Shown here one piece after another: positions 1 through 64,000 of a DNA stretch of 64,000 bases (positions are counted from its first letter, which is position 1; every line of letters starts with the position of its first letter). Below the pieces are notes generated by a model, which had not been told where the DNA came from, made no database searches, and saw only the letters and a list, made by a program, of their open reading frames with translations. The DNA lies in the IMG/VR virus record IMGVR_UViG_3300031521_000034, positions 1 through 64,000 of that record; one strand, given 5' to 3'. Position numbers and translations under genes: made by a program. The DNA comes from a virus.

Positions 1-231
1 CTTCGCACTTCCCCTCTGATCATGGCCACACTCACTGCAGCTAGCATGAACGGTCAAGCGTTGGTGTCAGCATATGTGTCGCGTCAAGCAAAGACTTCGC
101 TTGTTCGACTCACCAACGCTACCCCCGTTATCAACGGATCATTCAAGAACTGCTACAATTCTACTGGCCGCTATACTCTTGGTAGCAAGGGTATGACTGT
201 GTCGACGGGAATTGTCCAGTACTGGAGTTAA
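1..231 (+). CDS. C-terminal end of a gene entering from the left edge, unknown
   Basis: The frame is open from base 1 to a TAA at 229-231, so the start lies upstream of the window and only about 76 codons are visible. The visible part is rich in Ser, Thr, Gly and Asn, as is common in phage structural proteins, but no domain is recognised. It sits 13 nt before the next gene, whose ribosome binding site fills that gap, so the two are probably co-transcribed. A virion role is inferred only from composition and neighbours. Confidence 0.6.
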   Translation, partial: LRTSPLIMATLTAASMNGQALVSAYVSRQAKTSLVRLTNATPVINGSFKNCYNSTGRYTLGSKGMTVSTGIVQYWS

Positions 232-244
232 GAAAGGAATTCAA

Positions 245-1198
245 ATGGCTGTCACCGCCACCGTACTTGGTCCCAACAGTAAGGCTTTGGTTTTTGCAAA
301 CACAACCGGAGCCGAAATTCTGCAAGCCATCAGCGACACCCTAACGGCTGCTGGATGGACTGTCTGGGATCAAGTCTCCACCACCAATGTGGTGTTTCGT
401 AGCAAATGCTACGATAACGTCAACTACAAGTATGCGCAGGTCTTGTATTCGGCATCGAATGCGATGTACCTCAACGTGTTCGAGAACTGGAATACTACCA
501 GTCACTCTGGCACGAACCAAGTCTATCTGGACGGTTCTGGCACGCTGTATCAGCTCTCCATTTCTCTCACCAGCATGACGATTAACGTGTTTTGTTCAGC
601 ACGTTACCTTTATCTGCAACTCAACAATGCTTTCACCACCAGAAACGATGGTGCTGGTCTTTTTGAGTTCACCAGAGACAATCCTGCTGATACTCCTGCT
701 CTTGGCGTGCCGAACTTTTTCATGACGACCGGTATGCATTTGCGAGCAGACGTCCTGGATTCCAACACGCAGTATTTCAGTACTGTCGGTGGCGTTCCTC
801 GAAATCGTGCAGGACTGGTCGGGAAGCCTGCTGCCATGGGCAATGCGCTCATTTCTCCCAATGGAATCGTCGGCAGCATCGGTGGTAGTAACTACTCCGG
901 TACTGCCCACACAATCTACTCAGGTAGCTTGGGTGCAATGGTCAGTACCCCGAACTTCGTCACCACTGCCTCCAATCTGTCCAACCTGGTAGCGACGAAG
1001 GCCAGTCCTGGTGTGGATGCAACTGCCGCTTCGTTTGACTGGCGCGGTCGAGTCTTTGGTTTGAAGACTCTTCCGACCGGACTGGGTGTGTATGGTGACA
1101 TCCTTCCGGTGACTTGCGATGCCAATGGTTTCAGTGATCCCAGCGGCACTCCGGTCAGTCATATCGTGATTGGTGCCTGCACAGCTCTTCCGTACTAA
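245..1198 (+). CDS. Probable virion structural protein, 317 aa
   Basis: The ATG at 245 follows a good ribosome binding site (AAGGAA, 7 nt before it) and is preferred over an upstream in-frame start near 212 that overlaps the previous gene. The protein is rich in Ser, Thr, Asn, Gly and aromatic residues, with beta-prone stretches and few charged residues. It has no signal peptide or membrane segment. That profile fits a tail or other surface virion protein, but no family is recognised. A strong hairpin follows the stop codon, making this the end of its transcription unit. Confidence 0.7.
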   Translation: MAVTATVLGPNSKALVFANTTGAEILQAISDTLTAAGWTVWDQVSTTNVVFRSKCYDNVNYKYAQVLYSASNAMYLNVFENWNTTSHSGTNQVYLDGSGTLYQLSISLTSMTINVFCSARYLYLQLNNAFTTRNDGAGLFEFTRDNPADTPALGVPNFFMTTGMHLRADVLDSNTQYFSTVGGVPRNRAGLVGKPAAMGNALISPNGIVGSIGGSNYSGTAHTIYSGSLGAMVSTPNFVTTASNLSNLVATKASPGVDATAASFDWRGRVFGLKTLPTGLGVYGDILPVTCDANGFSDPSGTPVSHIVIGACTALPY

Positions 1199-1207
1199 TC
1201 GGCAAAT

Positions 1208-1241
1208 ACTCCATCAGACTGTTAAAGCAGTCTGATGGAGT
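1208..1241 (+). terminator. Hairpin terminator, 14-bp stem
   Basis: ACTCCATCAGACTG at 1208-1221 pairs perfectly with 1228-1241 around a 6-nt loop. It starts 10 nt after a stop codon. Only a short T run follows. The flanks (CGGCAAATA before, TTTATACCGC after) match the bracket seen around other hairpins in this window. Confidence 0.7.
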
Positions 1242-1288
1242 TTATACCGCAGTGTCAAATCATCTGGTCTATCAATTAGGAGGTTAGA

Positions 1289-1927
1289 ATGCCCGACCTC
1301 AATGCTCCAAGAAAAATAGCTACCAATTGGGTGCCTGAAGGAAAAAGGACTCCTGATTGGTATATCTTCAACCCTAAGTTCAGGGCAACTGTTCCATACA
1401 TACACTCCATGTCTGCTGACTATGTCAAGCAGTTTGGTACTCCAACATCTGGAGACAGAGCTGATGACAGGGCTATGCTCAACGAGCGCATAGACACCAT
1501 GATGACCATTGATGAGATGGTTGAGTACTACCGTAAGGGAGTAGTGGTGGGAGTGAAGCTTCGTGATGATGTGATTAAGATCTATCAGCACGTTACCAAC
1601 TATCTGGTCCACTGGAATAGAATCCTAACGACACAGATCAACATTCTCGATGCCCCCTTTGAAGACTTGGAGCTGATGAACCAGTTTGCAGACGCTGTTT
1701 ACGATCATGCTAAATGGGATCTCCCCAAAGTGGATCATGAAGAGTTTGTGTTCATGGATCAGAGCCCTATCTCAAATACATCTATTCTCCAAGGCACGAG
1801 AGGTGAGATCAATCATGAGGATGGAGAGTATGTGCCACCTCAGAGAGACTCTTTCGCCGAAGCATTCTCCCAGGTGCAGGAGAGCTTGAACTACAACTTC
1901 TACTCAGGAAGAAATAGGGGTAAGTGA
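1289..1927 (+). CDS. Unknown protein, 212 aa, probable virion component
   Basis: The start is set by a strong AGGAGG 6 nt before the ATG. The N-terminal third is aromatic and proline-rich (for example PDWYIFNPKF near residues 22-31). The middle looks alpha-helical and the tail is acidic. No catalytic motif, signal peptide or membrane segment is visible. The stop codon overlaps the next start by one base (TGATG), so the two genes are translationally coupled and probably act together. The function is unknown and a structural role is inferred from the neighbourhood. Confidence 0.65.
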   Translation: MPDLNAPRKIATNWVPEGKRTPDWYIFNPKFRATVPYIHSMSADYVKQFGTPTSGDRADDRAMLNERIDTMMTIDEMVEYYRKGVVVGVKLRDDVIKIYQHVTNYLVHWNRILTTQINILDAPFEDLELMNQFADAVYDHAKWDLPKVDHEEFVFMDQSPISNTSILQGTRGEINHEDGEYVPPQRDSFAEAFSQVQESLNYNFYSGRNRGK

Positions 1928-3288
1928 TGGAGTTTCAAGAATCCCCACTACAGCTGGAAGTAAACAAGATCTTTGCAGCTGACAACATGCCAGTGCATTA
2001 CTTCTACAAGATGCAGATTCATGTCAACGGTGAAACAATTGAGCCATTGAAAGTAATCTCACAGGACATCAATCGTGCATTCTTCGAGAACTATTGCGAT
2101 GAACACATGATTGAATTCATGATAGGTGCAGGTACTTACCTGACGAAGATCTACAGGAATCGCAACTTCATCGAAGTCACGATTATTGCAGAACCTATCA
2201 ATCCGACAACCAAACTCACTGATCCCAAATACAAGACCCTCACTCGTCGTTTTGTGGGTGTGCTTGTTGAGGATATCAGCGACCCTATTCTGGAAGCTCA
2301 GAACAAAACACTGATCGACGCTGATAAGCTTGATCGAACAAACATCATTGCAGCAACTATTCAGCTCATCGACATTTATGTTGATAAAGCTCGAGTCAGG
2401 TCAGTGGGTAGAACGTTCAGGAAAGCATCCATCGAGGAAGCGCTCAAGGCTCTTTTAATTGATGAGTCAGCTAAGGACAAAGTACCTGCCGAGTATGCAG
2501 TGAAGGGTGTGGATATGGTCCCTGCCACACACACTGAAGTTCGTGAACATATCGTCATCCCACAGGGCACCCCTCTGCATCGCGCACCTGCTTTCATGCA
2601 TGAGAGTTGCGGTGGTGTTTATAGTGCCGGGTTCTCGTACTACTACTCGAATGGGTATTGGTACGTCTATCCTGCATATGACACCACCAGGTTCTCCAGC
2701 GGTAAGAAGACACTGACTATCATTAATGTGCCTTCGGATATGTATCCGGGTGTTGAGAAGACGTACAAAATCGATGGAACCAATACGACCATTTTGGCTA
2801 CTGGTAAAGCATCCTTCGAGGATAAGTCTGATCAGCAAGATTTGCAGTTAGGCAACGGTATTCGGTTTGCTGATGCTTCAAAGTTCATTGATGGCTTTGC
2901 TAGTGTCTCCAACAACAAAGCCATTGTGGACAGAGCTACCAATGTCACTGAAGTGATATCAAAAGCTCGTAAGTCTGGAACCAATAACGTCAAGCTCTCA
3001 GGGTTGGCGATTAACTCCAACAGCTATGTTCAGTATTCTGAATTGGCTAGGCGTAACTGTGCATCATTGCAGTTGGTGTGGGAGCACGCTTATCCCGATG
3101 CTCTTTATCCCGGAATGCCTGTTCGAATGTTCTACCTCGAGAAAGAAGAGGTGAAACAAGTTGATGGCATTTTGATTGCAGCGATGGAGTACATCTATGC
3201 CAAGGATAAGGCCACGTTCGCAACGCAGTACATCCATAACGTAGCACTAATGGTGTTTGTCAACAATAAGACCACTGTGAACCAGTAA
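1927..3288 (+). CDS. Unknown protein, 453 aa, probable virion component
   Basis: The ATG at 1927 shares a base with the stop of the upstream gene; a GTG three bases earlier is possible but less likely. The protein is mixed alpha/beta with no signal peptide or membrane segment. It has a tyrosine-rich patch near residues 230-245 (SYYYSNGYWYVYP). No known domain was recognised. It ends at a convergent junction, with a 17-bp hairpin between it and the minus-strand gene. A tail or baseplate role is plausible given its size and partners, but is unproven. Confidence 0.65.
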   Translation: MEFQESPLQLEVNKIFAADNMPVHYFYKMQIHVNGETIEPLKVISQDINRAFFENYCDEHMIEFMIGAGTYLTKIYRNRNFIEVTIIAEPINPTTKLTDPKYKTLTRRFVGVLVEDISDPILEAQNKTLIDADKLDRTNIIAATIQLIDIYVDKARVRSVGRTFRKASIEEALKALLIDESAKDKVPAEYAVKGVDMVPATHTEVREHIVIPQGTPLHRAPAFMHESCGGVYSAGFSYYYSNGYWYVYPAYDTTRFSSGKKTLTIINVPSDMYPGVEKTYKIDGTNTTILATGKASFEDKSDQQDLQLGNGIRFADASKFIDGFASVSNNKAIVDRATNVTEVISKARKSGTNNVKLSGLAINSNSYVQYSELARRNCASLQLVWEHAYPDALYPGMPVRMFYLEKEEVKQVDGILIAAMEYIYAKDKATFATQYIHNVALMVFVNNKTTVNQ

Positions 3289-3299
3289 TGCACAGGCAT

Positions 3300-3340
3300 A
3301 CACACTCTCTGAGAGCTTTTTAGGCTCTCAGAGAGTGTGT
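3300..3340. terminator. Bidirectional hairpin terminator, 17-bp stem
   Basis: The stem 3300-3316 pairs perfectly with 3324-3340 around the loop TTTTTAG. It lies between two convergent genes (stops at 3288 and 3349) and so probably ends both transcripts. GGCATA immediately precedes it. Confidence 0.75.
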
Positions 3341-3348
3341 ATAGCTAT

Positions 3349-3828
3349 TTAGAACTCAAGCCTCTCCAAAGCCCGTTTACCTTCACTAAGGTGCGGTCCT
3401 TTGACTCCAGTGAGAATCGCATAAATGCGAACACCAGAGTAAAGTAAAAACTTATGGAAACGTGATACGTTATGTGAGATCATCGCCACTCGAAGAAACT
3501 CATCAGCATCAGCGCGTGTGATACGGATGGGTTTGTTGGTGATGTCGTAAACTGTGAGGTATTCGCACAGCCAGTCATGAAGTATGACGGACTGAGTGTA
3601 GCGTCCCATTGTAGGCGCAAAGTCCCAGAACATGCGGGGAACAGTGGCTCCATCAGACAGATACCCCTTAGGGACTGTTACCTTGTACTTATCTCCAGTG
3701 TGCTGGTCTTTCGCATAGAAGGTAGTGATGTTCTTGGTTTCCCACAGATCCGTGCGGAGAACAGAGGAGGGGCGATGTGCATATGAGATCATCACATCGG
3801 TATCGAAGTACCCTGATTCGAGTTTCAT
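3349..3828 (-). CDS. DUF1353-like phage protein, 159 aa
   Basis: The core around residues 55-90 (PKGYLSDGATVPRMFW, then SVILHDWLCEY) matches the DUF1353 signature: a Pro-x-Gly-[FY] run, Asp-Gly-Ala-Thr-Val-Pro-Arg, then an aliphatic stretch ending in His-Asp. DUF1353 proteins are common in tailed phages and have no agreed function. The ATG at 3828 is chosen because GGAAA lies 7 nt upstream; a TTG at 3861 could add 11 residues. The gene is alone on the minus strand, convergent with virion genes and divergent from the nucleotide-metabolism operon. Confidence 0.65.
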   Translation of the reverse strand: MKLESGYFDTDVMISYAHRPSSVLRTDLWETKNITTFYAKDQHTGDKYKVTVPKGYLSDGATVPRMFWDFAPTMGRYTQSVILHDWLCEYLTVYDITNKPIRITRADADEFLRVAMISHNVSRFHKFLLYSGVRIYAILTGVKGPHLSEGKRALERLEF

Positions 3829-3903
3829 CTTGATTTCCAATTGTGTATTAACAAAAGTCAATCACTCATTATTCTAATGATGAAGCTTAATTGGGAGTGA
3901 CTG

Positions 3904-4272
3904 ATGCAGCAAATTCCGACTCATGTGCGTATCGATATTGCTAGCATTCTTAAAGAATTCTCAAAACAAATGAGAGCCGCTAGCATCGATTACGACATAG
4001 ATCCGATCCTGTGTGAACTTTGGTCGGCTCTATGGAAAGAAGAATTATGGGGGCAGCGCCTTGATGATTCGATTATTGAAGTAACAAACTCTTTCTCTGA
4101 CGATGGATATACCGAGCAGCGGATGAGTCAGCTCTATGACGCAATAAGCTATTTGGCTTACTCGTTAAGGGACAAGGCAACTGAGCTTGGGATGTACCTC
4201 AATGGAATCATCCCATACGATTTCTATGATCTCCAATACGGATTGCTGACTGTAAAAAGAGAGGATGTATGA
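3904..4272 (+). CDS. Unknown small acidic protein, 122 aa
   Basis: The ATG follows a GGGAGTG ribosome binding site. The product is mostly helical and acidic, with no Cys cluster, membrane segment or catalytic motif. Its stop overlaps the start of the thymidylate kinase gene (ATGA), so it opens the operon that also holds the kinase and thymidylate synthase. Co-translation hints at a role in nucleotide supply or its timing, but this is only context. Confidence 0.6.
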   Translation: MQQIPTHVRIDIASILKEFSKQMRAASIDYDIDPILCELWSALWKEELWGQRLDDSIIEVTNSFSDDGYTEQRMSQLYDAISYLAYSLRDKATELGMYLNGIIPYDFYDLQYGLLTVKREDV

Positions 4273-5006
4273 ATCACACACCAAATAAGGGCTTGTTTAT
4301 CTCAGTTGATGGGATAGGCGGTTCTGGAAAAACTACTCTGACAAACATGCTCAAGAAGAGGCTTTTGTCGGAGATTGCTGATCTGACAAAAGAACTCTCT
4401 GAAAAGAAAGGGTGGGTGTTTGCACCTGAACAAAAAGAGGTTCTGGTGTTTCATCCCCTGTACAGCACATCTGAAGGGCGAAGGATACTCGACGAGATGC
4501 TTGCCCGTGCTGATGAGCTCGGTAGTGCGGGTGAGTTCGAAATGCACACTGTGAGCAAGTTGCTTGATGCCCATGGTGCAAATCTCAAACAGAACATCGC
4601 GCCTCAACTTGAAAAAGGTGAGGTAGTTATTGCTGAACGCTACATAACAACGATTGCGTCATATAACGTTCGCAGCAGCGAGTGCAGGGCTCTGTTTGAA
4701 CGAAGGCTTGTAAAAGAGTTCATGCCTCCGCACATTGGGCTTGTCCCTTATGTTGATGGGGAAGTGGCGAAAGCCCGTACCGATGCACGAGATCGGTCAA
4801 CACAGATCGACAACAAACCCCTGTCGTTCTATAAAGACATGGCCGCCAGGATGCAAGACGCAGTTATCAATCCCTGGACAAATGGACTGGGGATATTGAA
4901 TCAATCGATCACCATGTTTTTGGATTGTTCGAAAACACCCGATGAAGTTTGCAGTGAAGCAATTCGTGACATCCGTTACTATCTGGAAGGAAAGTTAAAT
5001 GCGTGA
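4269..5006 (+). CDS. tmk: Thymidylate kinase (dTMP kinase)
   Basis: The enzyme phosphorylates dTMP to dTDP, the step after thymidylate synthase. The N terminus carries a P-loop (GIGGSGKTT, residues 15-23) directly after a beta strand, as in dTMP kinases. ERY at 123-125 sits where the family has its D/E-R-Y substrate-binding motif. At 245 aa it is longer than the usual 205-215, with extra sequence after the P-loop helix (about 38-58). It overlaps the upstream gene by 4 nt and thymidylate synthase by 8 nt, forming a compact dTMP-to-dTDP cassette. Another P-loop nucleoside kinase is less likely given the neighbour. Confidence 0.85.
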   Translation: MNHTPNKGLFISVDGIGGSGKTTLTNMLKKRLLSEIADLTKELSEKKGWVFAPEQKEVLVFHPLYSTSEGRRILDEMLARADELGSAGEFEMHTVSKLLDAHGANLKQNIAPQLEKGEVVIAERYITTIASYNVRSSECRALFERRLVKEFMPPHIGLVPYVDGEVAKARTDARDRSTQIDNKPLSFYKDMAARMQDAVINPWTNGLGILNQSITMFLDCSKTPDEVCSEAIRDIRYYLEGKLNA

Positions 5007-6003
5007 AGTCAGTGAAAATCGCACACTGGATGCGGTCAGTGATGCTTATGCAGGATTCCTGCGCAAGGTGCTCGGCTCTGGTACGCAGATCGGTAACCGC
5101 ACCAAGGTGACAGGCTATCGTTTCGTTGGTATCTCCACCACGATCAACCTGTCTCCGTTTCTGATGGGCAGTAAAGAATTCGATGAGATGAAATCGGATC
5201 TCAAAGCCAACCTTGATGTTGAGACGAGCAAGCTTCCGGACGACTTCTCCATCCTGGCTGCTTCATCTCAACGCAAGTTGCCGATCATGTCGGCCATCGG
5301 TGAGCTTCTGGGGTTCCTCAGGGGTTATGACAATGCCGAAGACTTTGCATCTCTGGGATGCAACTTCTGGTTCAAGAATGCCAATGGTACTCCGGAATGG
5401 ATTCACAATCCGAACCGCAAGGGTGACAATGACCTGGGTCGTATCTATGGCAAGCAGTGGACCGACTGGAAGTGTGCTGATGGTTCGAGCATCAACCAGG
5501 TCAAGAACCTGATCGACGGTATCAATACAGACCCGCTCGGTCGTCGCCACATCATCAATGGCTGGCGTCCTGATGAGCTCGAACAAATGGCACTGCCGCC
5601 CTGTCATCTGCTGTACCAATTCTTCCCGAACCCCAATAACGGGATGATGGATCTGTTGATGTACCAGCGCAGTGTGGATTCGTATCTGGGCCTACCTTCG
5701 AACTGGGTCTCGTGTTCATTGCTGCTCGCCATCATCTGTCGCTTTACCGGCTACAAGCCCGGCAAGCTGGTTCATACCGGCGGTGACTGCCACATCTATG
5801 CCAACGCTTACGAGCAGGCTATCGAGATCAGCAATCGTGGTACGGAAAAGATCTATCCTCCGATCGTAGTTCTGAGCAATCAGATCGAGCGGTATGAAGG
5901 TACGGACTTCCCGTATGAACGGATGCTTGAGATCTGTCCGGGTCACTTCCAAATCTTCAACTACTTTCCTGGGCCTGCACTCAAAGCCGAGATGGTCGAA
6001 TAA
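4999..6003 (+). CDS. thyA: Thymidylate synthase (ThyA type)
   Basis: The enzyme methylates dUMP to dTMP using methylene-tetrahydrofolate. Visible hallmarks are the phosphate-binding GRRH (181-184), the active-site PPCH with nucleophile Cys202, the SVDSYLGLPSNW block (225-236) and the GDCHIYANAY block near residue 263. At 334 aa it is somewhat longer than E. coli ThyA (264 aa), with extra sequence in the first 60 residues and around 130-150. It overlaps the thymidylate kinase gene by 8 nt. All key residues are present, so it should be active. Confidence 0.95.
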   Translation: MREVSENRTLDAVSDAYAGFLRKVLGSGTQIGNRTKVTGYRFVGISTTINLSPFLMGSKEFDEMKSDLKANLDVETSKLPDDFSILAASSQRKLPIMSAIGELLGFLRGYDNAEDFASLGCNFWFKNANGTPEWIHNPNRKGDNDLGRIYGKQWTDWKCADGSSINQVKNLIDGINTDPLGRRHIINGWRPDELEQMALPPCHLLYQFFPNPNNGMMDLLMYQRSVDSYLGLPSNWVSCSLLLAIICRFTGYKPGKLVHTGGDCHIYANAYEQAIEISNRGTEKIYPPIVVLSNQIERYEGTDFPYERMLEICPGHFQIFNYFPGPALKAEMVE

Positions 6004-6025
6004 GCTGCACTGAAAGGACATTCAA

Positions 6026-7447
6026 ATGCAGTACCTGATGGATATTTACCACAACTACGCAGAGTTGATGAAGAACCCGGTATTTGCGGGTATCGCATCG
6101 CTGTGGGGTGTGAGCGTGATTGGTTTTATTTTCAAGAGCGTCCCCAGCAAGATCTGGGGATCGATCATGAGACAGATTACCACTACTGTCTCTATTGACA
6201 ACTCGCGTGGTTGGCCTGCGTGTAACGACCAAGTGTTTCTGGCGTTTGGTAAGTGGGCAAGTAAACAAAAGGGAGTTCGGTTCTCCAGAAGCTTCTTTGT
6301 TTCTGGATCGATGGATGGCTCCAAGCAAACAATGCCGGGTGCTGGTACTCACTACTTCTTTTACAAGAGGCGTCTGTTCTGGTACAGCATGGTGAGACTC
6401 CAGAGTTCTGGTAGCGAGAATGAGAAGAGGGAATTCGTTATTAACCTACTGGGTCGCAAGAAAGATCTGATTGATGAATTGGTGGATGAGTTCTATCCTT
6501 CCATTCCATCTACTGGAATTAAGATCTTTCGGTTTGCCAAGGATGGGTGGGTGCGGTATGCTACGGCGAAGACCAGACCGCTCAATACCGTTATACTCAA
6601 TCAGGAAACCAAGAATGAGATTGTCGGTTCCATCGATGAATTCATGGCAAGCGAGAAGTGGTATAATGACCGCTCCATCGCGTACAAACACTGCCATGTG
6701 CTCTACGGTCCTCCTGGAACTGGTAAGTCTAGCTTGGTTCGTGCTCTGGCAACGGAATACGATCTTCCCATCTTCAACATCATGCTCCAGGATATGTCGG
6801 ATGAACGGTTTGAAGCCGCCATGTTCTCAGTCAATGATGAAGTGGATTCCTATATGAAAAAGCCATGGGGTGGCATCGTTCTCATCGAAGACTTCGATAG
6901 CAGCAAAGCTGTTCAGAGTCGTTACATCCCCAAACACAAAAATAGCGATATACCGGTTGGTACATCTTTCAATGCTGTTGAGATGATAAAGCTTACCAGA
7001 CAAGCTAGTGTTAGGCAGCTTGGCGAGAAGTCCGAAAACCCAGATGCTGATGAACATAAAATCAGCATGGACCTCGAGCGACTGACTTTGTCTGGGATGC
7101 TCAACACTCTGGACGGTGTAGTGGGTCTGGATCGAGTGCTGATCTTCATGACCGCCAATAACCTCGAGAACATCGATGAAGCGCTGCTTCGGAAGGGACG
7201 TGTGGATAAGACGACCTATATTGGTCATCTCACCCATGCCGAAATCTGTGAGTATGGCAAGAAGATGTTCCCGGAATATGCGCTGCCTGATGACAGGGTG
7301 TTTGCACCAATTGCAGGCAGTTCTTTGCAAGACGTTTTTATCAGCAACAAGTATGATCCGGAAGCATTCTATGGTGCTCTGGAGGTGGTGAAGGAAGCCA
7401 CCGATAAGAACGTCAGCGCTTTCCGTGGTTGTGTAGTGCGGCGGTAA
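6026..7447 (+). CDS. Membrane-anchored BCS1-like AAA+ ATPase, 473 aa
   Basis: The AAA+ core has Walker A GPPGTGKSS (228-236), Walker B with GGIVLIEDFD (282-291), a sensor-1-like FMTANN (374-379) and an arginine-finger region LLRKGRVD (387-394). The N terminus has one hydrophobic segment (about 18-37) followed by about 180 residues in the position of a BCS1 N-terminal domain. This layout matches BCS1-type AAA proteins, which are known for moving folded proteins across membranes. A 50-60-residue insertion separates Walker B and sensor 1. It follows thyA by 22 nt with an AAGGA ribosome binding site. The phage substrate is unknown; a membrane chaperone or remodelling role is inferred. Confidence 0.8.
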   Translation: MQYLMDIYHNYAELMKNPVFAGIASLWGVSVIGFIFKSVPSKIWGSIMRQITTTVSIDNSRGWPACNDQVFLAFGKWASKQKGVRFSRSFFVSGSMDGSKQTMPGAGTHYFFYKRRLFWYSMVRLQSSGSENEKREFVINLLGRKKDLIDELVDEFYPSIPSTGIKIFRFAKDGWVRYATAKTRPLNTVILNQETKNEIVGSIDEFMASEKWYNDRSIAYKHCHVLYGPPGTGKSSLVRALATEYDLPIFNIMLQDMSDERFEAAMFSVNDEVDSYMKKPWGGIVLIEDFDSSKAVQSRYIPKHKNSDIPVGTSFNAVEMIKLTRQASVRQLGEKSENPDADEHKISMDLERLTLSGMLNTLDGVVGLDRVLIFMTANNLENIDEALLRKGRVDKTTYIGHLTHAEICEYGKKMFPEYALPDDRVFAPIAGSSLQDVFISNKYDPEAFYGALEVVKEATDKNVSAFRGCVVRR

Positions 7448-7469
7448 CTGTCTCATATCCTAGCCAATC

Positions 7470-7495
7470 GTATGCCTGGAACCAGCCAGGCATAC
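7470..7495 (+). terminator. Hairpin with perfect 10-bp stem
   Basis: GTATGCCTGG at 7470-7479 pairs with 7486-7495 around AACCAG. It lies 23 nt after the AAA+ ATPase stop and ends just before the ribosome binding site of the next gene. Here the GGCATA/TATGCC signature forms the stem itself. No T-run follows, so it may attenuate or process the transcript rather than terminate fully. Confidence 0.55.
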
Positions 7496-7510
7496 GTTGG
7501 TAGGGACATC

Positions 7511-7801
7511 GTGGACATTCATTTTCCATATTCAGACAACGAGTTCATTACCGGCATTGCAGTAATAACGCCAGACGATAAGGTGTGGTTTATGCCTCGC
7601 CCATATCGTCACTTTGATCTAGTAAAAAAAATAAGGAATGAGTCAGGATACAAATCCGGCTTTATCAAAGAGCAAGGGTTCACAACAAACTTACGACGAT
7701 TTGTCGACAGGTATGAAGCACGCGTCGTTGCACGCAATGCTGGTCAACTATTGCTAACTGTACATCCAGGGAAGTTTTTATGGTCTGAAGATATATGGTG
7801 A
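7511..7801 (+). CDS. Small conserved-type phage protein, 96 aa, function unknown
   Basis: The start is taken as GTG at 7511, 4 nt after GGTAGGGA; an ATG at 7472 lies inside a hairpin and has no ribosome binding site. The sequence has a MPRPYRH motif, a QGFTTNLRRFVDRYEA block and an ending with GQ...LWSEDIW. This pattern (R-P-x-R-H, G-F-x-T...R-F-V-x-R-x-E-A, A-G-Q, S-E-D-[IL]-W) recurs in small unnamed phage proteins as I remember them. No activity is assigned. It follows the AAA+ ATPase gene. Confidence 0.65.
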   Translation: MDIHFPYSDNEFITGIAVITPDDKVWFMPRPYRHFDLVKKIRNESGYKSGFIKEQGFTTNLRRFVDRYEARVVARNAGQLLLTVHPGKFLWSEDIW

Positions 7802-7819
7802 ACTAGATCTATTCAATCA

Positions 7820-7827
7820 CATATTAC
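7820..7827 (+). promoter_or_regulatory. Candidate early-promoter-like motif CATATTAC
   Basis: CATATTAC matches 7 of 8 bases of TATATTAC, the element I recall for phiKZ early promoters recognised by the virion RNA polymerase. It sits in an AT-rich gap of 118 bp (7802-7919), about 90 nt before the next ATG. This is one match with no mapped transcript. Confidence 0.2.
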
Positions 7828-7919
7828 ACAAATAGAGATGAGAATTATCTTATCTCATATACCAACCGCACTACTCTTTTAGCCAGGAGATGCGTATTTA
7901 ATGAAAGAAGGATAATCAA

Positions 7920-8396
7920 ATGTTCATGACCAAACTGGAATACCAAACTCTTGTGACGCATGTTGTTAAGGAAACGAGCGGTAATTCGCACGAATTCTTC
8001 AAGATGTTTTCACGCTCTCTTCAACTCAAAATCAATGAGTACTTCCGGAAAAACATCGTCACCGACGACGTCACTACCAGGAAGGACCTGGTCGGCCGCT
8101 GCGTGAATGGTGACCTGCTTGCCCTGCGTTTCTTTTGGTACATGGGGCCGTCACTGTCAGTTTGCATTTTCAATGACCCGTACGACGTCGACGTCACGTC
8201 GGAAGAGATCTACGGGCACAAAGACGTCATCAGCACCGATGTGCGTATCGGTAACAACTACGATACGCGCGTTGATGAGTCGTATAAGATCCTGATGAAG
8301 TTCATTCAGTACCTTGCCGGTTACGAATGCCCTTGTCAGACTGCGATTCCCCAAAAAGAATTAGTGCGTACTTGCGCATGTGTTTTGAATTCGTAA
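7920..8396 (+). CDS. Unknown protein, 158 aa
   Basis: The ATG follows GAAGGA; a second in-frame ATG lies two codons on. The protein is mixed alpha/beta with a C-terminal cysteine-rich end (CPCQ near 144-147 and CAC near 152-154) that might bind metal or form disulfides. Codons ending in C or G are more frequent than in most neighbours, suggesting good expression. It stands alone between an AT-rich intergenic region and a 14-bp hairpin, so it is probably its own transcription unit. No family is recognised. Confidence 0.65.
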   Translation: MFMTKLEYQTLVTHVVKETSGNSHEFFKMFSRSLQLKINEYFRKNIVTDDVTTRKDLVGRCVNGDLLALRFFWYMGPSLSVCIFNDPYDVDVTSEEIYGHKDVISTDVRIGNNYDTRVDESYKILMKFIQYLAGYECPCQTAIPQKELVRTCACVLNS

Positions 8397-8406
8397 TGTA
8401 GGAAAC

Positions 8407-8441
8407 TACCATCCAGAGCTATTCTTTAGCTCTGGATGGTA
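8407..8441 (+). terminator. Hairpin terminator, 14-bp stem
   Basis: TACCATCCAGAGCT (8407-8420) pairs perfectly with 8428-8441 around ATTCTTT, 11 nt after a stop codon. It has no strong U-tract, like others in this genome. Confidence 0.65.
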
Positions 8442-8481
8442 TGTCGTATTCTTATTTTTCTCCAACACAATGAGACCAAAA

Positions 8482-10416
8482 ATGAACAGCAAAAAACAGC
8501 AACAAGCACACGTCAAAGACATGAACGTTTCGGCCCTCGAACGTCTGGGCTTCAGTAAGAAGCAAGTCGAGCTCTTCGATCTGGCTGGTCATGCTGCCAA
8601 CAAGGGTCAGTTCCTTCAAGCAACGACGACTTACAAGAACCTGTTCATGCAGGTGCAGAAGAGTCTGAAGCTCAAGCGCACTGATATGCCGGAGTACATT
8701 GCATCGATGTATGCTGCCGCAATGGTGCAGGCTCTGATCCGTGAAGACACTTACGATATCAACATCAAGCCCAATTCTTTCAAGCAGAAAGACGCCATCG
8801 AGCGGATCAAGACGATGATTGGCGTTTCCAATACCAGCTTCCAACACCGCCTGCGCAACTTCAACACGATGGGCTTTTTGTACATGTGGGCAGGTGATTA
8901 CTCCGAAGCCACTCAGTACTACAAGCAGGAGCTAGCTACTGCCAAGAGGCTGGAGAACAAGAAGGCTGAAGCCATCGCCATCATGAACATCAGTTATGCC
9001 AGGGGCTGTGGTGAAGACATCATGGCCTACTACGAAGAACGCGGCAAGCTGTTGGGTTATCCGAAGGAGATTATCTACGAGAAGTTTGATGATCCTGCTC
9101 GCCCTCTTCTGGTGCTTCAGGGTGGTGGCAAGCTGGGTGATTCGCTCAACGATCTCGTTTCTCTGCTCAGTCCTTTTGCAGAGAAGTGGAAAACCATCTA
9201 TCTGGATCTGAACAATCCTCCTCTGCAAAAGCTGCTTCTCGAACGCAGCAACTTCGCCGGCATCAATTTCAAGCCGTTCTTCGAAGGAGAGCACGTCGGC
9301 GAAAAATGGCACTATGTCGATCTGAGATCTTTGCCTGCACTGGTGCTTGATGGTAATGATTGGCACTACACCGCCCATGCGGCATGGGATAATGAACAAG
9401 CCAAACTCGATGAGGTGACTGAGCTGCTCAAGGGTGGTCTCTACAAGTGCCACCTGCCCAAGGAAGAGAGGAAGATATTCATCCAGCTCACCGGCGGTGA
9501 TAACAATCCTGCCAATGGTTATCGGGAAGTCGATGAGAGTACGCTGATGAGCGGGAAACTCGTTCCCCATCTTCGTTATCTGAGCGATCACGGCTACTCA
9601 GTCTTCACCACAAGTGAAGTTCTGTACAACCTGATGCAATCGAAGGCTCAGTTGGTGAAGATTGACCCTCTCAGTGAGTATTCGCTCCTCAATCTGGTCG
9701 ATGAAATCGGTTCATGTGAGGCTGTGTTCACGATTGATACCGGAATTGCTCACTTGGCAGGTGTGATGGGCGTTCCTAGTTACGTGATCGTTCCGAAACA
9801 CTATCACTACCCGCTCTACAATCAGAACAAGTATGCAACTTGTAGCACCTATCATGCCGCCGTCTATTTCAACTCACGTGTTCTGCACCAACACAAGGCT
9901 GGTCGAGTTAGCCAGGAATCATTTTGCCGCGCACTTATCAGTCACATGGATTGCCGTGATCCTAAGGAGATAGTCCGCGGTACTACCTCTGTCAGTGAAG
10001 AACTTCTTCAGGACTTCGACGGTGATTCAATAAGTGGACACTATCAATGTCGGCCAATGGATCTCGGTCCGGCAAATTCCAACAGTCCTTCGAAGATGTT
10101 GGCGTTCAGCAATCCTCGCAAGCCGGATCAAATCGATAAGCACTTTGGTGGCCCTGCGGAACACAATGCACTGTGTGGTATGCCGGATTCAAGTGCTCTG
10201 GAGAAACTCAACCTTTTGGCAGAAGGAATGGGGGTGCTTGGTATTCCCTTTCCCATTGAGTTGAATCCGATGCTCGCTGATGTTGGAGGCAGTGTTCTCG
10301 AAGAAGCTATAGCAATCGCCAATGCTACTTCGCCAGCAACATGTTTTGCGATCAATCTCGAGTCACCGTATGAAACTCCATTAACTAACAAGAAGGAGAG
10401 TGATGAGCAAGAATAA
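8482..10416 (+). CDS. TPR protein with GT9-like glycosyltransferase domain, about 644 aa
   Basis: The N-terminal third is helical with TPR-like repeats (around 100-190, with GDYSEATQYYKQEL as one clear unit). The following region has a Rossmann-like layout, including VLQGGGKLGDSLND near residue 210. Around residues 413-431 it has TIDTGIAHLAGVMGVP, the D-T-G-x2-H-L-A-x3-G-x-P signature of family 9 (heptosyltransferase-like) enzymes. TPR-GT9 fusions are known in bacteria. It overlaps the next gene, a GT2 transferase, by 14 nt, so the two probably act in one sugar-transfer pathway on virion protein, DNA or host surface. The ATG at 8482 is preferred weakly; 8470 is possible. Confidence 0.65.
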   Translation: MNSKKQQQAHVKDMNVSALERLGFSKKQVELFDLAGHAANKGQFLQATTTYKNLFMQVQKSLKLKRTDMPEYIASMYAAAMVQALIREDTYDINIKPNSFKQKDAIERIKTMIGVSNTSFQHRLRNFNTMGFLYMWAGDYSEATQYYKQELATAKRLENKKAEAIAIMNISYARGCGEDIMAYYEERGKLLGYPKEIIYEKFDDPARPLLVLQGGGKLGDSLNDLVSLLSPFAEKWKTIYLDLNNPPLQKLLLERSNFAGINFKPFFEGEHVGEKWHYVDLRSLPALVLDGNDWHYTAHAAWDNEQAKLDEVTELLKGGLYKCHLPKEERKIFIQLTGGDNNPANGYREVDESTLMSGKLVPHLRYLSDHGYSVFTTSEVLYNLMQSKAQLVKIDPLSEYSLLNLVDEIGSCEAVFTIDTGIAHLAGVMGVPSYVIVPKHYHYPLYNQNKYATCSTYHAAVYFNSRVLHQHKAGRVSQESFCRALISHMDCRDPKEIVRGTTSVSEELLQDFDGDSISGHYQCRPMDLGPANSNSPSKMLAFSNPRKPDQIDKHFGGPAEHNALCGMPDSSALEKLNLLAEGMGVLGIPFPIELNPMLADVGGSVLEEAIAIANATSPATCFAINLESPYETPLTNKKESDEQE

Positions 10417-11152
10417 GCCTTTGGTGAGTTGCGTCATGGTAAGCCGTGGTGCACTTTTGCCTGCCAGATGGGCTATCGAAGGGTTCCTGAATCAGACGTA
10501 TGAGAATCGGGAACTCATCGTAGTCACGAGCGCAGCAAGAACATCGATGGGTAGTTATCTCGATGGCCTGAAGAATAAACTTCCTCCCAGCGCCAAGATT
10601 GTGTTTCTGAGACTCTTCAATGCAGCGCTGACTGTGGGAGCCATGCGTAATGAGGCCGTAAAGGTCTCTAAGGGTGAGTACATCGCTACCTGGGACGATG
10701 ATGACCTGTACGGTCCTGATCGTCTCAAGCACGCTATGGATGCGCTCAAAGAGACTAAGGCCGATGCGTTCTTTCTTCGGAACATGAAGGTCTGGTCTAT
10801 CCCGGATGAAACCTGCTTCATCACCGGTAATGGCTTTTGGCCTAACACCATGGTGGCGAAGCGCTCTGCGATGACCAAGTATCCAGATGTTCCCAAGGAA
10901 GAAGATCTGGCGCAGCAAGCCAATCTGGTCAGGAATAACAATTCCGTCACTCGTAACTTTGTCGATGATTATCTCTACATCAACAATGGTGCGAACATGA
11001 GTGGCAATGACCATTTCAGGTCATTGCTTCGGAGTGCGGTAAAGATTGAGCATAATACAGGATACGCCATTCACAAAGTTGCTGGAAAGACCACGCATCT
11101 CTACCATCTTTGGGCAAAAAAAGAAATGGCGAGGACAGTTCGCCACCATTGA
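10403..11152 (+). CDS. Family 2 glycosyltransferase, 249 aa
   Basis: The GT-A fold is visible: a strand-rich start, the early motif SRGALLPARWAIEGFLNQTY (14-33), and an acidic DDDD (98-101) in a TWDDDDLYGP context, the DXD site that binds metal and UDP-sugar. RNEAV (82-86) precedes it, as in many GT2 enzymes. AAGGAG lies upstream of the ATG, which overlaps the end of the TPR/GT9 gene by 14 nt. The enzyme probably transfers a sugar from a nucleotide donor together with that neighbour. The acceptor is unknown. Confidence 0.8.
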   Translation: MSKNKPLVSCVMVSRGALLPARWAIEGFLNQTYENRELIVVTSAARTSMGSYLDGLKNKLPPSAKIVFLRLFNAALTVGAMRNEAVKVSKGEYIATWDDDDLYGPDRLKHAMDALKETKADAFFLRNMKVWSIPDETCFITGNGFWPNTMVAKRSAMTKYPDVPKEEDLAQQANLVRNNNSVTRNFVDDYLYINNGANMSGNDHFRSLLRSAVKIEHNTGYAIHKVAGKTTHLYHLWAKKEMARTVRHH

Positions 11153-11198
11153 ATCCGTATTTGACCCACAACTACAATAGCAGAAAAGGAAACTGAAA

Positions 11199-11606
11199 AT
11201 GAAGAAAGTCGAAACTCTCGTCGATACCAAGTACGGCGCCGGCGTCCTGATTGCCGGCCATGATGAATTCAAGGTCACGATGGCCGTCGATTACCACGGC
11301 ATCAGAGTCGCTGATCACGCGGCATACGTTATCGAGCAAAATGGTGTGGAAGAAAAAGTTCTGACTTTCCGCACCGGACTCGTCCTCGGTCTGCACAATG
11401 AGGATCTCATCAAGCTCCTCATCCATCGCATCTCCGGTCAGAATGACATCCTCAGCTGCGATCAGAACGTCGAAGCCATCAAGGCTCTCCAGACTGCTCT
11501 GGCCAAGCTCGAGGAGCGGGCCGAAGTCATGAAAGAACAAGCCGCCGATCTGGAGGCTGCTTCGACTGTAGTTGAAAACATGATCATCGAACACCACCCC
11601 GTATAA
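11199..11606 (+). CDS. Acb2/Tad1-hairpin-domain-like protein, paralog A, 135 aa
   Basis: The second half (about 65-112) reads G-L-x-N-E-D-L...L-I-H-R...C-x-x-N-x-x-A-I-x-x-L-x-x-A-L-x-x-L-x-x-R. It fits the helical hairpin of the phage Acb2/Tad1 superfamily, whose members sequester cyclic nucleotide signals made by CBASS or Thoeris defence. The N-terminal 60 residues are a separate small beta-rich domain, and a coiled-coil end follows (about 100-125). Its codons are strongly G/C-ending, like the capsid gene, which fits a protein made in bulk. A paralog follows directly with a near-copy of the same leader. The sponge role is inferred from family resemblance only. Confidence 0.55.
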   Translation: MKKVETLVDTKYGAGVLIAGHDEFKVTMAVDYHGIRVADHAAYVIEQNGVEEKVLTFRTGLVLGLHNEDLIKLLIHRISGQNDILSCDQNVEAIKALQTALAKLEERAEVMKEQAADLEAASTVVENMIIEHHPV

Positions 11607-11638
11607 CCCACCAACTCACAATAGAAAGAAAACTGAAA

Positions 11639-12031
11639 ATGACTACCGACACTTTTGAATTCGACGACGGCACTGCTGACCTCATCGCGCGTCACCGCGA
11701 TGTTTCCATCGGCCACATCACCAAGTTCCTCAACACCCCGGTCAAGCCCGGTATCGGCTATGTGATCCACGGTGAAGGCGATGAAGTCTCCAAGAAGCTG
11801 ATCTTCTCGACGAGTGACTTCAATGGCGTCGATGAACGCGACCTGATCGCCATCCTCGTGCATCGCAACAAAATCATCACTTCGCGCCCGCAAGATCCTG
11901 AGATCCTGAAGCGTCTGAATGAGATTCAAGATCTGCTCAATGAGCGCGCCGAGCAGATCGAGGCCGACGAAGCAATCCTGAACGGCCAGCACGATGAATG
12001 GACTGCCCTCCCCAACGGAATCATAGTCTAA
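11639..12031 (+). CDS. Acb2/Tad1-hairpin-domain-like protein, paralog B, 130 aa
   Basis: It shares layout with the preceding gene: a beta-rich N-terminal part (about 1-60), then G-V-D-E-R-D-L-I-x-I-L-V-H-R (about 63-77) and a helical stretch with L-N-E-R-A-E. The Cys and Asn of paralog A are not kept, so it may bind a different ligand or have diverged. The leader (ACAATAG...AAAACTGAAA before the ATG) copies that of paralog A, pointing to tandem duplication. Codons are again strongly G/C-ending. An intrinsic terminator follows. The function is inferred and uncertain. Confidence 0.45.
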   Translation: MTTDTFEFDDGTADLIARHRDVSIGHITKFLNTPVKPGIGYVIHGEGDEVSKKLIFSTSDFNGVDERDLIAILVHRNKIITSRPQDPEILKRLNEIQDLLNERAEQIEADEAILNGQHDEWTALPNGIIV

Positions 12032-12052
12032 TCGGTAGAAACCAGTCCCAAG

Positions 12053-12088
12053 CTCCAGACTCTTTGATAGAGGGTCTGGAGTATTTTT
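12053..12088 (+). terminator. Intrinsic terminator with U-tract
   Basis: CTCCAGAC (12053-12060) pairs with 12074-12081 and is followed by TATTTTT. It lies 21 nt after the stop of the paralog pair. It is one of the few hairpins here with a classical T-run, as expected for termination by a bacterial-type polymerase. Confidence 0.75.
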
Positions 12089-12332
12089 ATAGATTCCAGC
12101 TGTAAATAATACGCACCCTGTCGTTTCTATCTCACTCGACAACGTGCAAGACGTAGTACCCTCCAATTCACTCAAGAAACTGAGGTAAGTGAAGCGAGTA
12201 GCCCATGGATGTTGCAGCGACTGCTATTAACGAGATGATCCTTAGGATGGTTTAGTTACAACAACTAAATCTTGATCGTCATTATCGCTGTCTGCTCATC
12301 TGCGAATACGAATAAAGATAGGAGTCCAACCC

Positions 12333-12761
12333 ATGTCATTAATGATGACAGCAGTAATGTGCTTGGCATTGAACGTCTACAGCGAGTCTCGAGGAGAGCC
12401 TGTTGACGGACAAATCGCCGTTGCACAAGTAACAATGAACAGAGCCGATCAGGCTGAAGAAAAAGTTTGTGATGTGGTCTTTCAAAAAGGCCAGTTCTCC
12501 TGGACACGAGATGTCGTCCAGCGTACTAAGTCCGGCGTAGTCCGGCTCAAGAAGCATTCTCCCAAGCTGCACCCACGAGACAAACAGTCCTGGGACATAG
12601 CACTCGCAATTGCCGAGGCTGCTATTGAGGGAGGTGTTCTCAAAGACGTGGTTGGATCAGCCACACACTTTCGCAACATCCATGAAGCCCATCGATGGCA
12701 TAAGGGGTTGCGTTTCGTAAAGCAGGTGGGTCACCATCGCTTCTACGTCCAAAATTCATAG
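12333..12761 (+). CDS. SleB-type cell-wall hydrolase (endolysin), 142 aa
   Basis: The protein matches the hydrolase_2/SleB family across its length: LALNVYSESRGEP with the likely catalytic Glu18, GQIAVAQVTMNRA (26-38), QFSW, ATHFRN and a GLRFVKQVGHHRFY ending. Family members cleave peptidoglycan glycan strands. The first 13 residues are mildly hydrophobic but lack a clear signal peptide, so it may need a holin or host export. AGGAG lies 9 nt before the ATG. The gene is monocistronic: an AT-rich 240-bp gap precedes it and two hairpins follow. Confidence 0.85.
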   Translation: MSLMMTAVMCLALNVYSESRGEPVDGQIAVAQVTMNRADQAEEKVCDVVFQKGQFSWTRDVVQRTKSGVVRLKKHSPKLHPRDKQSWDIALAIAEAAIEGGVLKDVVGSATHFRNIHEAHRWHKGLRFVKQVGHHRFYVQNS

Positions 12762-12780
12762 CAGTACCCAGTGAATCAAT

Positions 12781-12815
12781 CCCTACCCAGCACCCGTCGA
12801 GGTAGCTGGGTAGGG
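12781..12815 (+). terminator. Hairpin terminator, 10-bp stem
   Basis: CCCTACCCAG (12781-12790) pairs with 12806-12815, 19 nt after the endolysin stop. GATTATGACG follows, a weak match to the TATGCCG flank of the family. Confidence 0.6.
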
Positions 12816-12845
12816 ATTATGACGTTTTAGTTAATACCTCGGCAA

Positions 12846-12879
12846 AAACAGAGGGGGCTACCCTCTGTTTTTTTTTTGC
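12846..12879. terminator. Bidirectional intrinsic terminator
   Basis: AAACAGAGGG (12846-12855) pairs with CCCTCTGTTT (12861-12870) around GGCTA. A run of about ten T follows on the plus strand, and an A-run before the stem gives U residues for minus-strand transcripts. It separates the convergent endolysin and tail-fibre-module genes. Confidence 0.85.
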
Positions 12880-13284
12880 TTAAAATGAGTCCAATGAATA
12901 AGCCAGATCAAAAAGTTGTTTGAGTTGATCGTCACTAAGACCTACCAATACACATACAGCCTTGAGGATTGGTGAGTTCTCAGCAAAAGTTAGTGCATCG
13001 TTCCAAGCGATCTTGTATTCGGTAGGAGTAGATGCATCGTTCATGCATGCGGAGATCTTGTCATACATGCCCAGCTTGTACATTGCCAGCTTTGCCTGAG
13101 CCCTTGTCACTGTCTTGGGGATCAAAGCAGCAGAAGCAGCATTCGGTGTATCGAACCAATACCATCCATCAGTAGGATAGGTGTAGGATTCATGCTCTTC
13201 AGCCAGGAGGCTGTAATCGGGCGTACAAACGAACATCGGAGCTTCAATGAGTGTGTTACTGTCAGACAGTTTAAAAAACGACAT
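12880..13284 (-). CDS. Tail-fibre-associated small protein, 134 aa
   Basis: The start at 13284 has a strong AAAGGAGG. The N-terminal half is aromatic and Pro-rich (TDGWYWFD). The C-terminal half resembles a small helical block common at the ends of phage tail-fibre or baseplate genes: AQAKLAMYKLGMYDKI, then W...A..F...SPIL, then LGLSDDQLKQLFDLA. In other phages such proteins lie beside or inside fibre genes and may help assembly. It is the last gene of the minus-strand fibre module and starts 12 nt after the preceding gene. Confidence 0.6.
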   Translation of the reverse strand: MSFFKLSDSNTLIEAPMFVCTPDYSLLAEEHESYTYPTDGWYWFDTPNAASAALIPKTVTRAQAKLAMYKLGMYDKISACMNDASTPTEYKIAWNDALTFAENSPILKAVCVLVGLSDDQLKQLFDLAYSLDSF

Positions 13285-13295
13285 AGAGGCCTCCT

Positions 13296-14423
13296 TTAGC
13301 CCAGCAAAGTCCATCCGCGTTGTGTAGCCACTGCGCGCTCAGCAGCAGTCAACATAGGAGCACCCCAGTTATCCCGGATATCCAGAGTTTTAAGACCAGC
13401 TTTCAAATTGTTCATCAAGTTAGCCAGAGTCTCATGTGTGAGATTGCAATCAGCCAAAACCAGACTAACTCCAACATTGAGCAACGAAATGGTTGAAAGC
13501 GACTGGCATTGATAGAACGTGTTACTTGCAGCTGTCGCTGCACTCATATCCATGCTAACGATTGTTTTCAGACTGACACATCCAGCAAATGTGTAGTTGT
13601 AACTTGTTACGCTACCTGAGTTCAAACTCGGCATGGTGACAAGAGAAGAGCAACAGAAGAAGGTATAGTCCATGTTTGTTGGCGAGTTGATCGACAACGA
13701 AGCATCTGCTAGCTGGTAGCAGTTTGCAAACATGTAGGTAAGACTACCTGGATTATTGAATGTGAGAGCAGGGATCTTCTTCAGGTTGAAACAGTTGTAG
13801 AACATGTACGTGAAACTTGTTCCCTTGCTGATGTCGCAATTGGGAACACTCTCCAGTACAGAGCTATAAGCAAACATGTAGCTAAAGTTCGTGATAGCAG
13901 ACTTATAGATGTTTACTTGCTCGAGCAACCGGTGGTACGTAGCTGGGGCACTACCGGCCAATGTAAGGCTGGTAAGAGAACTTGCATTGATGGCTATATC
14001 AAGCCATCCGGTGGTATATGCCGATGCACCTGTAGCACTGGCATTCTTGACATTCAAGTTGATGGATGTCAGGTTGGCTCCAGACTGAGCCGTGATCTTG
14101 ATGATTACTTGTTTGTAACCTTGAGATGTGACTTGAGTATTGAGGCTTGTGAATGTGTATGTGCGGCTTGCTGTAGCGCCAGCGGCATAGTTGGTAACAG
14201 TACCATCCCCCCAATCAACAGTGAACTTTCCACTCACGGTGAATGAGACATAGCCGTTTGTTGGGAACACTGCGTAGAGTCCAACGAATGCATTGTTGGT
14301 GCCTGATATATCCGGCAATGGCAGATATGTGTTACTTCTGATGTAGGAAAGATTACTAGACGATCCTGACGAACCAGAACTTTGACTACCGATTAGGTTG
14401 TGCAAAATGAGATCGTTGTTCAT
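13296..14423 (-). CDS. BspA-like leucine-rich-repeat tail-fibre protein, 375 aa
   Basis: After a Ser/Gly-rich N terminus (13-24) there is a beta block with FTVDWGDGTV (about 67-76). From about residue 195 there are repeats of about 22 residues with the pattern M-F-x-x-C-x-x-L (SYMFAYSSVLESVP, TYMFYNCFNLKKIP, TYMFANCYQL, YTFFCCSSL, YTFAGCVSL, NTFYQCQSL). These are BspA/DUF285-type leucine-rich repeats, known as binding surfaces. It probably forms a receptor-binding part of the fibre. The ATG at 14423 has AAGAAAG upstream. The opening MNNDLILHNLIG resembles MNPDLLLHGFAV of the upstream fibre, suggesting a shared attachment motif. Confidence 0.7.
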   Translation of the reverse strand: MNNDLILHNLIGSQSSGSSGSSSNLSYIRSNTYLPLPDISGTNNAFVGLYAVFPTNGYVSFTVSGKFTVDWGDGTVTNYAAGATASRTYTFTSLNTQVTSQGYKQVIIKITAQSGANLTSINLNVKNASATGASAYTTGWLDIAINASSLTSLTLAGSAPATYHRLLEQVNIYKSAITNFSYMFAYSSVLESVPNCDISKGTSFTYMFYNCFNLKKIPALTFNNPGSLTYMFANCYQLADASLSINSPTNMDYTFFCCSSLVTMPSLNSGSVTSYNYTFAGCVSLKTIVSMDMSAATAASNTFYQCQSLSTISLLNVGVSLVLADCNLTHETLANLMNNLKAGLKTLDIRDNWGAPMLTAAERAVATQRGWTLLG

Positions 14424-14453
14424 TTTGGTCTTTCTTATTGAACTTTTGTAGGA

Positions 14454-14479
14454 GAGTGGGGCACGATAGCACCCCACTC
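14454..14479 (-). terminator. Hairpin between fibre genes, 8-bp stem
   Basis: GAGTGGGG (14454-14461) pairs with CCCCACTC (14472-14479), 12 nt after the stop of the long fibre gene on the minus strand. It has no T-run, so partial termination or processing is likely. Confidence 0.5.
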
Positions 14480-14491
14480 CCTCATTTGGCT

Positions 14492-16603
14492 TTATGATGC
14501 AGCAACAAGATATAGATCTACCTTGCTACTGATCGTGCTGAGCTTGATCCACTTAGGATTAACCACTTGAGTATTGAGTACTCGCAGTTTACCCAAGAAG
14601 CCCACCAGAGCCCATTCCTTACGTTCTGACCGAGGGATATACTCCTCAGCAGGATCATAATTAGGATTGAGTTTCTTGCGGGTTTGTGTTGCAACAGTTT
14701 TGGTGTCAGGAACAACCATGCCGGTAGGAATCTGATCGGAGAAATACCCGACTGTCTCCCTATCAACACTCACCACTTGATTCTCAGTCTTTGTCTCAAA
14801 GACTGGAACTGTGATGGTGATTGTTGTTCCATCTTCTTTTGTGATAGGTACTTCAGTAGTGCCTGTTTGAACTCTGACTTGTACTTCTTCGGTAATGGGA
14901 GTATCCACTACCCAAGACCAATACTCGGCAGTCTCAGTAATGTAGCTACCGAAGTCATCAAGAAGATATTTACCCTTCCAGATGTTCCAGCCGGCATCAC
15001 CCACCACACACGGGTTTGAAGAGATTACACCGAAAGGCGTTTCTCCAGCAATGGCCTGGCGGATCTTACCACCATCCACAACAACTGATACCCCACGTCT
15101 GTCTTCAGCATCGGGATTTCCATCCTTCCACTCGAAGTACTCAGCATAGTCGGCACCACCGCCCGTCCAAGCCCCATCGCAGAACCCATTTCCATCATTG
15201 CGGAGAACGAATTCATTGTCAGTCCCACTGGCGGATGCAGCAGCCATGAACCATTGATTAGTCTGATTAGATGCAGCAGTTGCAATGTTGAAAGCAACTG
15301 CACCTGTGGTATTGAGAGGAACCAATTTCAGATCACCATTCATGGTCTGATTATAGTCCCCACTCAACTTGAGCATTTGGTAGCCGTTTACTCCGATTGA
15401 GAAGTAGTCGGGAGTTGTACCGCCAGTGACAGCCGGAACAGCATCCAGACTCATGAATGTGCAGTCTGCTGCCTTTTGCTTAAACAGACCACCCTTGTAA
15501 TCGAATGTTTTGGTTGTTTGATTGGGTTCAAAGAATGCAAACTTCGAAATATCGATGGCTTTCGGAACACCCGTGCCGTCATCCTTAACAGCACCAATTG
15601 CACCAACAGTCTGACCAAAGTAGCTCTTGTTGTACTTGTAGCCGTCAGTTGTAAGGGCTGCATTTCTGATGTATGCCGAGATAGGCGGGAACTTCGAAGG
15701 TAGGGTCGAATCAAACAACACCGTGCCAGTAGGAGTTCCATAACTCGAGTCAATAACGGTGAACTGTCCGCACTCGAGAAAGTTCCATGTAACGCGAGAG
15801 TAGACCCGAGGCATGAACAGCCAGATCCAGACTATCCCATCGGACATATTCCCGCTAGAACCTGGAACACCGTATGCTCTCACAGCAGGATAGTCATTGG
15901 AGTTATCCCCAAGAGCAGTGTTGTTATTCTCCAGAGTCCACCAATAATCGAATGCACCGCGGTTTGCAAAGTACAAATCGAGCTTCTGATTCCCGTCAGA
16001 ATACCAGTTGCTGTCAACCGTCATTTCAATGTGACAGAACCCACTGTTGCCCTGGTCAGACTGATTGAGATTGAAGTGACCCAGGCATCGATAATACGGT
16101 TCATGATACTGACTGATCTCATTGAAGCCCAAGGCAAATGCCGGATCAGCAATTGAGACAGTCTGTGTCTGATCAAGATATCCGCCATAAAGGCGTCCGG
16201 TCTTCACGGATAGGTTCTTGAATTTGGTAGCCATATCCACAGCAGACTGGTTCTTGATGCTGCTGCTATAGACTTCCCACTGGCCACCATTCTGAACAAA
16301 CACCACCCAGTCATTGGCTTCCAGAGCAATGGAAGTCACAGAAGGCAGTGCATTGTAGTAGATGGCGGTATCCCCGCTCTTAGGAACAATGCTTGCCGTA
16401 CCACCTGCACACACGCAGGCTATGAATGAACCAGCACGACATGTGTTCCAAGCCGGCAGTGTGAGTGCAGCAGTATCATTTAGCGAGTAATACTTGTTGA
16501 TGCCTGAAGCATCCAGAGCCAGTGCACCAGTCACTACTACTGCACCAGTGCTGATACCTCCCATGTTGACGGCAAAGCCGTGCAATAGCAGATCAGGATT
16601 CAT
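14492..16603 (-). CDS. Tail fibre/spike with peptidase_G2-like C-terminal chaperone, 703 aa
   Basis: The C-terminal part (about 480-690) has GADYAEYFEWKDG, RRGVSV, GETPFGVISSNP, and a late PRSERKEWALVGFLGKLRV. This is the pattern of the peptidase_G2 intramolecular chaperone that trimerises phage spikes and then cuts itself off. The first 480 residues are Ser/Thr/Asn/Gly/aromatic-rich, likely the fibre body and receptor-binding part. AAGGAG lies before the ATG. It belongs to a five-gene minus-strand fibre module. Self-cleavage is inferred from the family, and the exact cut site was not located. Confidence 0.8.
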   Translation of the reverse strand: MNPDLLLHGFAVNMGGISTGAVVVTGALALDASGINKYYSLNDTAALTLPAWNTCRAGSFIACVCAGGTASIVPKSGDTAIYYNALPSVTSIALEANDWVVFVQNGGQWEVYSSSIKNQSAVDMATKFKNLSVKTGRLYGGYLDQTQTVSIADPAFALGFNEISQYHEPYYRCLGHFNLNQSDQGNSGFCHIEMTVDSNWYSDGNQKLDLYFANRGAFDYWWTLENNNTALGDNSNDYPAVRAYGVPGSSGNMSDGIVWIWLFMPRVYSRVTWNFLECGQFTVIDSSYGTPTGTVLFDSTLPSKFPPISAYIRNAALTTDGYKYNKSYFGQTVGAIGAVKDDGTGVPKAIDISKFAFFEPNQTTKTFDYKGGLFKQKAADCTFMSLDAVPAVTGGTTPDYFSIGVNGYQMLKLSGDYNQTMNGDLKLVPLNTTGAVAFNIATAASNQTNQWFMAAASASGTDNEFVLRNDGNGFCDGAWTGGGADYAEYFEWKDGNPDAEDRRGVSVVVDGGKIRQAIAGETPFGVISSNPCVVGDAGWNIWKGKYLLDDFGSYITETAEYWSWVVDTPITEEVQVRVQTGTTEVPITKEDGTTITITVPVFETKTENQVVSVDRETVGYFSDQIPTGMVVPDTKTVATQTRKKLNPNYDPAEEYIPRSERKEWALVGFLGKLRVLNTQVVNPKWIKLSTISSKVDLYLVAAS

Positions 16604-16630
16604 CTCTTACTCCTTCTTTTTTTTGTTTCA

Positions 16631-16975
16631 TCAATTCAAAGTTTCAGAAATGAGCAAACCATTGCTGTATGCGAGCGTGTGCGTAAATACTTTCTTGATA
16701 GTGGTTCCATTGGCTGCATAGTAGGTGGTTGTCCTGGTGGTGTACTGAGGGGTAGTGCCACCGGAGAGCACACTGGTCTTATAGACCGTGCCATCAGAGC
16801 GTTTCCATGTCAGCGTGGTAAAGAGGTTATTCGCATCCACTCCAGAGCGAACCACAGTGAGATTCTGTTCAACCTCAGCCTCAACTACCGTCATCTCATT
16901 GGTTAGACTCTGAACATCAGTGCCCACCTGTTGAACCAATGCTGCCAGCTTTTGCTGCAAAGTTACATTTGTCAT
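16631..16975 (-). CDS. Small tail-fibre-type protein, 114 aa
   Basis: The first 27 residues (TLQQKLAALVQQVGTDVQSL) form a heptad-like helix similar to the start of the neighbouring gene at 17109-17606. The remainder is Thr/Tyr/Ser-rich beta sequence (TWKRSDGTVYKTSVLSGG). Such short coiled-coil plus beta proteins occur in phage fibre modules as trimeric adaptors. It lies 27 nt before the long fibre gene in the same transcript. The role is inferred from architecture and context. Confidence 0.6.
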   Translation of the reverse strand: MTNVTLQQKLAALVQQVGTDVQSLTNEMTVVEAEVEQNLTVVRSGVDANNLFTTLTWKRSDGTVYKTSVLSGGTTPQYTTRTTTYYAANGTTIKKVFTHTLAYSNGLLISETLN

Positions 16976-17050
16976 TTTCTTTTTCCTGATAAGTTACTCT
17001 TTAATAAGAGCTTAGGACTCAGAACATTTGCGCATAAACACCCCACACCC

Positions 17051-17072
17051 CAGACTACCCGAAAGTAGTCTG
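17051..17072 (-). terminator. Hairpin between fibre genes, 8-bp stem
   Basis: CAGACTAC (17051-17058) pairs with 17065-17072, extended by imperfect pairing on both sides. GCATAAACACC on the plus strand (GGTGTTTATGC on the minus strand) flanks it, matching the bracket of the hairpin family. Confidence 0.55.
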
Positions 17073-17108
17073 AAGTGCGGAGTGCCGTGAGGCTATTGCA
17101 GGCGGCGA

Positions 17109-17606
17109 TCAGGGAGCAGTCACGCCGGTCTTGGCGGTGGTGTAGGCGGCAACCAGGTCAACGGTCGGATCACCGATACCGATGTTCGTGCAAGCCTGGA
17201 GCTGCTGGGCGGCGGTCAGGGTCTGATCGGCATCGAAGCGAACGCGGTTCGACAGGGCCGTGGTGATCGCCGAAGTGGCGGTCTGGTCAGCAGCGATGTA
17301 GTCGGCGATCTCTTTCAGCGTGTCCCACGCCGACGGCGCGCCGCCGATGATGTCGTTCTTGACCTGGGCCAGCAGGGCCGTCAGCTTGTCGGACGAGTAG
17401 GTGGTGGTGGTGCCGACCTTCGTGTCGTCGATGATGGTCTTGGCAGCTTGCGTGGCCAGGCCGGCTTGCAGTTCGTTGATCGAAGCGACGAGGTTGGTCT
17501 TGTCGGTGGTGGTCAGGGTCGACAGGACACCTTGGTTCTTGACCAGGGTCCCGATGTCGCCACCGACGGCGGCGGCAAATGCCGCCAGGTTGGCTTGCAG
17601 AGTCAT
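17109..17606 (-). CDS. Tail-fibre-type virion protein, 165 aa
   Basis: It begins with TLQANLAAFAAAVGGDIGTL, matching the adjacent small protein, and continues with Thr/Ala/Asp-rich segments (SAWDTLKEIADYIAADQTAT, TLTAAQQLQACTNIGI) typical of phage fibre or appendage shafts. Codons are strongly G/C-ending, unlike the neighbouring fibre genes and like the capsid gene. This suggests a high-copy virion part or a different origin. GAGGAA lies 10 nt before the ATG. It is the first gene of the minus-strand fibre module. Confidence 0.65.
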   Translation of the reverse strand: MTLQANLAAFAAAVGGDIGTLVKNQGVLSTLTTTDKTNLVASINELQAGLATQAAKTIIDDTKVGTTTTYSSDKLTALLAQVKNDIIGGAPSAWDTLKEIADYIAADQTATSAITTALSNRVRFDADQTLTAAQQLQACTNIGIGDPTVDLVAAYTTAKTGVTAP

Positions 17607-17717
17607 GTTACATTCCTCAAGGATTGAAAAAGTACAATTGTTTCATTCACCTAAATGCCACACGTGAGGGCACATAGGATAGGAGTAAAAAAGATACTGG
17701 ATACTAATACGGACAAA

Positions 17718-17751
17718 ACCCTCTCCCGGCCGCCAGGCACGAGGAGAGGGT
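17718..17751 (-). terminator. Hairpin terminator, 9-bp GC-rich stem
   Basis: ACCCTCTCC (17718-17726) pairs with 17743-17751. It lies 36 nt past the stop of the gene ending at 17787 (minus strand) and separates the helicase transcript from the fibre module. Confidence 0.6.
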
Positions 17752-17786
17752 GGAGTTGTTACACTCACTTCACAATATGAGGGTAT

Positions 17787-18293
17787 TTATCCGGCTAAAG
17801 CCGCCGCTTGCGCTTCTTTGATCTTGATGGAGAGGCTGTAGACGTCACGTCGAGCAGTGGCGTAATACATACCCTGCCGCTCTTCATTGTTCTCCATCAG
17901 CAGCTTTTCGATGTTAATAACGAAGTTCGAAACCTCCTGCAGCAGATCCTGGAAAACAGCACTATTGTCCTTTTCCATTTGCTCCTGCACATACTCCTTC
18001 AGAGGGATGAGGATGTACGTCTCAGGCAACTCCATTCCCTTGAAGAGACCGGACTGCACGAGAAGAGCCTTCACTTCCCAAATAACGTCAGTGATGAAAC
18101 TGACGAACTCGGTCTTGTTCTCCATAGCGATGCGTACAGGGTCAGGCGGTTTGTAGCCGGACTGCATCTTTATGTTCCTGACCTCCTCTCCGAGATTGTC
18201 AAAGAACTGCTTGGAGTCGATTGCTTTCTCAGCAGAGTCGTCGGGTTCCTCTACTGTCCACTGGTTCTGATACCCGCGTTCATTTTCGTTCAT
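17787..18293 (-). CDS. Unknown helical protein, 168 aa
   Basis: Its ATG directly abuts the stop codon of the helicase second exon (TAA then ATG), so the two are co-translated. The protein is acidic at its N terminus and mostly helical, with heptad-like stretches in the C-terminal half and no membrane segment or catalytic motif. Position next to a DnaB-like helicase makes a replisome accessory role (loader or primase partner) possible, but nothing in the sequence shows it. Confidence 0.6.
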   Translation of the reverse strand: MNENERGYQNQWTVEEPDDSAEKAIDSKQFFDNLGEEVRNIKMQSGYKPPDPVRIAMENKTEFVSFITDVIWEVKALLVQSGLFKGMELPETYILIPLKEYVQEQMEKDNSAVFQDLLQEVSNFVINIEKLLMENNEERQGMYYATARRDVYSLSIKIKEAQAAALAG

Positions 18294-18668
18294 TTATGCC
18301 ATTTCCCAAAAAGGAGCTTTCTCTTGACCGCCCAATGGAGCCCCGCCGGGTTTGCGTCTGGTAGAGTCCGGTCCATTGACATCATCCAAGATACAGCCAT
18401 CAGGTAGAAACTCTAGAGCGCAATACAGATCCTGAGCAGGGGTCTGTCCATTCAACCTATGCTTACCACGCTGGATGGTCAGATATGCTCGACCATTGAC
18501 GTACTCGATGTGAATGAAGATCTCAATGTCGACTTCGTTATCAACTGTCTTACACTTATCGTAATAACCCTTGCCAGGCAATTGGGTCACGAATGCATCG
18601 CATCCTTCACGCGTGAGCATCTTCGCATCGGTAGAAAGTTGATGTGGGGTAATTAAAGTAATTCTTCT
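18294..18668 (-). CDS. DnaB-like replicative helicase, exon 2 (C-terminal 124 codons)
   Basis: Read from the proposed 3' splice site at 18668, this exon supplies ITPHQLSTDAKML, the conserved DnaB motif H3 with its sensor Gln, then a Lys/Arg-rich end with YLTIQRGKHR in the place of the terminal arginine-finger motif. Translated alone from the first ATG (18620) it lacks that Gln and makes no sense as a protein. Joined to exon 1 it gives one 510-aa frame ending at TAA 18294-18296. The next gene starts immediately after. The exon boundary is predicted from frame and intron rules, not mapped. Confidence 0.85.
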   Translation of the reverse strand, partial: RRITLITPHQLSTDAKMLTREGCDAFVTQLPGKGYYDKCKTVDNEVDIEIFIHIEYVNGRAYLTIQRGKHRLNGQTPAQDLYCALEFLPDGCILDDVNGPDSTRRKPGGAPLGGQEKAPFWEMA

Positions 18669-19035
18669 CTTACTGTCCAGTATGTTCGCTACACATACCC
18701 GGTGCGATTCCTGGCACCCGCCTGTACTCTCATACAGGAACAGACTATATCTTCATCCTCCTGAAAACCAGGTAGGAGCTCTTCGTTTGGAGCCCGCTTG
18801 GGCTCTACTCGCATTTCAGCGATAGTCGTTGGCCACACTCCATGCCTTTGCAGGTTTAGGAGCTTCGGTGCTAAAGGAGTCCTTAGGACTCACGGTTGCC
18901 CATTGTAACAACCGATCCGTTTTCAAACCTTCATAGCTCACTTTCGCGACTATTGTGGTGGATCAGTTTAGGGTTTTCCAGCAATTAGAAGAGTTTCGTT
19001 AGAACATTACTGTTCTAAAGCCCTTGAATAAATTA
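18669..19035 (-). ncRNA. Group I self-splicing intron, about 367 nt, no homing endonuclease ORF
   Basis: Read on the minus strand, the segment carries group I core elements in order: AATTGCTGGAAAACCCT (P-like, 18970-18986), GGGCAACCGTGAGTCC (P6/Q-like, 18886-18901), CCAACGACTATCG (R-like, about 18820-18832) and AAGATATAGTC (S, 18743-18753). GACTAT of R pairs exactly with ATAGTC of S, giving P7. Exon 1 ends in ...CCT, and CAAGGG at 19021-19026 can serve as the internal guide, giving the U.G pair at the 5' splice site. The intron would end in G at 18669. Removing it joins two helicase halves in frame. Splice sites may be off by a few bases. Confidence 0.88.
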
Positions 19036-20193
19036 AGGATTCGTGAAGTTACGCATGCGGCGATACATGTCACGGATATCTGTGCCCGTCGGGCCTTCTG
19101 TACAGCCGATGGTCGGCACCTGAGCCAGATAGTCCAGCATCACTGCATGGACTTCATAACCCAGTGCTTCCAGACGCAGGATCTCATTGCAGATGTCGCG
19201 ATAGCCCCATTGAGATGGGTCCACACGCATCATCCGGAATTCGTATCCATTGGACTCCATGGACGTCTTGACATAAGCCGCGCGCGCGTCCTTATCCTCC
19301 TCCATCACCCAGCCAGACGCTGAACCATATTCGTTTTGTTTGATGGATCTGTACAGATAATCCACGTTCATGTCGAGACTGTCTTCGAAGCTGATGCGCA
19401 GCATCATGGGCTTCTTAGTAGGATCGAGCATGTATGGTTTATTGTACGTCAGCATCTGACGGAAGATGGATAGGGAGAAACCCGTCTTGTAGTTGTGCTG
19501 CAGAGCACCAATGACTACCTCGTCCCCGCGACGGAAACCTCCCCGCAACATCCGGTTGACACCTTGCCAGCCTGTTCGAAGAATGCTTTCTCCCGACTCC
19601 ATCTTTTCGATGACATCAAACTGCGTCGTGATGGAATCGAGATCGTTAGAATCAAGGCTGCTAACAATAGCAGGGTCAACGTTTGTTTCCGCATTTGCTT
19701 GGTATGGTTCTATTGAGCTATAGAGCTCAGCTGCAAAGTGACGAATGTTTTCAATCTTATCACGTTCAAAGCTGAGTTTATAGGCTGATTTTCGGACTAG
19801 CTCACTGAAGTTGCGTTCCCTGTTGTATTCATTGAGCTGCTGGACGATCTTGAGACAGCGTTCCTTGTAGTACAGAGGTTCTTGATCTGCGATGATGCCT
19901 CGTTCAATCGCAGAATAGAGTTCGTTATCGCCCAGCGTATCCAGACGCAGGCGTTGCAGCAATTCGTTAGCCTCGTGCTTATAGCGCACACCTTCAGTAG
20001 CCATCCAAAGGCCAGTCTGCCTCAAACTGCCGGTGACTTTCGCTGTGGTGTTGGTAGCTGAGTCAACTTCAGGCAATTTTATGTCTGACAGAACTTCTCT
20101 TGCAAGACTACGAAAGTTTTCGTTATCTTCGTCAAGCTGACTGCACGAGAATAGCAGCGTGATGCAGTTGACCAACAAATGTTTCTCATTCAT
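19036..20193 (-). CDS. DnaB-like replicative helicase, exon 1 (N-terminal 386 codons)
   Basis: It encodes the N-terminal domain and most of a RecA-type motor: a GWQGVNRMLRGGF entry, a Walker A-like GALQHNYKTG (229-238), motif H1a with Glu270 (ISFED), and Walker B VMLDYLAQ (351-358). The Walker A has Asn where the second Gly is usual. The unspliced frame stops at TAA (19033-19035), right after RNFTNP and before the essential H3 motif, because the intron begins there. DnaB helicases unwind the fork ahead of the polymerase. ATG 20193 follows GAGAAA; a TTG at 20277 is less likely. Confidence 0.87.
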
Positions 20194-20390
20194 ATTTTTC
20201 TCTGAGTCGACTGATGCTATTCGGTAGTTAATCCTACTAGACAAACTATAGCTTTGACTTGTATTTTTTGTGGTCAAGCACTATCGGGTAGGGTCTTGTT
20301 CTAGACGAAAAAGAATGATCTTCTTTGCTTCTATCCCGATATCTATTGATAGAGGTGAATTCAAATAACCACCCGATATGGAAACTTGCT

Positions 20391-20978
20391 ATGAAAACTG
20401 AATTTATCATGGTGCCTGATTACGTGGCACGTGCGTTCAGGAAAAACAACACTCCGTTTACGGATATCCTGAACTTCAAAGCAGTATCCAAGATCCTTTC
20501 CACGAATGATGTGGTACATCTTCTGAGCTTTCAGAAGACATGGGATCTGCTTTTGAAAGACTTTACCGGTTGTACTGGTGGTGATTGTGATTACCCAGTC
20601 CTCAGAGCGGTTTGGGATGTAACGACTGAGGATTCCGAAGACCTCAGGGATCAGCTCAATTCAGTGTACTCTCTTGAGGGTAGACTCGAGCAAGTAGAAC
20701 GTGACAATGCCGATTGGTATTTCACCAATAAGTATCAAGTAAGTGAGACACCAGACGTCGATTTGGTTGACATCGGAAACATTCATCGTGATCATGGTCA
20801 TGCAACTGCAGCCAATACTGTGGTTTGTATTGCCGAGAAGGGATGCTTTGCCACTTCCGATCTCAGGTCTGCTTTCATAACCAAGTGTGTTAAACGCGCA
20901 TATGGATATGAGGACCTCTCCGACATCGCGCAGTCAGATTTGTTCTTTGCATTTCTGCGCTGCCTCAAAAAGCAGTAA
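20391..20978 (+). CDS. Unknown protein, 195 aa
   Basis: The ATG at 20391 has GGAAA upstream and is preferred over an in-frame TTG at 20325. The protein is mixed alpha/beta with a CTGGDC loop near residue 60 and a conserved-looking HRDHGH segment near 130-135. These His, Asp and Cys residues might bind metal, but no family is recognised. It diverges from the helicase gene across about 200 bp that must hold both promoters, and precedes the capsid gene by 83 nt. Confidence 0.6.
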   Translation: MKTEFIMVPDYVARAFRKNNTPFTDILNFKAVSKILSTNDVVHLLSFQKTWDLLLKDFTGCTGGDCDYPVLRAVWDVTTEDSEDLRDQLNSVYSLEGRLEQVERDNADWYFTNKYQVSETPDVDLVDIGNIHRDHGHATAANTVVCIAEKGCFATSDLRSAFITKCVKRAYGYEDLSDIAQSDLFFAFLRCLKKQ

Positions 20979-21028
20979 CAAAAACTTGTTCCTAGTTTCG
21001 TCTCTCAACTCATATCAGACAGGAGAAT

Positions 21029-21050
21029 GCATCTGAGCTCTTTCAGGTGC
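21029..21050 (+). promoter_or_regulatory. 5' leader hairpin of the major capsid gene
   Basis: GCATCTGA (21029-21036) pairs with TCAGGTGC (21043-21050) around GCTCTT, giving 8 bp with one G.U pair. It ends 11 nt before the capsid ATG and leaves the ribosome binding site free. Such leader hairpins often stabilise abundant mRNAs; that role is inferred. Confidence 0.4.
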
Positions 21051-21061
21051 AAAAAGAGTAT

Positions 21062-23320
21062 ATGTCCATTTTCAAGTACCAGAAGAAAGATGTCCAGTCG
21101 CCCACCGACGCGAGCGGACTCAGCAAGATCGTCGATCAAGTCGCTACCAGCATCGCCTCGATCGTTCACGGCCGTAAGGACCTGGGTGGCCATGCGATGG
21201 CCATGGAATCGATCGGTGTTCAGGAACTGAACACGCTGAACGAAACCGCTGAAGGCATCCTCAATGCCGTTCACTCGATCGCTTCCGATGCCAAACAGAC
21301 CGCTGCTGCTCTGGAATCGCTGCGCGTTGAAGGCCAGGATCTGAGCGTGCCGATCGGCTTCGCGCAAGAAGTTGCTGCGACCGACGCCGCCCTGGTCTCG
21401 ACCAACCCGATGCAGTTCCTGAAGCGCAATGTTCGTACCGGCATTCCTTCGACCGAGAACTTCCGCGTGTTCGACGCTCCTGTTGGCGCCGAAGGCGACC
21501 ACATGTTCGAACGTGCCACGTATACCGACGACAAGAAGCCGGCGCTCGAAGCCTACGACGAACGCGACAACAAGACCGTCACGCAGTACTCGGTGGCCTA
21601 CAACCTGCTCGCTCCGCGCCAGTCCGTCTTCGCCGAAGCCTACTACCCGACTATCGTCGTCACGAATGACCAGGTCGGATTCACGATCTCGATTCGCCTG
21701 ATCGAAGTCTACAACGAATTCAAGCGCCAGATCTCTGGCGCGCTGAACAACGTGCGTCTGCGCAACATCATCGAGGCCGTCATCGACCCCGAAATCCTGC
21801 GCAACGACCAGACCAAGCTGGTGCCCGTCTATCGTGACGAGTCCAAGGACAAGTTCGTCGACGCGACCCTGGTGGCTCCCGAAGAAGTCGATCTGTGCGG
21901 CGAAGCCGTCATGACCGCTCCGCTCGCCTTCAACAAGAAGCTCGAACTGGTGGCGCTGTCGCAGACTGACAGTCTGCTGCAGACCGGCCTGATGGATACT
22001 TCCGACGCCATCGATTCCGCTGTCCGTCTGGAAAAGGTCTACCTGAAGCTCGTCGATGCCACCGGTGCGAATCCGGAAGTCGTTTCGTTCCTGACCGGTC
22101 GTCTTCAGACCGCTACCGCGAACGCTGCTCCGCAGGGTAACTACCGTGCGCTGCAGATCAACTTCCGCACGGACTACCTGCCGGTTACTGCCGACACCAA
22201 GCTCGTGGACGGAACGGCCTCCAAGCTGCTCGCGACCTATGTCGACTACACCATCAGCCTGAGCTTCGAAGTGCATGGTTCGATCAACCAGCAGTTCGGT
22301 GACACGAACTTCATGTGCTCGCCGGTCTCGGTTACGACCGTGTGCGACAAGGATGGCGTGGCTCTGCCGGTTGACGGTGCGGTCTTCAAGGCGATCTCGG
22401 CGATCTTCGATCGTGCTACTGGTCTGGGCTTCGAACTCTACGGCTTCCGTACGAACTCGAACCGTCGTCAGCGCGGCAAGCTGTTGAACACGAACTACTT
22501 CACGCACCTCTATGCGGTGCCGCTGCGTTCGCCGTTCACCATCCCGCGTCCTGTCAATACCGGCGATGCGAACGACTCGTCCGACCTGGCTGGCCTGATC
22601 ACTGCGACCAACATCCAGACCTCGAACGATGCGATCGACGAGCTGCTGTACCACTTCCAGGTTCTGGAAGCGTACACGAAGCGTCCGGACAAACAGAACA
22701 TCTCGTACCGTCCGGAATTCGGTATCGGCAACTACCTGCTGACCCCGTTCTTCGCACATGAGGCGATCGACATGACGAAGCAACTCGCTTCGCTCACTTC
22801 GGCTGACCGCATGTCGGATGTGTCTGCGCTGCTGCTCAACGTCATTCGTGACGTCGTCTACCGTGCATATGTCCAGTCCGGCTTCCAGGCTGCGAACGAA
22901 GCGATCAGCGGCGGTGCTCCGTCGATGCCGCAGGTCATCATCGGCTGTGACCCGTACGTCTACGGCTACCTCATGATGAATGGAGATACCCGTACGCTGG
23001 GCAATGGTTTCGGGTGCAAGGTTGTTCACACCCTGAACAAGAACATGCGTGACAAGATCACCATCGGCTTCACGGTCGAAGGCGCTGGCGAAGGCGTTCC
23101 GCATCCTCTGGGCCACGGCAACATGGCTTGGAAGCCCGAGCTGACGATGGTCATGCCGCAGACCCGCAACGGCAGTGTCTCCAAGGAACTGACGGTTCAG
23201 CCGTCGTACCTGCACGTGAGCCACAGCCCGATCGGTGCTGTCATCGATGTCACGGGTATCCGTGAGGTCGTCGGTGCGCGTACTGCTCTCAGTGTCGAGA
23301 ACAAGGTTGTGACGCCGTAA
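21062..23320 (+). CDS. Major capsid protein, phiKZ type, 752 aa
   Basis: The length matches the roughly 750-aa phiKZ-family capsid protein. The mid-region reads like that family as I know it: a [AS]-x-R-Q-[SD]-x-F-[AG]-E-[AT] segment (LAPRQSVFAEAYYPTIVV), VGFTISIRLIEV, RNIIEAVIDPEIL, ISQTD-like LSQTDSLLQTGLMDTSDAID. The first 130 residues are helical and likely a propeptide; STE (130-132) fits the S/A-x-E cut motif used by phiKZ-type prohead proteases. Codons are extremely G/C-ending, as for the most abundant virion protein. ATG 21062 is chosen over GTG 21047. A 15-bp hairpin follows. Confidence 0.85.
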   Translation: MSIFKYQKKDVQSPTDASGLSKIVDQVATSIASIVHGRKDLGGHAMAMESIGVQELNTLNETAEGILNAVHSIASDAKQTAAALESLRVEGQDLSVPIGFAQEVAATDAALVSTNPMQFLKRNVRTGIPSTENFRVFDAPVGAEGDHMFERATYTDDKKPALEAYDERDNKTVTQYSVAYNLLAPRQSVFAEAYYPTIVVTNDQVGFTISIRLIEVYNEFKRQISGALNNVRLRNIIEAVIDPEILRNDQTKLVPVYRDESKDKFVDATLVAPEEVDLCGEAVMTAPLAFNKKLELVALSQTDSLLQTGLMDTSDAIDSAVRLEKVYLKLVDATGANPEVVSFLTGRLQTATANAAPQGNYRALQINFRTDYLPVTADTKLVDGTASKLLATYVDYTISLSFEVHGSINQQFGDTNFMCSPVSVTTVCDKDGVALPVDGAVFKAISAIFDRATGLGFELYGFRTNSNRRQRGKLLNTNYFTHLYAVPLRSPFTIPRPVNTGDANDSSDLAGLITATNIQTSNDAIDELLYHFQVLEAYTKRPDKQNISYRPEFGIGNYLLTPFFAHEAIDMTKQLASLTSADRMSDVSALLLNVIRDVVYRAYVQSGFQAANEAISGGAPSMPQVIIGCDPYVYGYLMMNGDTRTLGNGFGCKVVHTLNKNMRDKITIGFTVEGAGEGVPHPLGHGNMAWKPELTMVMPQTRNGSVSKELTVQPSYLHVSHSPIGAVIDVTGIREVVGARTALSVENKVVTP

Positions 23321-23347
23321 TCCAGGCCTTCGGGCTTGTGATGGCAT

Positions 23348-23384
23348 ACCCCTACTACTTCCTGCAATGGGAAGTAGTAGGGGT
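23348..23384 (+). terminator. Hairpin terminator, 15-bp stem, after the capsid gene
   Basis: ACCCCTACTACTTCC (23348-23362) pairs perfectly with 23370-23384. GGCATA precedes it and TTTATGCCG follows, the clearest example of the bracket motif. The next 211 bp (23385-23595) are AT-rich with no supported gene and must hold the next promoter. Confidence 0.75.
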
Positions 23385-23595
23385 TTATGCCGTGTTGTTG
23401 AAACTCAAAATCTGTATTCAAAAGAGTTTCAGACACTCATTACTTATTAGAGTTGTTGTAGCAAACGGAATTAAATATTGTATTTTCATCCTTAAATTTT
23501 AGATTGGAGCTTTCGTGTATTTACTCAGCCTTACTCGAGAAGAGGAGGATATTTTCAGTTAGTCTATAAACCCGAATTAGAAAGCATCAAAGAAC

Positions 23596-24753
23596 ATGAT
23601 CTATCATGAACTCTCTCACGACGAAATTATCTCGTCGCATCTTGGCGTTACCGAATCTTTTTCATGTGCTGCATGGGATAAAGGTCCTGCTGCTGCTGCG
23701 TCCATGTCTGTGGGCATCATAAACCGGAGCGGTCATCCGATTTATATTGCCTTTCGGCAAGGTCCTGTTATGAAAGTGGAACCACTTTGCCTGGGTGAGA
23801 TCACCGGCGACATCGAGATCATTGAAGATCTCCGTGGAAACAATTCATTCCTAGGCACGACAAATGACCTAGGTGTCACAAGTGACAACCTGGAGTTTAA
23901 GACTCCTATGTTGCAGGAGATCAGAAAGAAGTACAATGGGTATTCTGAGGCTGGAGACGACGCCAGTAAACTCAAGCAAATCCAATCTCTGCACATGGAC
24001 TTCTTCAGGTTGCGAACCCGGTATAAAGTAAACTCGATCTTTCCAGCAGGTAAAAAGACCGCCTATCTGGAAGCGCATGACGTTTATCTGATCAAGACGG
24101 ATAAGCCTCATGAGATCGTAGCGCACCCATTCGTCAACGATGGTACAAGTCGTCAGATGAGGAACTATCTATCATCTAGTGCTTGTGAAAATTTTACAGG
24201 ACTGATTTATAGTCTGTACGTTGATAAACCATCTCTTGATGAAAAGTTCTACTTTCTTGATGGATGTGTGGTTCGCCTGAAGCCTAAGTGTGATCCAAGT
24301 CGAAGACCAGGACTCTACATCTATGCCAGTGTTGAGGATGAGGGAGTTGGTAAAGAGCCTGTAGGCTATTGTCCACCAGACAACTTAGCTGAGAAAGGTG
24401 TGTTTTCGACTGAGAATGAGGCCCGTACGTATGGCGAAGATCCATCCAAGTATCAGATATCCGTAAAGCAACATGAAAGAGAGATTCTTGAAGCTAAGCG
24501 GGCCTGGGAACTGGATAAGCTGGAGTGGGAGAAGGAAAGAGCCGAAGCTGACCGCAGACTTCAAAAGCTCAAAGATAAGCTCGATGCCAAGAGCGCTGAG
24601 AGAAAGGATCGTTCCGAGGATCGTAAAGAGCGGGGCGATGATAGACGTGAGAAGGGCGAAGTGAGAAAGGAAGAGAACGAAGCGTATAAGCAGTTGCCAT
24701 TTATCATTGGTGCAATTGGTGCAGTAGTGATGGCAGCAAAGGCATTCCTATAG
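23596..24753 (+). CDS. Unknown coiled-coil protein with C-terminal membrane anchor, 385 aa
   Basis: Residues 1-285 are globular and mixed. About 290-365 is a long, very charged coiled coil (KLEWEKERAEADRRLQKLK and repeats of RKD/DRK/ERK). The last 20 residues (FIIGAIGAVVMAAKAFL) form one hydrophobic segment with almost no tail, so it is probably tail-anchored. It precedes the RNAP-beta-like gene by 17 nt. It could be a virion inner protein or a membrane tether. No family is recognised, and the ribosome binding site is weak. Confidence 0.6.
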   Translation: MIYHELSHDEIISSHLGVTESFSCAAWDKGPAAAASMSVGIINRSGHPIYIAFRQGPVMKVEPLCLGEITGDIEIIEDLRGNNSFLGTTNDLGVTSDNLEFKTPMLQEIRKKYNGYSEAGDDASKLKQIQSLHMDFFRLRTRYKVNSIFPAGKKTAYLEAHDVYLIKTDKPHEIVAHPFVNDGTSRQMRNYLSSSACENFTGLIYSLYVDKPSLDEKFYFLDGCVVRLKPKCDPSRRPGLYIYASVEDEGVGKEPVGYCPPDNLAEKGVFSTENEARTYGEDPSKYQISVKQHEREILEAKRAWELDKLEWEKERAEADRRLQKLKDKLDAKSAERKDRSEDRKERGDDRREKGEVRKEENEAYKQLPFIIGAIGAVVMAAKAFL

Positions 24754-24770
24754 TTTTAGAAAGGGTAGCA

Positions 24771-26387
24771 ATGAGCCCCGATTTGATAGCATTGATCGAC
24801 AGTGATACTCCGAAAATCAATCCACTGATTGCGGAGGGTGTAGCGTTCCATGAACTCAAGCAAGTGGATAGCTATATCGATCAAATCTTCAAATTGATAA
24901 GTGCGGATTTTCCCGAGAGTCTGTCGTACATAGGCTACCGTAGGTGCACACCTATGGAGGAATACCGCCACAAAACAAAGTCTGGAGTCTACGATTTCGC
25001 CAGAAGCGACGTCTATCTGAACGAGTATCAATTCAGTTACGTGGAAAAGAATGGTGTGGAGCACGAACTCAAAGTTCCGTTGTATCTGCCGTTCTGCGCT
25101 ATTGGTGGTGTGATGCATATCTCAGGATCGCGTCACGTGATATCTCCTGTTCTGACGGACCAGGTGATTTCTCTTGGACTCAATTCCGTATTCGTTGGTG
25201 TGATTCGCGGGAAGGTAACTTTCAAGCGCATCTCCCACACTTTTGTCTGTAACGGCGTCGACGAGCCAGTACAAGTGTGTTGGGCTTCGGCCTACAACAG
25301 ATCGGAAAGACAGAAAAAAGACTCAGCAACTACACGCGCTCTTGCATCACTGGCGCACTACTTGTTCTGCAAGTATGGGTTGTTTGAAGCCTTCGAAAAG
25401 TTTGCCAAAATTACGCCTATTGTCGGTGAACGGGAAATCACTCATGAAGTGTATCCTGAATCCGAATGGGTAATATGCGAATCGCTCAAAAGAGCTCCGA
25501 GTACCTGCTTAGGGCGTTTGTACACACCCACGCTGATCCGGATAGCGATTCGCAAGTCTGACTTTAACGCCATGGCTCGGAACCTGGTCGCGGGTTTCTT
25601 CTATGTCGTAGACCATTTCCCGGACAGAATGCGGGTGGAAGACGTATCGTCACGAGCCAACTGGCTGGTGCTGCTCGGTGAGATCAATGTCACTGGCAAT
25701 CGTCCCACGGGCTATCTGCTCGATGAAATGAAAAAGCACATTGCATCACTGGATGGTTATCTCGACAAACCTATTGAGCTCTCACTTCGCGACATCGGAA
25801 TTCATGTCAAGAACTTTTTTGAGCTGATGGCCGTCATCATCGATCGCTATAATGACTGGATGCTCACTGATCCGGATCGTGCGTACTCGATGTATGACAA
25901 GAGGGTGACGGTTCTTCCGCACCTGATGTTCGATGTGACCAAAGCGATCGTGTACACTCTGTATGACTTGCAGGACCCGCGTAAGAGCGCGACATTTCGT
26001 GATGTCGAGGCTGTCTTCAAGCGGCATCTCAAGCCCGGCAGGATTTACAAGATCACTAAGAACCACAGGGAGCTCTCAGCCCTGTCGTACTCTGGTGACA
26101 ACATGGCCCTCAAATTCACCTCTATCTTGATCCCGCAGGCAAAACTGCAAACTGGCCCCAGTGGCAAGGGACACGCTGGAGGTGGTGAATCACAGAAGCT
26201 GCATGCCTCAGTGGCTGAGGTGGGTGGTTATCTCAATATCCCGAAAGCTGAACCTAGCGGACGGTCGCGTATCAATCCCCTGGTTCGCCTCAACGAGAAA
26301 GGAGTGGTGGTGAGGAATCCGGAATTGGTTGAATTGCTCGACAGTGTGCAGGCTATGATTCGTGTCAATGGAAAGGAAAGTGCTTAA
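24771..26387 (+). CDS. RNA polymerase beta-subunit-like protein (N-terminal part), 538 aa
   Basis: Two segments resemble bacterial RNAP beta. Residues 102-130 (VPLYLPFCAIGGVMHISGSR, then HVISPVLTD) line up with the beta G-x-F-I-I-N-G-x-E-R-V-I-V-S-Q region. Near 493-512, SGRSRINPLVRLNEKGVV sits where beta has H-Y-G-R-I-C-P-I-E-T-P-E-G. PhiKZ-like phages carry split beta chains, one of them encoded shortly after the capsid gene, matching this position. The stop overlaps the next start (TAATG). The match is by eye and remote. Confidence 0.5.
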   Translation: MSPDLIALIDSDTPKINPLIAEGVAFHELKQVDSYIDQIFKLISADFPESLSYIGYRRCTPMEEYRHKTKSGVYDFARSDVYLNEYQFSYVEKNGVEHELKVPLYLPFCAIGGVMHISGSRHVISPVLTDQVISLGLNSVFVGVIRGKVTFKRISHTFVCNGVDEPVQVCWASAYNRSERQKKDSATTRALASLAHYLFCKYGLFEAFEKFAKITPIVGEREITHEVYPESEWVICESLKRAPSTCLGRLYTPTLIRIAIRKSDFNAMARNLVAGFFYVVDHFPDRMRVEDVSSRANWLVLLGEINVTGNRPTGYLLDEMKKHIASLDGYLDKPIELSLRDIGIHVKNFFELMAVIIDRYNDWMLTDPDRAYSMYDKRVTVLPHLMFDVTKAIVYTLYDLQDPRKSATFRDVEAVFKRHLKPGRIYKITKNHRELSALSYSGDNMALKFTSILIPQAKLQTGPSGKGHAGGGESQKLHASVAEVGGYLNIPKAEPSGRSRINPLVRLNEKGVVVRNPELVELLDSVQAMIRVNGKESA

Positions 26388-28243
26388 TGGCAAGAGATCA
26401 GCAACTTATGCAGACCACTTCCGATATCATCGGAGATCTGCTTGATGCCAGTGTGAGAGGGGGAGTATCCGTACCCCGAGAGGAGTTTGCCAGGGAAGCC
26501 TCAGTTAGTGGCTTCCGCAACCAGCTCTTCGACAAGCTGGTTCAGAACTCGGCAGACATCTTCCTGCTGTGCGTTCACACCGGAAAGGTGAGTAACGATG
26601 CTCGTGCTCTTGAACAAGTGTGCAGCAACGTTCTCGAAGCAACCATCGGTGCCTGGGCCAACGAAATGCGCGTTCGGATGAGTCGCGCCGAAGAAGATTC
26701 GTGCTATGAGCTCAAGGAGACCTACGCCGGAATGATGGATGATCTGGCTGAGTGGCGAGCCGGGCGTATTCCTCGCAGTTATGAGGATCGGCGTGGCGGT
26801 TATGGTGGTCGCGATCGTGAACGTGACTATCGGGATGACCGTCGCAGTGGTGAATCGGACCCCTTCTTCAATTCGCGTCGTTCCGGTGGTGGTAGTCGAG
26901 CCGGCAATGGCGGTAGCTCCTTTACCGAAGCGCGTGCCGGTATGCAGCAGTTTGGCTCTGCACCAGTCGCTGAAAAACAAGTAGCTCCAGTCATGCGCCG
27001 CGGCAGCGATATCGGGTTTACTGACCCGGTGTACAGGGACATGACGGTTGTTCCTGGTTCAGCTGCTGAAAGTGTGACATCCGACTGCAACGCTGAATTG
27101 CGCAACCTGCCGGTCTCCGAGGCCATGAAGTACCCGCCCCAAGATCCGGATAATCCCCACCCCACGGCATTCGACCCGTTTGTTGAAACGATTGTGCCGG
27201 TTGTGGTGTTGGGGAACGATAACAAGAAAGTACGTTACTTCAAGTTCGAAAGCATTAAGGAAGGTGACATGGAACAAGCTCGGCATAACCTGGCCGCAAC
27301 CTTCGGCACAGACCATCTCAGTCGCGAATTGCCTGCTGGCAGCATTCAGGCAATCCGCAAGGCAATCAATGACAACCAAGAGCGGATCATCGACGTCGTC
27401 GAAGAATCCAATGGCGGCCGTCCTCGTGAGCCTGAGAAACCTCGTTTCCTCGAGAACTTCAATGAGCCTACCCAGGCTTTGGAGTTTGGTCTGGATTCGG
27501 TCTGGGGTTATCGGCGCGCTGAATATGAACAGAAGCGTCTGCTGGTGCCGACGCTCGACGTTTATGTTCGGTCGAGCCTGCTGCTTGAGCTGGTCAAGTT
27601 CACCAGCATCGATCAGGTCGAGTTGCTCAACGCCATGGCTGAGTCCACCACTCTCGAGCGTCTGGGTTTCTACTACAAGAAGCTCATGAGCAAGGAAGTG
27701 GGACTGCCGATGCTCTCCCGCACCATCATCAACAAGCGCCTCACTGATATCACCAATCTGGCGCTTCGGGTGAACGTGGGCCTGCCCAAGATGCGCATCG
27801 AGTACTTCGAGAGTGATTTCGAAGAGGTCGAAGCACACATCTGCGCGAGCTACGGCCTGTCGATCGGCAATGCCTTCCTCAAGTACTTCAACCGCAAGGT
27901 CGCTCAAGCAGTGACGGTGTTCGGTACGGACAATCGTTCGGTCTTTCTCGATGCACTGGGCTATGAATCGGACAATGTTCCGGAACTCAACGCCCTGTGT
28001 ACTGAAGTCCGCACGGCGGTCATCAGTCTCAACTCCAACGAGCTCGGCTTCGCGTTTCAGGCCGGTACTCCGACTCTGGTCATTCGCGAGAAGACTCCGC
28101 TGTTGTTCAATCTGGCCATCACCATCATGAAGAACTACCGCGAGAACGTGCGGTATGTGCTTGAGACGGCTGACGGCTATCGCTTCGAGCTCTCCAAGAG
28201 CTGGCTCAACCCGCATGAGCAAGTCCTCATCGTCGACATCTGA
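26387..28243 (+). CDS. Unknown protein with Arg/Gly/Asp-rich linker, 618 aa
   Basis: Residues 1-125 are helical. About 125-175 is a disordered linker rich in R, G, D and S (RRGGYGGRDRERDYRDDRR). The remaining 430 residues are globular, with no motif I recognise. RGG-like linkers often contact nucleic acid. Codons lean to G/C endings, suggesting a well-expressed, possibly virion, protein. It is coupled to the RNAP-beta-like gene by a one-base overlap and ends at a 16-bp hairpin. Its size is near that of phage-nucleus shell proteins, but I see no specific support for that. Confidence 0.6.
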   Translation: MARDQQLMQTTSDIIGDLLDASVRGGVSVPREEFAREASVSGFRNQLFDKLVQNSADIFLLCVHTGKVSNDARALEQVCSNVLEATIGAWANEMRVRMSRAEEDSCYELKETYAGMMDDLAEWRAGRIPRSYEDRRGGYGGRDRERDYRDDRRSGESDPFFNSRRSGGGSRAGNGGSSFTEARAGMQQFGSAPVAEKQVAPVMRRGSDIGFTDPVYRDMTVVPGSAAESVTSDCNAELRNLPVSEAMKYPPQDPDNPHPTAFDPFVETIVPVVVLGNDNKKVRYFKFESIKEGDMEQARHNLAATFGTDHLSRELPAGSIQAIRKAINDNQERIIDVVEESNGGRPREPEKPRFLENFNEPTQALEFGLDSVWGYRRAEYEQKRLLVPTLDVYVRSSLLLELVKFTSIDQVELLNAMAESTTLERLGFYYKKLMSKEVGLPMLSRTIINKRLTDITNLALRVNVGLPKMRIEYFESDFEEVEAHICASYGLSIGNAFLKYFNRKVAQAVTVFGTDNRSVFLDALGYESDNVPELNALCTEVRTAVISLNSNELGFAFQAGTPTLVIREKTPLLFNLAITIMKNYRENVRYVLETADGYRFELSKSWLNPHEQVLIVDI

Positions 28244-28258
28244 CGCCTTTCCGGCATA

Positions 28259-28294
28259 TGCACTGCTACTACCCTCACGGGTAGTAGCAGTGCA
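28259..28294. terminator. Bidirectional hairpin terminator, 16-bp stem
   Basis: TGCACTGCTACTACCC (28259-28274) pairs perfectly with 28279-28294 around TCAC. It lies between convergent stops at 28243 and 28321. CCGGCATA precedes it. Confidence 0.75.
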
Positions 28295-28320
28295 TTTCTT
28301 TCACTTACTTCTTTTTTTGC

Positions 28321-31300
28321 TTAAACCAATCCACTTTTGTCTTCATCTCCACCTTCGGGCTTTTCATTGTCCTCAGGTTTCTTTTCAGATTCAGGTTCGG
28401 AGTCGTCAGGAGCGGTCTCATCGGGAGCAGGTTCTTCATTCGGTTCGCCTTCGGGTTCTTCAGGCTCACCACTACCACCTCTGAAATCATCTCCACCCTC
28501 ACCACCAAAGCCAAACTCATCGCCACCGCCCTCACCACCAGTCTCATCACTGCTGGGTTCAGACGATGTATTTTCAGCAGGTTCAGTGACTTCCAGATCA
28601 GCAGCCATCACCTTATTGACATCATCCTTGAACTTCTTGGCATCCTTAGCGGCAGCCACAAAGTGTTTGACGATATCCTGCACGTGGGTCTGTTGTTCGG
28701 AATAGACATCATTGATGAGCGCGCCCTTGGAGTCTGTTGCCGTAATGCTGGAGAGCTCAGGCAGCATTCCATTCTGGTTGAAGAACTTCCTCATGAAGTA
28801 AGCGCGAAGCATCTTCTTGTAAGGATCAACCAAACTGGAAGCATTACCTACAAACTCTTCAGTCATGAACTCGCTGCTGATGATGTTATCGAGCATCGGG
28901 TCCAGTACCTTGACAAAGGTATCGATAGCAGTTGCCTGGTTCTCGATAGTGACGTTGTCGGGCGAAGGCAGCGTGGCATCCAAGCCATTGATGAAGTCGT
29001 ATGCCACCCTATAAACCAACTTGCGTTCCAGGTTGAGCTGCTCATCGGACTTCTCAGCAGGATCACTACTGACGGTCACATTGATGTCCTTCTCATCAAT
29101 GCGGATGGTGCCGACGTTGTTCATGATGATCTCATGAATTTTGTGCATCAGCGTTTGGTTATTGAGCACGATCTTCTTCATGTGCTCAGCCATCTGCGGC
29201 ATGATCTCATCCTGGATCTTCTTGACGCGCTTGGCGAACATGATGTTACTGTTCACGATGGATGTCGCAAACTCCGGACCTCCCAATCCTAGATCAACCA
29301 TTTCAGGAGTCAGATAGGCTCCCATGATCGAGCGCTTACGCAGCATCTCTTCGAGATCGGTGTCGGGCTTCGTATAGTTCGTAGCCTTCTCACCAATGTC
29401 GATGTTGACGTCAGGAATCTCAGGGTGGCCTTCGAATGTGAATTCCATACCCGCACGCTGAACCCAGTCAGCCACTTCAGTCGGAGCATTGATGCCCAGA
29501 GGGAAGTACTGCTGGCGAGACTTGATGAGCTCATGGATCGTGACTTCGATCGTCTTGTAGGGATCAGGGTCAGTTTCCTCGAGCTTGATCTTCACATCAG
29601 TGCGACCAATGGAGTTCTTAATCGATGCCATAACGTTGGCAAACATCACCATCACGCGGAACGAGAGCAAGATCCGCATATCATCGAGCAAAGACCTACC
29701 GGTGCCATTGCGGTTATAGTTCAGCGCAAAGTACGTCATAAGCTCAATCGGGATGAACAAGAGCTGAGTCGATTGCTTGGCCAGAGTGCGTGCCAGCATG
29801 ATTCGATAGAGTTCATCGTTACGACCCAGCGCTACGCCATTGTTGAACACACCATTGCGCAGTCGCTCGAGCAGGTCCTTTTCAACCATGTCTCCATAAG
29901 CACGAATGCTGTAGTCAACACGCATCCGATCCCTGAAGTTCATGGTCTCACCCGTGACCATGCTATCAACCTTGTTGAGCATTGCGGATGGGAAGTTATC
30001 CGTATTACCCGTCAGGCGAGAACTCATGTCCCTGATATAGTCATCCTGCAACTCAATGTTGAGAGGATAGCCGTTTCCATCGAGCAGGACATAATAGCCG
30101 ATGTGCTGGCTAGGGGCACCAGGGATGTGAACAGGAATCACCGATTCAGATGGCAGATCCAGAATAAGCGGGCAGCCAATCGACTTACGACCCAGTTGCT
30201 CTTGAGTCTTCAGGAATGCAATAGGCTTGTGCGATGTTGCCGTATCACGATAGACTTTGTTCGTGAGCTTCTGATCGGTGAGCTTATCGCTCCCTGCTTG
30301 CTTGGCTGCTTCCTTAGCATCCTGTCTGACATCATCACCCGATGCAGCCTTGAGCTTGTTCAGCTCAGCATCGGTCAAACGGAATGCTTCAGTGGAAATG
30401 CCATCGATGCGATCTGCCACAAACTGCTGCCGAATACGCTCATTGATCAGTGGCACCTTCATCACATTGAAGTTGTCGGTGACGGAGAGATACGTCGACA
30501 ATTCCGCCTCATCGACTTTCGCCCTATCTGCACGAATGGCTTCAAGTGCTGAGCGACCCGCTTCGGTCTTGGAAAGCCGGTGCTTGAGTGATTCAACAAC
30601 TTGCTTATCAATTGCTTCCAGATTCTTCTGGAAGCCTTCCATGCTGATGTTCGTTCCAGCATCGATGGCACCAGTGTTGATCTGGCTATTGTACATCTGC
30701 ATTGTTTCAAATGCGATGCCAACGTTGTTCTTGCGCAGAGCAGCATTGATTTTCTTTTGCTGCTTTTTGTTCGGTCCAAGAATGCCCAGAGGTGCAAAGT
30801 TGCCATTCTCAGTCACGAATCCGGAAAGTGACTCAGTACTCACTCGTCCAGCTGAGTTGATCACTTCATCGAGTGAATTTTCAGGAATCACCGCAATAGG
30901 ATGTGACCCACGATCGAACAAGACATTGCCGAGGATTTCTGCGAGCTTCGGTTTAATCTTGTAGTCCTGATCGAAGAATGTTTTGATTACATCGATGACG
31001 GCAGCGGAAGCGGAAGTCGGCAGAATGCCTTCAGGCCCAGAGATGGTGATCTCACCACTGCTCATGTCTCGCGGTGACTGTACAGATGCAATCAAAATCT
31101 GCTTCGATAGAGCAATGTCGGGGAGCAGTTGCAAGACCGTTTCAGAATCACGGATGTTGTCAACCTGCTTCTTGGAAATATCTTTGAAGATGTTGACATC
31201 CGGCATCGGAATCTTACGATTGCCGGCATTGTCATACATTGGCTGCTCACGTCCAGTAACTGTCTTCGAGAGCACAGCAGCCAGTCCTGGATCATTACCT

Positions 31301-31380
31301 ATCAAGCTCAAAGCGTGGACGCTTTTTCCCTGACCCATCTGGTTAACCAGTGATGGGACGGACGGAGTTTTCCCTGCCAT
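28321..31380 (-). CDS. Portal protein candidate, phiKZ type, 1019 aa
   Basis: The central region (about 430-720) has portal-like features: DYIRDMSSRLTGNTDNFPSA, a YSIRAYGDMVEKDLLERL helix, QLLFIPIELMTYFALNYNRNG, and a long helical stretch with a KIKLEETDPDPYKTIEVTIHEL turn. PhiKZ-family portals are of this size class. The last 85 residues are an acidic Glu/Gly/Pro/Asp-rich tail, probably disordered. Portals form the dodecameric DNA channel at one capsid vertex. GAGGA lies 10 nt before ATG 31380. It diverges from the next gene with only 31 bp between starts. An alternative is another large head-vertex protein. Confidence 0.55.
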   Translation of the reverse strand: MAGKTPSVPSLVNQMGQGKSVHALSLIGNDPGLAAVLSKTVTGREQPMYDNAGNRKIPMPDVNIFKDISKKQVDNIRDSETVLQLLPDIALSKQILIASVQSPRDMSSGEITISGPEGILPTSASAAVIDVIKTFFDQDYKIKPKLAEILGNVLFDRGSHPIAVIPENSLDEVINSAGRVSTESLSGFVTENGNFAPLGILGPNKKQQKKINAALRKNNVGIAFETMQMYNSQINTGAIDAGTNISMEGFQKNLEAIDKQVVESLKHRLSKTEAGRSALEAIRADRAKVDEAELSTYLSVTDNFNVMKVPLINERIRQQFVADRIDGISTEAFRLTDAELNKLKAASGDDVRQDAKEAAKQAGSDKLTDQKLTNKVYRDTATSHKPIAFLKTQEQLGRKSIGCPLILDLPSESVIPVHIPGAPSQHIGYYVLLDGNGYPLNIELQDDYIRDMSSRLTGNTDNFPSAMLNKVDSMVTGETMNFRDRMRVDYSIRAYGDMVEKDLLERLRNGVFNNGVALGRNDELYRIMLARTLAKQSTQLLFIPIELMTYFALNYNRNGTGRSLLDDMRILLSFRVMVMFANVMASIKNSIGRTDVKIKLEETDPDPYKTIEVTIHELIKSRQQYFPLGINAPTEVADWVQRAGMEFTFEGHPEIPDVNIDIGEKATNYTKPDTDLEEMLRKRSIMGAYLTPEMVDLGLGGPEFATSIVNSNIMFAKRVKKIQDEIMPQMAEHMKKIVLNNQTLMHKIHEIIMNNVGTIRIDEKDINVTVSSDPAEKSDEQLNLERKLVYRVAYDFINGLDATLPSPDNVTIENQATAIDTFVKVLDPMLDNIISSEFMTEEFVGNASSLVDPYKKMLRAYFMRKFFNQNGMLPELSSITATDSKGALINDVYSEQQTHVQDIVKHFVAAAKDAKKFKDDVNKVMAADLEVTEPAENTSSEPSSDETGGEGGGDEFGFGGEGGDDFRGGSGEPEEPEGEPNEEPAPDETAPDDSEPESEKKPEDNEKPEGGDEDKSGLV

Positions 31381-31411
31381 TTTTTGTATTCCTCTTGTAT
31401 TGGAGATCAAC

Positions 31412-33508
31412 GTGAATAACGACTATCAGCTCTATGTGCAGAGTGCGATCACTCTTGCAAAAACGATAGTCATCAAGTCAGTTGATGCATGTGAAGCAAT
31501 TAACGCTTATCTCATTGCTGAAAACGGCGAACGTGCAGTCGACAAAACTGACGAGACCACATGGAAGTACTACATGAATCTCGCAGGACAGTATCACTCG
31601 ACTGACACGATGATGACTGTTGTCTCATGGGATACCGGGGAGACGATAAATTTTACTGTGGCTAACTTGGCTGTGCATAAGGCAACAAAGGTGGCCTATG
31701 CATACGGAACCAAACGCTACAAGGCTCTGCTGACGCAATACCCGGCTCAAGAGCCTTTGATTCTCGGAATTCTCAACCCGGTAGACATCGATACGGCCAT
31801 CGCAGCTACCGATGGTCTTATTCTGGCCTATCCAGATGATTTGATTGAATCTAACGAGTATTCGCTGATATCCAAGCTCAATACTTGGGTGGCAAACTAT
31901 AAGACTCGCTGGGTCAATTCTCAGTTCTCAATTACGGATGAACTATATACTCCTGCTCATTTGGGCATCATGTATATGTGTCTATCCATGGCCATCGTGA
32001 CGTTTCGTGATGAGATGTCCAATACCAATGAAGCACACAGTTTTCACATCAGGCAGCACTTGCTGAGCCATGGTGTGCCTTCCACGGTGATTCGTTACCT
32101 CACAAAAAAGCAGGCATTGTTCTTCTACAGGAACATTGCTTATATTCAGAGAAATCTGGGTAGACAAGAGGTCTTCAAGTGGTTGGTGGATCACATCCTG
32201 ACAGAGCGTCAGTTTCCTCTGGCTTCATACAGGATGCGTCACAGTGACAAGAGCCTGACAACAGCACTGGCACCCACAATCTATTTCAAGAAGGAAGCAG
32301 CCAATAGCATCTATGATGCTGACGTGGGAGACCACATTAGTCTGGACACCCTGCTGTCCAAGGAAATAGCTCTGGCTCGTAACAATACCTCATACATCGG
32401 CGACAACACTGAGAAGATGAGAGCTGTATTCGAGCACTCCCTGTCAAACGTGGTTGAGACGAAGGTGCTGGAATCTTCTCTTATCAATTACGAGGATGCG
32501 GGTCAGTACAGCATTGAGAGCATTTCAGTCAATCACTGGATCTATATGGCGTACCTTGGTTATTACAATGTGTATGTTCACATTGAGAATAACAAGACCA
32601 GTGATGAGATGGCGCTGACGATGAAGGAGGCGTACATTCTTTATATGTACGTTTATGCAAAGAGCCTGGGACTGACCCTCAAGGAAATCCCGGACTTTCC
32701 TGCTACCTTTGTGCAGCGTATTCCCTTGCCCTCGGTGAGCGAGATGATGGTGGGTGTGAGTACTGGTAAGGTCGGAACAGACACAGCCGAATACGCTCTG
32801 TCTTTGTCACCCAAGATCACACCAGTTAAGTCTGTGTATGACTTCATTGCTCTATGCCGCGCTATCAAGGTTGCAGCGAAGTACCAAAGGCGGATTCCTT
32901 CGTACTATCAGGACTATCAGGCCCGTGGTCAGGCTCAGGATATGTGTTCGCGTATCTATTGCGACATGCTCTGCTCTCTGTCTACAGGCACCAAGTATTC
33001 CGACTGGCTCTCGGATATGAAGATTGACCTGACCAACTTCAGTAAGAGCGATTACTCGCTCATGGCACAGAACCTTTTGGTAGGTGCTACAGGTATCGAC
33101 CTGGCAGATGTGAACAGCATTGGCAACGTCTACAACGCCATGATGACACTCATCAAGAAGCTCAGCAGCTATTCTATCCAGTACGTCACTGATCCTTCCA
33201 GTGGATCTTTGATAGACCTCGGAATTCCTATGGTTAGAATGTGCGCTGGTGGCTTCAAAGGCGGGGATTTCGAGAGAGTAGATGTGGATGGCGTGGATGT
33301 TTTGTCTTGCCTTGGGAAAGGTAAGGACTCCCGTCACGTCAATTCCGATGTGAACCTGGATCGCAAAGCAATGCGTATCAAGATTCACATCAACATCAAT
33401 GTCGGACTCGATGTCAAAGTACGCATACCGGCCAATTCGTACAAGATCCATAGCAAGGTTTTTGGTGCCAGCATCAGACCTTTGTCAACAACTATCACCA
33501 AGAAATAA
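31412..33508 (+). CDS. Large virion protein, unknown, 698 aa
   Basis: The start is GTG at 31412 behind GGAGA; a TTG at 31400 is possible. The protein is long and largely helical, rich in Tyr and Met (for example YILYMYVYAK). A basic beta-like C terminus (KIHININVGLDVKVRIP) might mediate assembly contacts. No catalytic motif or membrane segment is seen. It is followed after 9 nt by another structural-type gene and diverges from the portal candidate, so a baseplate, neck or tail role is likely but unproven. Confidence 0.65.
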   Translation: MNNDYQLYVQSAITLAKTIVIKSVDACEAINAYLIAENGERAVDKTDETTWKYYMNLAGQYHSTDTMMTVVSWDTGETINFTVANLAVHKATKVAYAYGTKRYKALLTQYPAQEPLILGILNPVDIDTAIAATDGLILAYPDDLIESNEYSLISKLNTWVANYKTRWVNSQFSITDELYTPAHLGIMYMCLSMAIVTFRDEMSNTNEAHSFHIRQHLLSHGVPSTVIRYLTKKQALFFYRNIAYIQRNLGRQEVFKWLVDHILTERQFPLASYRMRHSDKSLTTALAPTIYFKKEAANSIYDADVGDHISLDTLLSKEIALARNNTSYIGDNTEKMRAVFEHSLSNVVETKVLESSLINYEDAGQYSIESISVNHWIYMAYLGYYNVYVHIENNKTSDEMALTMKEAYILYMYVYAKSLGLTLKEIPDFPATFVQRIPLPSVSEMMVGVSTGKVGTDTAEYALSLSPKITPVKSVYDFIALCRAIKVAAKYQRRIPSYYQDYQARGQAQDMCSRIYCDMLCSLSTGTKYSDWLSDMKIDLTNFSKSDYSLMAQNLLVGATGIDLADVNSIGNVYNAMMTLIKKLSSYSIQYVTDPSSGSLIDLGIPMVRMCAGGFKGGDFERVDVDGVDVLSCLGKGKDSRHVNSDVNLDRKAMRIKIHININVGLDVKVRIPANSYKIHSKVFGASIRPLSTTITKK

Positions 33509-33517
33509 GGATTGAAG

Positions 33518-34378
33518 ATGTCTACTGCTCAATCTTCTTCGGATAAGACTGTCCGAACCATTTACGGCTCCTATGTGCAGAACACTCTGCTCATGAAGAC
33601 CGAGTTCAACATGGCTGCCAATACCACCATGAATGAGTACTTTGATGTGCTCTCTGGTGTGGCTCCTGATGCGGGCGCTTATCCTTCAGCCAGGTACATT
33701 GCGATTGGTCGTGGCGGCCATACGCTCAAGACTGGTGCTGATGGTGAAGTGCTGGTGGATTACCTCAAGCACAGGGCAAGTGATGCGATGCTCTACAAGC
33801 CACTGCCTTTCGTGCTTCGCACCACCGACAACGACCTCACGGCAACTGAGCGTGCGAACTACGCGATACGCAAGTCAGTGGTCTATGGTGGCGTGAGCTA
33901 CTATGCGTACTACCTGCGCAGGTTCGATGTCACGGCTCTGAAGACCAACATGCAGTACAATACCGTGCTCAATGGTGATACCACGGTTACGTCGTTCATC
34001 CCGACAACCGACAACCTGCATCCGACGGCTTCGAACCTGTCCCCCACCGGGGTGACCTCCACCAGTGGCGACTATCTGAATACATCCACCATTCTGGATC
34101 TCATACTCGATGAAGCTAGCGTCTCCGAGATCCTCAATGCTGCCAAGGTCATCTACGGAAATGAAGCCTATGCATTCATTTCCGAAATGGCAATCGTGAC
34201 AGGTGTCGACAAGGTCACTCAGGGTTCTTTGCCTGCTGGTGCTACCTTCAACTACACTGAAGCCATTGCGGCGCAGGTACACACCTTCACCAGTGTCTCG
34301 GCCGACCTGCAAGGCCTGTCTGAAGGTTTCGAGGTGACGGTTGATGTCGGTTCCACTGAACCTCTGGGTGTGAACTGA
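33518..34378 (+). CDS. Virion structural protein, unknown, 286 aa
   Basis: AAGGA lies 6 nt before the ATG, which starts 9 nt after the 698-aa virion gene. The composition (Thr/Ser/Ala/Tyr, few Cys, repeated DGEVLVDYL/GDYLNTSTI-like beta runs) is that of a phage structural protein. ARYIAIGRGGH (about 58-68) forms a Gly loop but is not a P-loop. It resembles neck or tail-completion proteins in size, without a specific motif. The unit ends at a hairpin that also covers the start of the resolvase gene. Confidence 0.65.
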   Translation: MSTAQSSSDKTVRTIYGSYVQNTLLMKTEFNMAANTTMNEYFDVLSGVAPDAGAYPSARYIAIGRGGHTLKTGADGEVLVDYLKHRASDAMLYKPLPFVLRTTDNDLTATERANYAIRKSVVYGGVSYYAYYLRRFDVTALKTNMQYNTVLNGDTTVTSFIPTTDNLHPTASNLSPTGVTSTSGDYLNTSTILDLILDEASVSEILNAAKVIYGNEAYAFISEMAIVTGVDKVTQGSLPAGATFNYTEAIAAQVHTFTSVSADLQGLSEGFEVTVDVGSTEPLGVN

Positions 34379-34390
34379 ACGTGGAGTAAT

Positions 34391-34421
34391 CCCCCGTGAT
34401 ACGTATCTCAAATGACGGGGG
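34391..34421 (+). promoter_or_regulatory. Hairpin overlapping the resolvase start codon
   Basis: CCCCCGT (34391-34397) pairs with ACGGGGG (34415-34421). The resolvase GTG at 34396-34398 lies partly in the left arm. The structure could terminate the upstream unit and also limit translation initiation of the resolvase. Confidence 0.45.
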
Positions 34422-34968
34422 TTCCATTGCTCGGATATTGGGTATTGACCCAGGTACAGCTCACTTTGGTATTTCATGTGTTAGCGTGGATATCAGATCT
34501 CTGGAGATAATCCAGACAGATGCTATTACATTGAGAGGGGATAAGTGTCCCTTGGATCAGTGGAAAGGCGAGATGTACGGGGATCGATACCCACGAATGG
34601 TTGGCATTAGCCGGATGTTCATGCGCGCATTAACTCAGTTGCAACCCAACTGTGTTGTGATGGAATCCGGCTTTTTCCACAGTCTTCATCCAGGCGCTTT
34701 TTTACCACTGACTGAAGTTCGTGTGATGGTTCAAGATACATTGCATGAGTTTGATCCGTGGTTGGAACTCCACACCATAGACCCATCATCGATCAAGAAC
34801 GCAGTAGGTGCTCATGGAGCAGCGAAGAAGAATCCCGTTAAGGATTCAGTCGCAAAGATCTCTGAGCTCAACCTCAAACGCGGTATTGACCACTATGATG
34901 AACACTCCATTGATGCAATCGCTGTAGCGTACACTCACCTGTGCAGAATGCGGTTGTCGAGGATTTGA
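34396..34968 (+). CDS. RuvC-like Holliday-junction resolvase, 190 aa
   Basis: The RuvC/RNase-H fold is shown by ILGIDPGTAHFG with Asp18, CVVMESGFF with Glu90, and a C-terminal DEHSIDAIAVAY with Asp168/His170/Asp173. These are the metal-binding positions of the family. Length is close to bacterial RuvC (about 170). It would cut branched DNA before packaging. The start is GTG at 34396 with GGAG upstream, inside a hairpin. It is followed after 2 nt by the i-spanin-like gene. Confidence 0.8.
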   Translation: MIRISNDGGSIARILGIDPGTAHFGISCVSVDIRSLEIIQTDAITLRGDKCPLDQWKGEMYGDRYPRMVGISRMFMRALTQLQPNCVVMESGFFHSLHPGAFLPLTEVRVMVQDTLHEFDPWLELHTIDPSSIKNAVGAHGAAKKNPVKDSVAKISELNLKRGIDHYDEHSIDAIAVAYTHLCRMRLSRI

Positions 34969-34970
34969 TC

Positions 34971-35528
34971 ATGACAGCAATTTTCACTTTTTTGTTCACG
35001 ATAGGTAGAGCTATTGTGAAGTTCTTCTCCGATCTCACATTGGGAGAGAGGGTCGCCATTGTTATCTCGTTGGTTTTGATCTGCATGTCCTTGGTGACAC
35101 ACCACTACTACGAGAAAACGCTCGAGTTGCAAAAGTCAGTGGATGAGCTGACAACCAAGAAGCAAGAACTCGAACGTGACAATAAGCAACTTGCCCAAAG
35201 CATCGAGCTTTTGAAACAGTCTTCCAAGATCGATGATCGCGCCTGCAAGTTCGTTGCGCAAGAGCACGCCAAGATCGACTCCAAAGTCGACACCATCAAG
35301 AGTGCAGGTGAAGTTACCGAAACGAAGATCAGAGCCAAGTACACCAAAACAGTAATAAAGAAAGTCTCTCCTCAATCGAGCGACATTGTCGCTGTTCAGG
35401 AAGAAGCTCCATCGGATGTAGTCAGTCCGAAAGATAAGGAAATCAGTGCAGTTCGAATAAAGACAGCCTGGAATGTCTATTGCTCCATGGATGGAGCATC
35501 AGCTTCTGCCTGTAAGAGCACGAACTGA
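34971..35528 (+). CDS. i-spanin-like inner-membrane protein (pair 1), 185 aa
   Basis: The N terminus has a hydrophobic stretch and a clear membrane segment (about 27-44, VAIVISLVLICMSLV). A periplasmic coiled coil follows (about 47-95, ELQKSVDELTTKKQELERD...). This is the Rz/i-spanin layout. A lipoprotein gene follows within 40 nt, as with Rz/Rz1 pairs. Spanins fuse inner and outer membranes at the end of lysis. ATG 34971 has GAGGA upstream. It is longer than lambda Rz (153 aa), with an extra Lys/Ser-rich C-terminal region. Confidence 0.65.
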   Translation: MTAIFTFLFTIGRAIVKFFSDLTLGERVAIVISLVLICMSLVTHHYYEKTLELQKSVDELTTKKQELERDNKQLAQSIELLKQSSKIDDRACKFVAQEHAKIDSKVDTIKSAGEVTETKIRAKYTKTVIKKVSPQSSDIVAVQEEAPSDVVSPKDKEISAVRIKTAWNVYCSMDGASASACKSTN

Positions 35529-35567
35529 AACATCAGCACTCGTAACTAATCAAGGGAAAAAAGTATC

Positions 35568-35900
35568 ATGAAAACGTTCTACGTCAAGTTTACTTCTTTG
35601 TTTCTCATCAGTCTTGCTACACTGGTGCTCACGGGCTGTCAGACCGCCATTACCAAAACGGCTGAGGTCGATACGTCTTGGTATGTGCCCGAGGCATTGC
35701 TGATACCTTGCGTCACTCCCCAGCCACCGAACCAGGATGTCTACAACGGCCTCCCTCAGTGGGTGGACAAAGAAAAGATGTGGCTTGATACTTATTCCGA
35801 AGCAGTCAAGGCCATTGCCAATTGCAATGCTGACAAGAAAGCAATTGCGCAAGACCAGACACAACAAAAAGCTCTGCGGGATAAAGCCCGCAAGGACTGA
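35568..35900 (+). CDS. o-spanin-like outer-membrane lipoprotein (pair 1), 110 aa
   Basis: A signal peptide (about 1-23) ends in the lipobox LTGC with Cys24. The mature part has Pro-rich sequence (PCVTPQPPNQDVYNG) and Y...A..NC..DK, similar to Rz1-type lipoproteins that keep P, Y and C at these places. It follows the i-spanin-like gene and probably forms the outer-membrane partner. GGGAAA precedes the ATG. Confidence 0.7.
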   Translation: MKTFYVKFTSLFLISLATLVLTGCQTAITKTAEVDTSWYVPEALLIPCVTPQPPNQDVYNGLPQWVDKEKMWLDTYSEAVKAIANCNADKKAIAQDQTQQKALRDKARKD

Positions 35901-35902
35901 AT

Positions 35903-36388
35903 ATGATTGTCAAACACTTCTTCGAAAGTTTTGAAAGAGATGACGTAATTGCCAAGAGTAAAGAAAACTGGCTAGCGGCATTCATGCTGGCCATCAATCA
36001 CGCCATAACGGATCAGGAGCTGGATCTGCCTCGTGTGACCGCAGCTACTAGCGGAATGGATCTGGAAGGTACATTCCGCAGTCTGCCTGAAGCCACGCAG
36101 GTTCGCATTCTATATGAAGTGATTGTCAACCCGAAGAATCGCAGGCTAGGTGTTCGTAGTAAGGATGCAAAAGAAGATGCAATCCTGAGACGAGAAACCA
36201 GACAGTTTAAGCTGTTTCAGTTTCGGTTCATCAAGACAATCCTCTGGAGCTTATTTGCAGGATTCATTCTGCTAATAAGCATGAGTGTCTATTTGGCTAT
36301 CTCGAGTGCCAAGGCACCCGATTCTGATCTGATCAGCAGCATCCTGAAAACAATCACGGAGTTGCTGAAGATAATCTTCTCAACATAA
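35903..36388 (+). CDS. Membrane protein, possible lysis accessory, 161 aa
   Basis: Residues 1-105 are cytoplasmic-looking, helical and charged. One strong membrane segment (about 112-134, LWSLFAGFILLISMSVYLAI) is followed by a short amphipathic end. It begins 2 nt after the lipoprotein stop, so it is in the spanin operon. A holin or holin regulator is possible from context but unproven. No family is recognised. Confidence 0.6.
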   Translation: MIVKHFFESFERDDVIAKSKENWLAAFMLAINHAITDQELDLPRVTAATSGMDLEGTFRSLPEATQVRILYEVIVNPKNRRLGVRSKDAKEDAILRRETRQFKLFQFRFIKTILWSLFAGFILLISMSVYLAISSAKAPDSDLISSILKTITELLKIIFST

Positions 36389-36398
36389 GGAGCCACCC

Positions 36399-37181
36399 AT
36401 GCGTGGTATCAGACAACTGCTTCGCCCCTCTTTGGAGAGCGATGATAAGACCATCGAACACGAAGACGAGCGAGTTTTCTACGGCCGCATGAAGGATGTG
36501 AGTCAGCTTCAAGGTGCTTCTTCGATGGAACAGCAAGAGCAATATGAGGTGAAGGTTGAAAAGTCCGAACACAACCTCATCGGCGGACGAATGCGTGTTC
36601 GTAAAGCTGTTGCCAAGGGTAGCACCGAACCCACATTCACCTTTACCATCAAGACTGCTTCCCCCAAGGGTGGTGACAATGAAACCAATGCGCCTTCCAC
36701 TGAGCAGATGTTCACTCAGTTCAAGGGCATGTGCGAAGCTGGGATGATGAAGGATCGCTACACGTTCAAGGTGGGTGATAGCGATGCCTTGAAGTGGGAA
36801 GTGGATGTTTATCCGGGTCCCAATGGTCAATACCAGCCCTGGGTACGCATCGAGCTGGAAGTGCAGGATTTCCAAGGTGAGATTCCTGAACTCCCGATCG
36901 ATCTTGAAGAAGCTATCGTGGCTCCTGCTGAACAGCAGACTCCTGAAGAGAAAGCCAAGATCAAGACGCTCTTCGAGACGGTCTTCCTTCGTCCGAATCC
37001 GTATCTGGGTCTCAAAGGCGTGGAGAATCCCGATATCGAGGACAATGAACCCAGGCCTGATCCTCAGTCCAGCACTGAACCGGAACCTGATTCCAACAAG
37101 GATGACGATGAAGGTGATGACAAGGACAAGGGCGAGAACAAGCCTGATGACGATGGTGAAGGCGAAGACAAGTCTGAATAA
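36399..37181 (+). CDS. CYTH-like protein with acidic tail, 260 aa
   Basis: Residues 45-165 suggest a CYTH/triphosphate-tunnel fold: RMRVRKA (64-70), TFTFTIKT (79-86), RYTFKVGD, then WEVDVYPGPNGQYQPWVRIE leading into LEVQDF, which resembles the W-x-[IV]-D-x-[FY]...E-[IL]-E-[LV]-E end of CYTH domains. These bind triphosphates with divalent metal. The last 50 residues are Asp/Glu/Lys-rich and disordered. AAGGAG precedes the ATG and a 17-bp hairpin follows. A structural role is also possible. Confidence 0.45.
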   Translation: MRGIRQLLRPSLESDDKTIEHEDERVFYGRMKDVSQLQGASSMEQQEQYEVKVEKSEHNLIGGRMRVRKAVAKGSTEPTFTFTIKTASPKGGDNETNAPSTEQMFTQFKGMCEAGMMKDRYTFKVGDSDALKWEVDVYPGPNGQYQPWVRIELEVQDFQGEIPELPIDLEEAIVAPAEQQTPEEKAKIKTLFETVFLRPNPYLGLKGVENPDIEDNEPRPDPQSSTEPEPDSNKDDDEGDDKDKGENKPDDDGEGEDKSE

Positions 37182-37191
37182 GACAGCATAT

Positions 37192-37228
37192 CCCTACTAC
37201 CGGATGCTCGAAGCATCCGGTAGTAGGG
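37192..37228. terminator. Bidirectional hairpin terminator, 17-bp stem
   Basis: CCCTACTACCGGATGCT (37192-37208) pairs perfectly with 37212-37228. It lies between convergent stops at 37181 and 37240. AGCATAT precedes and TATTTGCCG follows, matching the bracket motif. Confidence 0.75.
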
Positions 37229-37239
37229 TATTTGCCGTA

Positions 37240-38247
37240 TCAGATTTCGTGCAGGTATCTGGCATACTTGGGTCGACGAATCAATCGAACATTCCGCACA
37301 TGTTCAAGATTAATGTCGTAAGCAGAACGAGTTCCATAAATGGGAGTCTTCGACTTAACGAGATAATTCGCGACATTGCCGAACCAGACATCGGGATTGC
37401 ATCCTTTCTTGAGTGCACAGACCCTCCTGGATTTGATCACGTCATTGGGACCACCGTTGTAGGCACTGTCAGCAAAGTCCAGACCATTCACGCCCAATTT
37501 GCGAAAGGGGCGATAGGCGTCTTTGGACAATATGACGAGAGAACGAATCTGAAGATCGGGACGTTCGTAGATGTTGCTCCACGTCATCTCACCCAGAGCT
37601 TCCTTATGCTGCTGCCGCAAGGTAGCGAGCATATCCATTCGCAGACTGCCATCCTTACGGTAAGCACGAGTGATCTGACCGATGCCGGCGCCTTCTTCAC
37701 GAGAAGTTTTCAGACGAGCCTTCGGATTCATGCACTTCGGTGACTTGAGAGAGACACATGATTCCTGTTCAGCCAGAGCGCGAAGAGTGGAAGGTTGAGG
37801 GTGATCGCTCCACCAGCGCTGCTGTTCGGCCTTGATGGTGGGTTCGATCTTGTAGAAGTTCGGCGGGAACTGATCCGCCGCCATCGTGACCCTGGCAAAC
37901 AGACCAATGAAGAAGATCGTGGCCAGAGTCTTGGCTAGAACAACCAGACCAGAGCCGACGTTCTTATCATTCAGAGCCGAGTCCATGTGGGTGCGGGTAT
38001 CCGCTTCCTTATAGTCATAGACCATCTTGACTGCAAGCACACCCAGAGCAATTGCCCAGAAGGTCTGAAGGATCGAAACACCCGAAGCAAGCATCGAGTC
38101 ACCGGTCTTGTCGAAGAAATGTTTCGTGACATAGATACCGACCAGACACGCGACAGTCAGACTGATGGTGCGGTATCGTTTCACACTGGAAGATGCTCTG
38201 ACGAAGAAGCTCTTCAGAGAGTCATTGATTGATGCAAGAAAACTCAT
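37240..38247 (-). CDS. Membrane-anchored SLT-type lytic transglycosylase, 335 aa
   Basis: There are three hydrophobic segments in the first 125 residues (about 27-45, 53-78, 98-123). A soluble domain follows with the transglycosylase signature: catalytic Glu162 in ALAEQES, EEGAGIGQIT (184-193) and the late DSAYNGGPNDV. This enzyme class cleaves peptidoglycan between MurNAc and GlcNAc. The membrane anchor makes it a candidate inner-wall enzyme for ejection or lysis, separate from the soluble endolysin at 12333. AGAGGAA lies before ATG 38247. Confidence 0.75.
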   Translation of the reverse strand: MSFLASINDSLKSFFVRASSSVKRYRTISLTVACLVGIYVTKHFFDKTGDSMLASGVSILQTFWAIALGVLAVKMVYDYKEADTRTHMDSALNDKNVGSGLVVLAKTLATIFFIGLFARVTMAADQFPPNFYKIEPTIKAEQQRWWSDHPQPSTLRALAEQESCVSLKSPKCMNPKARLKTSREEGAGIGQITRAYRKDGSLRMDMLATLRQQHKEALGEMTWSNIYERPDLQIRSLVILSKDAYRPFRKLGVNGLDFADSAYNGGPNDVIKSRRVCALKKGCNPDVWFGNVANYLVKSKTPIYGTRSAYDINLEHVRNVRLIRRPKYARYLHEI

Positions 38248-38301
38248 TTGTGGTTCCTCTTTCTGTTGTATAACACTTTTTAGTGACCGATACAAGCCCT
38301 A

Positions 38302-38359
38302 GGAGACGTTTAAATGTCTAAGACCACTAAGTGTGTATCTAAAACATAAAAACGTCTCT
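38302..38359 (-). terminator. Long-loop hairpin between fibre and transglycosylase genes
   Basis: GGAGACGTTT (38302-38311) and AAACGTCTCT (38350-38359) can pair over 9-10 bp with one G.U and a 38-nt loop. It lies just upstream of the fibre stop at 38374 in plus coordinates, so it would end the minus-strand fibre transcript. Confidence 0.4.
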
Positions 38360-38373
38360 AAGAGCTCATATTG

Positions 38374-40692
38374 TTAGTAATAGGAATAATTACCAACAGG
38401 CCAGTATTGCTTCTTGAGTTGAACTTTGAGTTTGGCTGTGAATGAGCCACCCGATGGTTCAAACATGCGGCAACTGCCAATGTTCACCAGCCTATTACCA
38501 GATCCAAACTGCAGACTGATATCGGCGATGGTCTTATCCACACCATCACCACAGACTGTCGGATTGCTGTCCGCAAAGAACGTGCCCGATCCACTCCCAC
38601 CATCTGTTTCACTCTGATAGAACGAGTTCACATACACGTCCTTGGTGAAAGACCTGAATGCGTTGTACGCCACACCATTGATGGTCACTGTGCCTGCCAC
38701 CAATGAAGATGTGGCAATCGCCGAGCTCTGGGTATTGTCGTATGTGCCGGACTCATACACATACGTACTGGGATTACTTGCTGCGGTGAAACTATCCCAG
38801 GCACTACTGTTGGGATCAACGATGTTGAACGAATACCCGCTACTGTCCCCACCAAACCAATGGTCGATGTTGTACTTGATCCCGTACGTCATACTTCGGA
38901 AAGTAGTGTCGCCACTGAAGCCCGTCACATCAAACTGACTGGCTGAAAACCCAGCAATATTCAAATAGTACATCACCAGATACTTGTAGTGATTCTCATT
39001 TGTATATTTGATGTATGAGACATCAGGTGAGATTTCGAAGTTCACTTGATAGGGAACAGGGGTGTAGTCAGCCAGTGTGGTAAACTGCACCTCATCAGAC
39101 CAATCGCTCGTATAGCCATCAGACGACTTGTACTGAATGGCTGCCTTATACGTCTTACCAGCGGAGACACTCAAGTCAAAGGTCGGGCCTTTGCTACCAT
39201 GGGTGCTTGACCAGTTATCAGCACCACTGACAAAAACTACAGCAGTGGGATTACTGACATCGTAATACTTCGCCACATACTGCTTGAAAGTGCCGGTGGT
39301 GTCATTGGTCATAGCAAAATCACTACCAGAGCAATGAGCAGTCGGAGTGTAGATGTCCTGGGTCAGAGACAACACGGGTTTGTTAACCGAAATGACCGGC
39401 ACGGGAGTAGGATCAGGTGTAGGGTCAGGTGGTGGCGTCACTACGTATGTAACCTTGGTTTTGACAGACACCACTGCCGACCACTGAGTCCAGCCATATT
39501 GAACACCACGATACCTCACCTTAGCATCAAACTGGGTATCAAGTGCCAGATTCGTTAACGTGGTAGATGGCAGTGTTCCATTAACCAATGAGACAGTCTG
39601 GTCATAAATCACTACGCCTGTCGCTGTATTGGTCACCATCAACTCAGCCTGGTCACCGGTGTCACTACCGTTTGTCACAGCGAATGCTGAACCCGAATAC
39701 GTGACCGTAGGTTCAGTATCGAACAGATTGGCATAGACGGTAGGCGTAGCCAGTGCACCGCCCTTCACTTTCAAAGGCAGAGTCCTTGATGCAGAATCGC
39801 AGATGATGGTGTATTGATAATCACCAGCAGGCATGGATGCAGGAATGTTGATAGCAAAACCATCATTGCCATAGTTGTCTTCATTCCAGGAGAACCAAGA
39901 CACCGTAGCACCATCCATCGAGACCGAATAGACGCTTCGATTATCGAAGTTGGTGATCTGGAACTTGGCAGCGGTTCCTTGATACACCTCCACAGCACCT
40001 GAGACAGAGGTCGTATTACTGGCAGAGAGTTTGTTGAGAAACCGCTCTTCCATTTCAGGACGCGTGTATTCCTGATACTTTTCATAGTACAGGTCACTGT
40101 GATCGTGGCTGAGGACGTGCTTCGACAGATAATCCTGCATGCGTTTCTTCAGCAGATCCAGAGTAGGATCGATGCCAATCACAGTAGCATCTGCGATACC
40201 CCTGAGCACAGACACAATGTACTCCATCCCATACACATCCAGGCCACCATCGTGTAGGTGATGCACCGGTTGATAGGCGAGAGGCTTGTTAACCACACTG
40301 GTATTCCAGTTAGCCGCCTGGTGCCCTATCTTTTCGTTTGCGACTTGTTGGCGAAGAAGCTTCTGGTTGACATTGACAGGTCCACCTACTGCCTGATAGC
40401 TAATGATCGCCTTTGTTTCTTGTGTAAATGCAGTAATGACAATGCCCGTGAGCACTTCCTTACCAGTTCTTTTCGATAGGTAGGAGTCAATACCAGCAGG
40501 CACATAATCGACGCCACGCACCAGTCTAACACCACCAACCACCACATCAATTGGCTTTCCATAAAACGGTCCCCAGTCAGCACCGACCAAATAACTGCCG
40601 CTGCCAACAAGTTCTTGCTCTTCATCCTTGATCAGGTTAGTCGCTGCTTTCCCGGTATAGTCAAGAGGCAAGACAATGCTTGTTTGTGACAT
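38374..40692 (-). CDS. Long tail fibre with Ig/Fn3-like domains, 772 aa (paralog 1)
   Basis: The N-terminal about 230 residues form an attachment domain shared with the next two long fibres: LPLDYTGKAATNLI, DWGPFYGKP, VDYVP, YQPVHHLHDGG..YGMEYIV, SHDHSDLYYEKY. The middle has repeated beta domains (WFSWNEDN, then Fn3-like sections ending YGWTQWSAVVSVKTK and YTSDWSDEVQFTT) separated by a Pro/Asp linker (PPPDPTPDPTPVP). The C-terminal 200 residues are unique, probably the receptor-binding tip. ATG 40692 has AAGGA upstream. Confidence 0.7.
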   Translation of the reverse strand: MSQTSIVLPLDYTGKAATNLIKDEEQELVGSGSYLVGADWGPFYGKPIDVVVGGVRLVRGVDYVPAGIDSYLSKRTGKEVLTGIVITAFTQETKAIISYQAVGGPVNVNQKLLRQQVANEKIGHQAANWNTSVVNKPLAYQPVHHLHDGGLDVYGMEYIVSVLRGIADATVIGIDPTLDLLKKRMQDYLSKHVLSHDHSDLYYEKYQEYTRPEMEERFLNKLSASNTTSVSGAVEVYQGTAAKFQITNFDNRSVYSVSMDGATVSWFSWNEDNYGNDGFAINIPASMPAGDYQYTIICDSASRTLPLKVKGGALATPTVYANLFDTEPTVTYSGSAFAVTNGSDTGDQAELMVTNTATGVVIYDQTVSLVNGTLPSTTLTNLALDTQFDAKVRYRGVQYGWTQWSAVVSVKTKVTYVVTPPPDPTPDPTPVPVISVNKPVLSLTQDIYTPTAHCSGSDFAMTNDTTGTFKQYVAKYYDVSNPTAVVFVSGADNWSSTHGSKGPTFDLSVSAGKTYKAAIQYKSSDGYTSDWSDEVQFTTLADYTPVPYQVNFEISPDVSYIKYTNENHYKYLVMYYLNIAGFSASQFDVTGFSGDTTFRSMTYGIKYNIDHWFGGDSSGYSFNIVDPNSSAWDSFTAASNPSTYVYESGTYDNTQSSAIATSSLVAGTVTINGVAYNAFRSFTKDVYVNSFYQSETDGGSGSGTFFADSNPTVCGDGVDKTIADISLQFGSGNRLVNIGSCRMFEPSGGSFTAKLKVQLKKQYWPVGNYSYY

Positions 40693-40746
40693 GTTCATTC
40701 CTTCATTCATTCGTGAACTCAGATGATTTGAAATGAAGCATAAAAG

Positions 40747-40780
40747 ACTACACTGGGAGGTATTATCCTCCCAGTGTAGT
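40747..40780 (-). terminator. Hairpin terminator, 14-bp stem
   Basis: ACTACACTGGGAGG (40747-40760) pairs perfectly with 40767-40780 around TATTAT. It lies between two minus-strand fibre genes, just past the stop at 40793. Confidence 0.7.
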
Positions 40781-40792
40781 ATGTATTACTTC

Positions 40793-43477
40793 TTAACTGT
40801 TATTGGAGATAGAGGCAGTCACACCCATACTGAAAGTTTCAGTCAGAGTGCTTCCAGTGCCATTAACTCGATTGATGCTCACCGTAACGGTGTCGTTAAA
40901 GGTCTCTTCCGTCGCAGAGTTGCTGGTGGTGTTGATGCTGAACGACGCAGACCCCAAAGAAGTCCAGTTGACAGCATTGTTGAGCACCGTGGTGTTGGAT
41001 GGCACGAATGCCCCACCGCGAGAGATCTTCACCTGGAACTCATCAGCATTGGGCGTACCACCAGTACACCACGTACCAGTCGCAATAATGCCACCACCCT
41101 TGCTAACTGACCACGTCCCGTTCACACTGATGTAGAACTCCACTGACGGGTCCATGTCATCCAGTCTGTATGGACCACTTGTACCCAGGCTAGACTTCAG
41201 AACAGCAGAGGAGCTGTTTCCAGCAGTCGTCGTAAAGATCACATTCAACCAGCCGGTGTAATACGACACACCACCTTGAGTAATCTTGCAGCGATAAGAA
41301 CCCGTGACTGTTGCATCATCACCATACTTCCAGTTATACGTAAACGTGGTCGCTTGCGATGTCTGGTTGTTGATGGTGAACTGAGTACCACCGCCGTATT
41401 CCCACGTGTAACTGCACGAGTCAGCGTTGTAGGGTCCAGGGATGGCTCTGATGCTACCGCTCTGAATAGCCATCGAACTACCAGGAGTAGCCGATACCAC
41501 TGCCGCGGTTGTGATGGGTGTCTTCTCGATCGTCGCACTCAGAAGAGGGTACTGGAATGTGCCGACCACTGCGCTACCAGAACCAGACACCACCTTAACA
41601 GACGGAGTCTCCCAATAAACAGGAGAACCTGCCGCATTGATCTCCATGATCGTGCAAGCCCAATATGCAGTGGCATTCCCACTTCCAGAGAAGTAAGCCG
41701 CAGCAGTGTTCGGGGAATTACACGCGATGCTGGAGTCACCCGAGACATAATGCCAATGATACGTCTGGGCGCCCGATGCATTGGATGGCGCAGGAGAAGC
41801 TGTTACGGTAGGAGGCTGACCACCACCCGAAGTTGCCACATTGACCGTTCCGATGTCGGTAGTGGCACCCGTCATCGCCACAAAGGCCGCTCTGGTTTTG
41901 AATACGGCATAATCGGACCAATCAGAATACTCACCAGAGGCACCCTTGAAGCGTGCCGAAATTCGATAACTGGTATCGAGCTTGAGGGTCTCGCTGAAAG
42001 ACGGTGCGGTAGAGCCATTGCACAGTCTGTCATAGGCAGTGATCTGAGGCAGCCACGAGTCAGCCAGTGCGACTATGTAGTCGTAGCTGTATGGCGTATC
42101 CGATCCAGAGCTCAGTTTGAACTGACTCATCTGGAATGCAACCGATGCATCAACGGTCGAAGGAGTGGCCGTGATAGTAGGTTTCTCAATCGTCGCAGAC
42201 ACCACAATTACATACGTGTCCTTGGTAGTGACACTGATCGGATCAGACCAGTCACTCCAGCCCAGAGTTGCTCCCTTATAGCGCACCTTTGCAGAGAACG
42301 TCGTAGAGACAGGCAGACCAGTGAGCGTGATGGTGCCACCATTAGTGCCAGCGATGGTCTGATGATAGTACTCGGCACCGGTGCTGGTATTGGTAACTAC
42401 CCACTCACATGCAGCCAGCGTATCGGTGTTACCAGCCTTCACGCTGAAGTTTGAGCCAGCAATTACCCAGGTCGGATCACTGTCGTACAACGTGCCAGAG
42501 AGTGCAGGTTTGTTTATGCCAGTATCAGTGATCATCAGCGGGATAACTCGACTGGACGAATTACACTTGATTGTCAAGTTCTGGGAACCCAACGGCATGT
42601 TGTCCGGGATGGTCAGCATGAATGCGCTGTTACCCTTGGTCTGATCAGTTGGCCAAGAGTAAAAAGACACTGCTCCGCCATCGAGTACAGCGCTGTAGCT
42701 GCTGTAAATGTCGTAGTTGGTGATGTGAAAACTACCCGTAGCCCCACGGGGCAAACTGGTCGGTCCATCGATCGTAATGGCATTGGAGTAGTCGGTGCGC
42801 TTCAGATATCGATCATCGGCTTCCTGCTTTGTCCAAACTTCACCCTTGGTGTAATACAGCCAATCGTGATCGTGACTGACCTTGTGAGTCGCCATCAGGT
42901 TGTCGATGTAGTTGCGCAAAGCATCGAGCGCATTCACATTGCCATTGAGAATGGCCTGACGGATGTCTTCGAGCACATATACCAGATACTCAAAGCCATA
43001 GCTATCACCGATATCGTGCAAGTGATGCCCGACAGGAAAGAGGTTGGGTTTACCAACAATCTCTCCATAGTTGAAGACACGAGTATCCACATCCACTGTG
43101 GCAATCATGTCAATCAAAGCTTGCACCATCAGGATGTACGGTCCACCGGTCATCTGACCAGAGAACTGAATGTTATTGGAGACAGCCGGATCAATGATCG
43201 CAACTGCACCACAAACATCCTGACCTGACCTGGCAGTAGCCGATGCCACGGACTGGATGGGCAGATACTGAACTCGAGGAGTCAGAGTTTTTCCAGTGCT
43301 CGCATCAACCAAAGTGATCGTATCGCCAAAGAAGGGACCGTAGTCAGGAACGAACACTCGGTTGGTGTGCGGCACGAGTGTATGGGGCTCTCCACTGACA
43401 AAGTTGTCAGCGCTCTTCCCCGTCAAGTCAAGCGGATAGCGCAAGATCTTTTTGCCCACGTAATCATCGTCGGACAT
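40793..43477 (-). CDS. Long tail fibre with Fn3-like repeats, 894 aa (paralog 2)
   Basis: It shares the N-terminal attachment domain of paralog 1 (YPLDLTGKSADNF, DYGPFFGD, HHLHDIGDSYGFEYLVYVL, SHDHDWLYYTKGE). Next come WPTD-type and at least two Fn3-like repeats (LGWSDWSDPISVTTK, GEYSDWSDYAVFKTR). The C-terminal half is Ser/Thr/Gly-rich beta sequence with a distinct tip. AGGAG... (ACGGAGTAG) precedes the ATG. The paralogs probably occupy related positions in the tail and bind different receptors. Confidence 0.7.
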   Translation of the reverse strand: MSDDDYVGKKILRYPLDLTGKSADNFVSGEPHTLVPHTNRVFVPDYGPFFGDTITLVDASTGKTLTPRVQYLPIQSVASATARSGQDVCGAVAIIDPAVSNNIQFSGQMTGGPYILMVQALIDMIATVDVDTRVFNYGEIVGKPNLFPVGHHLHDIGDSYGFEYLVYVLEDIRQAILNGNVNALDALRNYIDNLMATHKVSHDHDWLYYTKGEVWTKQEADDRYLKRTDYSNAITIDGPTSLPRGATGSFHITNYDIYSSYSAVLDGGAVSFYSWPTDQTKGNSAFMLTIPDNMPLGSQNLTIKCNSSSRVIPLMITDTGINKPALSGTLYDSDPTWVIAGSNFSVKAGNTDTLAACEWVVTNTSTGAEYYHQTIAGTNGGTITLTGLPVSTTFSAKVRYKGATLGWSDWSDPISVTTKDTYVIVVSATIEKPTITATPSTVDASVAFQMSQFKLSSGSDTPYSYDYIVALADSWLPQITAYDRLCNGSTAPSFSETLKLDTSYRISARFKGASGEYSDWSDYAVFKTRAAFVAMTGATTDIGTVNVATSGGGQPPTVTASPAPSNASGAQTYHWHYVSGDSSIACNSPNTAAAYFSGSGNATAYWACTIMEINAAGSPVYWETPSVKVVSGSGSAVVGTFQYPLLSATIEKTPITTAAVVSATPGSSMAIQSGSIRAIPGPYNADSCSYTWEYGGGTQFTINNQTSQATTFTYNWKYGDDATVTGSYRCKITQGGVSYYTGWLNVIFTTTAGNSSSAVLKSSLGTSGPYRLDDMDPSVEFYISVNGTWSVSKGGGIIATGTWCTGGTPNADEFQVKISRGGAFVPSNTTVLNNAVNWTSLGSASFSINTTSNSATEETFNDTVTVSINRVNGTGSTLTETFSMGVTASISNNS

Positions 43478-43529
43478 ATGCTACTCCGTTAAAAAGTTTG
43501 AGATAACCAGATGATTTCCGATACCTGGT

Positions 43530-44180
43530 TTAGCCGTTGTTATTTACCATAGCCTCAAGATCGAATATGACTTGAGTGGTGTGGACATTCAAACTATCGT
43601 TGCTACTTATCAATTTCACATTGAAGATATTTCTGTCAGTCAAACTAAGGTTGGAGCTACTCGCGAGTGAAACTGTATAAAGCACGTAGGCATTGGAACT
43701 ACTCCCCAACAACATCCAGTCAGGAGCACCATTTGTGATAGTGACGTTATTGTTTCCATTCAGAGAGTCTGAAACCATCTCAAACATGACTTCAAACTGA
43801 CCATCTGTAGGAGCAGCTCCTTCAACCCATGTTCCTGAGTAAACATAACCACCATAGTTGTTTTGAATGTCCAATGCACCTTGTGTGATGTAGATTTTCC
43901 AGTTACCTGTATCTTCGATCATGAACGTCATGTGAACGTCCACAGTTGTTCCGCTAGCATACCCAGTACTGATTGTACCAATGTCGGACTTGATCACTGC
44001 TATGGGGGCTTTCCCATAGAAGTCACTAAGAGATATAGGTCCTGAGGGTATTCCAGCCAGATTCCTGACCGCAACATCATTTAAACTGATGGCGTCGGTG
44101 GAGCTCATTCCAAGAATCTTGCGAATATCGGACATTGATATTGCGCCTGATGATGGTAGCACTGGTTTTAGACCTGCCAT
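43530..44180 (-). CDS. Tail-associated protein with SDFYGK motif, 216 aa
   Basis: The first 55 residues (LPSSGAISMSDIRKILG, ISLNDVAVRNLAG, PISLSDFYGK) form a short module recurring at the start of phage tail or receptor-associated proteins and shared with the adjacent gene. The rest is a beta-rich domain without recognised motif. It lies between long fibre genes in the same direction. It is probably a minor tail protein or fibre tip. Confidence 0.65.
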   Translation of the reverse strand: MAGLKPVLPSSGAISMSDIRKILGMSSTDAISLNDVAVRNLAGIPSGPISLSDFYGKAPIAVIKSDIGTISTGYASGTTVDVHMTFMIEDTGNWKIYITQGALDIQNNYGGYVYSGTWVEGAAPTDGQFEVMFEMVSDSLNGNNNVTITNGAPDWMLLGSSSNAYVLYTVSLASSSNLSLTDRNIFNVKLISSNDSLNVHTTQVIFDLEAMVNNNG

Positions 44181-44212
44181 TTCAATGCCTCACTTTGTTC
44201 TATCTTTTATTG

Positions 44213-44818
44213 CTATCCGACATTTATCGGAGATGCTGTTGCTGTGAATTTCAGTGTTTGAGATATCAGCGGTGTAGTTGATCCGACAGCCCTGATTTCC
44301 ACAAGGAAAGTAGCCGTACAGTCAACGGACTGTGTCGAAGTAGTGCTTGCCAAATGAGCGCGAACTTCGAATACGATACTGCCTGCATTGGACGTTATTG
44401 CTGTCCAGTTAGATGCACCATTATAAATCGTTCTGGTGACACCTAGAGTGCTGCTCGAGATCACGGTATACCTGACCTCATATGCAGAGTCATTGACTGT
44501 GCCAGTGGCCCAGCTACCATCTACTAAGGTATCGGAAGAGATGTGGTCATGCCCACTTACTTCTAAGTAAAACTGACAAGCGGCAGAACTTTGAAATATG
44601 TTGGTATAAGCTGTTTCTGATAACCCGAGCGATGAATTGACTACGCCAGCGACTATTTTACTCTTACCGTAGAAATCGGATAATGAGATAGCACCACTGG
44701 TTTTGCCAGCCAAGGCCCTCACATCAGCATCATTCAAACTGATACTGGTTCCGGCAACTTTGCCGAGTTCGGTTCTGATGTCCGTTAAAGAAATACGTCC
44801 TGATGCAGGTAGCGTCAT
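44213..44818 (-). CDS. Tail-associated protein with SDFYGK motif, 201 aa (paralog)
   Basis: It begins with LPASGRISLTDIRTELG, SISLNDADVRALAG and AISLSDFYGK, the same module as the gene at 43530-44180. A divergent beta domain follows, with shared points such as W-x-x-G and Y-N-G-A-x-N-W. The pair looks like a tandem duplication with diversified C termini, as seen in receptor-binding proteins. It sits downstream of the S74-bearing long fibre and a 17-bp hairpin. Confidence 0.65.
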   Translation of the reverse strand: MTLPASGRISLTDIRTELGKVAGTSISLNDADVRALAGKTSGAISLSDFYGKSKIVAGVVNSSLGLSETAYTNIFQSSAACQFYLEVSGHDHISSDTLVDGSWATGTVNDSAYEVRYTVISSSTLGVTRTIYNGASNWTAITSNAGSIVFEVRAHLASTTSTQSVDCTATFLVEIRAVGSTTPLISQTLKFTATASPINVG

Positions 44819-44837
44819 GGTTTTCCTCTGAAGAAAT

Positions 44838-44877
44838 AGATTAGACCTCTGAGCAAATGAGCTCAGAGGTCTAATCT
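44838..44877 (-). terminator. Hairpin terminator, 17-bp stem
   Basis: AGATTAGACCTCTGAGC (44838-44854) pairs perfectly with 44861-44877 around AAATGA, just past the stop of the S74 fibre (minus strand). The GGCATA bracket is not evident here. Confidence 0.7.
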
Positions 44878-44889
44878 CAACCTAAGTCA

Positions 44890-47800
44890 TCACCGTTTCT
44901 CAAGTGCCTCGATGCGGGCAATAAGCTGGTGAATAAGTTCATCCTGCTTAACAGCCAACTTGGCAAGCTTCACTGCCGAATACAAAGCAGCATTGCCATA
45001 GTTCACGCCCAGATACCCATTCTCATCCATCTGAACTGCTTCGGGCAACACATCCTGAAGCGACTGAGCACCCACACCCACATTGGTCTGTTTGATGTCT
45101 GTACGATCATAGACACCAGCCAGAACAGATGACAGCCGCCACACGTAGTCATCACCCTTATCACGCCAGTTGGTCTTCAAACGTTCATCCGAAGTCAGCG
45201 TGAGGTTGGTATTGGCAAACAGCGTGCCCGTAATAGTGACGTCACCATTCACTGTGGCGCCTGCAAGCAAAGACGCAACCAGTGTTTGAGTAACATCGGC
45301 TGCATTCATGGGCGCATATCCCAAGGCCGAAGCTACCATTGCTGCTGAGAGCCCACCGAGCGGAGTGAAACCAAGAGCGCTCGTTACCATGGAGCTATTG
45401 ATTCCACTCAATGGAGTGTATCCTAGAGCCGAAGTGACCATGGAACTGGTGATGCCGGTCAGATAGGTGCTGTTGTCCAGTGTCCAGGAGTTTGTTCCGG
45501 TCTTCTTGAGCAAACCTACCGAAGAATCACTGAGTCCAGCAATAGCCGTCAAGTCAGCATCCGCCGTCTGGTAACTGGTCTGATCGAATGTAAACCCGCC
45601 ACTGCCATTCGCGCGAATCAGACCAGTAGTGCTCGCAGACATCCCCGCCAAAGCCGTCAGCAACGCAGACTTCACCTGATAGTTATTCAGTGCGGAGTTG
45701 ATGTTGCCAATATTGGTTTCAGCGGCACCCATTCTGGTCGCAAGACCGCTAATGGCGGTAGTGTTACCCGAGACATTGCTGTTGGTGGTTCCAATAGCGC
45801 TGCTGTTCGAATCCACAGCTGACTTCAAAGAGTTGATGGCATTAACCACCGTATCTTTCGAAGAGGTAGTGAGATTCCCCATTGTGCCCACTTCAGCATT
45901 GATGCCGGACACCGTAGACTGCAGCGTGCTCAAACCGGATTGCAGGTTTGAGATATTGGTCTCATCAGTGGCCTGCTTACCCTGAATACTGGAAATCGAT
46001 GTAATGATTCCAGAGATCGAGGAAGTATGACCCGATACTGTCGATTGCAGTGAACTGATGGCTTGTTCATCAGAAGTGCGGCTCGCCTTCAAGCTGGACA
46101 CATCAGTCTGGATTGCACTGATGACAGAGTTGGTATTAGTACCGTTTGTACCCACACTCTGCGAGAGGCTGGTAATCTGCTGCTGAAGACTGGTATCTTC
46201 AGCCTGCATCTGGGTCAGGGTGGTGTTGATGCCGCTGACACCAGACTGAAGAGTGCTGATTGCTTGCTCGTCAGATGTCCTGGAAGTCTTGAGACTGCTG
46301 ACGTCGGACTGAAGGGATGAGATGGAGCTATCCGTCGCAGCCTTATTGTCACTGACCGTCTTCTGCACACCCGTCACAGTAGTCTGAAGGCTACTGATGG
46401 CGTCAGTATTCTTCGAGACATTCGTATTGGTGGTGCTCAGTCCAGATTGCAGGTTACTGATGTTGGTCTCGTCAGTCGTTCGCGAACTATCAAGGCTACC
46501 GAGCTTGCCCCAAACCGAAGTCAGGGTATTCTTGATGTTGGTGATGTCGCTTTGCGACTGTGCGATGTTCAGGTTGGCCGATTGCAGTTCCGACAGATAC
46601 GCGAACTTGACTTCACTCGCATAGACAATACCAGCGGGCTCGTCGGTATAGTTGTTGTCAGTCGTAATCAGACCAAGTGCTTTCGACAAGGACGTATTAA
46701 CAATCCTCGATCGATCCGTAGCAGTGCGCACATACAGCGACAGATACGTATCCACTCCGTTGACCTGAGACACGGCATAGCCGAACTCAACAGCACCGTT
46801 GTCACGAGTCAGGTTCAGAACATTCAGGTCATACTTGGCAGAGCCACTGAGATTGTATCCCAGAGAGACCATGTATGTAGCTGGGTGGTGTGCGTGATCC
46901 GTTGCGACAGTAGTGATTACAGAAGCAGCAGAATCAGCAGCCGTATAGTTCGACATATCAATCATGCCGATGTACGACCACCTGCTCGCGTACCCACCAA
47001 TTGCTGCGAGATCAGAGAACTCAGTCTGGCTCGCATTGAGATCTCCCACTTCCTGCGCTGTCATCTGAATACTGGCGAGTACTTCAGCCAGTGTCTTGCC
47101 ACCGAGCTTGCTGGCATTGGCAACAGTGCTTGCCAAAATGTCAGACAGACTCTTACCTTGAAGAGTCGTAGCGTTATTCGCCACAGATGTCGAGAGATTG
47201 GAGATCACCTGGTCATAGGTCATGCCATTGAACTTCTCGGCATTTGCTGCAGTCCCGCCCAGAATGTACGTCATCAGCTCAGTCAGATGCATGCCGTCAA
47301 TTGCATCGGATGTCGCTGCGGAAACAGCCTTACCCGTCGCATCGAGTTTCTTGGCAAGCAGATCATTGATCTGACTGATGGTGTAGGTAGCGAGCTGGGC
47401 ATTGCCGCTCTTGAGCAGCAGCGCCTCGTAGATGTTCACCAACTCAGCCACCACCTGAGACAACCCCACCATATCCACCAGATCCCACTGGTGATCAATC
47501 ACCGGGAAAGTAGCAGGCAGCTCAGCCACGGCATCCCAGCTCGTGATGCGAGGGTTGGAAGTAGCAGTGGTGAGCAGGTAGTTGATGTCATTCGTGGATA
47601 TGGTCCAAACGCCGCCAATCGTCTGGTAGGAATTGAAAGTAACCACGCCTTCAAGATCGGTATCGATGAAAGAAATCGAGCCGTAGATAGGCTTTGCGCA
47701 AGAACGAGTGGCTGCAAGGAATTCGTGTGTCAGAACGTAATCTTGCCCTTCAACGAGGGTTCTTGTCGTTCCGTCAGTCTTATTGGTAAAGGACAGGTTA

Positions 47801-47949
47801 AGACCTGCCCTGAAAAATGGAGCTTGTGCGGGAATGATGAACTGAAAGTCGCGATAGTTGACTTTCGTGAGGATTTGCTGCTCTCCGGTGATCTTGTTTG
47901 CGGTGCTAACACCGGTAGGATCAAACGGATACGCGTTGGTGGGAGTCAT
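44890..47949 (-). CDS. Long tail fibre with peptidase_S74 C-terminal chaperone, 1019 aa (paralog 3)
   Basis: The N-terminal about 190 residues resemble the other two fibres more distantly (YPFDPTGVSTANKI, APFFRAG, GQDYVL). A long coiled-coil stretch (about 450-760) has repeats of the type SDEQAISTLQSGVSGINTTL and TDETNISNLQSGLST. Short Gly/Leu repeats follow (SSMVTSALGYTPLSG). The last 105 residues are a peptidase_S74 domain starting SDERLK, with the Ser/Lys pair used for self-cleavage after trimer folding. It is probably the main trimeric side fibre. Confidence 0.8.
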   Translation of the reverse strand: MTPTNAYPFDPTGVSTANKITGEQQILTKVNYRDFQFIIPAQAPFFRAGLNLSFTNKTDGTTRTLVEGQDYVLTHEFLAATRSCAKPIYGSISFIDTDLEGVVTFNSYQTIGGVWTISTNDINYLLTTATSNPRITSWDAVAELPATFPVIDHQWDLVDMVGLSQVVAELVNIYEALLLKSGNAQLATYTISQINDLLAKKLDATGKAVSAATSDAIDGMHLTELMTYILGGTAANAEKFNGMTYDQVISNLSTSVANNATTLQGKSLSDILASTVANASKLGGKTLAEVLASIQMTAQEVGDLNASQTEFSDLAAIGGYASRWSYIGMIDMSNYTAADSAASVITTVATDHAHHPATYMVSLGYNLSGSAKYDLNVLNLTRDNGAVEFGYAVSQVNGVDTYLSLYVRTATDRSRIVNTSLSKALGLITTDNNYTDEPAGIVYASEVKFAYLSELQSANLNIAQSQSDITNIKNTLTSVWGKLGSLDSSRTTDETNISNLQSGLSTTNTNVSKNTDAISSLQTTVTGVQKTVSDNKAATDSSISSLQSDVSSLKTSRTSDEQAISTLQSGVSGINTTLTQMQAEDTSLQQQITSLSQSVGTNGTNTNSVISAIQTDVSSLKASRTSDEQAISSLQSTVSGHTSSISGIITSISSIQGKQATDETNISNLQSGLSTLQSTVSGINAEVGTMGNLTTSSKDTVVNAINSLKSAVDSNSSAIGTTNSNVSGNTTAISGLATRMGAAETNIGNINSALNNYQVKSALLTALAGMSASTTGLIRANGSGGFTFDQTSYQTADADLTAIAGLSDSSVGLLKKTGTNSWTLDNSTYLTGITSSMVTSALGYTPLSGINSSMVTSALGFTPLGGLSAAMVASALGYAPMNAADVTQTLVASLLAGATVNGDVTITGTLFANTNLTLTSDERLKTNWRDKGDDYVWRLSSVLAGVYDRTDIKQTNVGVGAQSLQDVLPEAVQMDENGYLGVNYGNAALYSAVKLAKLAVKQDELIHQLIARIEALEKR

Positions 47950-48038
47950 AGTTGCGATCCTAGGGTTGCAATTTATTACGATCTCGTCGAGATTCGATTC
48001 TTACTCAAACTATTTGCTATTAGCGTCCGAGGTATAAA

Positions 48039-49283
48039 ATGTACAAACTGGTTTCGGCAGTGGGCAAGTACGCCGACCAAAAGTCACGCTGGGAGAAGGT
48101 CGATGTCTCAGCAATGTCTCTTGCCACAATCTATCAAACATTCGACAAACTCTTTGCAATTGTCTATAACGATGTGCTCGAGCAGAACATCAATTTCGAC
48201 TTCGATAGCATCAAGGCAACCTGCTATTACTCGACTCTGACACCTGATCAGTACTTCGCATCTATCGGTGCTAAGGCATTAGTTGGTACTGATCAATACC
48301 CGTCTTTGAAGTTTGGCTATGTGAAATACAACGATGTATTTCAAGCCGGCTTTGACGTAACGCCCATTTATCCTGATGCATCGGCTACGGCACAGCTACC
48401 TGGTTCGGAGAAGACAGCAATTGTCCTGACCAAGAGTGGAGTCGACTATGCCAGCATCTATAACAACTGTTTGTTCAGCGTGAATGGGTATTTGCATCTG
48501 TCTGACTATGATACTAACGGTGTCTATGTCATGGATGCCAATAAGACTCGCAGAACTTCGAGTATGAATGCCTTGGGTATCTACAGCTTCAAGGATGTGG
48601 GTACTATCAAGCAGATTCCCATTACTGAGAATATGGTGCAAAAGCAAGATGCCAATGTACCCTACTCCACCAGAGCTTACATCGCTCTGAGTGAAGACAT
48701 CGGTGACAGGACAGTGGCAGTCAGTATCGGTGGATATCTGCATCTGTGTGACAGCAATACCATCAGGCAGGTAAGCGAACGACTCATCTCTTTTGAATTC
48801 CTCAACATCCCTTTGTATGAGCGGATTCTGGAATCCATCGGTAAGCTTGATATCTTGAGTCTGGGTCTGACCGATTACACGTACAAGAATCCTGCACTGG
48901 TTGATCGTGCTGAAGTGCTATCCGACGATGTGCTCAAGAAGTACATGACACTCTCCCAAAGCTTTGTCATTCTCATCGACAATGCCGACATCTATACCGG
49001 GAAAGAGTTTGTGGAGATCACTCCATTCTCTGGCAACTACTTTACTGTAGGCAAGCCCAATAAGCCTTTGGTAGGGGATCGTGGCAAGATGCTGGAGTAC
49101 TGGGCTCAGTATGAAGATGGGATCTATTGCCTCTCCACCAGAAGCTGTGCGCGTAACAACTTCCTGTTCAGAACTGGCATGGCAAACTCCATGAAGGGTC
49201 TGAGCGATCAGCGTGTACCGACTGATGAGCAACAAAAGCCTGGCGCACACTTTCTTCTTATTGCAACCGATATTGCTGCATAA
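48039..49283 (+). CDS. Virion structural protein, unknown, 414 aa
   Basis: GAGG lies 7 nt before the ATG. The protein is Tyr/Asp/Ser-rich with alternating beta strands and no signal peptide or membrane segment. One short motif recurs: SVNGYLHLSDYDTNGV (about 148-163) and SIGGYLHLCDSNTIRQ (about 229-244), suggesting an internal duplication. It diverges from the S74 fibre and is followed by a 15-bp hairpin. A baseplate or tail role is plausible. Confidence 0.65.
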   Translation: MYKLVSAVGKYADQKSRWEKVDVSAMSLATIYQTFDKLFAIVYNDVLEQNINFDFDSIKATCYYSTLTPDQYFASIGAKALVGTDQYPSLKFGYVKYNDVFQAGFDVTPIYPDASATAQLPGSEKTAIVLTKSGVDYASIYNNCLFSVNGYLHLSDYDTNGVYVMDANKTRRTSSMNALGIYSFKDVGTIKQIPITENMVQKQDANVPYSTRAYIALSEDIGDRTVAVSIGGYLHLCDSNTIRQVSERLISFEFLNIPLYERILESIGKLDILSLGLTDYTYKNPALVDRAEVLSDDVLKKYMTLSQSFVILIDNADIYTGKEFVEITPFSGNYFTVGKPNKPLVGDRGKMLEYWAQYEDGIYCLSTRSCARNNFLFRTGMANSMKGLSDQRVPTDEQQKPGAHFLLIATDIAA

Positions 49284-49294
49284 CGGCATAAAGC

Positions 49295-49330
49295 ACACTA
49301 CTAAACGGGAGTGACCCCGTTTAGTAGTGT
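49295..49330. terminator. Bidirectional hairpin terminator, 15-bp stem
   Basis: ACACTACTAAACGGG (49295-49309) pairs perfectly with 49316-49330 around AGTGAC, between convergent stops at 49283 and 49347. CGGCATAAA precedes and TTTACCGC follows. Confidence 0.75.
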
Positions 49331-49346
49331 TTACCGCATTTGCTGC

Positions 49347-51848
49347 TCAGGTGAAGGAAACGTGTTCGTTATACTTCGGAGGTAAAACAATGTTGTCTTC
49401 TGTCAATGCACAAACTTCCACATCTGACAAAGCACCATACTGCGAAAAATCATGACTCACCATAAACATCTGGCTAAAGGACATCTGAGTCATCATCATC
49501 TTGATCAGATCCACACTGGATCTGCGATGGGAGCTATCTAACGCTGAGGCAAATTCATCAAGGTAGAGCGGAACATCCGCCAAGCCAAGATATTGCAATG
49601 CAACAACCCTGAAAACGAGATTGACGATCTCTTTCATTCCGCGACTACCGACAACTACGTCAGGAACGGGTCTATTGCTGGCTTCTGAAATAAGCGGAAA
49701 CTTGTAATCAAGATCCACACTACCTTCACTGTTCAATCCACATGGTACTACCTCAAGCGGATAACTCCATGTCTTTCCTATAAGATGGTTCATCTTTGCT
49801 ACAAAAACTTTTATGAACCCCAACATCCCTTCAGCGATCAAACCTTCTGTGGGAGAAAGAGCCGCCAGCACGGCTTTGAACTCTTCGACTTTGCTGGTGA
49901 GACCTTCAATCTGTCTCTGAAGATCTCTGACAATACCAGCTTGCATTCTGATATCGTTGAGCTCTTTCTCTTTCATACCCAGAGTGATCTGGTGACGCTT
50001 AATACAGCCCTCAATGATCGTCTGACGTATCGAGTGGATAGTTTCATCCACATTCTTCTCACGTTCAGTACAGATCGCTACAGCTTCCTCCAAAGCCTTT
50101 TGAGTTCCATACCAACTTTCGATATAGAACTTGTAACGCTTGAGCTTATCCTGAACAGCAACCAAATCCTGAGTGAGGTTGGAGATGCGGTCTTCAAGTT
50201 CATCATGCTTCTTGATAACCTGCGTCGTGTTTTGCAGGTCGGAGTTAGCAATGATAGCCAGCTCAGCGCTGATTTTCTCAAGATGAATCTCATGCTCTCT
50301 TGCTTCACATTCGAGCCAGAGGTCATGCCTCAAATGCTGCAGTTCAGATCCGATAGATTGAGGATCGTTGCGATACACATTCTTGGCCGACAGATACTTC
50401 CAGAACGGCCCGAAGTTAGGCCATGCCTGCATGTACCTATTGATCTCACTTTGAGCGAACAGGATGGCTGTAACGCGATTATGCTCAGTGCGGATAGAGT
50501 TGATCTCAGTTCCAATCTTCTCTTTTGCAGCAAGGATTGAAGAGAGCTTGATCTTGGCATCCTCGTATGTCTTGGCAGAATAGCCAGGAATCCATCTGTG
50601 TGCACATTTCGGGCATTCAGTCTCACCACCATCTTTTTGATGTTCCATATGCAGGATCTGATCTTTGACTTTTCGTTCATCGTCAAGGATCATCTTGCTC
50701 GTGAGGTCTCGAGCAGCCATCTTCTCGACAAGAGCACGCTCAACCTCGGATGTAGCTGTCCGGTCAGGGTCAGCAATCAATCGAGAAGAGTATTCCAAGA
50801 AGCCATCGTGCATCTGGTCAAATGCATCCAGTCTTTGCTTGGCATCAGCAATACCGGAATCAAATGGGATACTGATTACCCGTGAGCTCAGAGTGGAAGC
50901 GATCAACTTCTTAAGTGCTTCACTGCGGGTTTGCAAATCCCCCACATTTGTAGCCGATGCACTCATTGCCCTACGGTGTTCAGAACGCATCTCTTCAATA
51001 CGCTCAACTGCTTCCTTGATCTTCGTCTTGAGAATAACCTGCGCTTCTTCAAGCCTGGCGTACATTTGCTCAGCTTCACCAATGTTAGTAAACAACCTGG
51101 TTTTAGCAAAGCTCGCAGCAGTGTCTGCAATGTATGCGATGATCTTTTCGATCTTCTCACTGAGAGTAGCTTCTGCACCAAGCAACTCATTGTAATCGCC
51201 GTGGTCGATACTCTTGTTCTCATAGAGCAGTCGAAGCTCGTTGTTGATGCTGACGACTTCAGCTTCGAGCTTTTCGATATCCTCCGGCTTAGCAGTCTTG
51301 TTGGTTTCAGCCACCAGCCTGTTCTTTGCAATCTTCAATGCACCCAGTGTGTCCCTGTGAGAATCCTTAATGCGATTGTAAAGAGTGACTGCGTATGTGT
51401 AGTCAGCCACAGATAGCTTGGTAAACCACTCACGACGCTTACCCGTATCCATCTCCGTGAACGGATCAAGGCCTGATAGCAGTTTGTGGATCTCAGGCGT
51501 GATACCAAAGTGCTGCTTCACCAACTCACGCTGAACCGTGACAGTGCCGCCTTCATTGAGGTTCTCTTCATCCTCAGTAATAAAGAAGTGCTTGATATCT
51601 TTACCAAACCTGCTCTCCAGTCGATACGTCTTGCCGCGATGTTCAATCACAACAATTTTGTATCCGCCTTTCGAATAGTTTGACTGGTGAGCAGGAAGCG
51701 GTGAGAGCTCTTCCAGAAGAGACGACTTACCAGAACCATTTTTACCCAGGATGAGTTGGTAGGGTTGACTGAAATCAATCTTGATCTTAGTCGAACCACT
51801 GATTGCCATTCTCTCGTATCCTGAGAGTTCGATACTCAATAATTTCAT
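49347..51848 (-). CDS. Rad50/SbcC-like recombination ATPase (T4 gp46 type), 833 aa
   Basis: The N terminus has LGKNGSGKSS Walker A (about 34-43). The middle is a long coiled coil with a zinc-hook CPKC (412-415). The C terminus has a GSRGMKE signature-like run and Walker B YLDEFASALD (near 760). This is the SMC/Rad50/SbcC/gp46 layout. With an SbcD/gp47-type nuclease it processes DNA ends for recombination-dependent replication. No such nuclease is in this window. GGGGAG precedes ATG 51848. It is divergent from the spike gene. Confidence 0.85.
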   Translation of the reverse strand: MKLLSIELSGYERMAISGSTKIKIDFSQPYQLILGKNGSGKSSLLEELSPLPAHQSNYSKGGYKIVVIEHRGKTYRLESRFGKDIKHFFITEDEENLNEGGTVTVQRELVKQHFGITPEIHKLLSGLDPFTEMDTGKRREWFTKLSVADYTYAVTLYNRIKDSHRDTLGALKIAKNRLVAETNKTAKPEDIEKLEAEVVSINNELRLLYENKSIDHGDYNELLGAEATLSEKIEKIIAYIADTAASFAKTRLFTNIGEAEQMYARLEEAQVILKTKIKEAVERIEEMRSEHRRAMSASATNVGDLQTRSEALKKLIASTLSSRVISIPFDSGIADAKQRLDAFDQMHDGFLEYSSRLIADPDRTATSEVERALVEKMAARDLTSKMILDDERKVKDQILHMEHQKDGGETECPKCAHRWIPGYSAKTYEDAKIKLSSILAAKEKIGTEINSIRTEHNRVTAILFAQSEINRYMQAWPNFGPFWKYLSAKNVYRNDPQSIGSELQHLRHDLWLECEAREHEIHLEKISAELAIIANSDLQNTTQVIKKHDELEDRISNLTQDLVAVQDKLKRYKFYIESWYGTQKALEEAVAICTEREKNVDETIHSIRQTIIEGCIKRHQITLGMKEKELNDIRMQAGIVRDLQRQIEGLTSKVEEFKAVLAALSPTEGLIAEGMLGFIKVFVAKMNHLIGKTWSYPLEVVPCGLNSEGSVDLDYKFPLISEASNRPVPDVVVGSRGMKEIVNLVFRVVALQYLGLADVPLYLDEFASALDSSHRRSSVDLIKMMMTQMSFSQMFMVSHDFSQYGALSDVEVCALTEDNIVLPPKYNEHVSFT

Positions 51849-51902
51849 GATGCTCCCCAATACCTCTAATGTCCTATCATAAAGAATAGGTGGATATATA
51901 AA

Positions 51903-52886
51903 ATGCCTAAAATGAGTCAGTTGACGCCGGTCTCCATCGGTATCGTGGCTGCCAACAAGCCTCTTGATTCCATGGAGATCGAGGTAACATTGACGGAACA
52001 GTTCCCCATGATGGATGGCGAAATCACCGACAATGCAGAAACCAAGATCAATTCATCGCAGGATGCCGATGGCAAGGCCTATCAAACGAGCACCACGACG
52101 TCTTTGAGCGTCAAAGCTAAGTGGTTACCTATCGGCGACTCTCAACGTCTCACAGCCCCTGACGTACGCCGTGGTGAGAAAGTAGACGTCTATCAGTTTG
52201 CTGATACCGATAAGTACTACTGGACTACCAGAGGAATAGGTTCTAAGCTTCGTAAGCTGGAGACAGTTATCTGGGGTTTCAGTGGTACTAAGGATGAGAG
52301 CGCTAATGTGGATGATGATAACTTCTACTACATAGAAGTGTCAACCCACAAAAAGCACATCCACATCCATACCACAGTAGCGAATGGTGAACCATTTGGC
52401 TACGATATCCAGCTCAATACGGATCAAGGCTTTCTTCAGATCCAGGATGATATCGGTAACTTCATCAATATGAACTCTCAAACACACGAGTTCACATTGC
52501 AGAACATGGATGGATCGTTTGCCAATATCAAGGCTGAGAATGTTCATGTTCATGCTGTGCAAGATATGAAGTTCACAGCAGGAGGTAACATCAGTTTTGA
52601 AGCAGGTAGCAACTTTGATTCTAAGGCCGGTGGTTCTACCAGCATAGTCTCTGGTAGCAGCAATACCGTTACTGGAAGTAGTAACACCATCAATGGTCCT
52701 ACAACCATTAATGGGACTGCTACAGTTAGTGGAGCTGCTGCAATGATGGCTGGGCTGTCTGTGACAGGTATGTCCAACATGGGCGGTGGTGGTAAATTCA
52801 CTGGTACTCTTACTGGTAATGGCAACATTATCACGACGGGTAACATTGTGGCTACTGGTACAGTCTCTGGTACGAATATCAACTAA
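51903..52886 (+). CDS. Baseplate central spike candidate, 327 aa
   Basis: Residues about 70-115 look like an OB-fold (VRRGEKVDVYQFADTDKYYW). After about residue 215 the sequence becomes repeats of Gly/Asn/Thr (VSGSSNTVTGSSNTINGPTT..., GTLTGNGNIITTGNIVATG), typical of an intertwined beta-helix such as T4 gp5 or P2 gpV. It probably forms the membrane-piercing tip of a contractile tail. It lacks an internal lysozyme domain. AGGTGG precedes the ATG. A 15-bp hairpin follows. Confidence 0.6.
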   Translation: MPKMSQLTPVSIGIVAANKPLDSMEIEVTLTEQFPMMDGEITDNAETKINSSQDADGKAYQTSTTTSLSVKAKWLPIGDSQRLTAPDVRRGEKVDVYQFADTDKYYWTTRGIGSKLRKLETVIWGFSGTKDESANVDDDNFYYIEVSTHKKHIHIHTTVANGEPFGYDIQLNTDQGFLQIQDDIGNFINMNSQTHEFTLQNMDGSFANIKAENVHVHAVQDMKFTAGGNISFEAGSNFDSKAGGSTSIVSGSSNTVTGSSNTINGPTTINGTATVSGAAAMMAGLSVTGMSNMGGGGKFTGTLTGNGNIITTGNIVATGTVSGTNIN

Positions 52887-52896
52887 GCGACATATA

Positions 52897-52933
52897 TCCC
52901 ACACACTGGTTTGTCCAGTGTGTGGGATATGCC
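52897..52933. terminator. Bidirectional hairpin terminator, 16-bp stem
   Basis: The arm from 52897 to 52912 pairs with 52918-52933 around TTTGT, between convergent stops at 52886 and 52935. TATGCC follows directly. Confidence 0.75.
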
Positions 52934-52934
52934 A

Positions 52935-53591
52935 TTACTTCACTTTGATGGTTCCATCTTGCAACACCAAGCTAGCATTGCTGGTGATGAACTTCTCCAA
53001 GGCAGCCAGTCGCTCAGCCAACCTATCGCGCTCTGCTTCAGCGGCAATACGCTTGCTATACTCGGTCTGGCTCTGAGTGCGAGCCAGGTCTCTTTGTGCT
53101 TGCAAAGACTTATGAGTCTCGTATGCCACACAAGTAGTTTCCGAATAGGTCACAGTCCGAACACTTGCCGAGATACCAGCAGCATCCATAACCGCAGCAA
53201 CCAATTCACCCTTGAGGTATGTCAGATCCATGTTCTGGGGCACCTGACCCAGCAACACTGAAAGAGCGACGGCGTTATAAGGAACACCCGAGGTGTCCGG
53301 ATAACTGGAGATGTAGCTGCTCGGAACATAAAGCAGATCTCCCTTGGAAGATTGCAATGTGATGATACAGACGCCATTGTCGTAGTCTGTATTGTAGTCG
53401 CTCTCTTGCAAACCATTCGCTGTGTAGTAATCCGCCACCACATCAACGCCAGAAGCCAAAAGCTCCTTGAACGTACGCACGGCATTGCACGTGTACCTGA
53501 GACCCGATACGACTTTAGTGTCGAATGGAGTAACAAGTGCGTAAACACCAGAAGCGTTGATGGGAGGGATCATGCTCACGCCTGTTCCCAT
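52935..53591 (-). CDS. Virion-like protein with C-terminal coiled coil, 218 aa
   Basis: GGGAGG precedes the ATG. The first 140 residues are a globular beta-rich domain. Residues about 158-202 form a coiled coil (QAQRDLARTQSQTEYSKR, AEAERDRLAERLAALEKF). It is 20 nt downstream of the 434-aa structural gene in the same transcript. A tail or baseplate component is likely. No family is recognised. Confidence 0.6.
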   Translation of the reverse strand: MGTGVSMIPPINASGVYALVTPFDTKVVSGLRYTCNAVRTFKELLASGVDVVADYYTANGLQESDYNTDYDNGVCIITLQSSKGDLLYVPSSYISSYPDTSGVPYNAVALSVLLGQVPQNMDLTYLKGELVAAVMDAAGISASVRTVTYSETTCVAYETHKSLQAQRDLARTQSQTEYSKRIAAEAERDRLAERLAALEKFITSNASLVLQDGTIKVK

Positions 53592-53611
53592 GACTTATCC
53601 CTCCCTGTAGT

Positions 53612-54916
53612 TTAGATCTTCAGCGTGTTGCCAAAGTTGAACTTGGCCAGAGCCAGGTATTGGATCTTGTTGATGTTCATGGCAAGGAACACCATCTTGT
53701 TTCTGACCACCCGCGTGAAGCCAGCCGGAACTTGAGAGACTGCCGTCAGGTCTTCAGCTCTCTGCAAAAGTGTAGCCAGTGCAACAGCCCATTCCTGGGT
53801 GGTGGCACTCATCCGGTTGAAGTCAGTGCTGGATGTCGGCACAGCGATGTAGTCAGGATAGTAATCCGTGACGTAGAACTTGCTGTTGCGGTTATCCGGA
53901 CCACCACAAATCGCCAGGATCAACGACTTGTAGTTATGCGACATCATTTCCAGGTAGGAGGAAATGTGGGTATCGCCATAGTCCGAACACACAGCTTCTA
54001 CAGCACTGAAAACTTTCTTAACTTGCACGACCGGGGAATAGATTCCCGATTGCAGCGTTTTGTCAGGGATGGCCATTGTGTCATAGAACGGGACGATGAC
54101 GAACTCAGTTCTTTTGAAGAGGTCCGGGAGAATCTTGACCCACTCATCCCTTGTATGGCTAGAGTTAGCCAGAATGTAGTCAACGATGGCATCGCGAATC
54201 GAGTCATCATTGTTACCATATGTTCCATAGATCACCACTCCGAATTGCGCGGCTATGTAGTCGCTGGTTTTGTTGGGGTTGTGGTAGTCATAAGACTCCA
54301 CTTGCAGGTAGGTTTCTGGATGACCGTTCTTGACGGACTGCATCTGGTTCACCATCCAGGTCGGTGTCACGGCTTCAAGAGCCGCATCGACCTTGTCACC
54401 GGCCAGGAAGAAATTGTCGACAGGTGTGAATGGAGGCACAACGATGATGCTGTATTCATCGTACTGGGCCTGGAAGCTATCGTCCGAGAACCAGATTTTG
54501 AAGAAATCATCTGAGCCTGCAGGATTCCACGAAACCCACTCGGGAGCCCAGTGCTCGCCTTGTTGCACCATCTCGCCGCAATCTACATTTTCGTAGGAGC
54601 TGCCGACAAGTGCAACAAGTGTATTGAGGAAAAGCGCCCTATCTGATGTATTGGAGAGGTCGTTTATTCCGGTGTATACTGCACCTGCTACAGCAAAGGT
54701 GCTCTTTTGATTGGCATCAGAGACCGGGACCATCGATCCATCCGACAAACTCGAGAAGGTGAGCAGCTGGATGTTCGGGTACGAGGCTGAGATGTATGCG
54801 CCTTGTTCTTTTGTGAAAGTGGCAGAAAAGGTAGACAGCTCTCCGATGGCGGACTTCACGCCTACGGTATTGTCCACCAGACCCGACACCACTATAAACC
54901 CCTTGAGAGAGTACAT
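53612..54916 (-). CDS. Virion structural protein, unknown, 434 aa
   Basis: AGGGA precedes the ATG. The protein is acidic and rich in Tyr, Ser and Asp, with segments such as NFFLAGDKVDAALEAVTPTW and HNYKSLILAICGGPDN. No membrane segment, signal peptide or catalytic motif is seen. It does not show the conserved end of tail sheath proteins. It is transcribed with the coiled-coil protein downstream and diverges from the second spanin-like pair. Structural role inferred. Confidence 0.65.
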   Translation of the reverse strand: MYSLKGFIVVSGLVDNTVGVKSAIGELSTFSATFTKEQGAYISASYPNIQLLTFSSLSDGSMVPVSDANQKSTFAVAGAVYTGINDLSNTSDRALFLNTLVALVGSSYENVDCGEMVQQGEHWAPEWVSWNPAGSDDFFKIWFSDDSFQAQYDEYSIIVVPPFTPVDNFFLAGDKVDAALEAVTPTWMVNQMQSVKNGHPETYLQVESYDYHNPNKTSDYIAAQFGVVIYGTYGNNDDSIRDAIVDYILANSSHTRDEWVKILPDLFKRTEFVIVPFYDTMAIPDKTLQSGIYSPVVQVKKVFSAVEAVCSDYGDTHISSYLEMMSHNYKSLILAICGGPDNRNSKFYVTDYYPDYIAVPTSSTDFNRMSATTQEWAVALATLLQRAEDLTAVSQVPAGFTRVVRNKMVFLAMNINKIQYLALAKFNFGNTLKI

Positions 54917-55003
54917 GGTAGATGTCCCTATTGCAATTTGTCTGATTGAGGAGATAATGCTGGATTAGACATACGATTTATCATTCACACGGGAGAGAAC
55001 CAG

Positions 55004-55414
55004 ATGTATCAGCCCTTTTTGCTCCGCTTGATCTATCCTTTTCTGAAGGAAGCAATCATCGGAAAGAGGAGTCTGAAGTCGGCACTGGCTAATAACAAAA
55101 AGAAAGTCATTGTCCTTGGCTTGGTAATGGCCTCACTCACCATCAATCTGTTTAGCGTCCCGAAAATCATTTCCCTGTCTCTTCTGCAGTTGCACAATCA
55201 GAAACTCATTCAAGAGTACACCAAGACGAAAGCAGACGTAGATCGCCTTGAGAGAGAGAACAAAGAATTGAAGAAGCACTTCGAAGATGCCTCTCAGAGC
55301 CATAATCCGACTCCAGAGCAGTCCGTACCAACGAATCCGAACACACCCCTACCACCGTTCAACAACGGAGCACTCAATGCCCTGGATAATGAAGCCAGGC
55401 GTAAAACTCCATAA
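55004..55414 (+). CDS. i-spanin-like membrane protein (pair 2), 136 aa
   Basis: A basic N terminus is followed by one membrane segment (about 34-56, KKVIVLGLVMASLTINLFSVP), a coiled coil (about 64-95, HNQKLIQEYTKTKADVDRLE and on) and a Pro-rich end (PTNPNTPLPPF). This is the i-spanin layout. A lipoprotein-type gene follows at 55431. Its coexistence with the pair at 34971-35900 is unusual, and one pair may serve another membrane role. Confidence 0.55.
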   Translation: MYQPFLLRLIYPFLKEAIIGKRSLKSALANNKKKVIVLGLVMASLTINLFSVPKIISLSLLQLHNQKLIQEYTKTKADVDRLERENKELKKHFEDASQSHNPTPEQSVPTNPNTPLPPFNNGALNALDNEARRKTP

Positions 55415-55430
55415 CGCGATGGTCCTAACC

Positions 55431-55829
55431 ATGAAACGATTGTTTTTCTGTAGCGTGTTCTGTGCTTTTGGATGTACGACTACCACGATCGTGACGTCGA
55501 ACTCCATTAGCGCAGAACGCTTTATTCTCACTGGTTCAACTCATGAAACAGTTGAGCCTCCCACCAAACCCAGCATCATCACTCCTGAGCCTGCACATTC
55601 CTCAGAAGTAAAGAGGGTAATTGTAAAAAAAGGATGTGATTCATTTCATACTCCAGTCTTTGGTCCCGAACCACATCTTCCTATCAACATAAAGGAAGTC
55701 ATGGTTAAGAACCCGAGTCGCGGATTGGAGATACTGGCAGCACACATACATGATCAATCTACCTACATTGCTGACATGAAGGCAAAGATTTCTGTGGGAG
55801 TTAAGGTGCAACAGAAAAGCTGTAAATAG
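55431..55829 (+). CDS. Lipoprotein, o-spanin-like candidate (pair 2), 132 aa
   Basis: A short signal peptide (MKRLFFCSVFCAFG) ends in a lipobox-like AFGC with Cys15. The mature part is Ser/Thr/Pro-rich (PPTKPSIITPEP) with basic and Cys-containing stretches. It lies 16 nt after the coiled-coil membrane gene, consistent with an o-spanin partner. The upstream ATG at 55419 is possible. The lipobox is not ideal (Phe before Gly), so confidence is moderate. Confidence 0.5.
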   Translation: MKRLFFCSVFCAFGCTTTTIVTSNSISAERFILTGSTHETVEPPTKPSIITPEPAHSSEVKRVIVKKGCDSFHTPVFGPEPHLPINIKEVMVKNPSRGLEILAAHIHDQSTYIADMKAKISVGVKVQQKSCK

Positions 55830-55877
55830 TTACTCTTTACAGCAATCTCATGTACTGGTGCAACCTAAAGGAATGCG

Positions 55878-57401
55878 ATGTCGGAAGAATTCATACAAGG
55901 TGCAGTGATCTACACCGATGGCGGTTGTCGGGATGGTAATCCCGGCAATGCGGGATGGGGATTGCACGGATACATCTACACGACCGAGGCTCAGAAACAG
56001 GGCACGGGTCTGGACACGCACGTGACCACGTCCAGTGGGTATGTGCAAAAGACCATGTTTGCAAATGGTGAATCGGGAATTGATGGAGGTGAGCCTATCA
56101 ATTTGTTGAACAAGGAAGATCTGAGCGCTGTCGAGAATCAAAAGGTTTTCCCTATCAGCTACATCGATGGGTGGGGATCGTTTGGTATCCCGGCTACCAA
56201 CAATGCAGCTGAGCTCATGGCTGCTATCTCAGGCATCACACATCTCGAGCAGTACGATGTCAAGATAGTCTATCTGCTCACCGATAGCATGTATGTGGTC
56301 AATGGGATGACCAAGTATATTGGCAGGATGCGTGAGAACAACTTCATTCGTCCTGACATGTCTGGCCCTATCCCGAATGCTGATCTGTGGAAAGAGCTCG
56401 ATCACGTCACCACCGCCTTGCAAAATAGGGGTGTGGTCGTAACCTTCAACTACATCGAAGCTCACGTCGGCCATCTGGGTAACACCATTGCAGATAAGCA
56501 CGCTACTGCTGGTGTGATGATGGCTCGGGATAACAAGACCGAGAACACCATTGAAGTCTCCAAGGCTCAAGGTTACTGGAAGCAGGATATCGATAAGCAT
56601 CCGTTCATTGGCAGTCGTCGTCTGTATTTCAATAGCGACCCTACCACGTTCGATGCTGGCAAGTACTATCTGGGTTCGACTGGCAAGGACGATGACTCTC
56701 TTGGCACTCGTATCGCTGATGGTGCATTTGCATATATCGAACTCAAGAATCCTGACTCTGTTCTGGAATCTGTTCGTGATGCTCAGTCCAAGGCAGCTGA
56801 GGGAATTGACTCTGTGATCATGGCGAGGTTGGATTACATCTACTCCCCCATGAACTACGAGGACTTCATCACCTTTGGTCAGTATGCACTGGTTCGTAAG
56901 AACCTGTACAGCTTCGATATGTACGGCCTGGATGATCAGCCTGTGACTCGTCAGTACCGGCCTGCTCTTCTGGCATACCGTGCACTGGAAGAGCTGGCAG
57001 GTCTGGAGGATCGTCTTCAGCAGTTCAAGGACAAAGATCCGCTTCTTACCATCACGGATATCACTGGAGAAATCTACGAGTCTGTTGAGTCGGTGAAAAA
57101 GAAGCAGCCCGTGATCAGCAACAAGATCAAGGACAAGTTCATCGTTGGATTTACAGCGTTGGAATTGCCTGTGAAGTACAACGTGACCGGGGAAGTGAAA
57201 GAAGCGTCAGTGACTTTGACGCTGGGGATGGATCTGCTTGCACGAAACCCGTTGAAGAAACTCGAGTCCCTCAATCCTTCTATCTTCGTAATCACGTGGA
57301 AGGAGTCGGACACGGCTTTCAGATTTGCGACTGTAGTTGTCGCTGGTGAGGATATTGGCATCTGGGCCGGTTCTTACTCGAATCTGAGGCTGATCAAATA
57401 A
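55878..57401 (+). CDS. RNase HI with long C-terminal extension, 507 aa
   Basis: The N-terminal 210 residues are an RNase HI: YTDGGCRDGNPG with Asp14, NNAAELMAAI with Glu112, LLTDSMYV with Asp136 and IADKHA with Asp206, the four metal-binding acids. A 65-residue insertion lies between strands 2-3 (about 36-100). Residues 230-507 are an extra domain with no recognised family. It degrades RNA in RNA:DNA hybrids, for primer removal. AAAGGAA precedes the ATG. The gene lies near a RecA-like ATPase, in a replication/recombination setting. Confidence 0.85.
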   Translation: MSEEFIQGAVIYTDGGCRDGNPGNAGWGLHGYIYTTEAQKQGTGLDTHVTTSSGYVQKTMFANGESGIDGGEPINLLNKEDLSAVENQKVFPISYIDGWGSFGIPATNNAAELMAAISGITHLEQYDVKIVYLLTDSMYVVNGMTKYIGRMRENNFIRPDMSGPIPNADLWKELDHVTTALQNRGVVVTFNYIEAHVGHLGNTIADKHATAGVMMARDNKTENTIEVSKAQGYWKQDIDKHPFIGSRRLYFNSDPTTFDAGKYYLGSTGKDDDSLGTRIADGAFAYIELKNPDSVLESVRDAQSKAAEGIDSVIMARLDYIYSPMNYEDFITFGQYALVRKNLYSFDMYGLDDQPVTRQYRPALLAYRALEELAGLEDRLQQFKDKDPLLTITDITGEIYESVESVKKKQPVISNKIKDKFIVGFTALELPVKYNVTGEVKEASVTLTLGMDLLARNPLKKLESLNPSIFVITWKESDTAFRFATVVVAGEDIGIWAGSYSNLRLIK

Positions 57402-57419
57402 CCCTCTGGAGAACTCATC

Positions 57420-57824
57420 ATGTTCATTTATGCATGTGTGAGACAGGTGGGGAAACGACTGATGTCGAACAGGATCAAGAAGCTGATGTTGATTGGCTCC
57501 CTTTTCGGATTCTTCGAAAATAAGGAGCAGGTCGACAAGGTGCTGTTATCAGCACTCAATGCACAGCTCTCTTTGGCCTATCGACCTGAAGCTGTTGAAT
57601 TACCCATTGCACTGCGCCAATACTTCTTGCCGGAAAGTGATCTGAAGAAGATTCGCGCTGAGATGGGTGATATCCCCGCCGAACCTGAGCGACGCAGGAC
57701 TTTTGCTCAGCGTATCGTGGATGTGTTACCGGACTGGCTCAAGTATGCTGACAACAATGACATGGTCAATGATGTCAGTGAAACCATCGAGTTCGTGCAG
57801 TACAGTAGTGCGCATGGAGCATAA
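57420..57824 (+). CDS. Unknown helical protein, 134 aa
   Basis: The ATG at 57420 has GGAG upstream and lies 18 nt after the RNase H stop; an internal ATG at 57462 would give 120 aa. The protein is helical with a Leu-rich start and a basic middle (PAEPERRRTFAQRIVDVLPDW). No catalytic motif or membrane segment is certain. It ends at a convergent junction with a 15-bp hairpin. A replication accessory role is possible from position only. Confidence 0.6.
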   Translation: MFIYACVRQVGKRLMSNRIKKLMLIGSLFGFFENKEQVDKVLLSALNAQLSLAYRPEAVELPIALRQYFLPESDLKKIRAEMGDIPAEPERRRTFAQRIVDVLPDWLKYADNNDMVNDVSETIEFVQYSSAHGA

Positions 57825-57833
57825 CTCCGAATG

Positions 57834-57875
57834 TATATCAGCGTAGAGGCCCATAAGGCTCTCTACGCTGATATA
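57834..57875. terminator. Bidirectional hairpin terminator, 15-bp stem
   Basis: TATATCAGCGTAGAG (57834-57848) pairs perfectly with 57861-57875, between convergent stops at 57824 and 57883. ATGCCG follows immediately. Confidence 0.75.
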
Positions 57876-57882
57876 TGCCGGA

Positions 57883-58752
57883 TTACCGGTTGAGGATGTC
57901 AGTCACGCGATCGACTGTCTTATCCAGACAGTTGGTGAACACTTCAAAAGAGAACTGCACCAGCGAGTAGCGCTCGAGGGCTTTGGCCATTACGAAGGTG
58001 TAATGGGTCAGGCCGTTGTAGACTTCAGGACTGATGTTGTCGAGCTTCTTACTCGATTGCTTCTTGAGTAGGATGGTGAGCAGCTTGGAAGCCTCATCAA
58101 GTTTGGCTTTGACCTTGCTGTTTGCCATACCTCTGTAACGAGGAGTGACCTTGTTGAGGCGATCGAAAACACCAGCCCATTCGCTGTTGTTGCTCACCAC
58201 ATCTTTGTATTCGACAGTGGGAGACTTCTGACCAAGATCTTCAACCTGAGCACGAACCTTGGAGATCTCGTCGAGCTGGACCTCAATCATCCGAGGCTTT
58301 TCGGTCACGTATGCACCAGAGGACACGAAGTTCTCATCGGTCACGATCCTGGAGAGCAGCACTGTGTACTCTTGCAGATACTCGAGCAGGTCCTCACAGA
58401 ACTGAGCTTCGTGCAGGAAGACTTCCAGATATGCCAGGTAGTTCGGCTTGACTCCGATCGGCGCATAAACCTTCATGATCTTCAGATCGAGATAGTTATG
58501 CGAGCGAGTCAGAGCCAGGAACTTCTCTTGCTTGCCAGAGAGCTTGACATTGCTGTGACCATCGGTGAAGCTGGCTGAGCCGGAGAAGACCGAGCCGATG
58601 ATGCGTTGTGCTTCAGAAATGAGTTTGGGGAATGTCCGATGAACCAAGTCGGCCATGTTACCGATGGAAAAAGATTCCATGGCGACTAGCTTGTTAACTC
58701 GTTCAAGGGAAGCCGTGGTGGAGGTCGGAGCCTCCAGTTCATCGATAACCAT
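57883..58752 (-). CDS. Unknown helical protein, 289 aa
   Basis: AGAGGA lies 6 nt before the ATG. The sequence is almost wholly helical with regular heptad-like spacing and no membrane segment or catalytic motif. The size and all-alpha nature would fit an inner-head or scaffold-type virion protein, but no family is recognised. It is divergent from the RecA-like ATPase gene across 112 bp. Confidence 0.6.
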   Translation of the reverse strand: MVIDELEAPTSTTASLERVNKLVAMESFSIGNMADLVHRTFPKLISEAQRIIGSVFSGSASFTDGHSNVKLSGKQEKFLALTRSHNYLDLKIMKVYAPIGVKPNYLAYLEVFLHEAQFCEDLLEYLQEYTVLLSRIVTDENFVSSGAYVTEKPRMIEVQLDEISKVRAQVEDLGQKSPTVEYKDVVSNNSEWAGVFDRLNKVTPRYRGMANSKVKAKLDEASKLLTILLKKQSSKKLDNISPEVYNGLTHYTFVMAKALERYSLVQFSFEVFTNCLDKTVDRVTDILNR

Positions 58753-58864
58753 AGAATCCTCTTACATGTGGAAAGTGGGTATTATTAACCAGACTATTTC
58801 AATGGTCAATTTTTACTATTCAGGTGGATTCTATGCATAGATACATTACACCATCGAGGTAATC

Positions 58865-60403
58865 ATGAACAGACCTGCTCTTCAACCAGCACCTGAGGTG
58901 AAGATCTATATCAATGTGGGCTCCTGCCTAGACATTCCTAACGGCAAGTATCTCACCGGCATCCATGGAGAATCTGTTCTCAATGGCGGTGTGGGGATGT
59001 TCAATGGCTTCACCGGCATTGGTAACAACTTCAAATCCACAGTGATGTGGTTTATGAAGCTCAAAGCTGCTGCGCGTGTCAAAGCGCCTTATGTCGGTAA
59101 TTACGACACTGAGATCAACCTTGATCTCGAACGCGTGCTCGATATGGCACACCGCATTCCTGAGTTCGGCACGACCGACATCGATGATGTCGATAACCCC
59201 ATCCTGCTTATCAATGACAAGCGTCAGTACTACGCCAATGAATGGTTCGATGAGTTCAAGAACTATTGCAGGGCTCAGCGCAAGGATGCCAAGAAACTGA
59301 TGATCAAGACTCCGTTCTTTGATCGTCGCAAGAATGCTCCATTCGAATACATCCAGCCCTCCATGCAGAGTGTGGATTCTCTGACTGAATTCCAGACTGA
59401 GGATGTGAGCACTCAGATGGATGAGAATGACCTGGGTGACAGTGGTCGCAATACGCTCTTCATGCGTCAAGGCAAGTCCAAGTCTGAATTCATCATGGAA
59501 CTGCCTGCATTGGCTCATGGTGCGTCCTGCTACATGTTCATCACAGCGCAGCTTGGCAAGGTCATTGCAATGGATGCAAGGGCTCCTGCTGAGAAGAAGC
59601 TTCAGTACCTGAAGAACGGTGACAAGATGAAGGGAGTGACGGATAAGTTCACCTTCCTCACAACCGATCTCTACCACATGTACAACGCAGCACCTTTGCT
59701 CTCCAAGAAAAAGGCACCGGAGTATCCGCACCGTGGCATCGAGAATGAAGGTGACAATGATCTGTGTAGCGTTCTGATTCGCAATCTGCGAAGTAAGACG
59801 GGGCGTACAGGTCAGGCGATGGAGATCCTGATATCCCAATCTGAAGGCGTTTTGCCGGAATTGACGGAGTTCCACAACATCAAGTCCTGCGATCGTTTCG
59901 GTCTGGTCGGGAATGATCAGCGATATGCTCTGGCCATCTATCCTGATCGACAGATCACCCGTACCACTATTCGCGATCTAATTGATGAAGACCCTCTTCT
60001 CGCACGAGGTCTGAACATCACAAGTGAACTGTGCCAGATGAGGTATTTCTGGCCGTATCAGCAATATGACTCGAGGTACGGGAAGCAGAACTTCATCTGT
60101 ACAGCAGAAGAACTCTACGAGGACATCAAGAAAGCTGGTTACGACTGGAACATGATCCTCACCCATACTCGTGGCTGGTGGTGTCCGCTTGGCCTGTTCG
60201 AGGATAGTCTTTTCCTGTCCACGATGGATCTGCTCAAGATGCGTGCTGGTCTCTACCATCCGTACTGGTTGGAAGATGACAAGAAGACCATCAAGAAGGA
60301 ATATGCCGTCAAGCTGCCTGCGTTCAGCAAGGATCTCGACAAGGTGAGAGCCATCGTCGCTGATGCTACTCCTGTTGCTGAGGAAGAGATGGCTGAGGCA
60401 TAA
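58865..60403 (+). CDS. RecA/UvsX-like ATPase, 512 aa
   Basis: The P-loop region GFTGIGNNFKSTVMWFM (48-64) matches UvsX-type Walker A (G-P-S-K-S-F-K-S) more than canonical GxxxxGKT, with Asn-Phe before the Lys. CYMFITAQLG near residue 225 resembles a motor-core strand with a sensor. A loop with LRSKTGRTGQ (about 311-320) could be a DNA-binding loop. UvsX/RecA proteins pair homologous strands. RNase H and Rad50/SbcC-like genes nearby support a recombination role. A DnaB-related ATPase is an alternative. Confidence 0.55.
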   Translation: MNRPALQPAPEVKIYINVGSCLDIPNGKYLTGIHGESVLNGGVGMFNGFTGIGNNFKSTVMWFMKLKAAARVKAPYVGNYDTEINLDLERVLDMAHRIPEFGTTDIDDVDNPILLINDKRQYYANEWFDEFKNYCRAQRKDAKKLMIKTPFFDRRKNAPFEYIQPSMQSVDSLTEFQTEDVSTQMDENDLGDSGRNTLFMRQGKSKSEFIMELPALAHGASCYMFITAQLGKVIAMDARAPAEKKLQYLKNGDKMKGVTDKFTFLTTDLYHMYNAAPLLSKKKAPEYPHRGIENEGDNDLCSVLIRNLRSKTGRTGQAMEILISQSEGVLPELTEFHNIKSCDRFGLVGNDQRYALAIYPDRQITRTTIRDLIDEDPLLARGLNITSELCQMRYFWPYQQYDSRYGKQNFICTAEELYEDIKKAGYDWNMILTHTRGWWCPLGLFEDSLFLSTMDLLKMRAGLYHPYWLEDDKKTIKKEYAVKLPAFSKDLDKVRAIVADATPVAEEEMAEA

Positions 60404-60405
60404 GC

Positions 60406-60434
60406 ACCCATACAGGGGAGTCCCCTGTATGGGT
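60406..60434 (+). terminator. Hairpin terminator, 13-14-bp stem
   Basis: ACCCATACAGGGG (60406-60418) pairs with CCCCTGTATGGGT (60422-60434) with a very tight loop, 3 nt after the stop of the RecA-like gene. GGCATAA precedes. TATAAT at 60434-60439 overlaps its end and lies just before the next gene's ribosome binding site. Confidence 0.65.
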
Positions 60435-60450
60435 ATAATGGAGAATCCAC

Positions 60451-60840
60451 ATGCTCGATTCAATACCTATTGTTCGAGACTGCATTGTCACGCTCTTTGA
60501 TGGATCGACGTATTACGTTCCTCAAGAGAACCAGGTGTTCATCATTTCACTGATGCATCCTGGCCTGGTGACGCACAAGTATGTCCCCGATGAAGAGCTT
60601 GTTTCTCGTGTTCTGATCCAGAAACTCGTGCAGAGGAGCATCCCTATCAAGGATGGTGCTGTACCTTTCACCATTACGGACACTGGTAAAGACTTTTATG
60701 AAGCAATTCATGAAAGAGCTATCCAGCGAAGAATACGGACCGACTGGCTCAAGCAACATCCTGAACATGACATCAATGTCATGAAAAACTGCACCATTTA
60801 TGATTTTGATAAAGAAGGGAACCAAAAGAAATGCCGCTGA
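60451..60840 (+). CDS. Unknown protein, 129 aa
   Basis: GGAGA lies 6 nt before the ATG. The N-terminal half is beta-rich (IVTLFDGSTYYVPQENQVFI), and the C-terminal half helical and basic. It overlaps the next gene by 10 nt and opens a run of seven or more tightly packed small genes. No motif is recognised; context suggests an accessory function. Confidence 0.6.
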   Translation: MLDSIPIVRDCIVTLFDGSTYYVPQENQVFIISLMHPGLVTHKYVPDEELVSRVLIQKLVQRSIPIKDGAVPFTITDTGKDFYEAIHERAIQRRIRTDWLKQHPEHDINVMKNCTIYDFDKEGNQKKCR

Positions 60841-61157
60841 CCACCTACAACCCCGATGTCCCCCTGCACACGCAGCTCACCAACATTCTCAAGGAAGCTG
60901 GTCATGTTGAACCTGCCGACTGGGAAGAGTACGCCGAGAACTTCGTTCCCCAAGCGATCGATGAATCGCTCTCGCACCCCGAACAGCGCTTCTATATCAA
61001 CCGGACATTCCGGATGTACATGTGCGAGTCATCCGTGGATAGCTCGGATGCGCGCACGCACCTGATTGATGATGGTCGTCTCATCGACTGGCTTCGTCAC
61101 TTTGAACAAGGGGTTGTGCCGTGGTTGCTGAAAAATACCCAGATCAAGATCAGCTGA
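60831..61157 (+). CDS. Unknown protein, 108 aa
   Basis: The ATG overlaps the previous gene by 10 nt. The product is acidic and helical with a Trp-rich surface (ADWEEYAE, DWLRHFEQGVVPWLL). The first part shows more G/C-ending codons than neighbours. It overlaps the SLOG-type gene by 37 nt, so expression is coupled. The function is unknown. Confidence 0.6.
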   Translation: MPLTTYNPDVPLHTQLTNILKEAGHVEPADWEEYAENFVPQAIDESLSHPEQRFYINRTFRMYMCESSVDSSDARTHLIDDGRLIDWLRHFEQGVVPWLLKNTQIKIS

Positions 61158-61948
61158 ACACCGACATCGTCGAAGATTTGTATGAGATCTTCCCGGTTCG
61201 CTTAATTGTGGCCGGGTCAAGAACATACGACAATTATGAAGAGTTTGTGCAGGTGCTCGAAGAGTTCATCAAGCAATTCGAAGGCCAGCGCATTCTCTTC
61301 TACTCAGGTATGGCAAAGCGCGGTGCCGACGCCATGGTGGTGCAGTATTGTCAAGAACGACCTGAGCTCAGATACCTGCCGCATCCTGCTGATTGGGATA
61401 CGTATGGTAAGGGTGCTGGGTTCATTCGAAATGAACAGATGGCAGACACAGCCACGCACCTGATCGCATTCTGGGACGATATCTCCCGTGGCACCAAGCA
61501 CATGATCGACTGCATGCAAAAGCTGGGTAAGACATTCAGTGTCGTTCACACTAACCAGCCCGAGCACTTCGATCATGTTGTCGGAACCATGCAGCTCGCT
61601 AGTTGGAGAGATTGGAAGAAAGAAGGCTTCAAGGTAGTCGATACCACTGCTAAAAGCGGCATAGAAGCCTTCTCTCCACCTTATGAGTTGGTGGGTGCAT
61701 GGAAGCGAGGAGAACTCACTGAGGGTGAATATGAGGCAGCCTATCGAAAGGTCGTCGATGAAAAGAAGATCCAGTTTGCTAAGTACTGGGATCACCTTTT
61801 GTCTTTGCCTAAGTTTACTCTTGGGTGTTACTGTCCTACTGCTGACTTTTGTCATCGTCACATACTGCTCGGTATTGTTGTTCAGTATCTGGAAGACCAT
61901 GGCAAGTCTGTCAAGGTGCTCAACGAGCGTGAAAGGATGAAAAAGTGA
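61121..61948 (+). CDS. SLOG-type (DUF2493-like) protein fused to a Cys/His domain, 275 aa
   Basis: Residues 27-150 have the DUF2493/SLOG Rossmann pattern: RLIVAGSRTYDNYEE, ILFYSGMAKRGADAMVVQY, GFIRNEQMA and LIAFWDDISRGTKHMID. SLOG domains bind nucleotides or their derivatives. The C terminus has LGCYCPTADFCHRHILLG (about 238-255), a C-x-C-x6-C-H-R cluster like that in DUF488-type proteins. The combination suggests a nucleotide-linked enzyme or sensor. The start is GTG 61121 behind AAGGGG. The role in the phage is unknown. Confidence 0.6.
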   Translation: MVAEKYPDQDQLNTDIVEDLYEIFPVRLIVAGSRTYDNYEEFVQVLEEFIKQFEGQRILFYSGMAKRGADAMVVQYCQERPELRYLPHPADWDTYGKGAGFIRNEQMADTATHLIAFWDDISRGTKHMIDCMQKLGKTFSVVHTNQPEHFDHVVGTMQLASWRDWKKEGFKVVDTTAKSGIEAFSPPYELVGAWKRGELTEGEYEAAYRKVVDEKKIQFAKYWDHLLSLPKFTLGCYCPTADFCHRHILLGIVVQYLEDHGKSVKVLNERERMKK

Positions 61949-62184
61949 AGCCCAGAACAAAAGAATTCAGGAATAAAAAGGGACATCATCACACCATCCG
62001 AGGACAAGGTCACTGCGATAGGATGTCTGAGCTCGGTGTAGTAAGGCTCTTCCACATGTCTCCCAGACAGATGCGCAGGTACTTCGGAGACCTGAACAGA
62101 CCACTCTATGGCCCGACTTGTTCTGCATCCAGATGGGTCTTTTATAGAACCGCCCGTGCCTGGACAAGGCCTAAAAGGATTTAG
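61945..62184 (+). CDS. Small basic protein, 79 aa
   Basis: It starts with GTG overlapping the previous stop (GTGA), with AAAGGA upstream. It is strongly basic (many Arg, Lys, His) with GHHHTIRGQGHCDRM and MSPRQMRRYFGDLNRP segments, suggesting nucleic-acid binding. One Cys is near 24 and another near 59. No family is recognised. Confidence 0.55.
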   Translation: MKPRTKEFRNKKGHHHTIRGQGHCDRMSELGVVRLFHMSPRQMRRYFGDLNRPLYGPTCSASRWVFYRTARAWTRPKRI

Positions 62185-62186
62185 TC

Positions 62187-62660
62187 ATGTCACACGTTTC
62201 GGATGATGGGGTATCACATATCAACATCTATAGCCATGGTAAGACTGAATTGGGTCGAGCATTATCCCACTTCTCTCACTATGGCTTCAATCATCCTCAC
62301 TATGGTCATTTTGCGAGCCTGGAAGCATTTTGGTATTACGTTCGCAGTGGTTGTAAGCATGAGGAACTCAAAGACCTTGTGGGACTCACAGCGAAGCGCG
62401 TTGGCCGCACCTTCGCTCGAGTGGAACGTTCAGACTTTCTGCGTCTGATCCACGATGCAGCTAAGATGAAGATTGAACAAAACCCTCGTCTTCTGAAACT
62501 GACCATCAAATCCCATCTGCCTTTCGAGCACTACTACGTTGACAGACAAGGTCCCACACCGAAACCCTTTCATCCGAAAGGCATTGATTGGCTCTCTCCG
62601 ATGTATGTGCAGATCAGAGAAGAACTTAAAGAAAAATACGGAAGCATTGACTATGTCTAA
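62187..62660 (+). CDS. NADAR-family protein, possible anti-DarT factor, 157 aa
   Basis: The sequence follows the NADAR (YbiA/DUF1768) pattern: INIYSHGKTELGRALSHFS (13-31), FASLEAFWYYVRSG (42-55), GLTAKRVGR, and a LPFEHYYV end (112-119). NADAR enzymes remove ADP-ribose, including from guanine in DNA, and phage NADAR proteins have been linked to resisting DarTG defence. The His/Glu/Trp/Tyr positions of the pocket look present. It is in an operon of small accessory genes. Confidence 0.7.
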   Translation: MSHVSDDGVSHINIYSHGKTELGRALSHFSHYGFNHPHYGHFASLEAFWYYVRSGCKHEELKDLVGLTAKRVGRTFARVERSDFLRLIHDAAKMKIEQNPRLLKLTIKSHLPFEHYYVDRQGPTPKPFHPKGIDWLSPMYVQIREELKEKYGSIDYV

Positions 62661-63045
62661 AATGAAAGAGGTGCTTGATACTCAGGTGCGTTTTTACGAT
62701 CTGTGCAGGGATGGTTTTGCTGAGTGTGTCGATATCGATGCCAAGCTATCTGCTCTGTCAAGATGTTTCAAGAGCATGCCTCTAGATATCCAGCTCGTTT
62801 ACAATGGTGTGATGAATCTAGCAGAGTACGGATCGCATAAAAGGTATTTGGCACTGTACATAGTGCACGATATCCTCTTCAGGGATCGAGCTGAAGCATC
62901 TGCCAAGGATCGAGACGATGGTTACTTTGGTGACTTCGTTCGAAAAGAACTCATCGGTCTGGTAGCTATCTTGGAACGCAATCCTTGTTCCTTGGCGGTT
63001 GACCACGGATTAAAGCGCCTGCACCACAGACGTCCTGAGGCGTGA
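62653..63045 (+). CDS. Unknown helical protein, 130 aa
   Basis: The ATG at 62653 overlaps the NADAR stop by 8 nt and has GGAAG upstream; longer in-frame starts lie inside the NADAR gene. The product is helical with several Cys and Arg/Asp pairs. It ends with basic HHRRPEA. No motif is recognised. It precedes the RNAP-beta-like gene. Confidence 0.55.
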   Translation: MSKMKEVLDTQVRFYDLCRDGFAECVDIDAKLSALSRCFKSMPLDIQLVYNGVMNLAEYGSHKRYLALYIVHDILFRDRAEASAKDRDDGYFGDFVRKELIGLVAILERNPCSLAVDHGLKRLHHRRPEA

Positions 63046-63107
63046 AGCGATCATTCTATGAATGGTTAGCCGGATTTTTGTATCTGGCAATTACACGGGA
63101 GATACAA

Positions 63108-63782
63108 ATGCCAGGGAATCGAAAAGCTGCAGAGGCCGTAGTGTTGACATGGATAGCCAAGATCGTTCCAGGTGACAAATTCAATGTCGACATGTATAAG
63201 CAAATGTTTGCTAGCATGTCTGACAAGGAGTTTGAAGTCTGGATTCGTGAGTTGGAAGCCAATGATGGAGAAGGTTTATCCTACCAGATGCCCAACATGG
63301 GAGAGAAAGCTCTTTCAGTGGAACGCAACCTCGCTCTTGCAAAAGAGATGGGGCATGACTTCTTCGAACATCTGTGGATTGTCAACCCTGCATCAGGTGT
63401 GCGGTACAAGACACCTGAGAAATACATGATTCTGGATCTGCCGATCAGACGCCAGGCTCAGCTTCTTGTCAAGAAGATCTCAATCCCTTCGGACAACAAA
63501 TCCATCGACAATCTCTCTGGTCAGCCTACGGGCAATTCCAAGGGAGCGAAGATCTCGTACCCTGAAGTCCAGGTGATGCAAGCTTTGGGTCTTTCCAAAG
63601 CACTGGTGGAGTTCATGAAGTATCGGGGTGGGGATCTGGAAGGATTCAACGCCATGAACAACTCCATCAGCAATACTGGTGGTGTTCGTCTGGATGCACT
63701 TGATCAATTGGGTACTGAAACCACAAGCACGGTTACTTTGAAAACTGTGCTCACGGGTATGCATCTGAAGAGTACCCTGTAA
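63108..63782 (+). CDS. RNA polymerase beta-subunit-like protein (C-terminal part), 224 aa
   Basis: Residues about 120-190 align with the end of bacterial beta: PIRRQAQLLVKKISIPSD, then SGQPTGNSKGAKISYPEVQV and MQALGLSKALVEFMKYRGGD. These match the beta run with T-x-Q-P-x-G-G-K...G-E-M-E-V-W-A-L...A...L-x-E-x-L-x-x-K-S-D-D. PhiKZ-like phages split beta into pieces, so this is probably the C-terminal piece of one phage polymerase. GGGAG lies 7 nt before ATG 63108; a GTG at 63042 overlapping the previous stop would add 22 residues. Confidence 0.5.
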   Translation: MPGNRKAAEAVVLTWIAKIVPGDKFNVDMYKQMFASMSDKEFEVWIRELEANDGEGLSYQMPNMGEKALSVERNLALAKEMGHDFFEHLWIVNPASGVRYKTPEKYMILDLPIRRQAQLLVKKISIPSDNKSIDNLSGQPTGNSKGAKISYPEVQVMQALGLSKALVEFMKYRGGDLEGFNAMNNSISNTGGVRLDALDQLGTETTSTVTLKTVLTGMHLKSTL

Positions 63783-63799
63783 TAGCGAGGATTAGGCAA

Positions 63800-64000
63800 T
63801 GAAAGAACCAAAAGCTCTGAGCATCTATGTTGACATCGATGCACTACTTGACTTTCGCATTGCCACCATCGCCAGCATTTCCGAAGAAGCCGCTGTTCGT
63901 ATCCTCAAGAATGGATACCACGAACGTATCACGGATGTGTTCGACGGCATAGACGAGTCTCAATACCACGACCTCTATAAAAGGCGTGGTATTGAGACTG
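63800..64000 (+). CDS. Start of a gene running off the right edge, unknown
   Basis: The ATG at 63800 follows GAGGATTAGG and the frame stays open to the window end (67 codons). The visible protein begins with ALSIYVDIDALLDFR and has mixed helix and Asp/Glu-rich sequence. No family is recognised. A 15-bp perfect hairpin lies inside the visible coding part. Confidence 0.6.
63956..63999 (+). repeat. 15-bp perfect inverted repeat inside an open frame
   Basis: AGTCTCAATACCACG (63956-63970) pairs with 63985-63999 around a 14-nt loop. GGCATA lies 10 nt before, as in the intergenic hairpins, yet no stop codon precedes it in the visible frame. Confidence 0.6.

Follow-up and report, generated by a model that had tools for sequence, protein, structure and literature searches.

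A tandem pair of divergent Tad1-like genes, candidate nucleotide sponges, in a phiKZ-like jumbo phage

Results

Organization of genes A and B

Gene A (11199..11606, 135 amino acid residues) and gene B (11639..12031, 130 amino acid residues) lie head to tail, separated by 32 bases, on the plus strand of the window, that is, the whole 64-kb stretch of DNA analyzed here out of a 93-kb IMG/VR record. A family-2 glycosyltransferase gene (10400-11152) is located upstream of the pair and a cell-wall hydrolase gene (12333-12761) downstream. The preliminary description of this DNA had reported two adjacent paralogs at this site, and both open reading frames are indeed present there; BLASTP aligned their products over nearly the whole length, with 32% identity over residues 13-130 of A (E = 3e-9). 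Pfam and NCBIfam gave no name to A or B, and no close relative of either was found in IMG/VR or INPHARED, collections that may omit near copies of the genome from which the window comes. Two near-identical IMG/VR contigs, L010 and L011, yielded no match to A or B, as L010 stops just short of the pair and L011 is another fragment.

The window also encodes a PHIKZ128 homolog (PDB 9xqs, E = 2.5e-95), a homolog of the PHIKZ123 nvRNAP subunit, and phiKZ-type virion proteins. The source phage belongs to the phiKZ-like jumbo phages; among named phages, Burkholderia phage FLC9 (38-41% identity) and other members of this group are the closest to it.

Leaders, flanking signals, and codon usage

The leader of A (11164..11198, plus strand; ACCCACAACTACAATAG...AAACTGAAA) and that of B (11606..11638, plus strand) are near-identical, as had been noted before. 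They align from ACCCA up to the start codon and have the highest similarity among the 946 upstream pairs compared in the window, a value that none of 5000 shuffles reached; in addition, ACTGAAAATG occurs in the window solely at the starts of A and B. This likeness indicates either that the duplication took about 35 bases of the leader along or that selection on the leader is strong. A weak promoter-like site precedes A (TTGAAT-18-TACAAT, 9/12; 11149..11178, plus strand), with four such sites in the region against 2.6 expected. After B, a 14-pair hairpin (12052-12082; fold z = -3.4) followed by a T-rich tail forms a strongly terminator-like element (12052..12090, plus strand), which would end an A-B unit.

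Third codon positions are richer in C than expected from the amino acid composition in both A (z = 5.1) and B (z = 4.5). The most strongly biased genes of the window include A and B as well as 17109-17606 (tail-fibre-like, z = 6.8), 26387-28243, 57883-58752, and 53612-54916 (head/packaging, z = 3.0). An earlier claim that A and B share G/C-ending codons with the capsid gene holds as far as the C-richness of A and B is concerned; unlike the head/packaging gene and the tail-fibre-like gene, the 702-aa PHIKZ128 homolog has no C-ending codon bias (z = -0.7). The codon bias is compatible with high expression of A and B; a foreign origin of the two genes would give the same bias.

Relationship of A and B to the Tad1 family

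Tad1 (Thoeris anti-defence 1) is a phage protein that soaks up bacterial alarm nucleotides. Three dimers make up this hexameric protein, which binds gcADPR and cyclic di- or trinucleotides and counteracts Thoeris or CBASS. Protein A matched PHROG 2428 with an E-value of 4.4e-10. This family is Tad1, since the annotated Tad1 of phage SBSphiJ7 matches it at 8e-47 and itself matches the solved Tad1 structure 8kbb at 6e-39; PDB 7uav is a further Tad1 structure. When a Tad1 profile built from 62 IMG/VR Tad1 proteins was run over all 702 open reading frames of the window, A ranked first (E = 9.4e-10) and B second with a weak score (E = 0.03). Using hhalign, A alone aligned with the Tad1 profile over residues 19-108, which include both the beta domain and the hairpin (E = 7.7e-10), and B aligned only in its hairpin portion (E = 3.5e-4, probability 37%). 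On these profile comparisons, A is firmly assigned to the Tad1 family; the direct score of B is marginal, and B is a probable member mainly through its relation to A.

The helical-hairpin signature seen in the preliminary description is thus borne out for A by the PHROG 2428 match, and the Acb2/Tad1 assignment offered there was correct and can be narrowed to Tad1, although neither A nor B matched the Pfam model Acb2_Tad1_hairpin (PF24729) at E <= 1. We regard this miss as weak evidence because several true Tad1 proteins also miss the model. Acb2 (anti-CBASS 2) has the helical hairpin in common with A and B, and PF24729 spans both families, but Acb2 lacks the N-terminal beta sheet.

Predicted structure of A

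The N-terminal beta domain of A (11199..11378, plus strand) was delimited from predicted strands at residues 6-10, 13-19, 25-29, 41-45, and 52-56 (low confidence) and from conserved columns. It carries an A-x-H motif (A38 and H40), whose A and H are conserved in 87-88% of 78 Tad1 proteins. The C-terminal helical hairpin (11397..11594, plus strand; helices at residues 67-79 and 88-132), delimited from invariant columns and from a model whose input alignment included Tad1 relatives, bears E68, R77, C87, N90, L104, and R107. The beta domain had previously been considered an extra element; on the contrary, it belongs to the normal architecture of Tad1, in which a four-stranded N-terminal sheet is followed by two C-terminal helices (PMC12043709).

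The model of A guided by Tad1 relatives consists of five strands followed by two helices, with an overall pLDDT of 64 (70-93 in the hairpin and about 50 in the beta domain). A Foldseek search with this model returned CmTad1 as all five of its best PDB matches, with a probability of 1.00 and an E-value of 1.7e-3 at a low TM-score (0.37); the next unrelated fold scored 0.079. When only A and B served as input, the resulting model was of low quality (pLDDT 46), and no structure, Tad1 included, matched it. The guided model is thus supporting rather than independent evidence, because the Tad1 match arises only with Tad1 relatives in the alignment.

Residues retained and lost in A and B

Across 78 aligned Tad1 relatives, hardly any variation is seen in eleven columns. 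Protein A retains eight of these residues (F, G, E, R, C, N, L, and R), and the three that it misses are T and R of RTxxR and G of VEG. Protein B retains five of the eleven, as judged through its alignment with A. The Cys and Asn of the CREN motif are invariant in the 78 relatives and are present in A as C87 and N90, with the C-x-x-N-x-x-A motif in register; in B they are replaced by R83 and D86, in agreement with the loss described earlier. The hairpin region of B (11819..11956, plus strand), defined from the A/B alignment and hhalign, therefore has Arg and Asp in place of Cys and Asn, and its loop is shortened. In A as well, the loop before the first helix is shorter than in Tad1, and F of RLxxFQ is absent. 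The C-terminal RTxxRxxRGVEGT tail is missing from both proteins.

Two Tad1 residues, F82 and N92 of cbTad1, presumably contact gcADPR; by alignment, A retains N92 (as N90) and lacks F82. In Tad1, the gcADPR/dinucleotide pocket is surrounded by conserved loops, the C-terminal tail, and helices that the partner subunit contributes, and trinucleotides are bound at trimer interfaces (PMC12043709). As neither paralog has the tail, we predict that the first of these pockets is altered. A shift of ligand in A and B is plausible on this basis, and the case for it is stronger than in the preliminary description, because the tail is gone from both paralogs and not from B alone. With the fold signature kept and the ligand motif partly lost, A and B may catch other signals or differ in job.

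A phylogenetic tree with 82 rows joined A and B with support of 70/84, which is not significant, and their placement within the Tad1 family is not fixed. Against a family median of 0.42, their terminal branches measure 3.6 for A (8-fold) and 9.0 for B (21-fold).

Tad1-like genes in related phages

A Tad1-like gene was detected at E < 0.003 in seven of the ten phiKZ-like phages searched, namely, FLC9, Noxifer, phiKZ (gp184), PA1C, Eowyn, SNUABM_54, and LucasX. The match in DT01 (0.015) was too weak for this phage to be counted as an eighth carrier. Protein gp184 of phiKZ is a Tad1 that is a virion protein, packaged and injected (PMC10449902; PMC13282480). It belongs to the same phage lineage and shares the same domain with A (E = 2.7e-4), but this 230-aa protein has a long N-terminal extension, an ACEEN motif, and an EGT tail, whereas A and B have neither the extension nor the tail. 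The Tad1-like gene of Klebsiella phage Eowyn (L145:1052-1489) carries the annotation "structural protein" and is located immediately upstream of gp95, the name of an inner-body protein in phiKZ (PMC10449902); the Tad1-like gene of Erwinia phage SNUABM_54 is found in a gene order similar to that of Eowyn.

Two further tandem arrangements were found. In Xanthomonas phage vB_XciM_LucasX, the adjacent and divergent genes LUCX_114 and LUCX_115 (L146:833-1742), both annotated as hypothetical, encode Tad1-like proteins with 28% identity to each other (E = 1.8e-4 in a small set) and degenerate motifs in both copies. This pair resembles A and B in being a degenerate Tad1-like tandem in a phiKZ-like phage, but there is little direct sequence similarity between the two pairs, and different motifs are lost. 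On an IMG/VR contig (L068:1315-2288), a tandem Tad1 pair is present whose second member has neither the CREN motif nor the C-terminal tail. Counting A and B, Tad1 genes in tandem that include a degenerate copy have thus been seen at three sites.

In FLC9, the Tad1-like gene product is gp131 (L003:7173-8189), a 338-aa protein in which a cyclophilin-type prolyl isomerase domain (Pfam, 2.5e-44) is fused to a canonical Tad1 domain (PHROG 2428, 5.9e-29). In a synteny comparison with FLC9, this Tad1 domain itself was the sole match to A.

Discussion

Tad1 is already a known family, and the pair described here is an unusual, divergent variant of it. Like Tad1 (PHROG 2428; PDB 8kbb and 7uav), A and B are proteins of about 130 residues with a predicted N-terminal beta domain followed by a predicted two-helix hairpin, and A carries most of the invariant residues of the family (F, G, E, R, C, N, L, and R). 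They differ from Tad1 in the shortened loop before the first helix, in altered FQ.GP and RLxxFQ motifs, in a longer helix that takes the place of the C-terminal tail, and in being encoded by two genes in tandem.

We consider it fairly probable that A and B are retuned Tad1-type nucleotide sponges that may co-assemble. A Tad1-type sponge gene of a phiKZ-like jumbo phage would have been duplicated in tandem, leader included, giving A and B, which would form a small transcription unit with a terminator at its end. The products may assemble into Tad1-like oligomers, possibly mixed ones, that would trap a nucleotide produced by a host defence (Thoeris, CBASS, or a comparable one) and so keep the defence effector inactive. 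The C-ending codons would fit a stoichiometric binder that needs to be abundant. To judge from the sequences, a sponge function is likely, and a departure from the classic mode of ligand handling is probable: without the tail and the loop residues, the gcADPR/dinucleotide pocket would be changed or absent, and the ligand would then be held at the trimer-interface (cyclic trinucleotide) site or would be a different molecule. B, the more changed partner, might take another ligand or serve as a helper subunit.

A more specific version, in which a neofunctionalised pair forms a mixed A/B assembly that captures a defence nucleotide not bound by classical Tad1, or does not take up decoy nucleotides of the kind used by Panoptes, is possible but doubtful. 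If it were true, the motif-losing Tad1 pairs of LucasX and contig L068 would represent the same escape route.

The main rival to a sponge pair is a role linked to the virion, because phiKZ gp184 is packaged and injected and the Eowyn copy lies directly upstream of gp95. A and B would then be virion or inner-body proteins using the Tad1 fold for assembly or for co-injection with DNA, with sponge activity lost or secondary. The structural annotation in Eowyn, the similar gene order in SNUABM_54, and the resemblance of the codon bias of A and B to that of some virion genes of the window agree with this role. Nevertheless, we regard it as unlikely, as A and B are without the long N-terminal extension of gp184 and their neighbors are a glycosyltransferase gene and a cell-wall hydrolase gene, with no recognised inner-body or head genes adjoining. 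It is rather unlikely that only A functions as a sponge and that B is a duplicate in decay, without a ligand. B has indeed lost more of the invariant residues (5 of 11 kept, against 8 in A), and the second copies in LucasX and on L068 are degenerate as well, but its intact open reading frame, its own conserved leader, and its biased codons (z = 4.5) argue for maintained expression. Finally, a chance or coiled-coil resemblance to Tad1 is very improbable and largely refuted for A: although generic coiled-coil families match A weakly (DivIC, E = 0.03) and strong alignment of B is limited to the hairpin, A gave E-values near 1e-9 in three profile comparisons, was the best of the 702 open reading frames, and has C-x-x-N-x-x-A in register, and Tad1-like genes are present in most of the relatives searched.

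A 2026 review names Tad1 as the sole anti-defence protein described in jumbo phages (PMC13282480). In the present survey, most of the phiKZ-like phages examined carry Tad1-like genes, and there are diverging tandem copies from which the known ligand motif is being lost. Should A and B, as retuned sponges, still bind nucleotides, they would indicate new signals or new modes of binding; if they bind none, they would be an example of reuse of the sponge fold.

Two genes further upstream in the window were also annotated. The 648-aa protein encoded at 8470-10416, adjoining the family-2 glycosyltransferase gene, shows weak TPR and weak heptosyltransferase (GT9) signals, and as a synteny probe it found no relative in IMG/VR (six patterns). 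The gene at 6026-7447 encodes a BCS1-like AAA ATPase (PHROG 7485, E = 3e-116) that is present in 149 phage records, and most of those listed are large phages.
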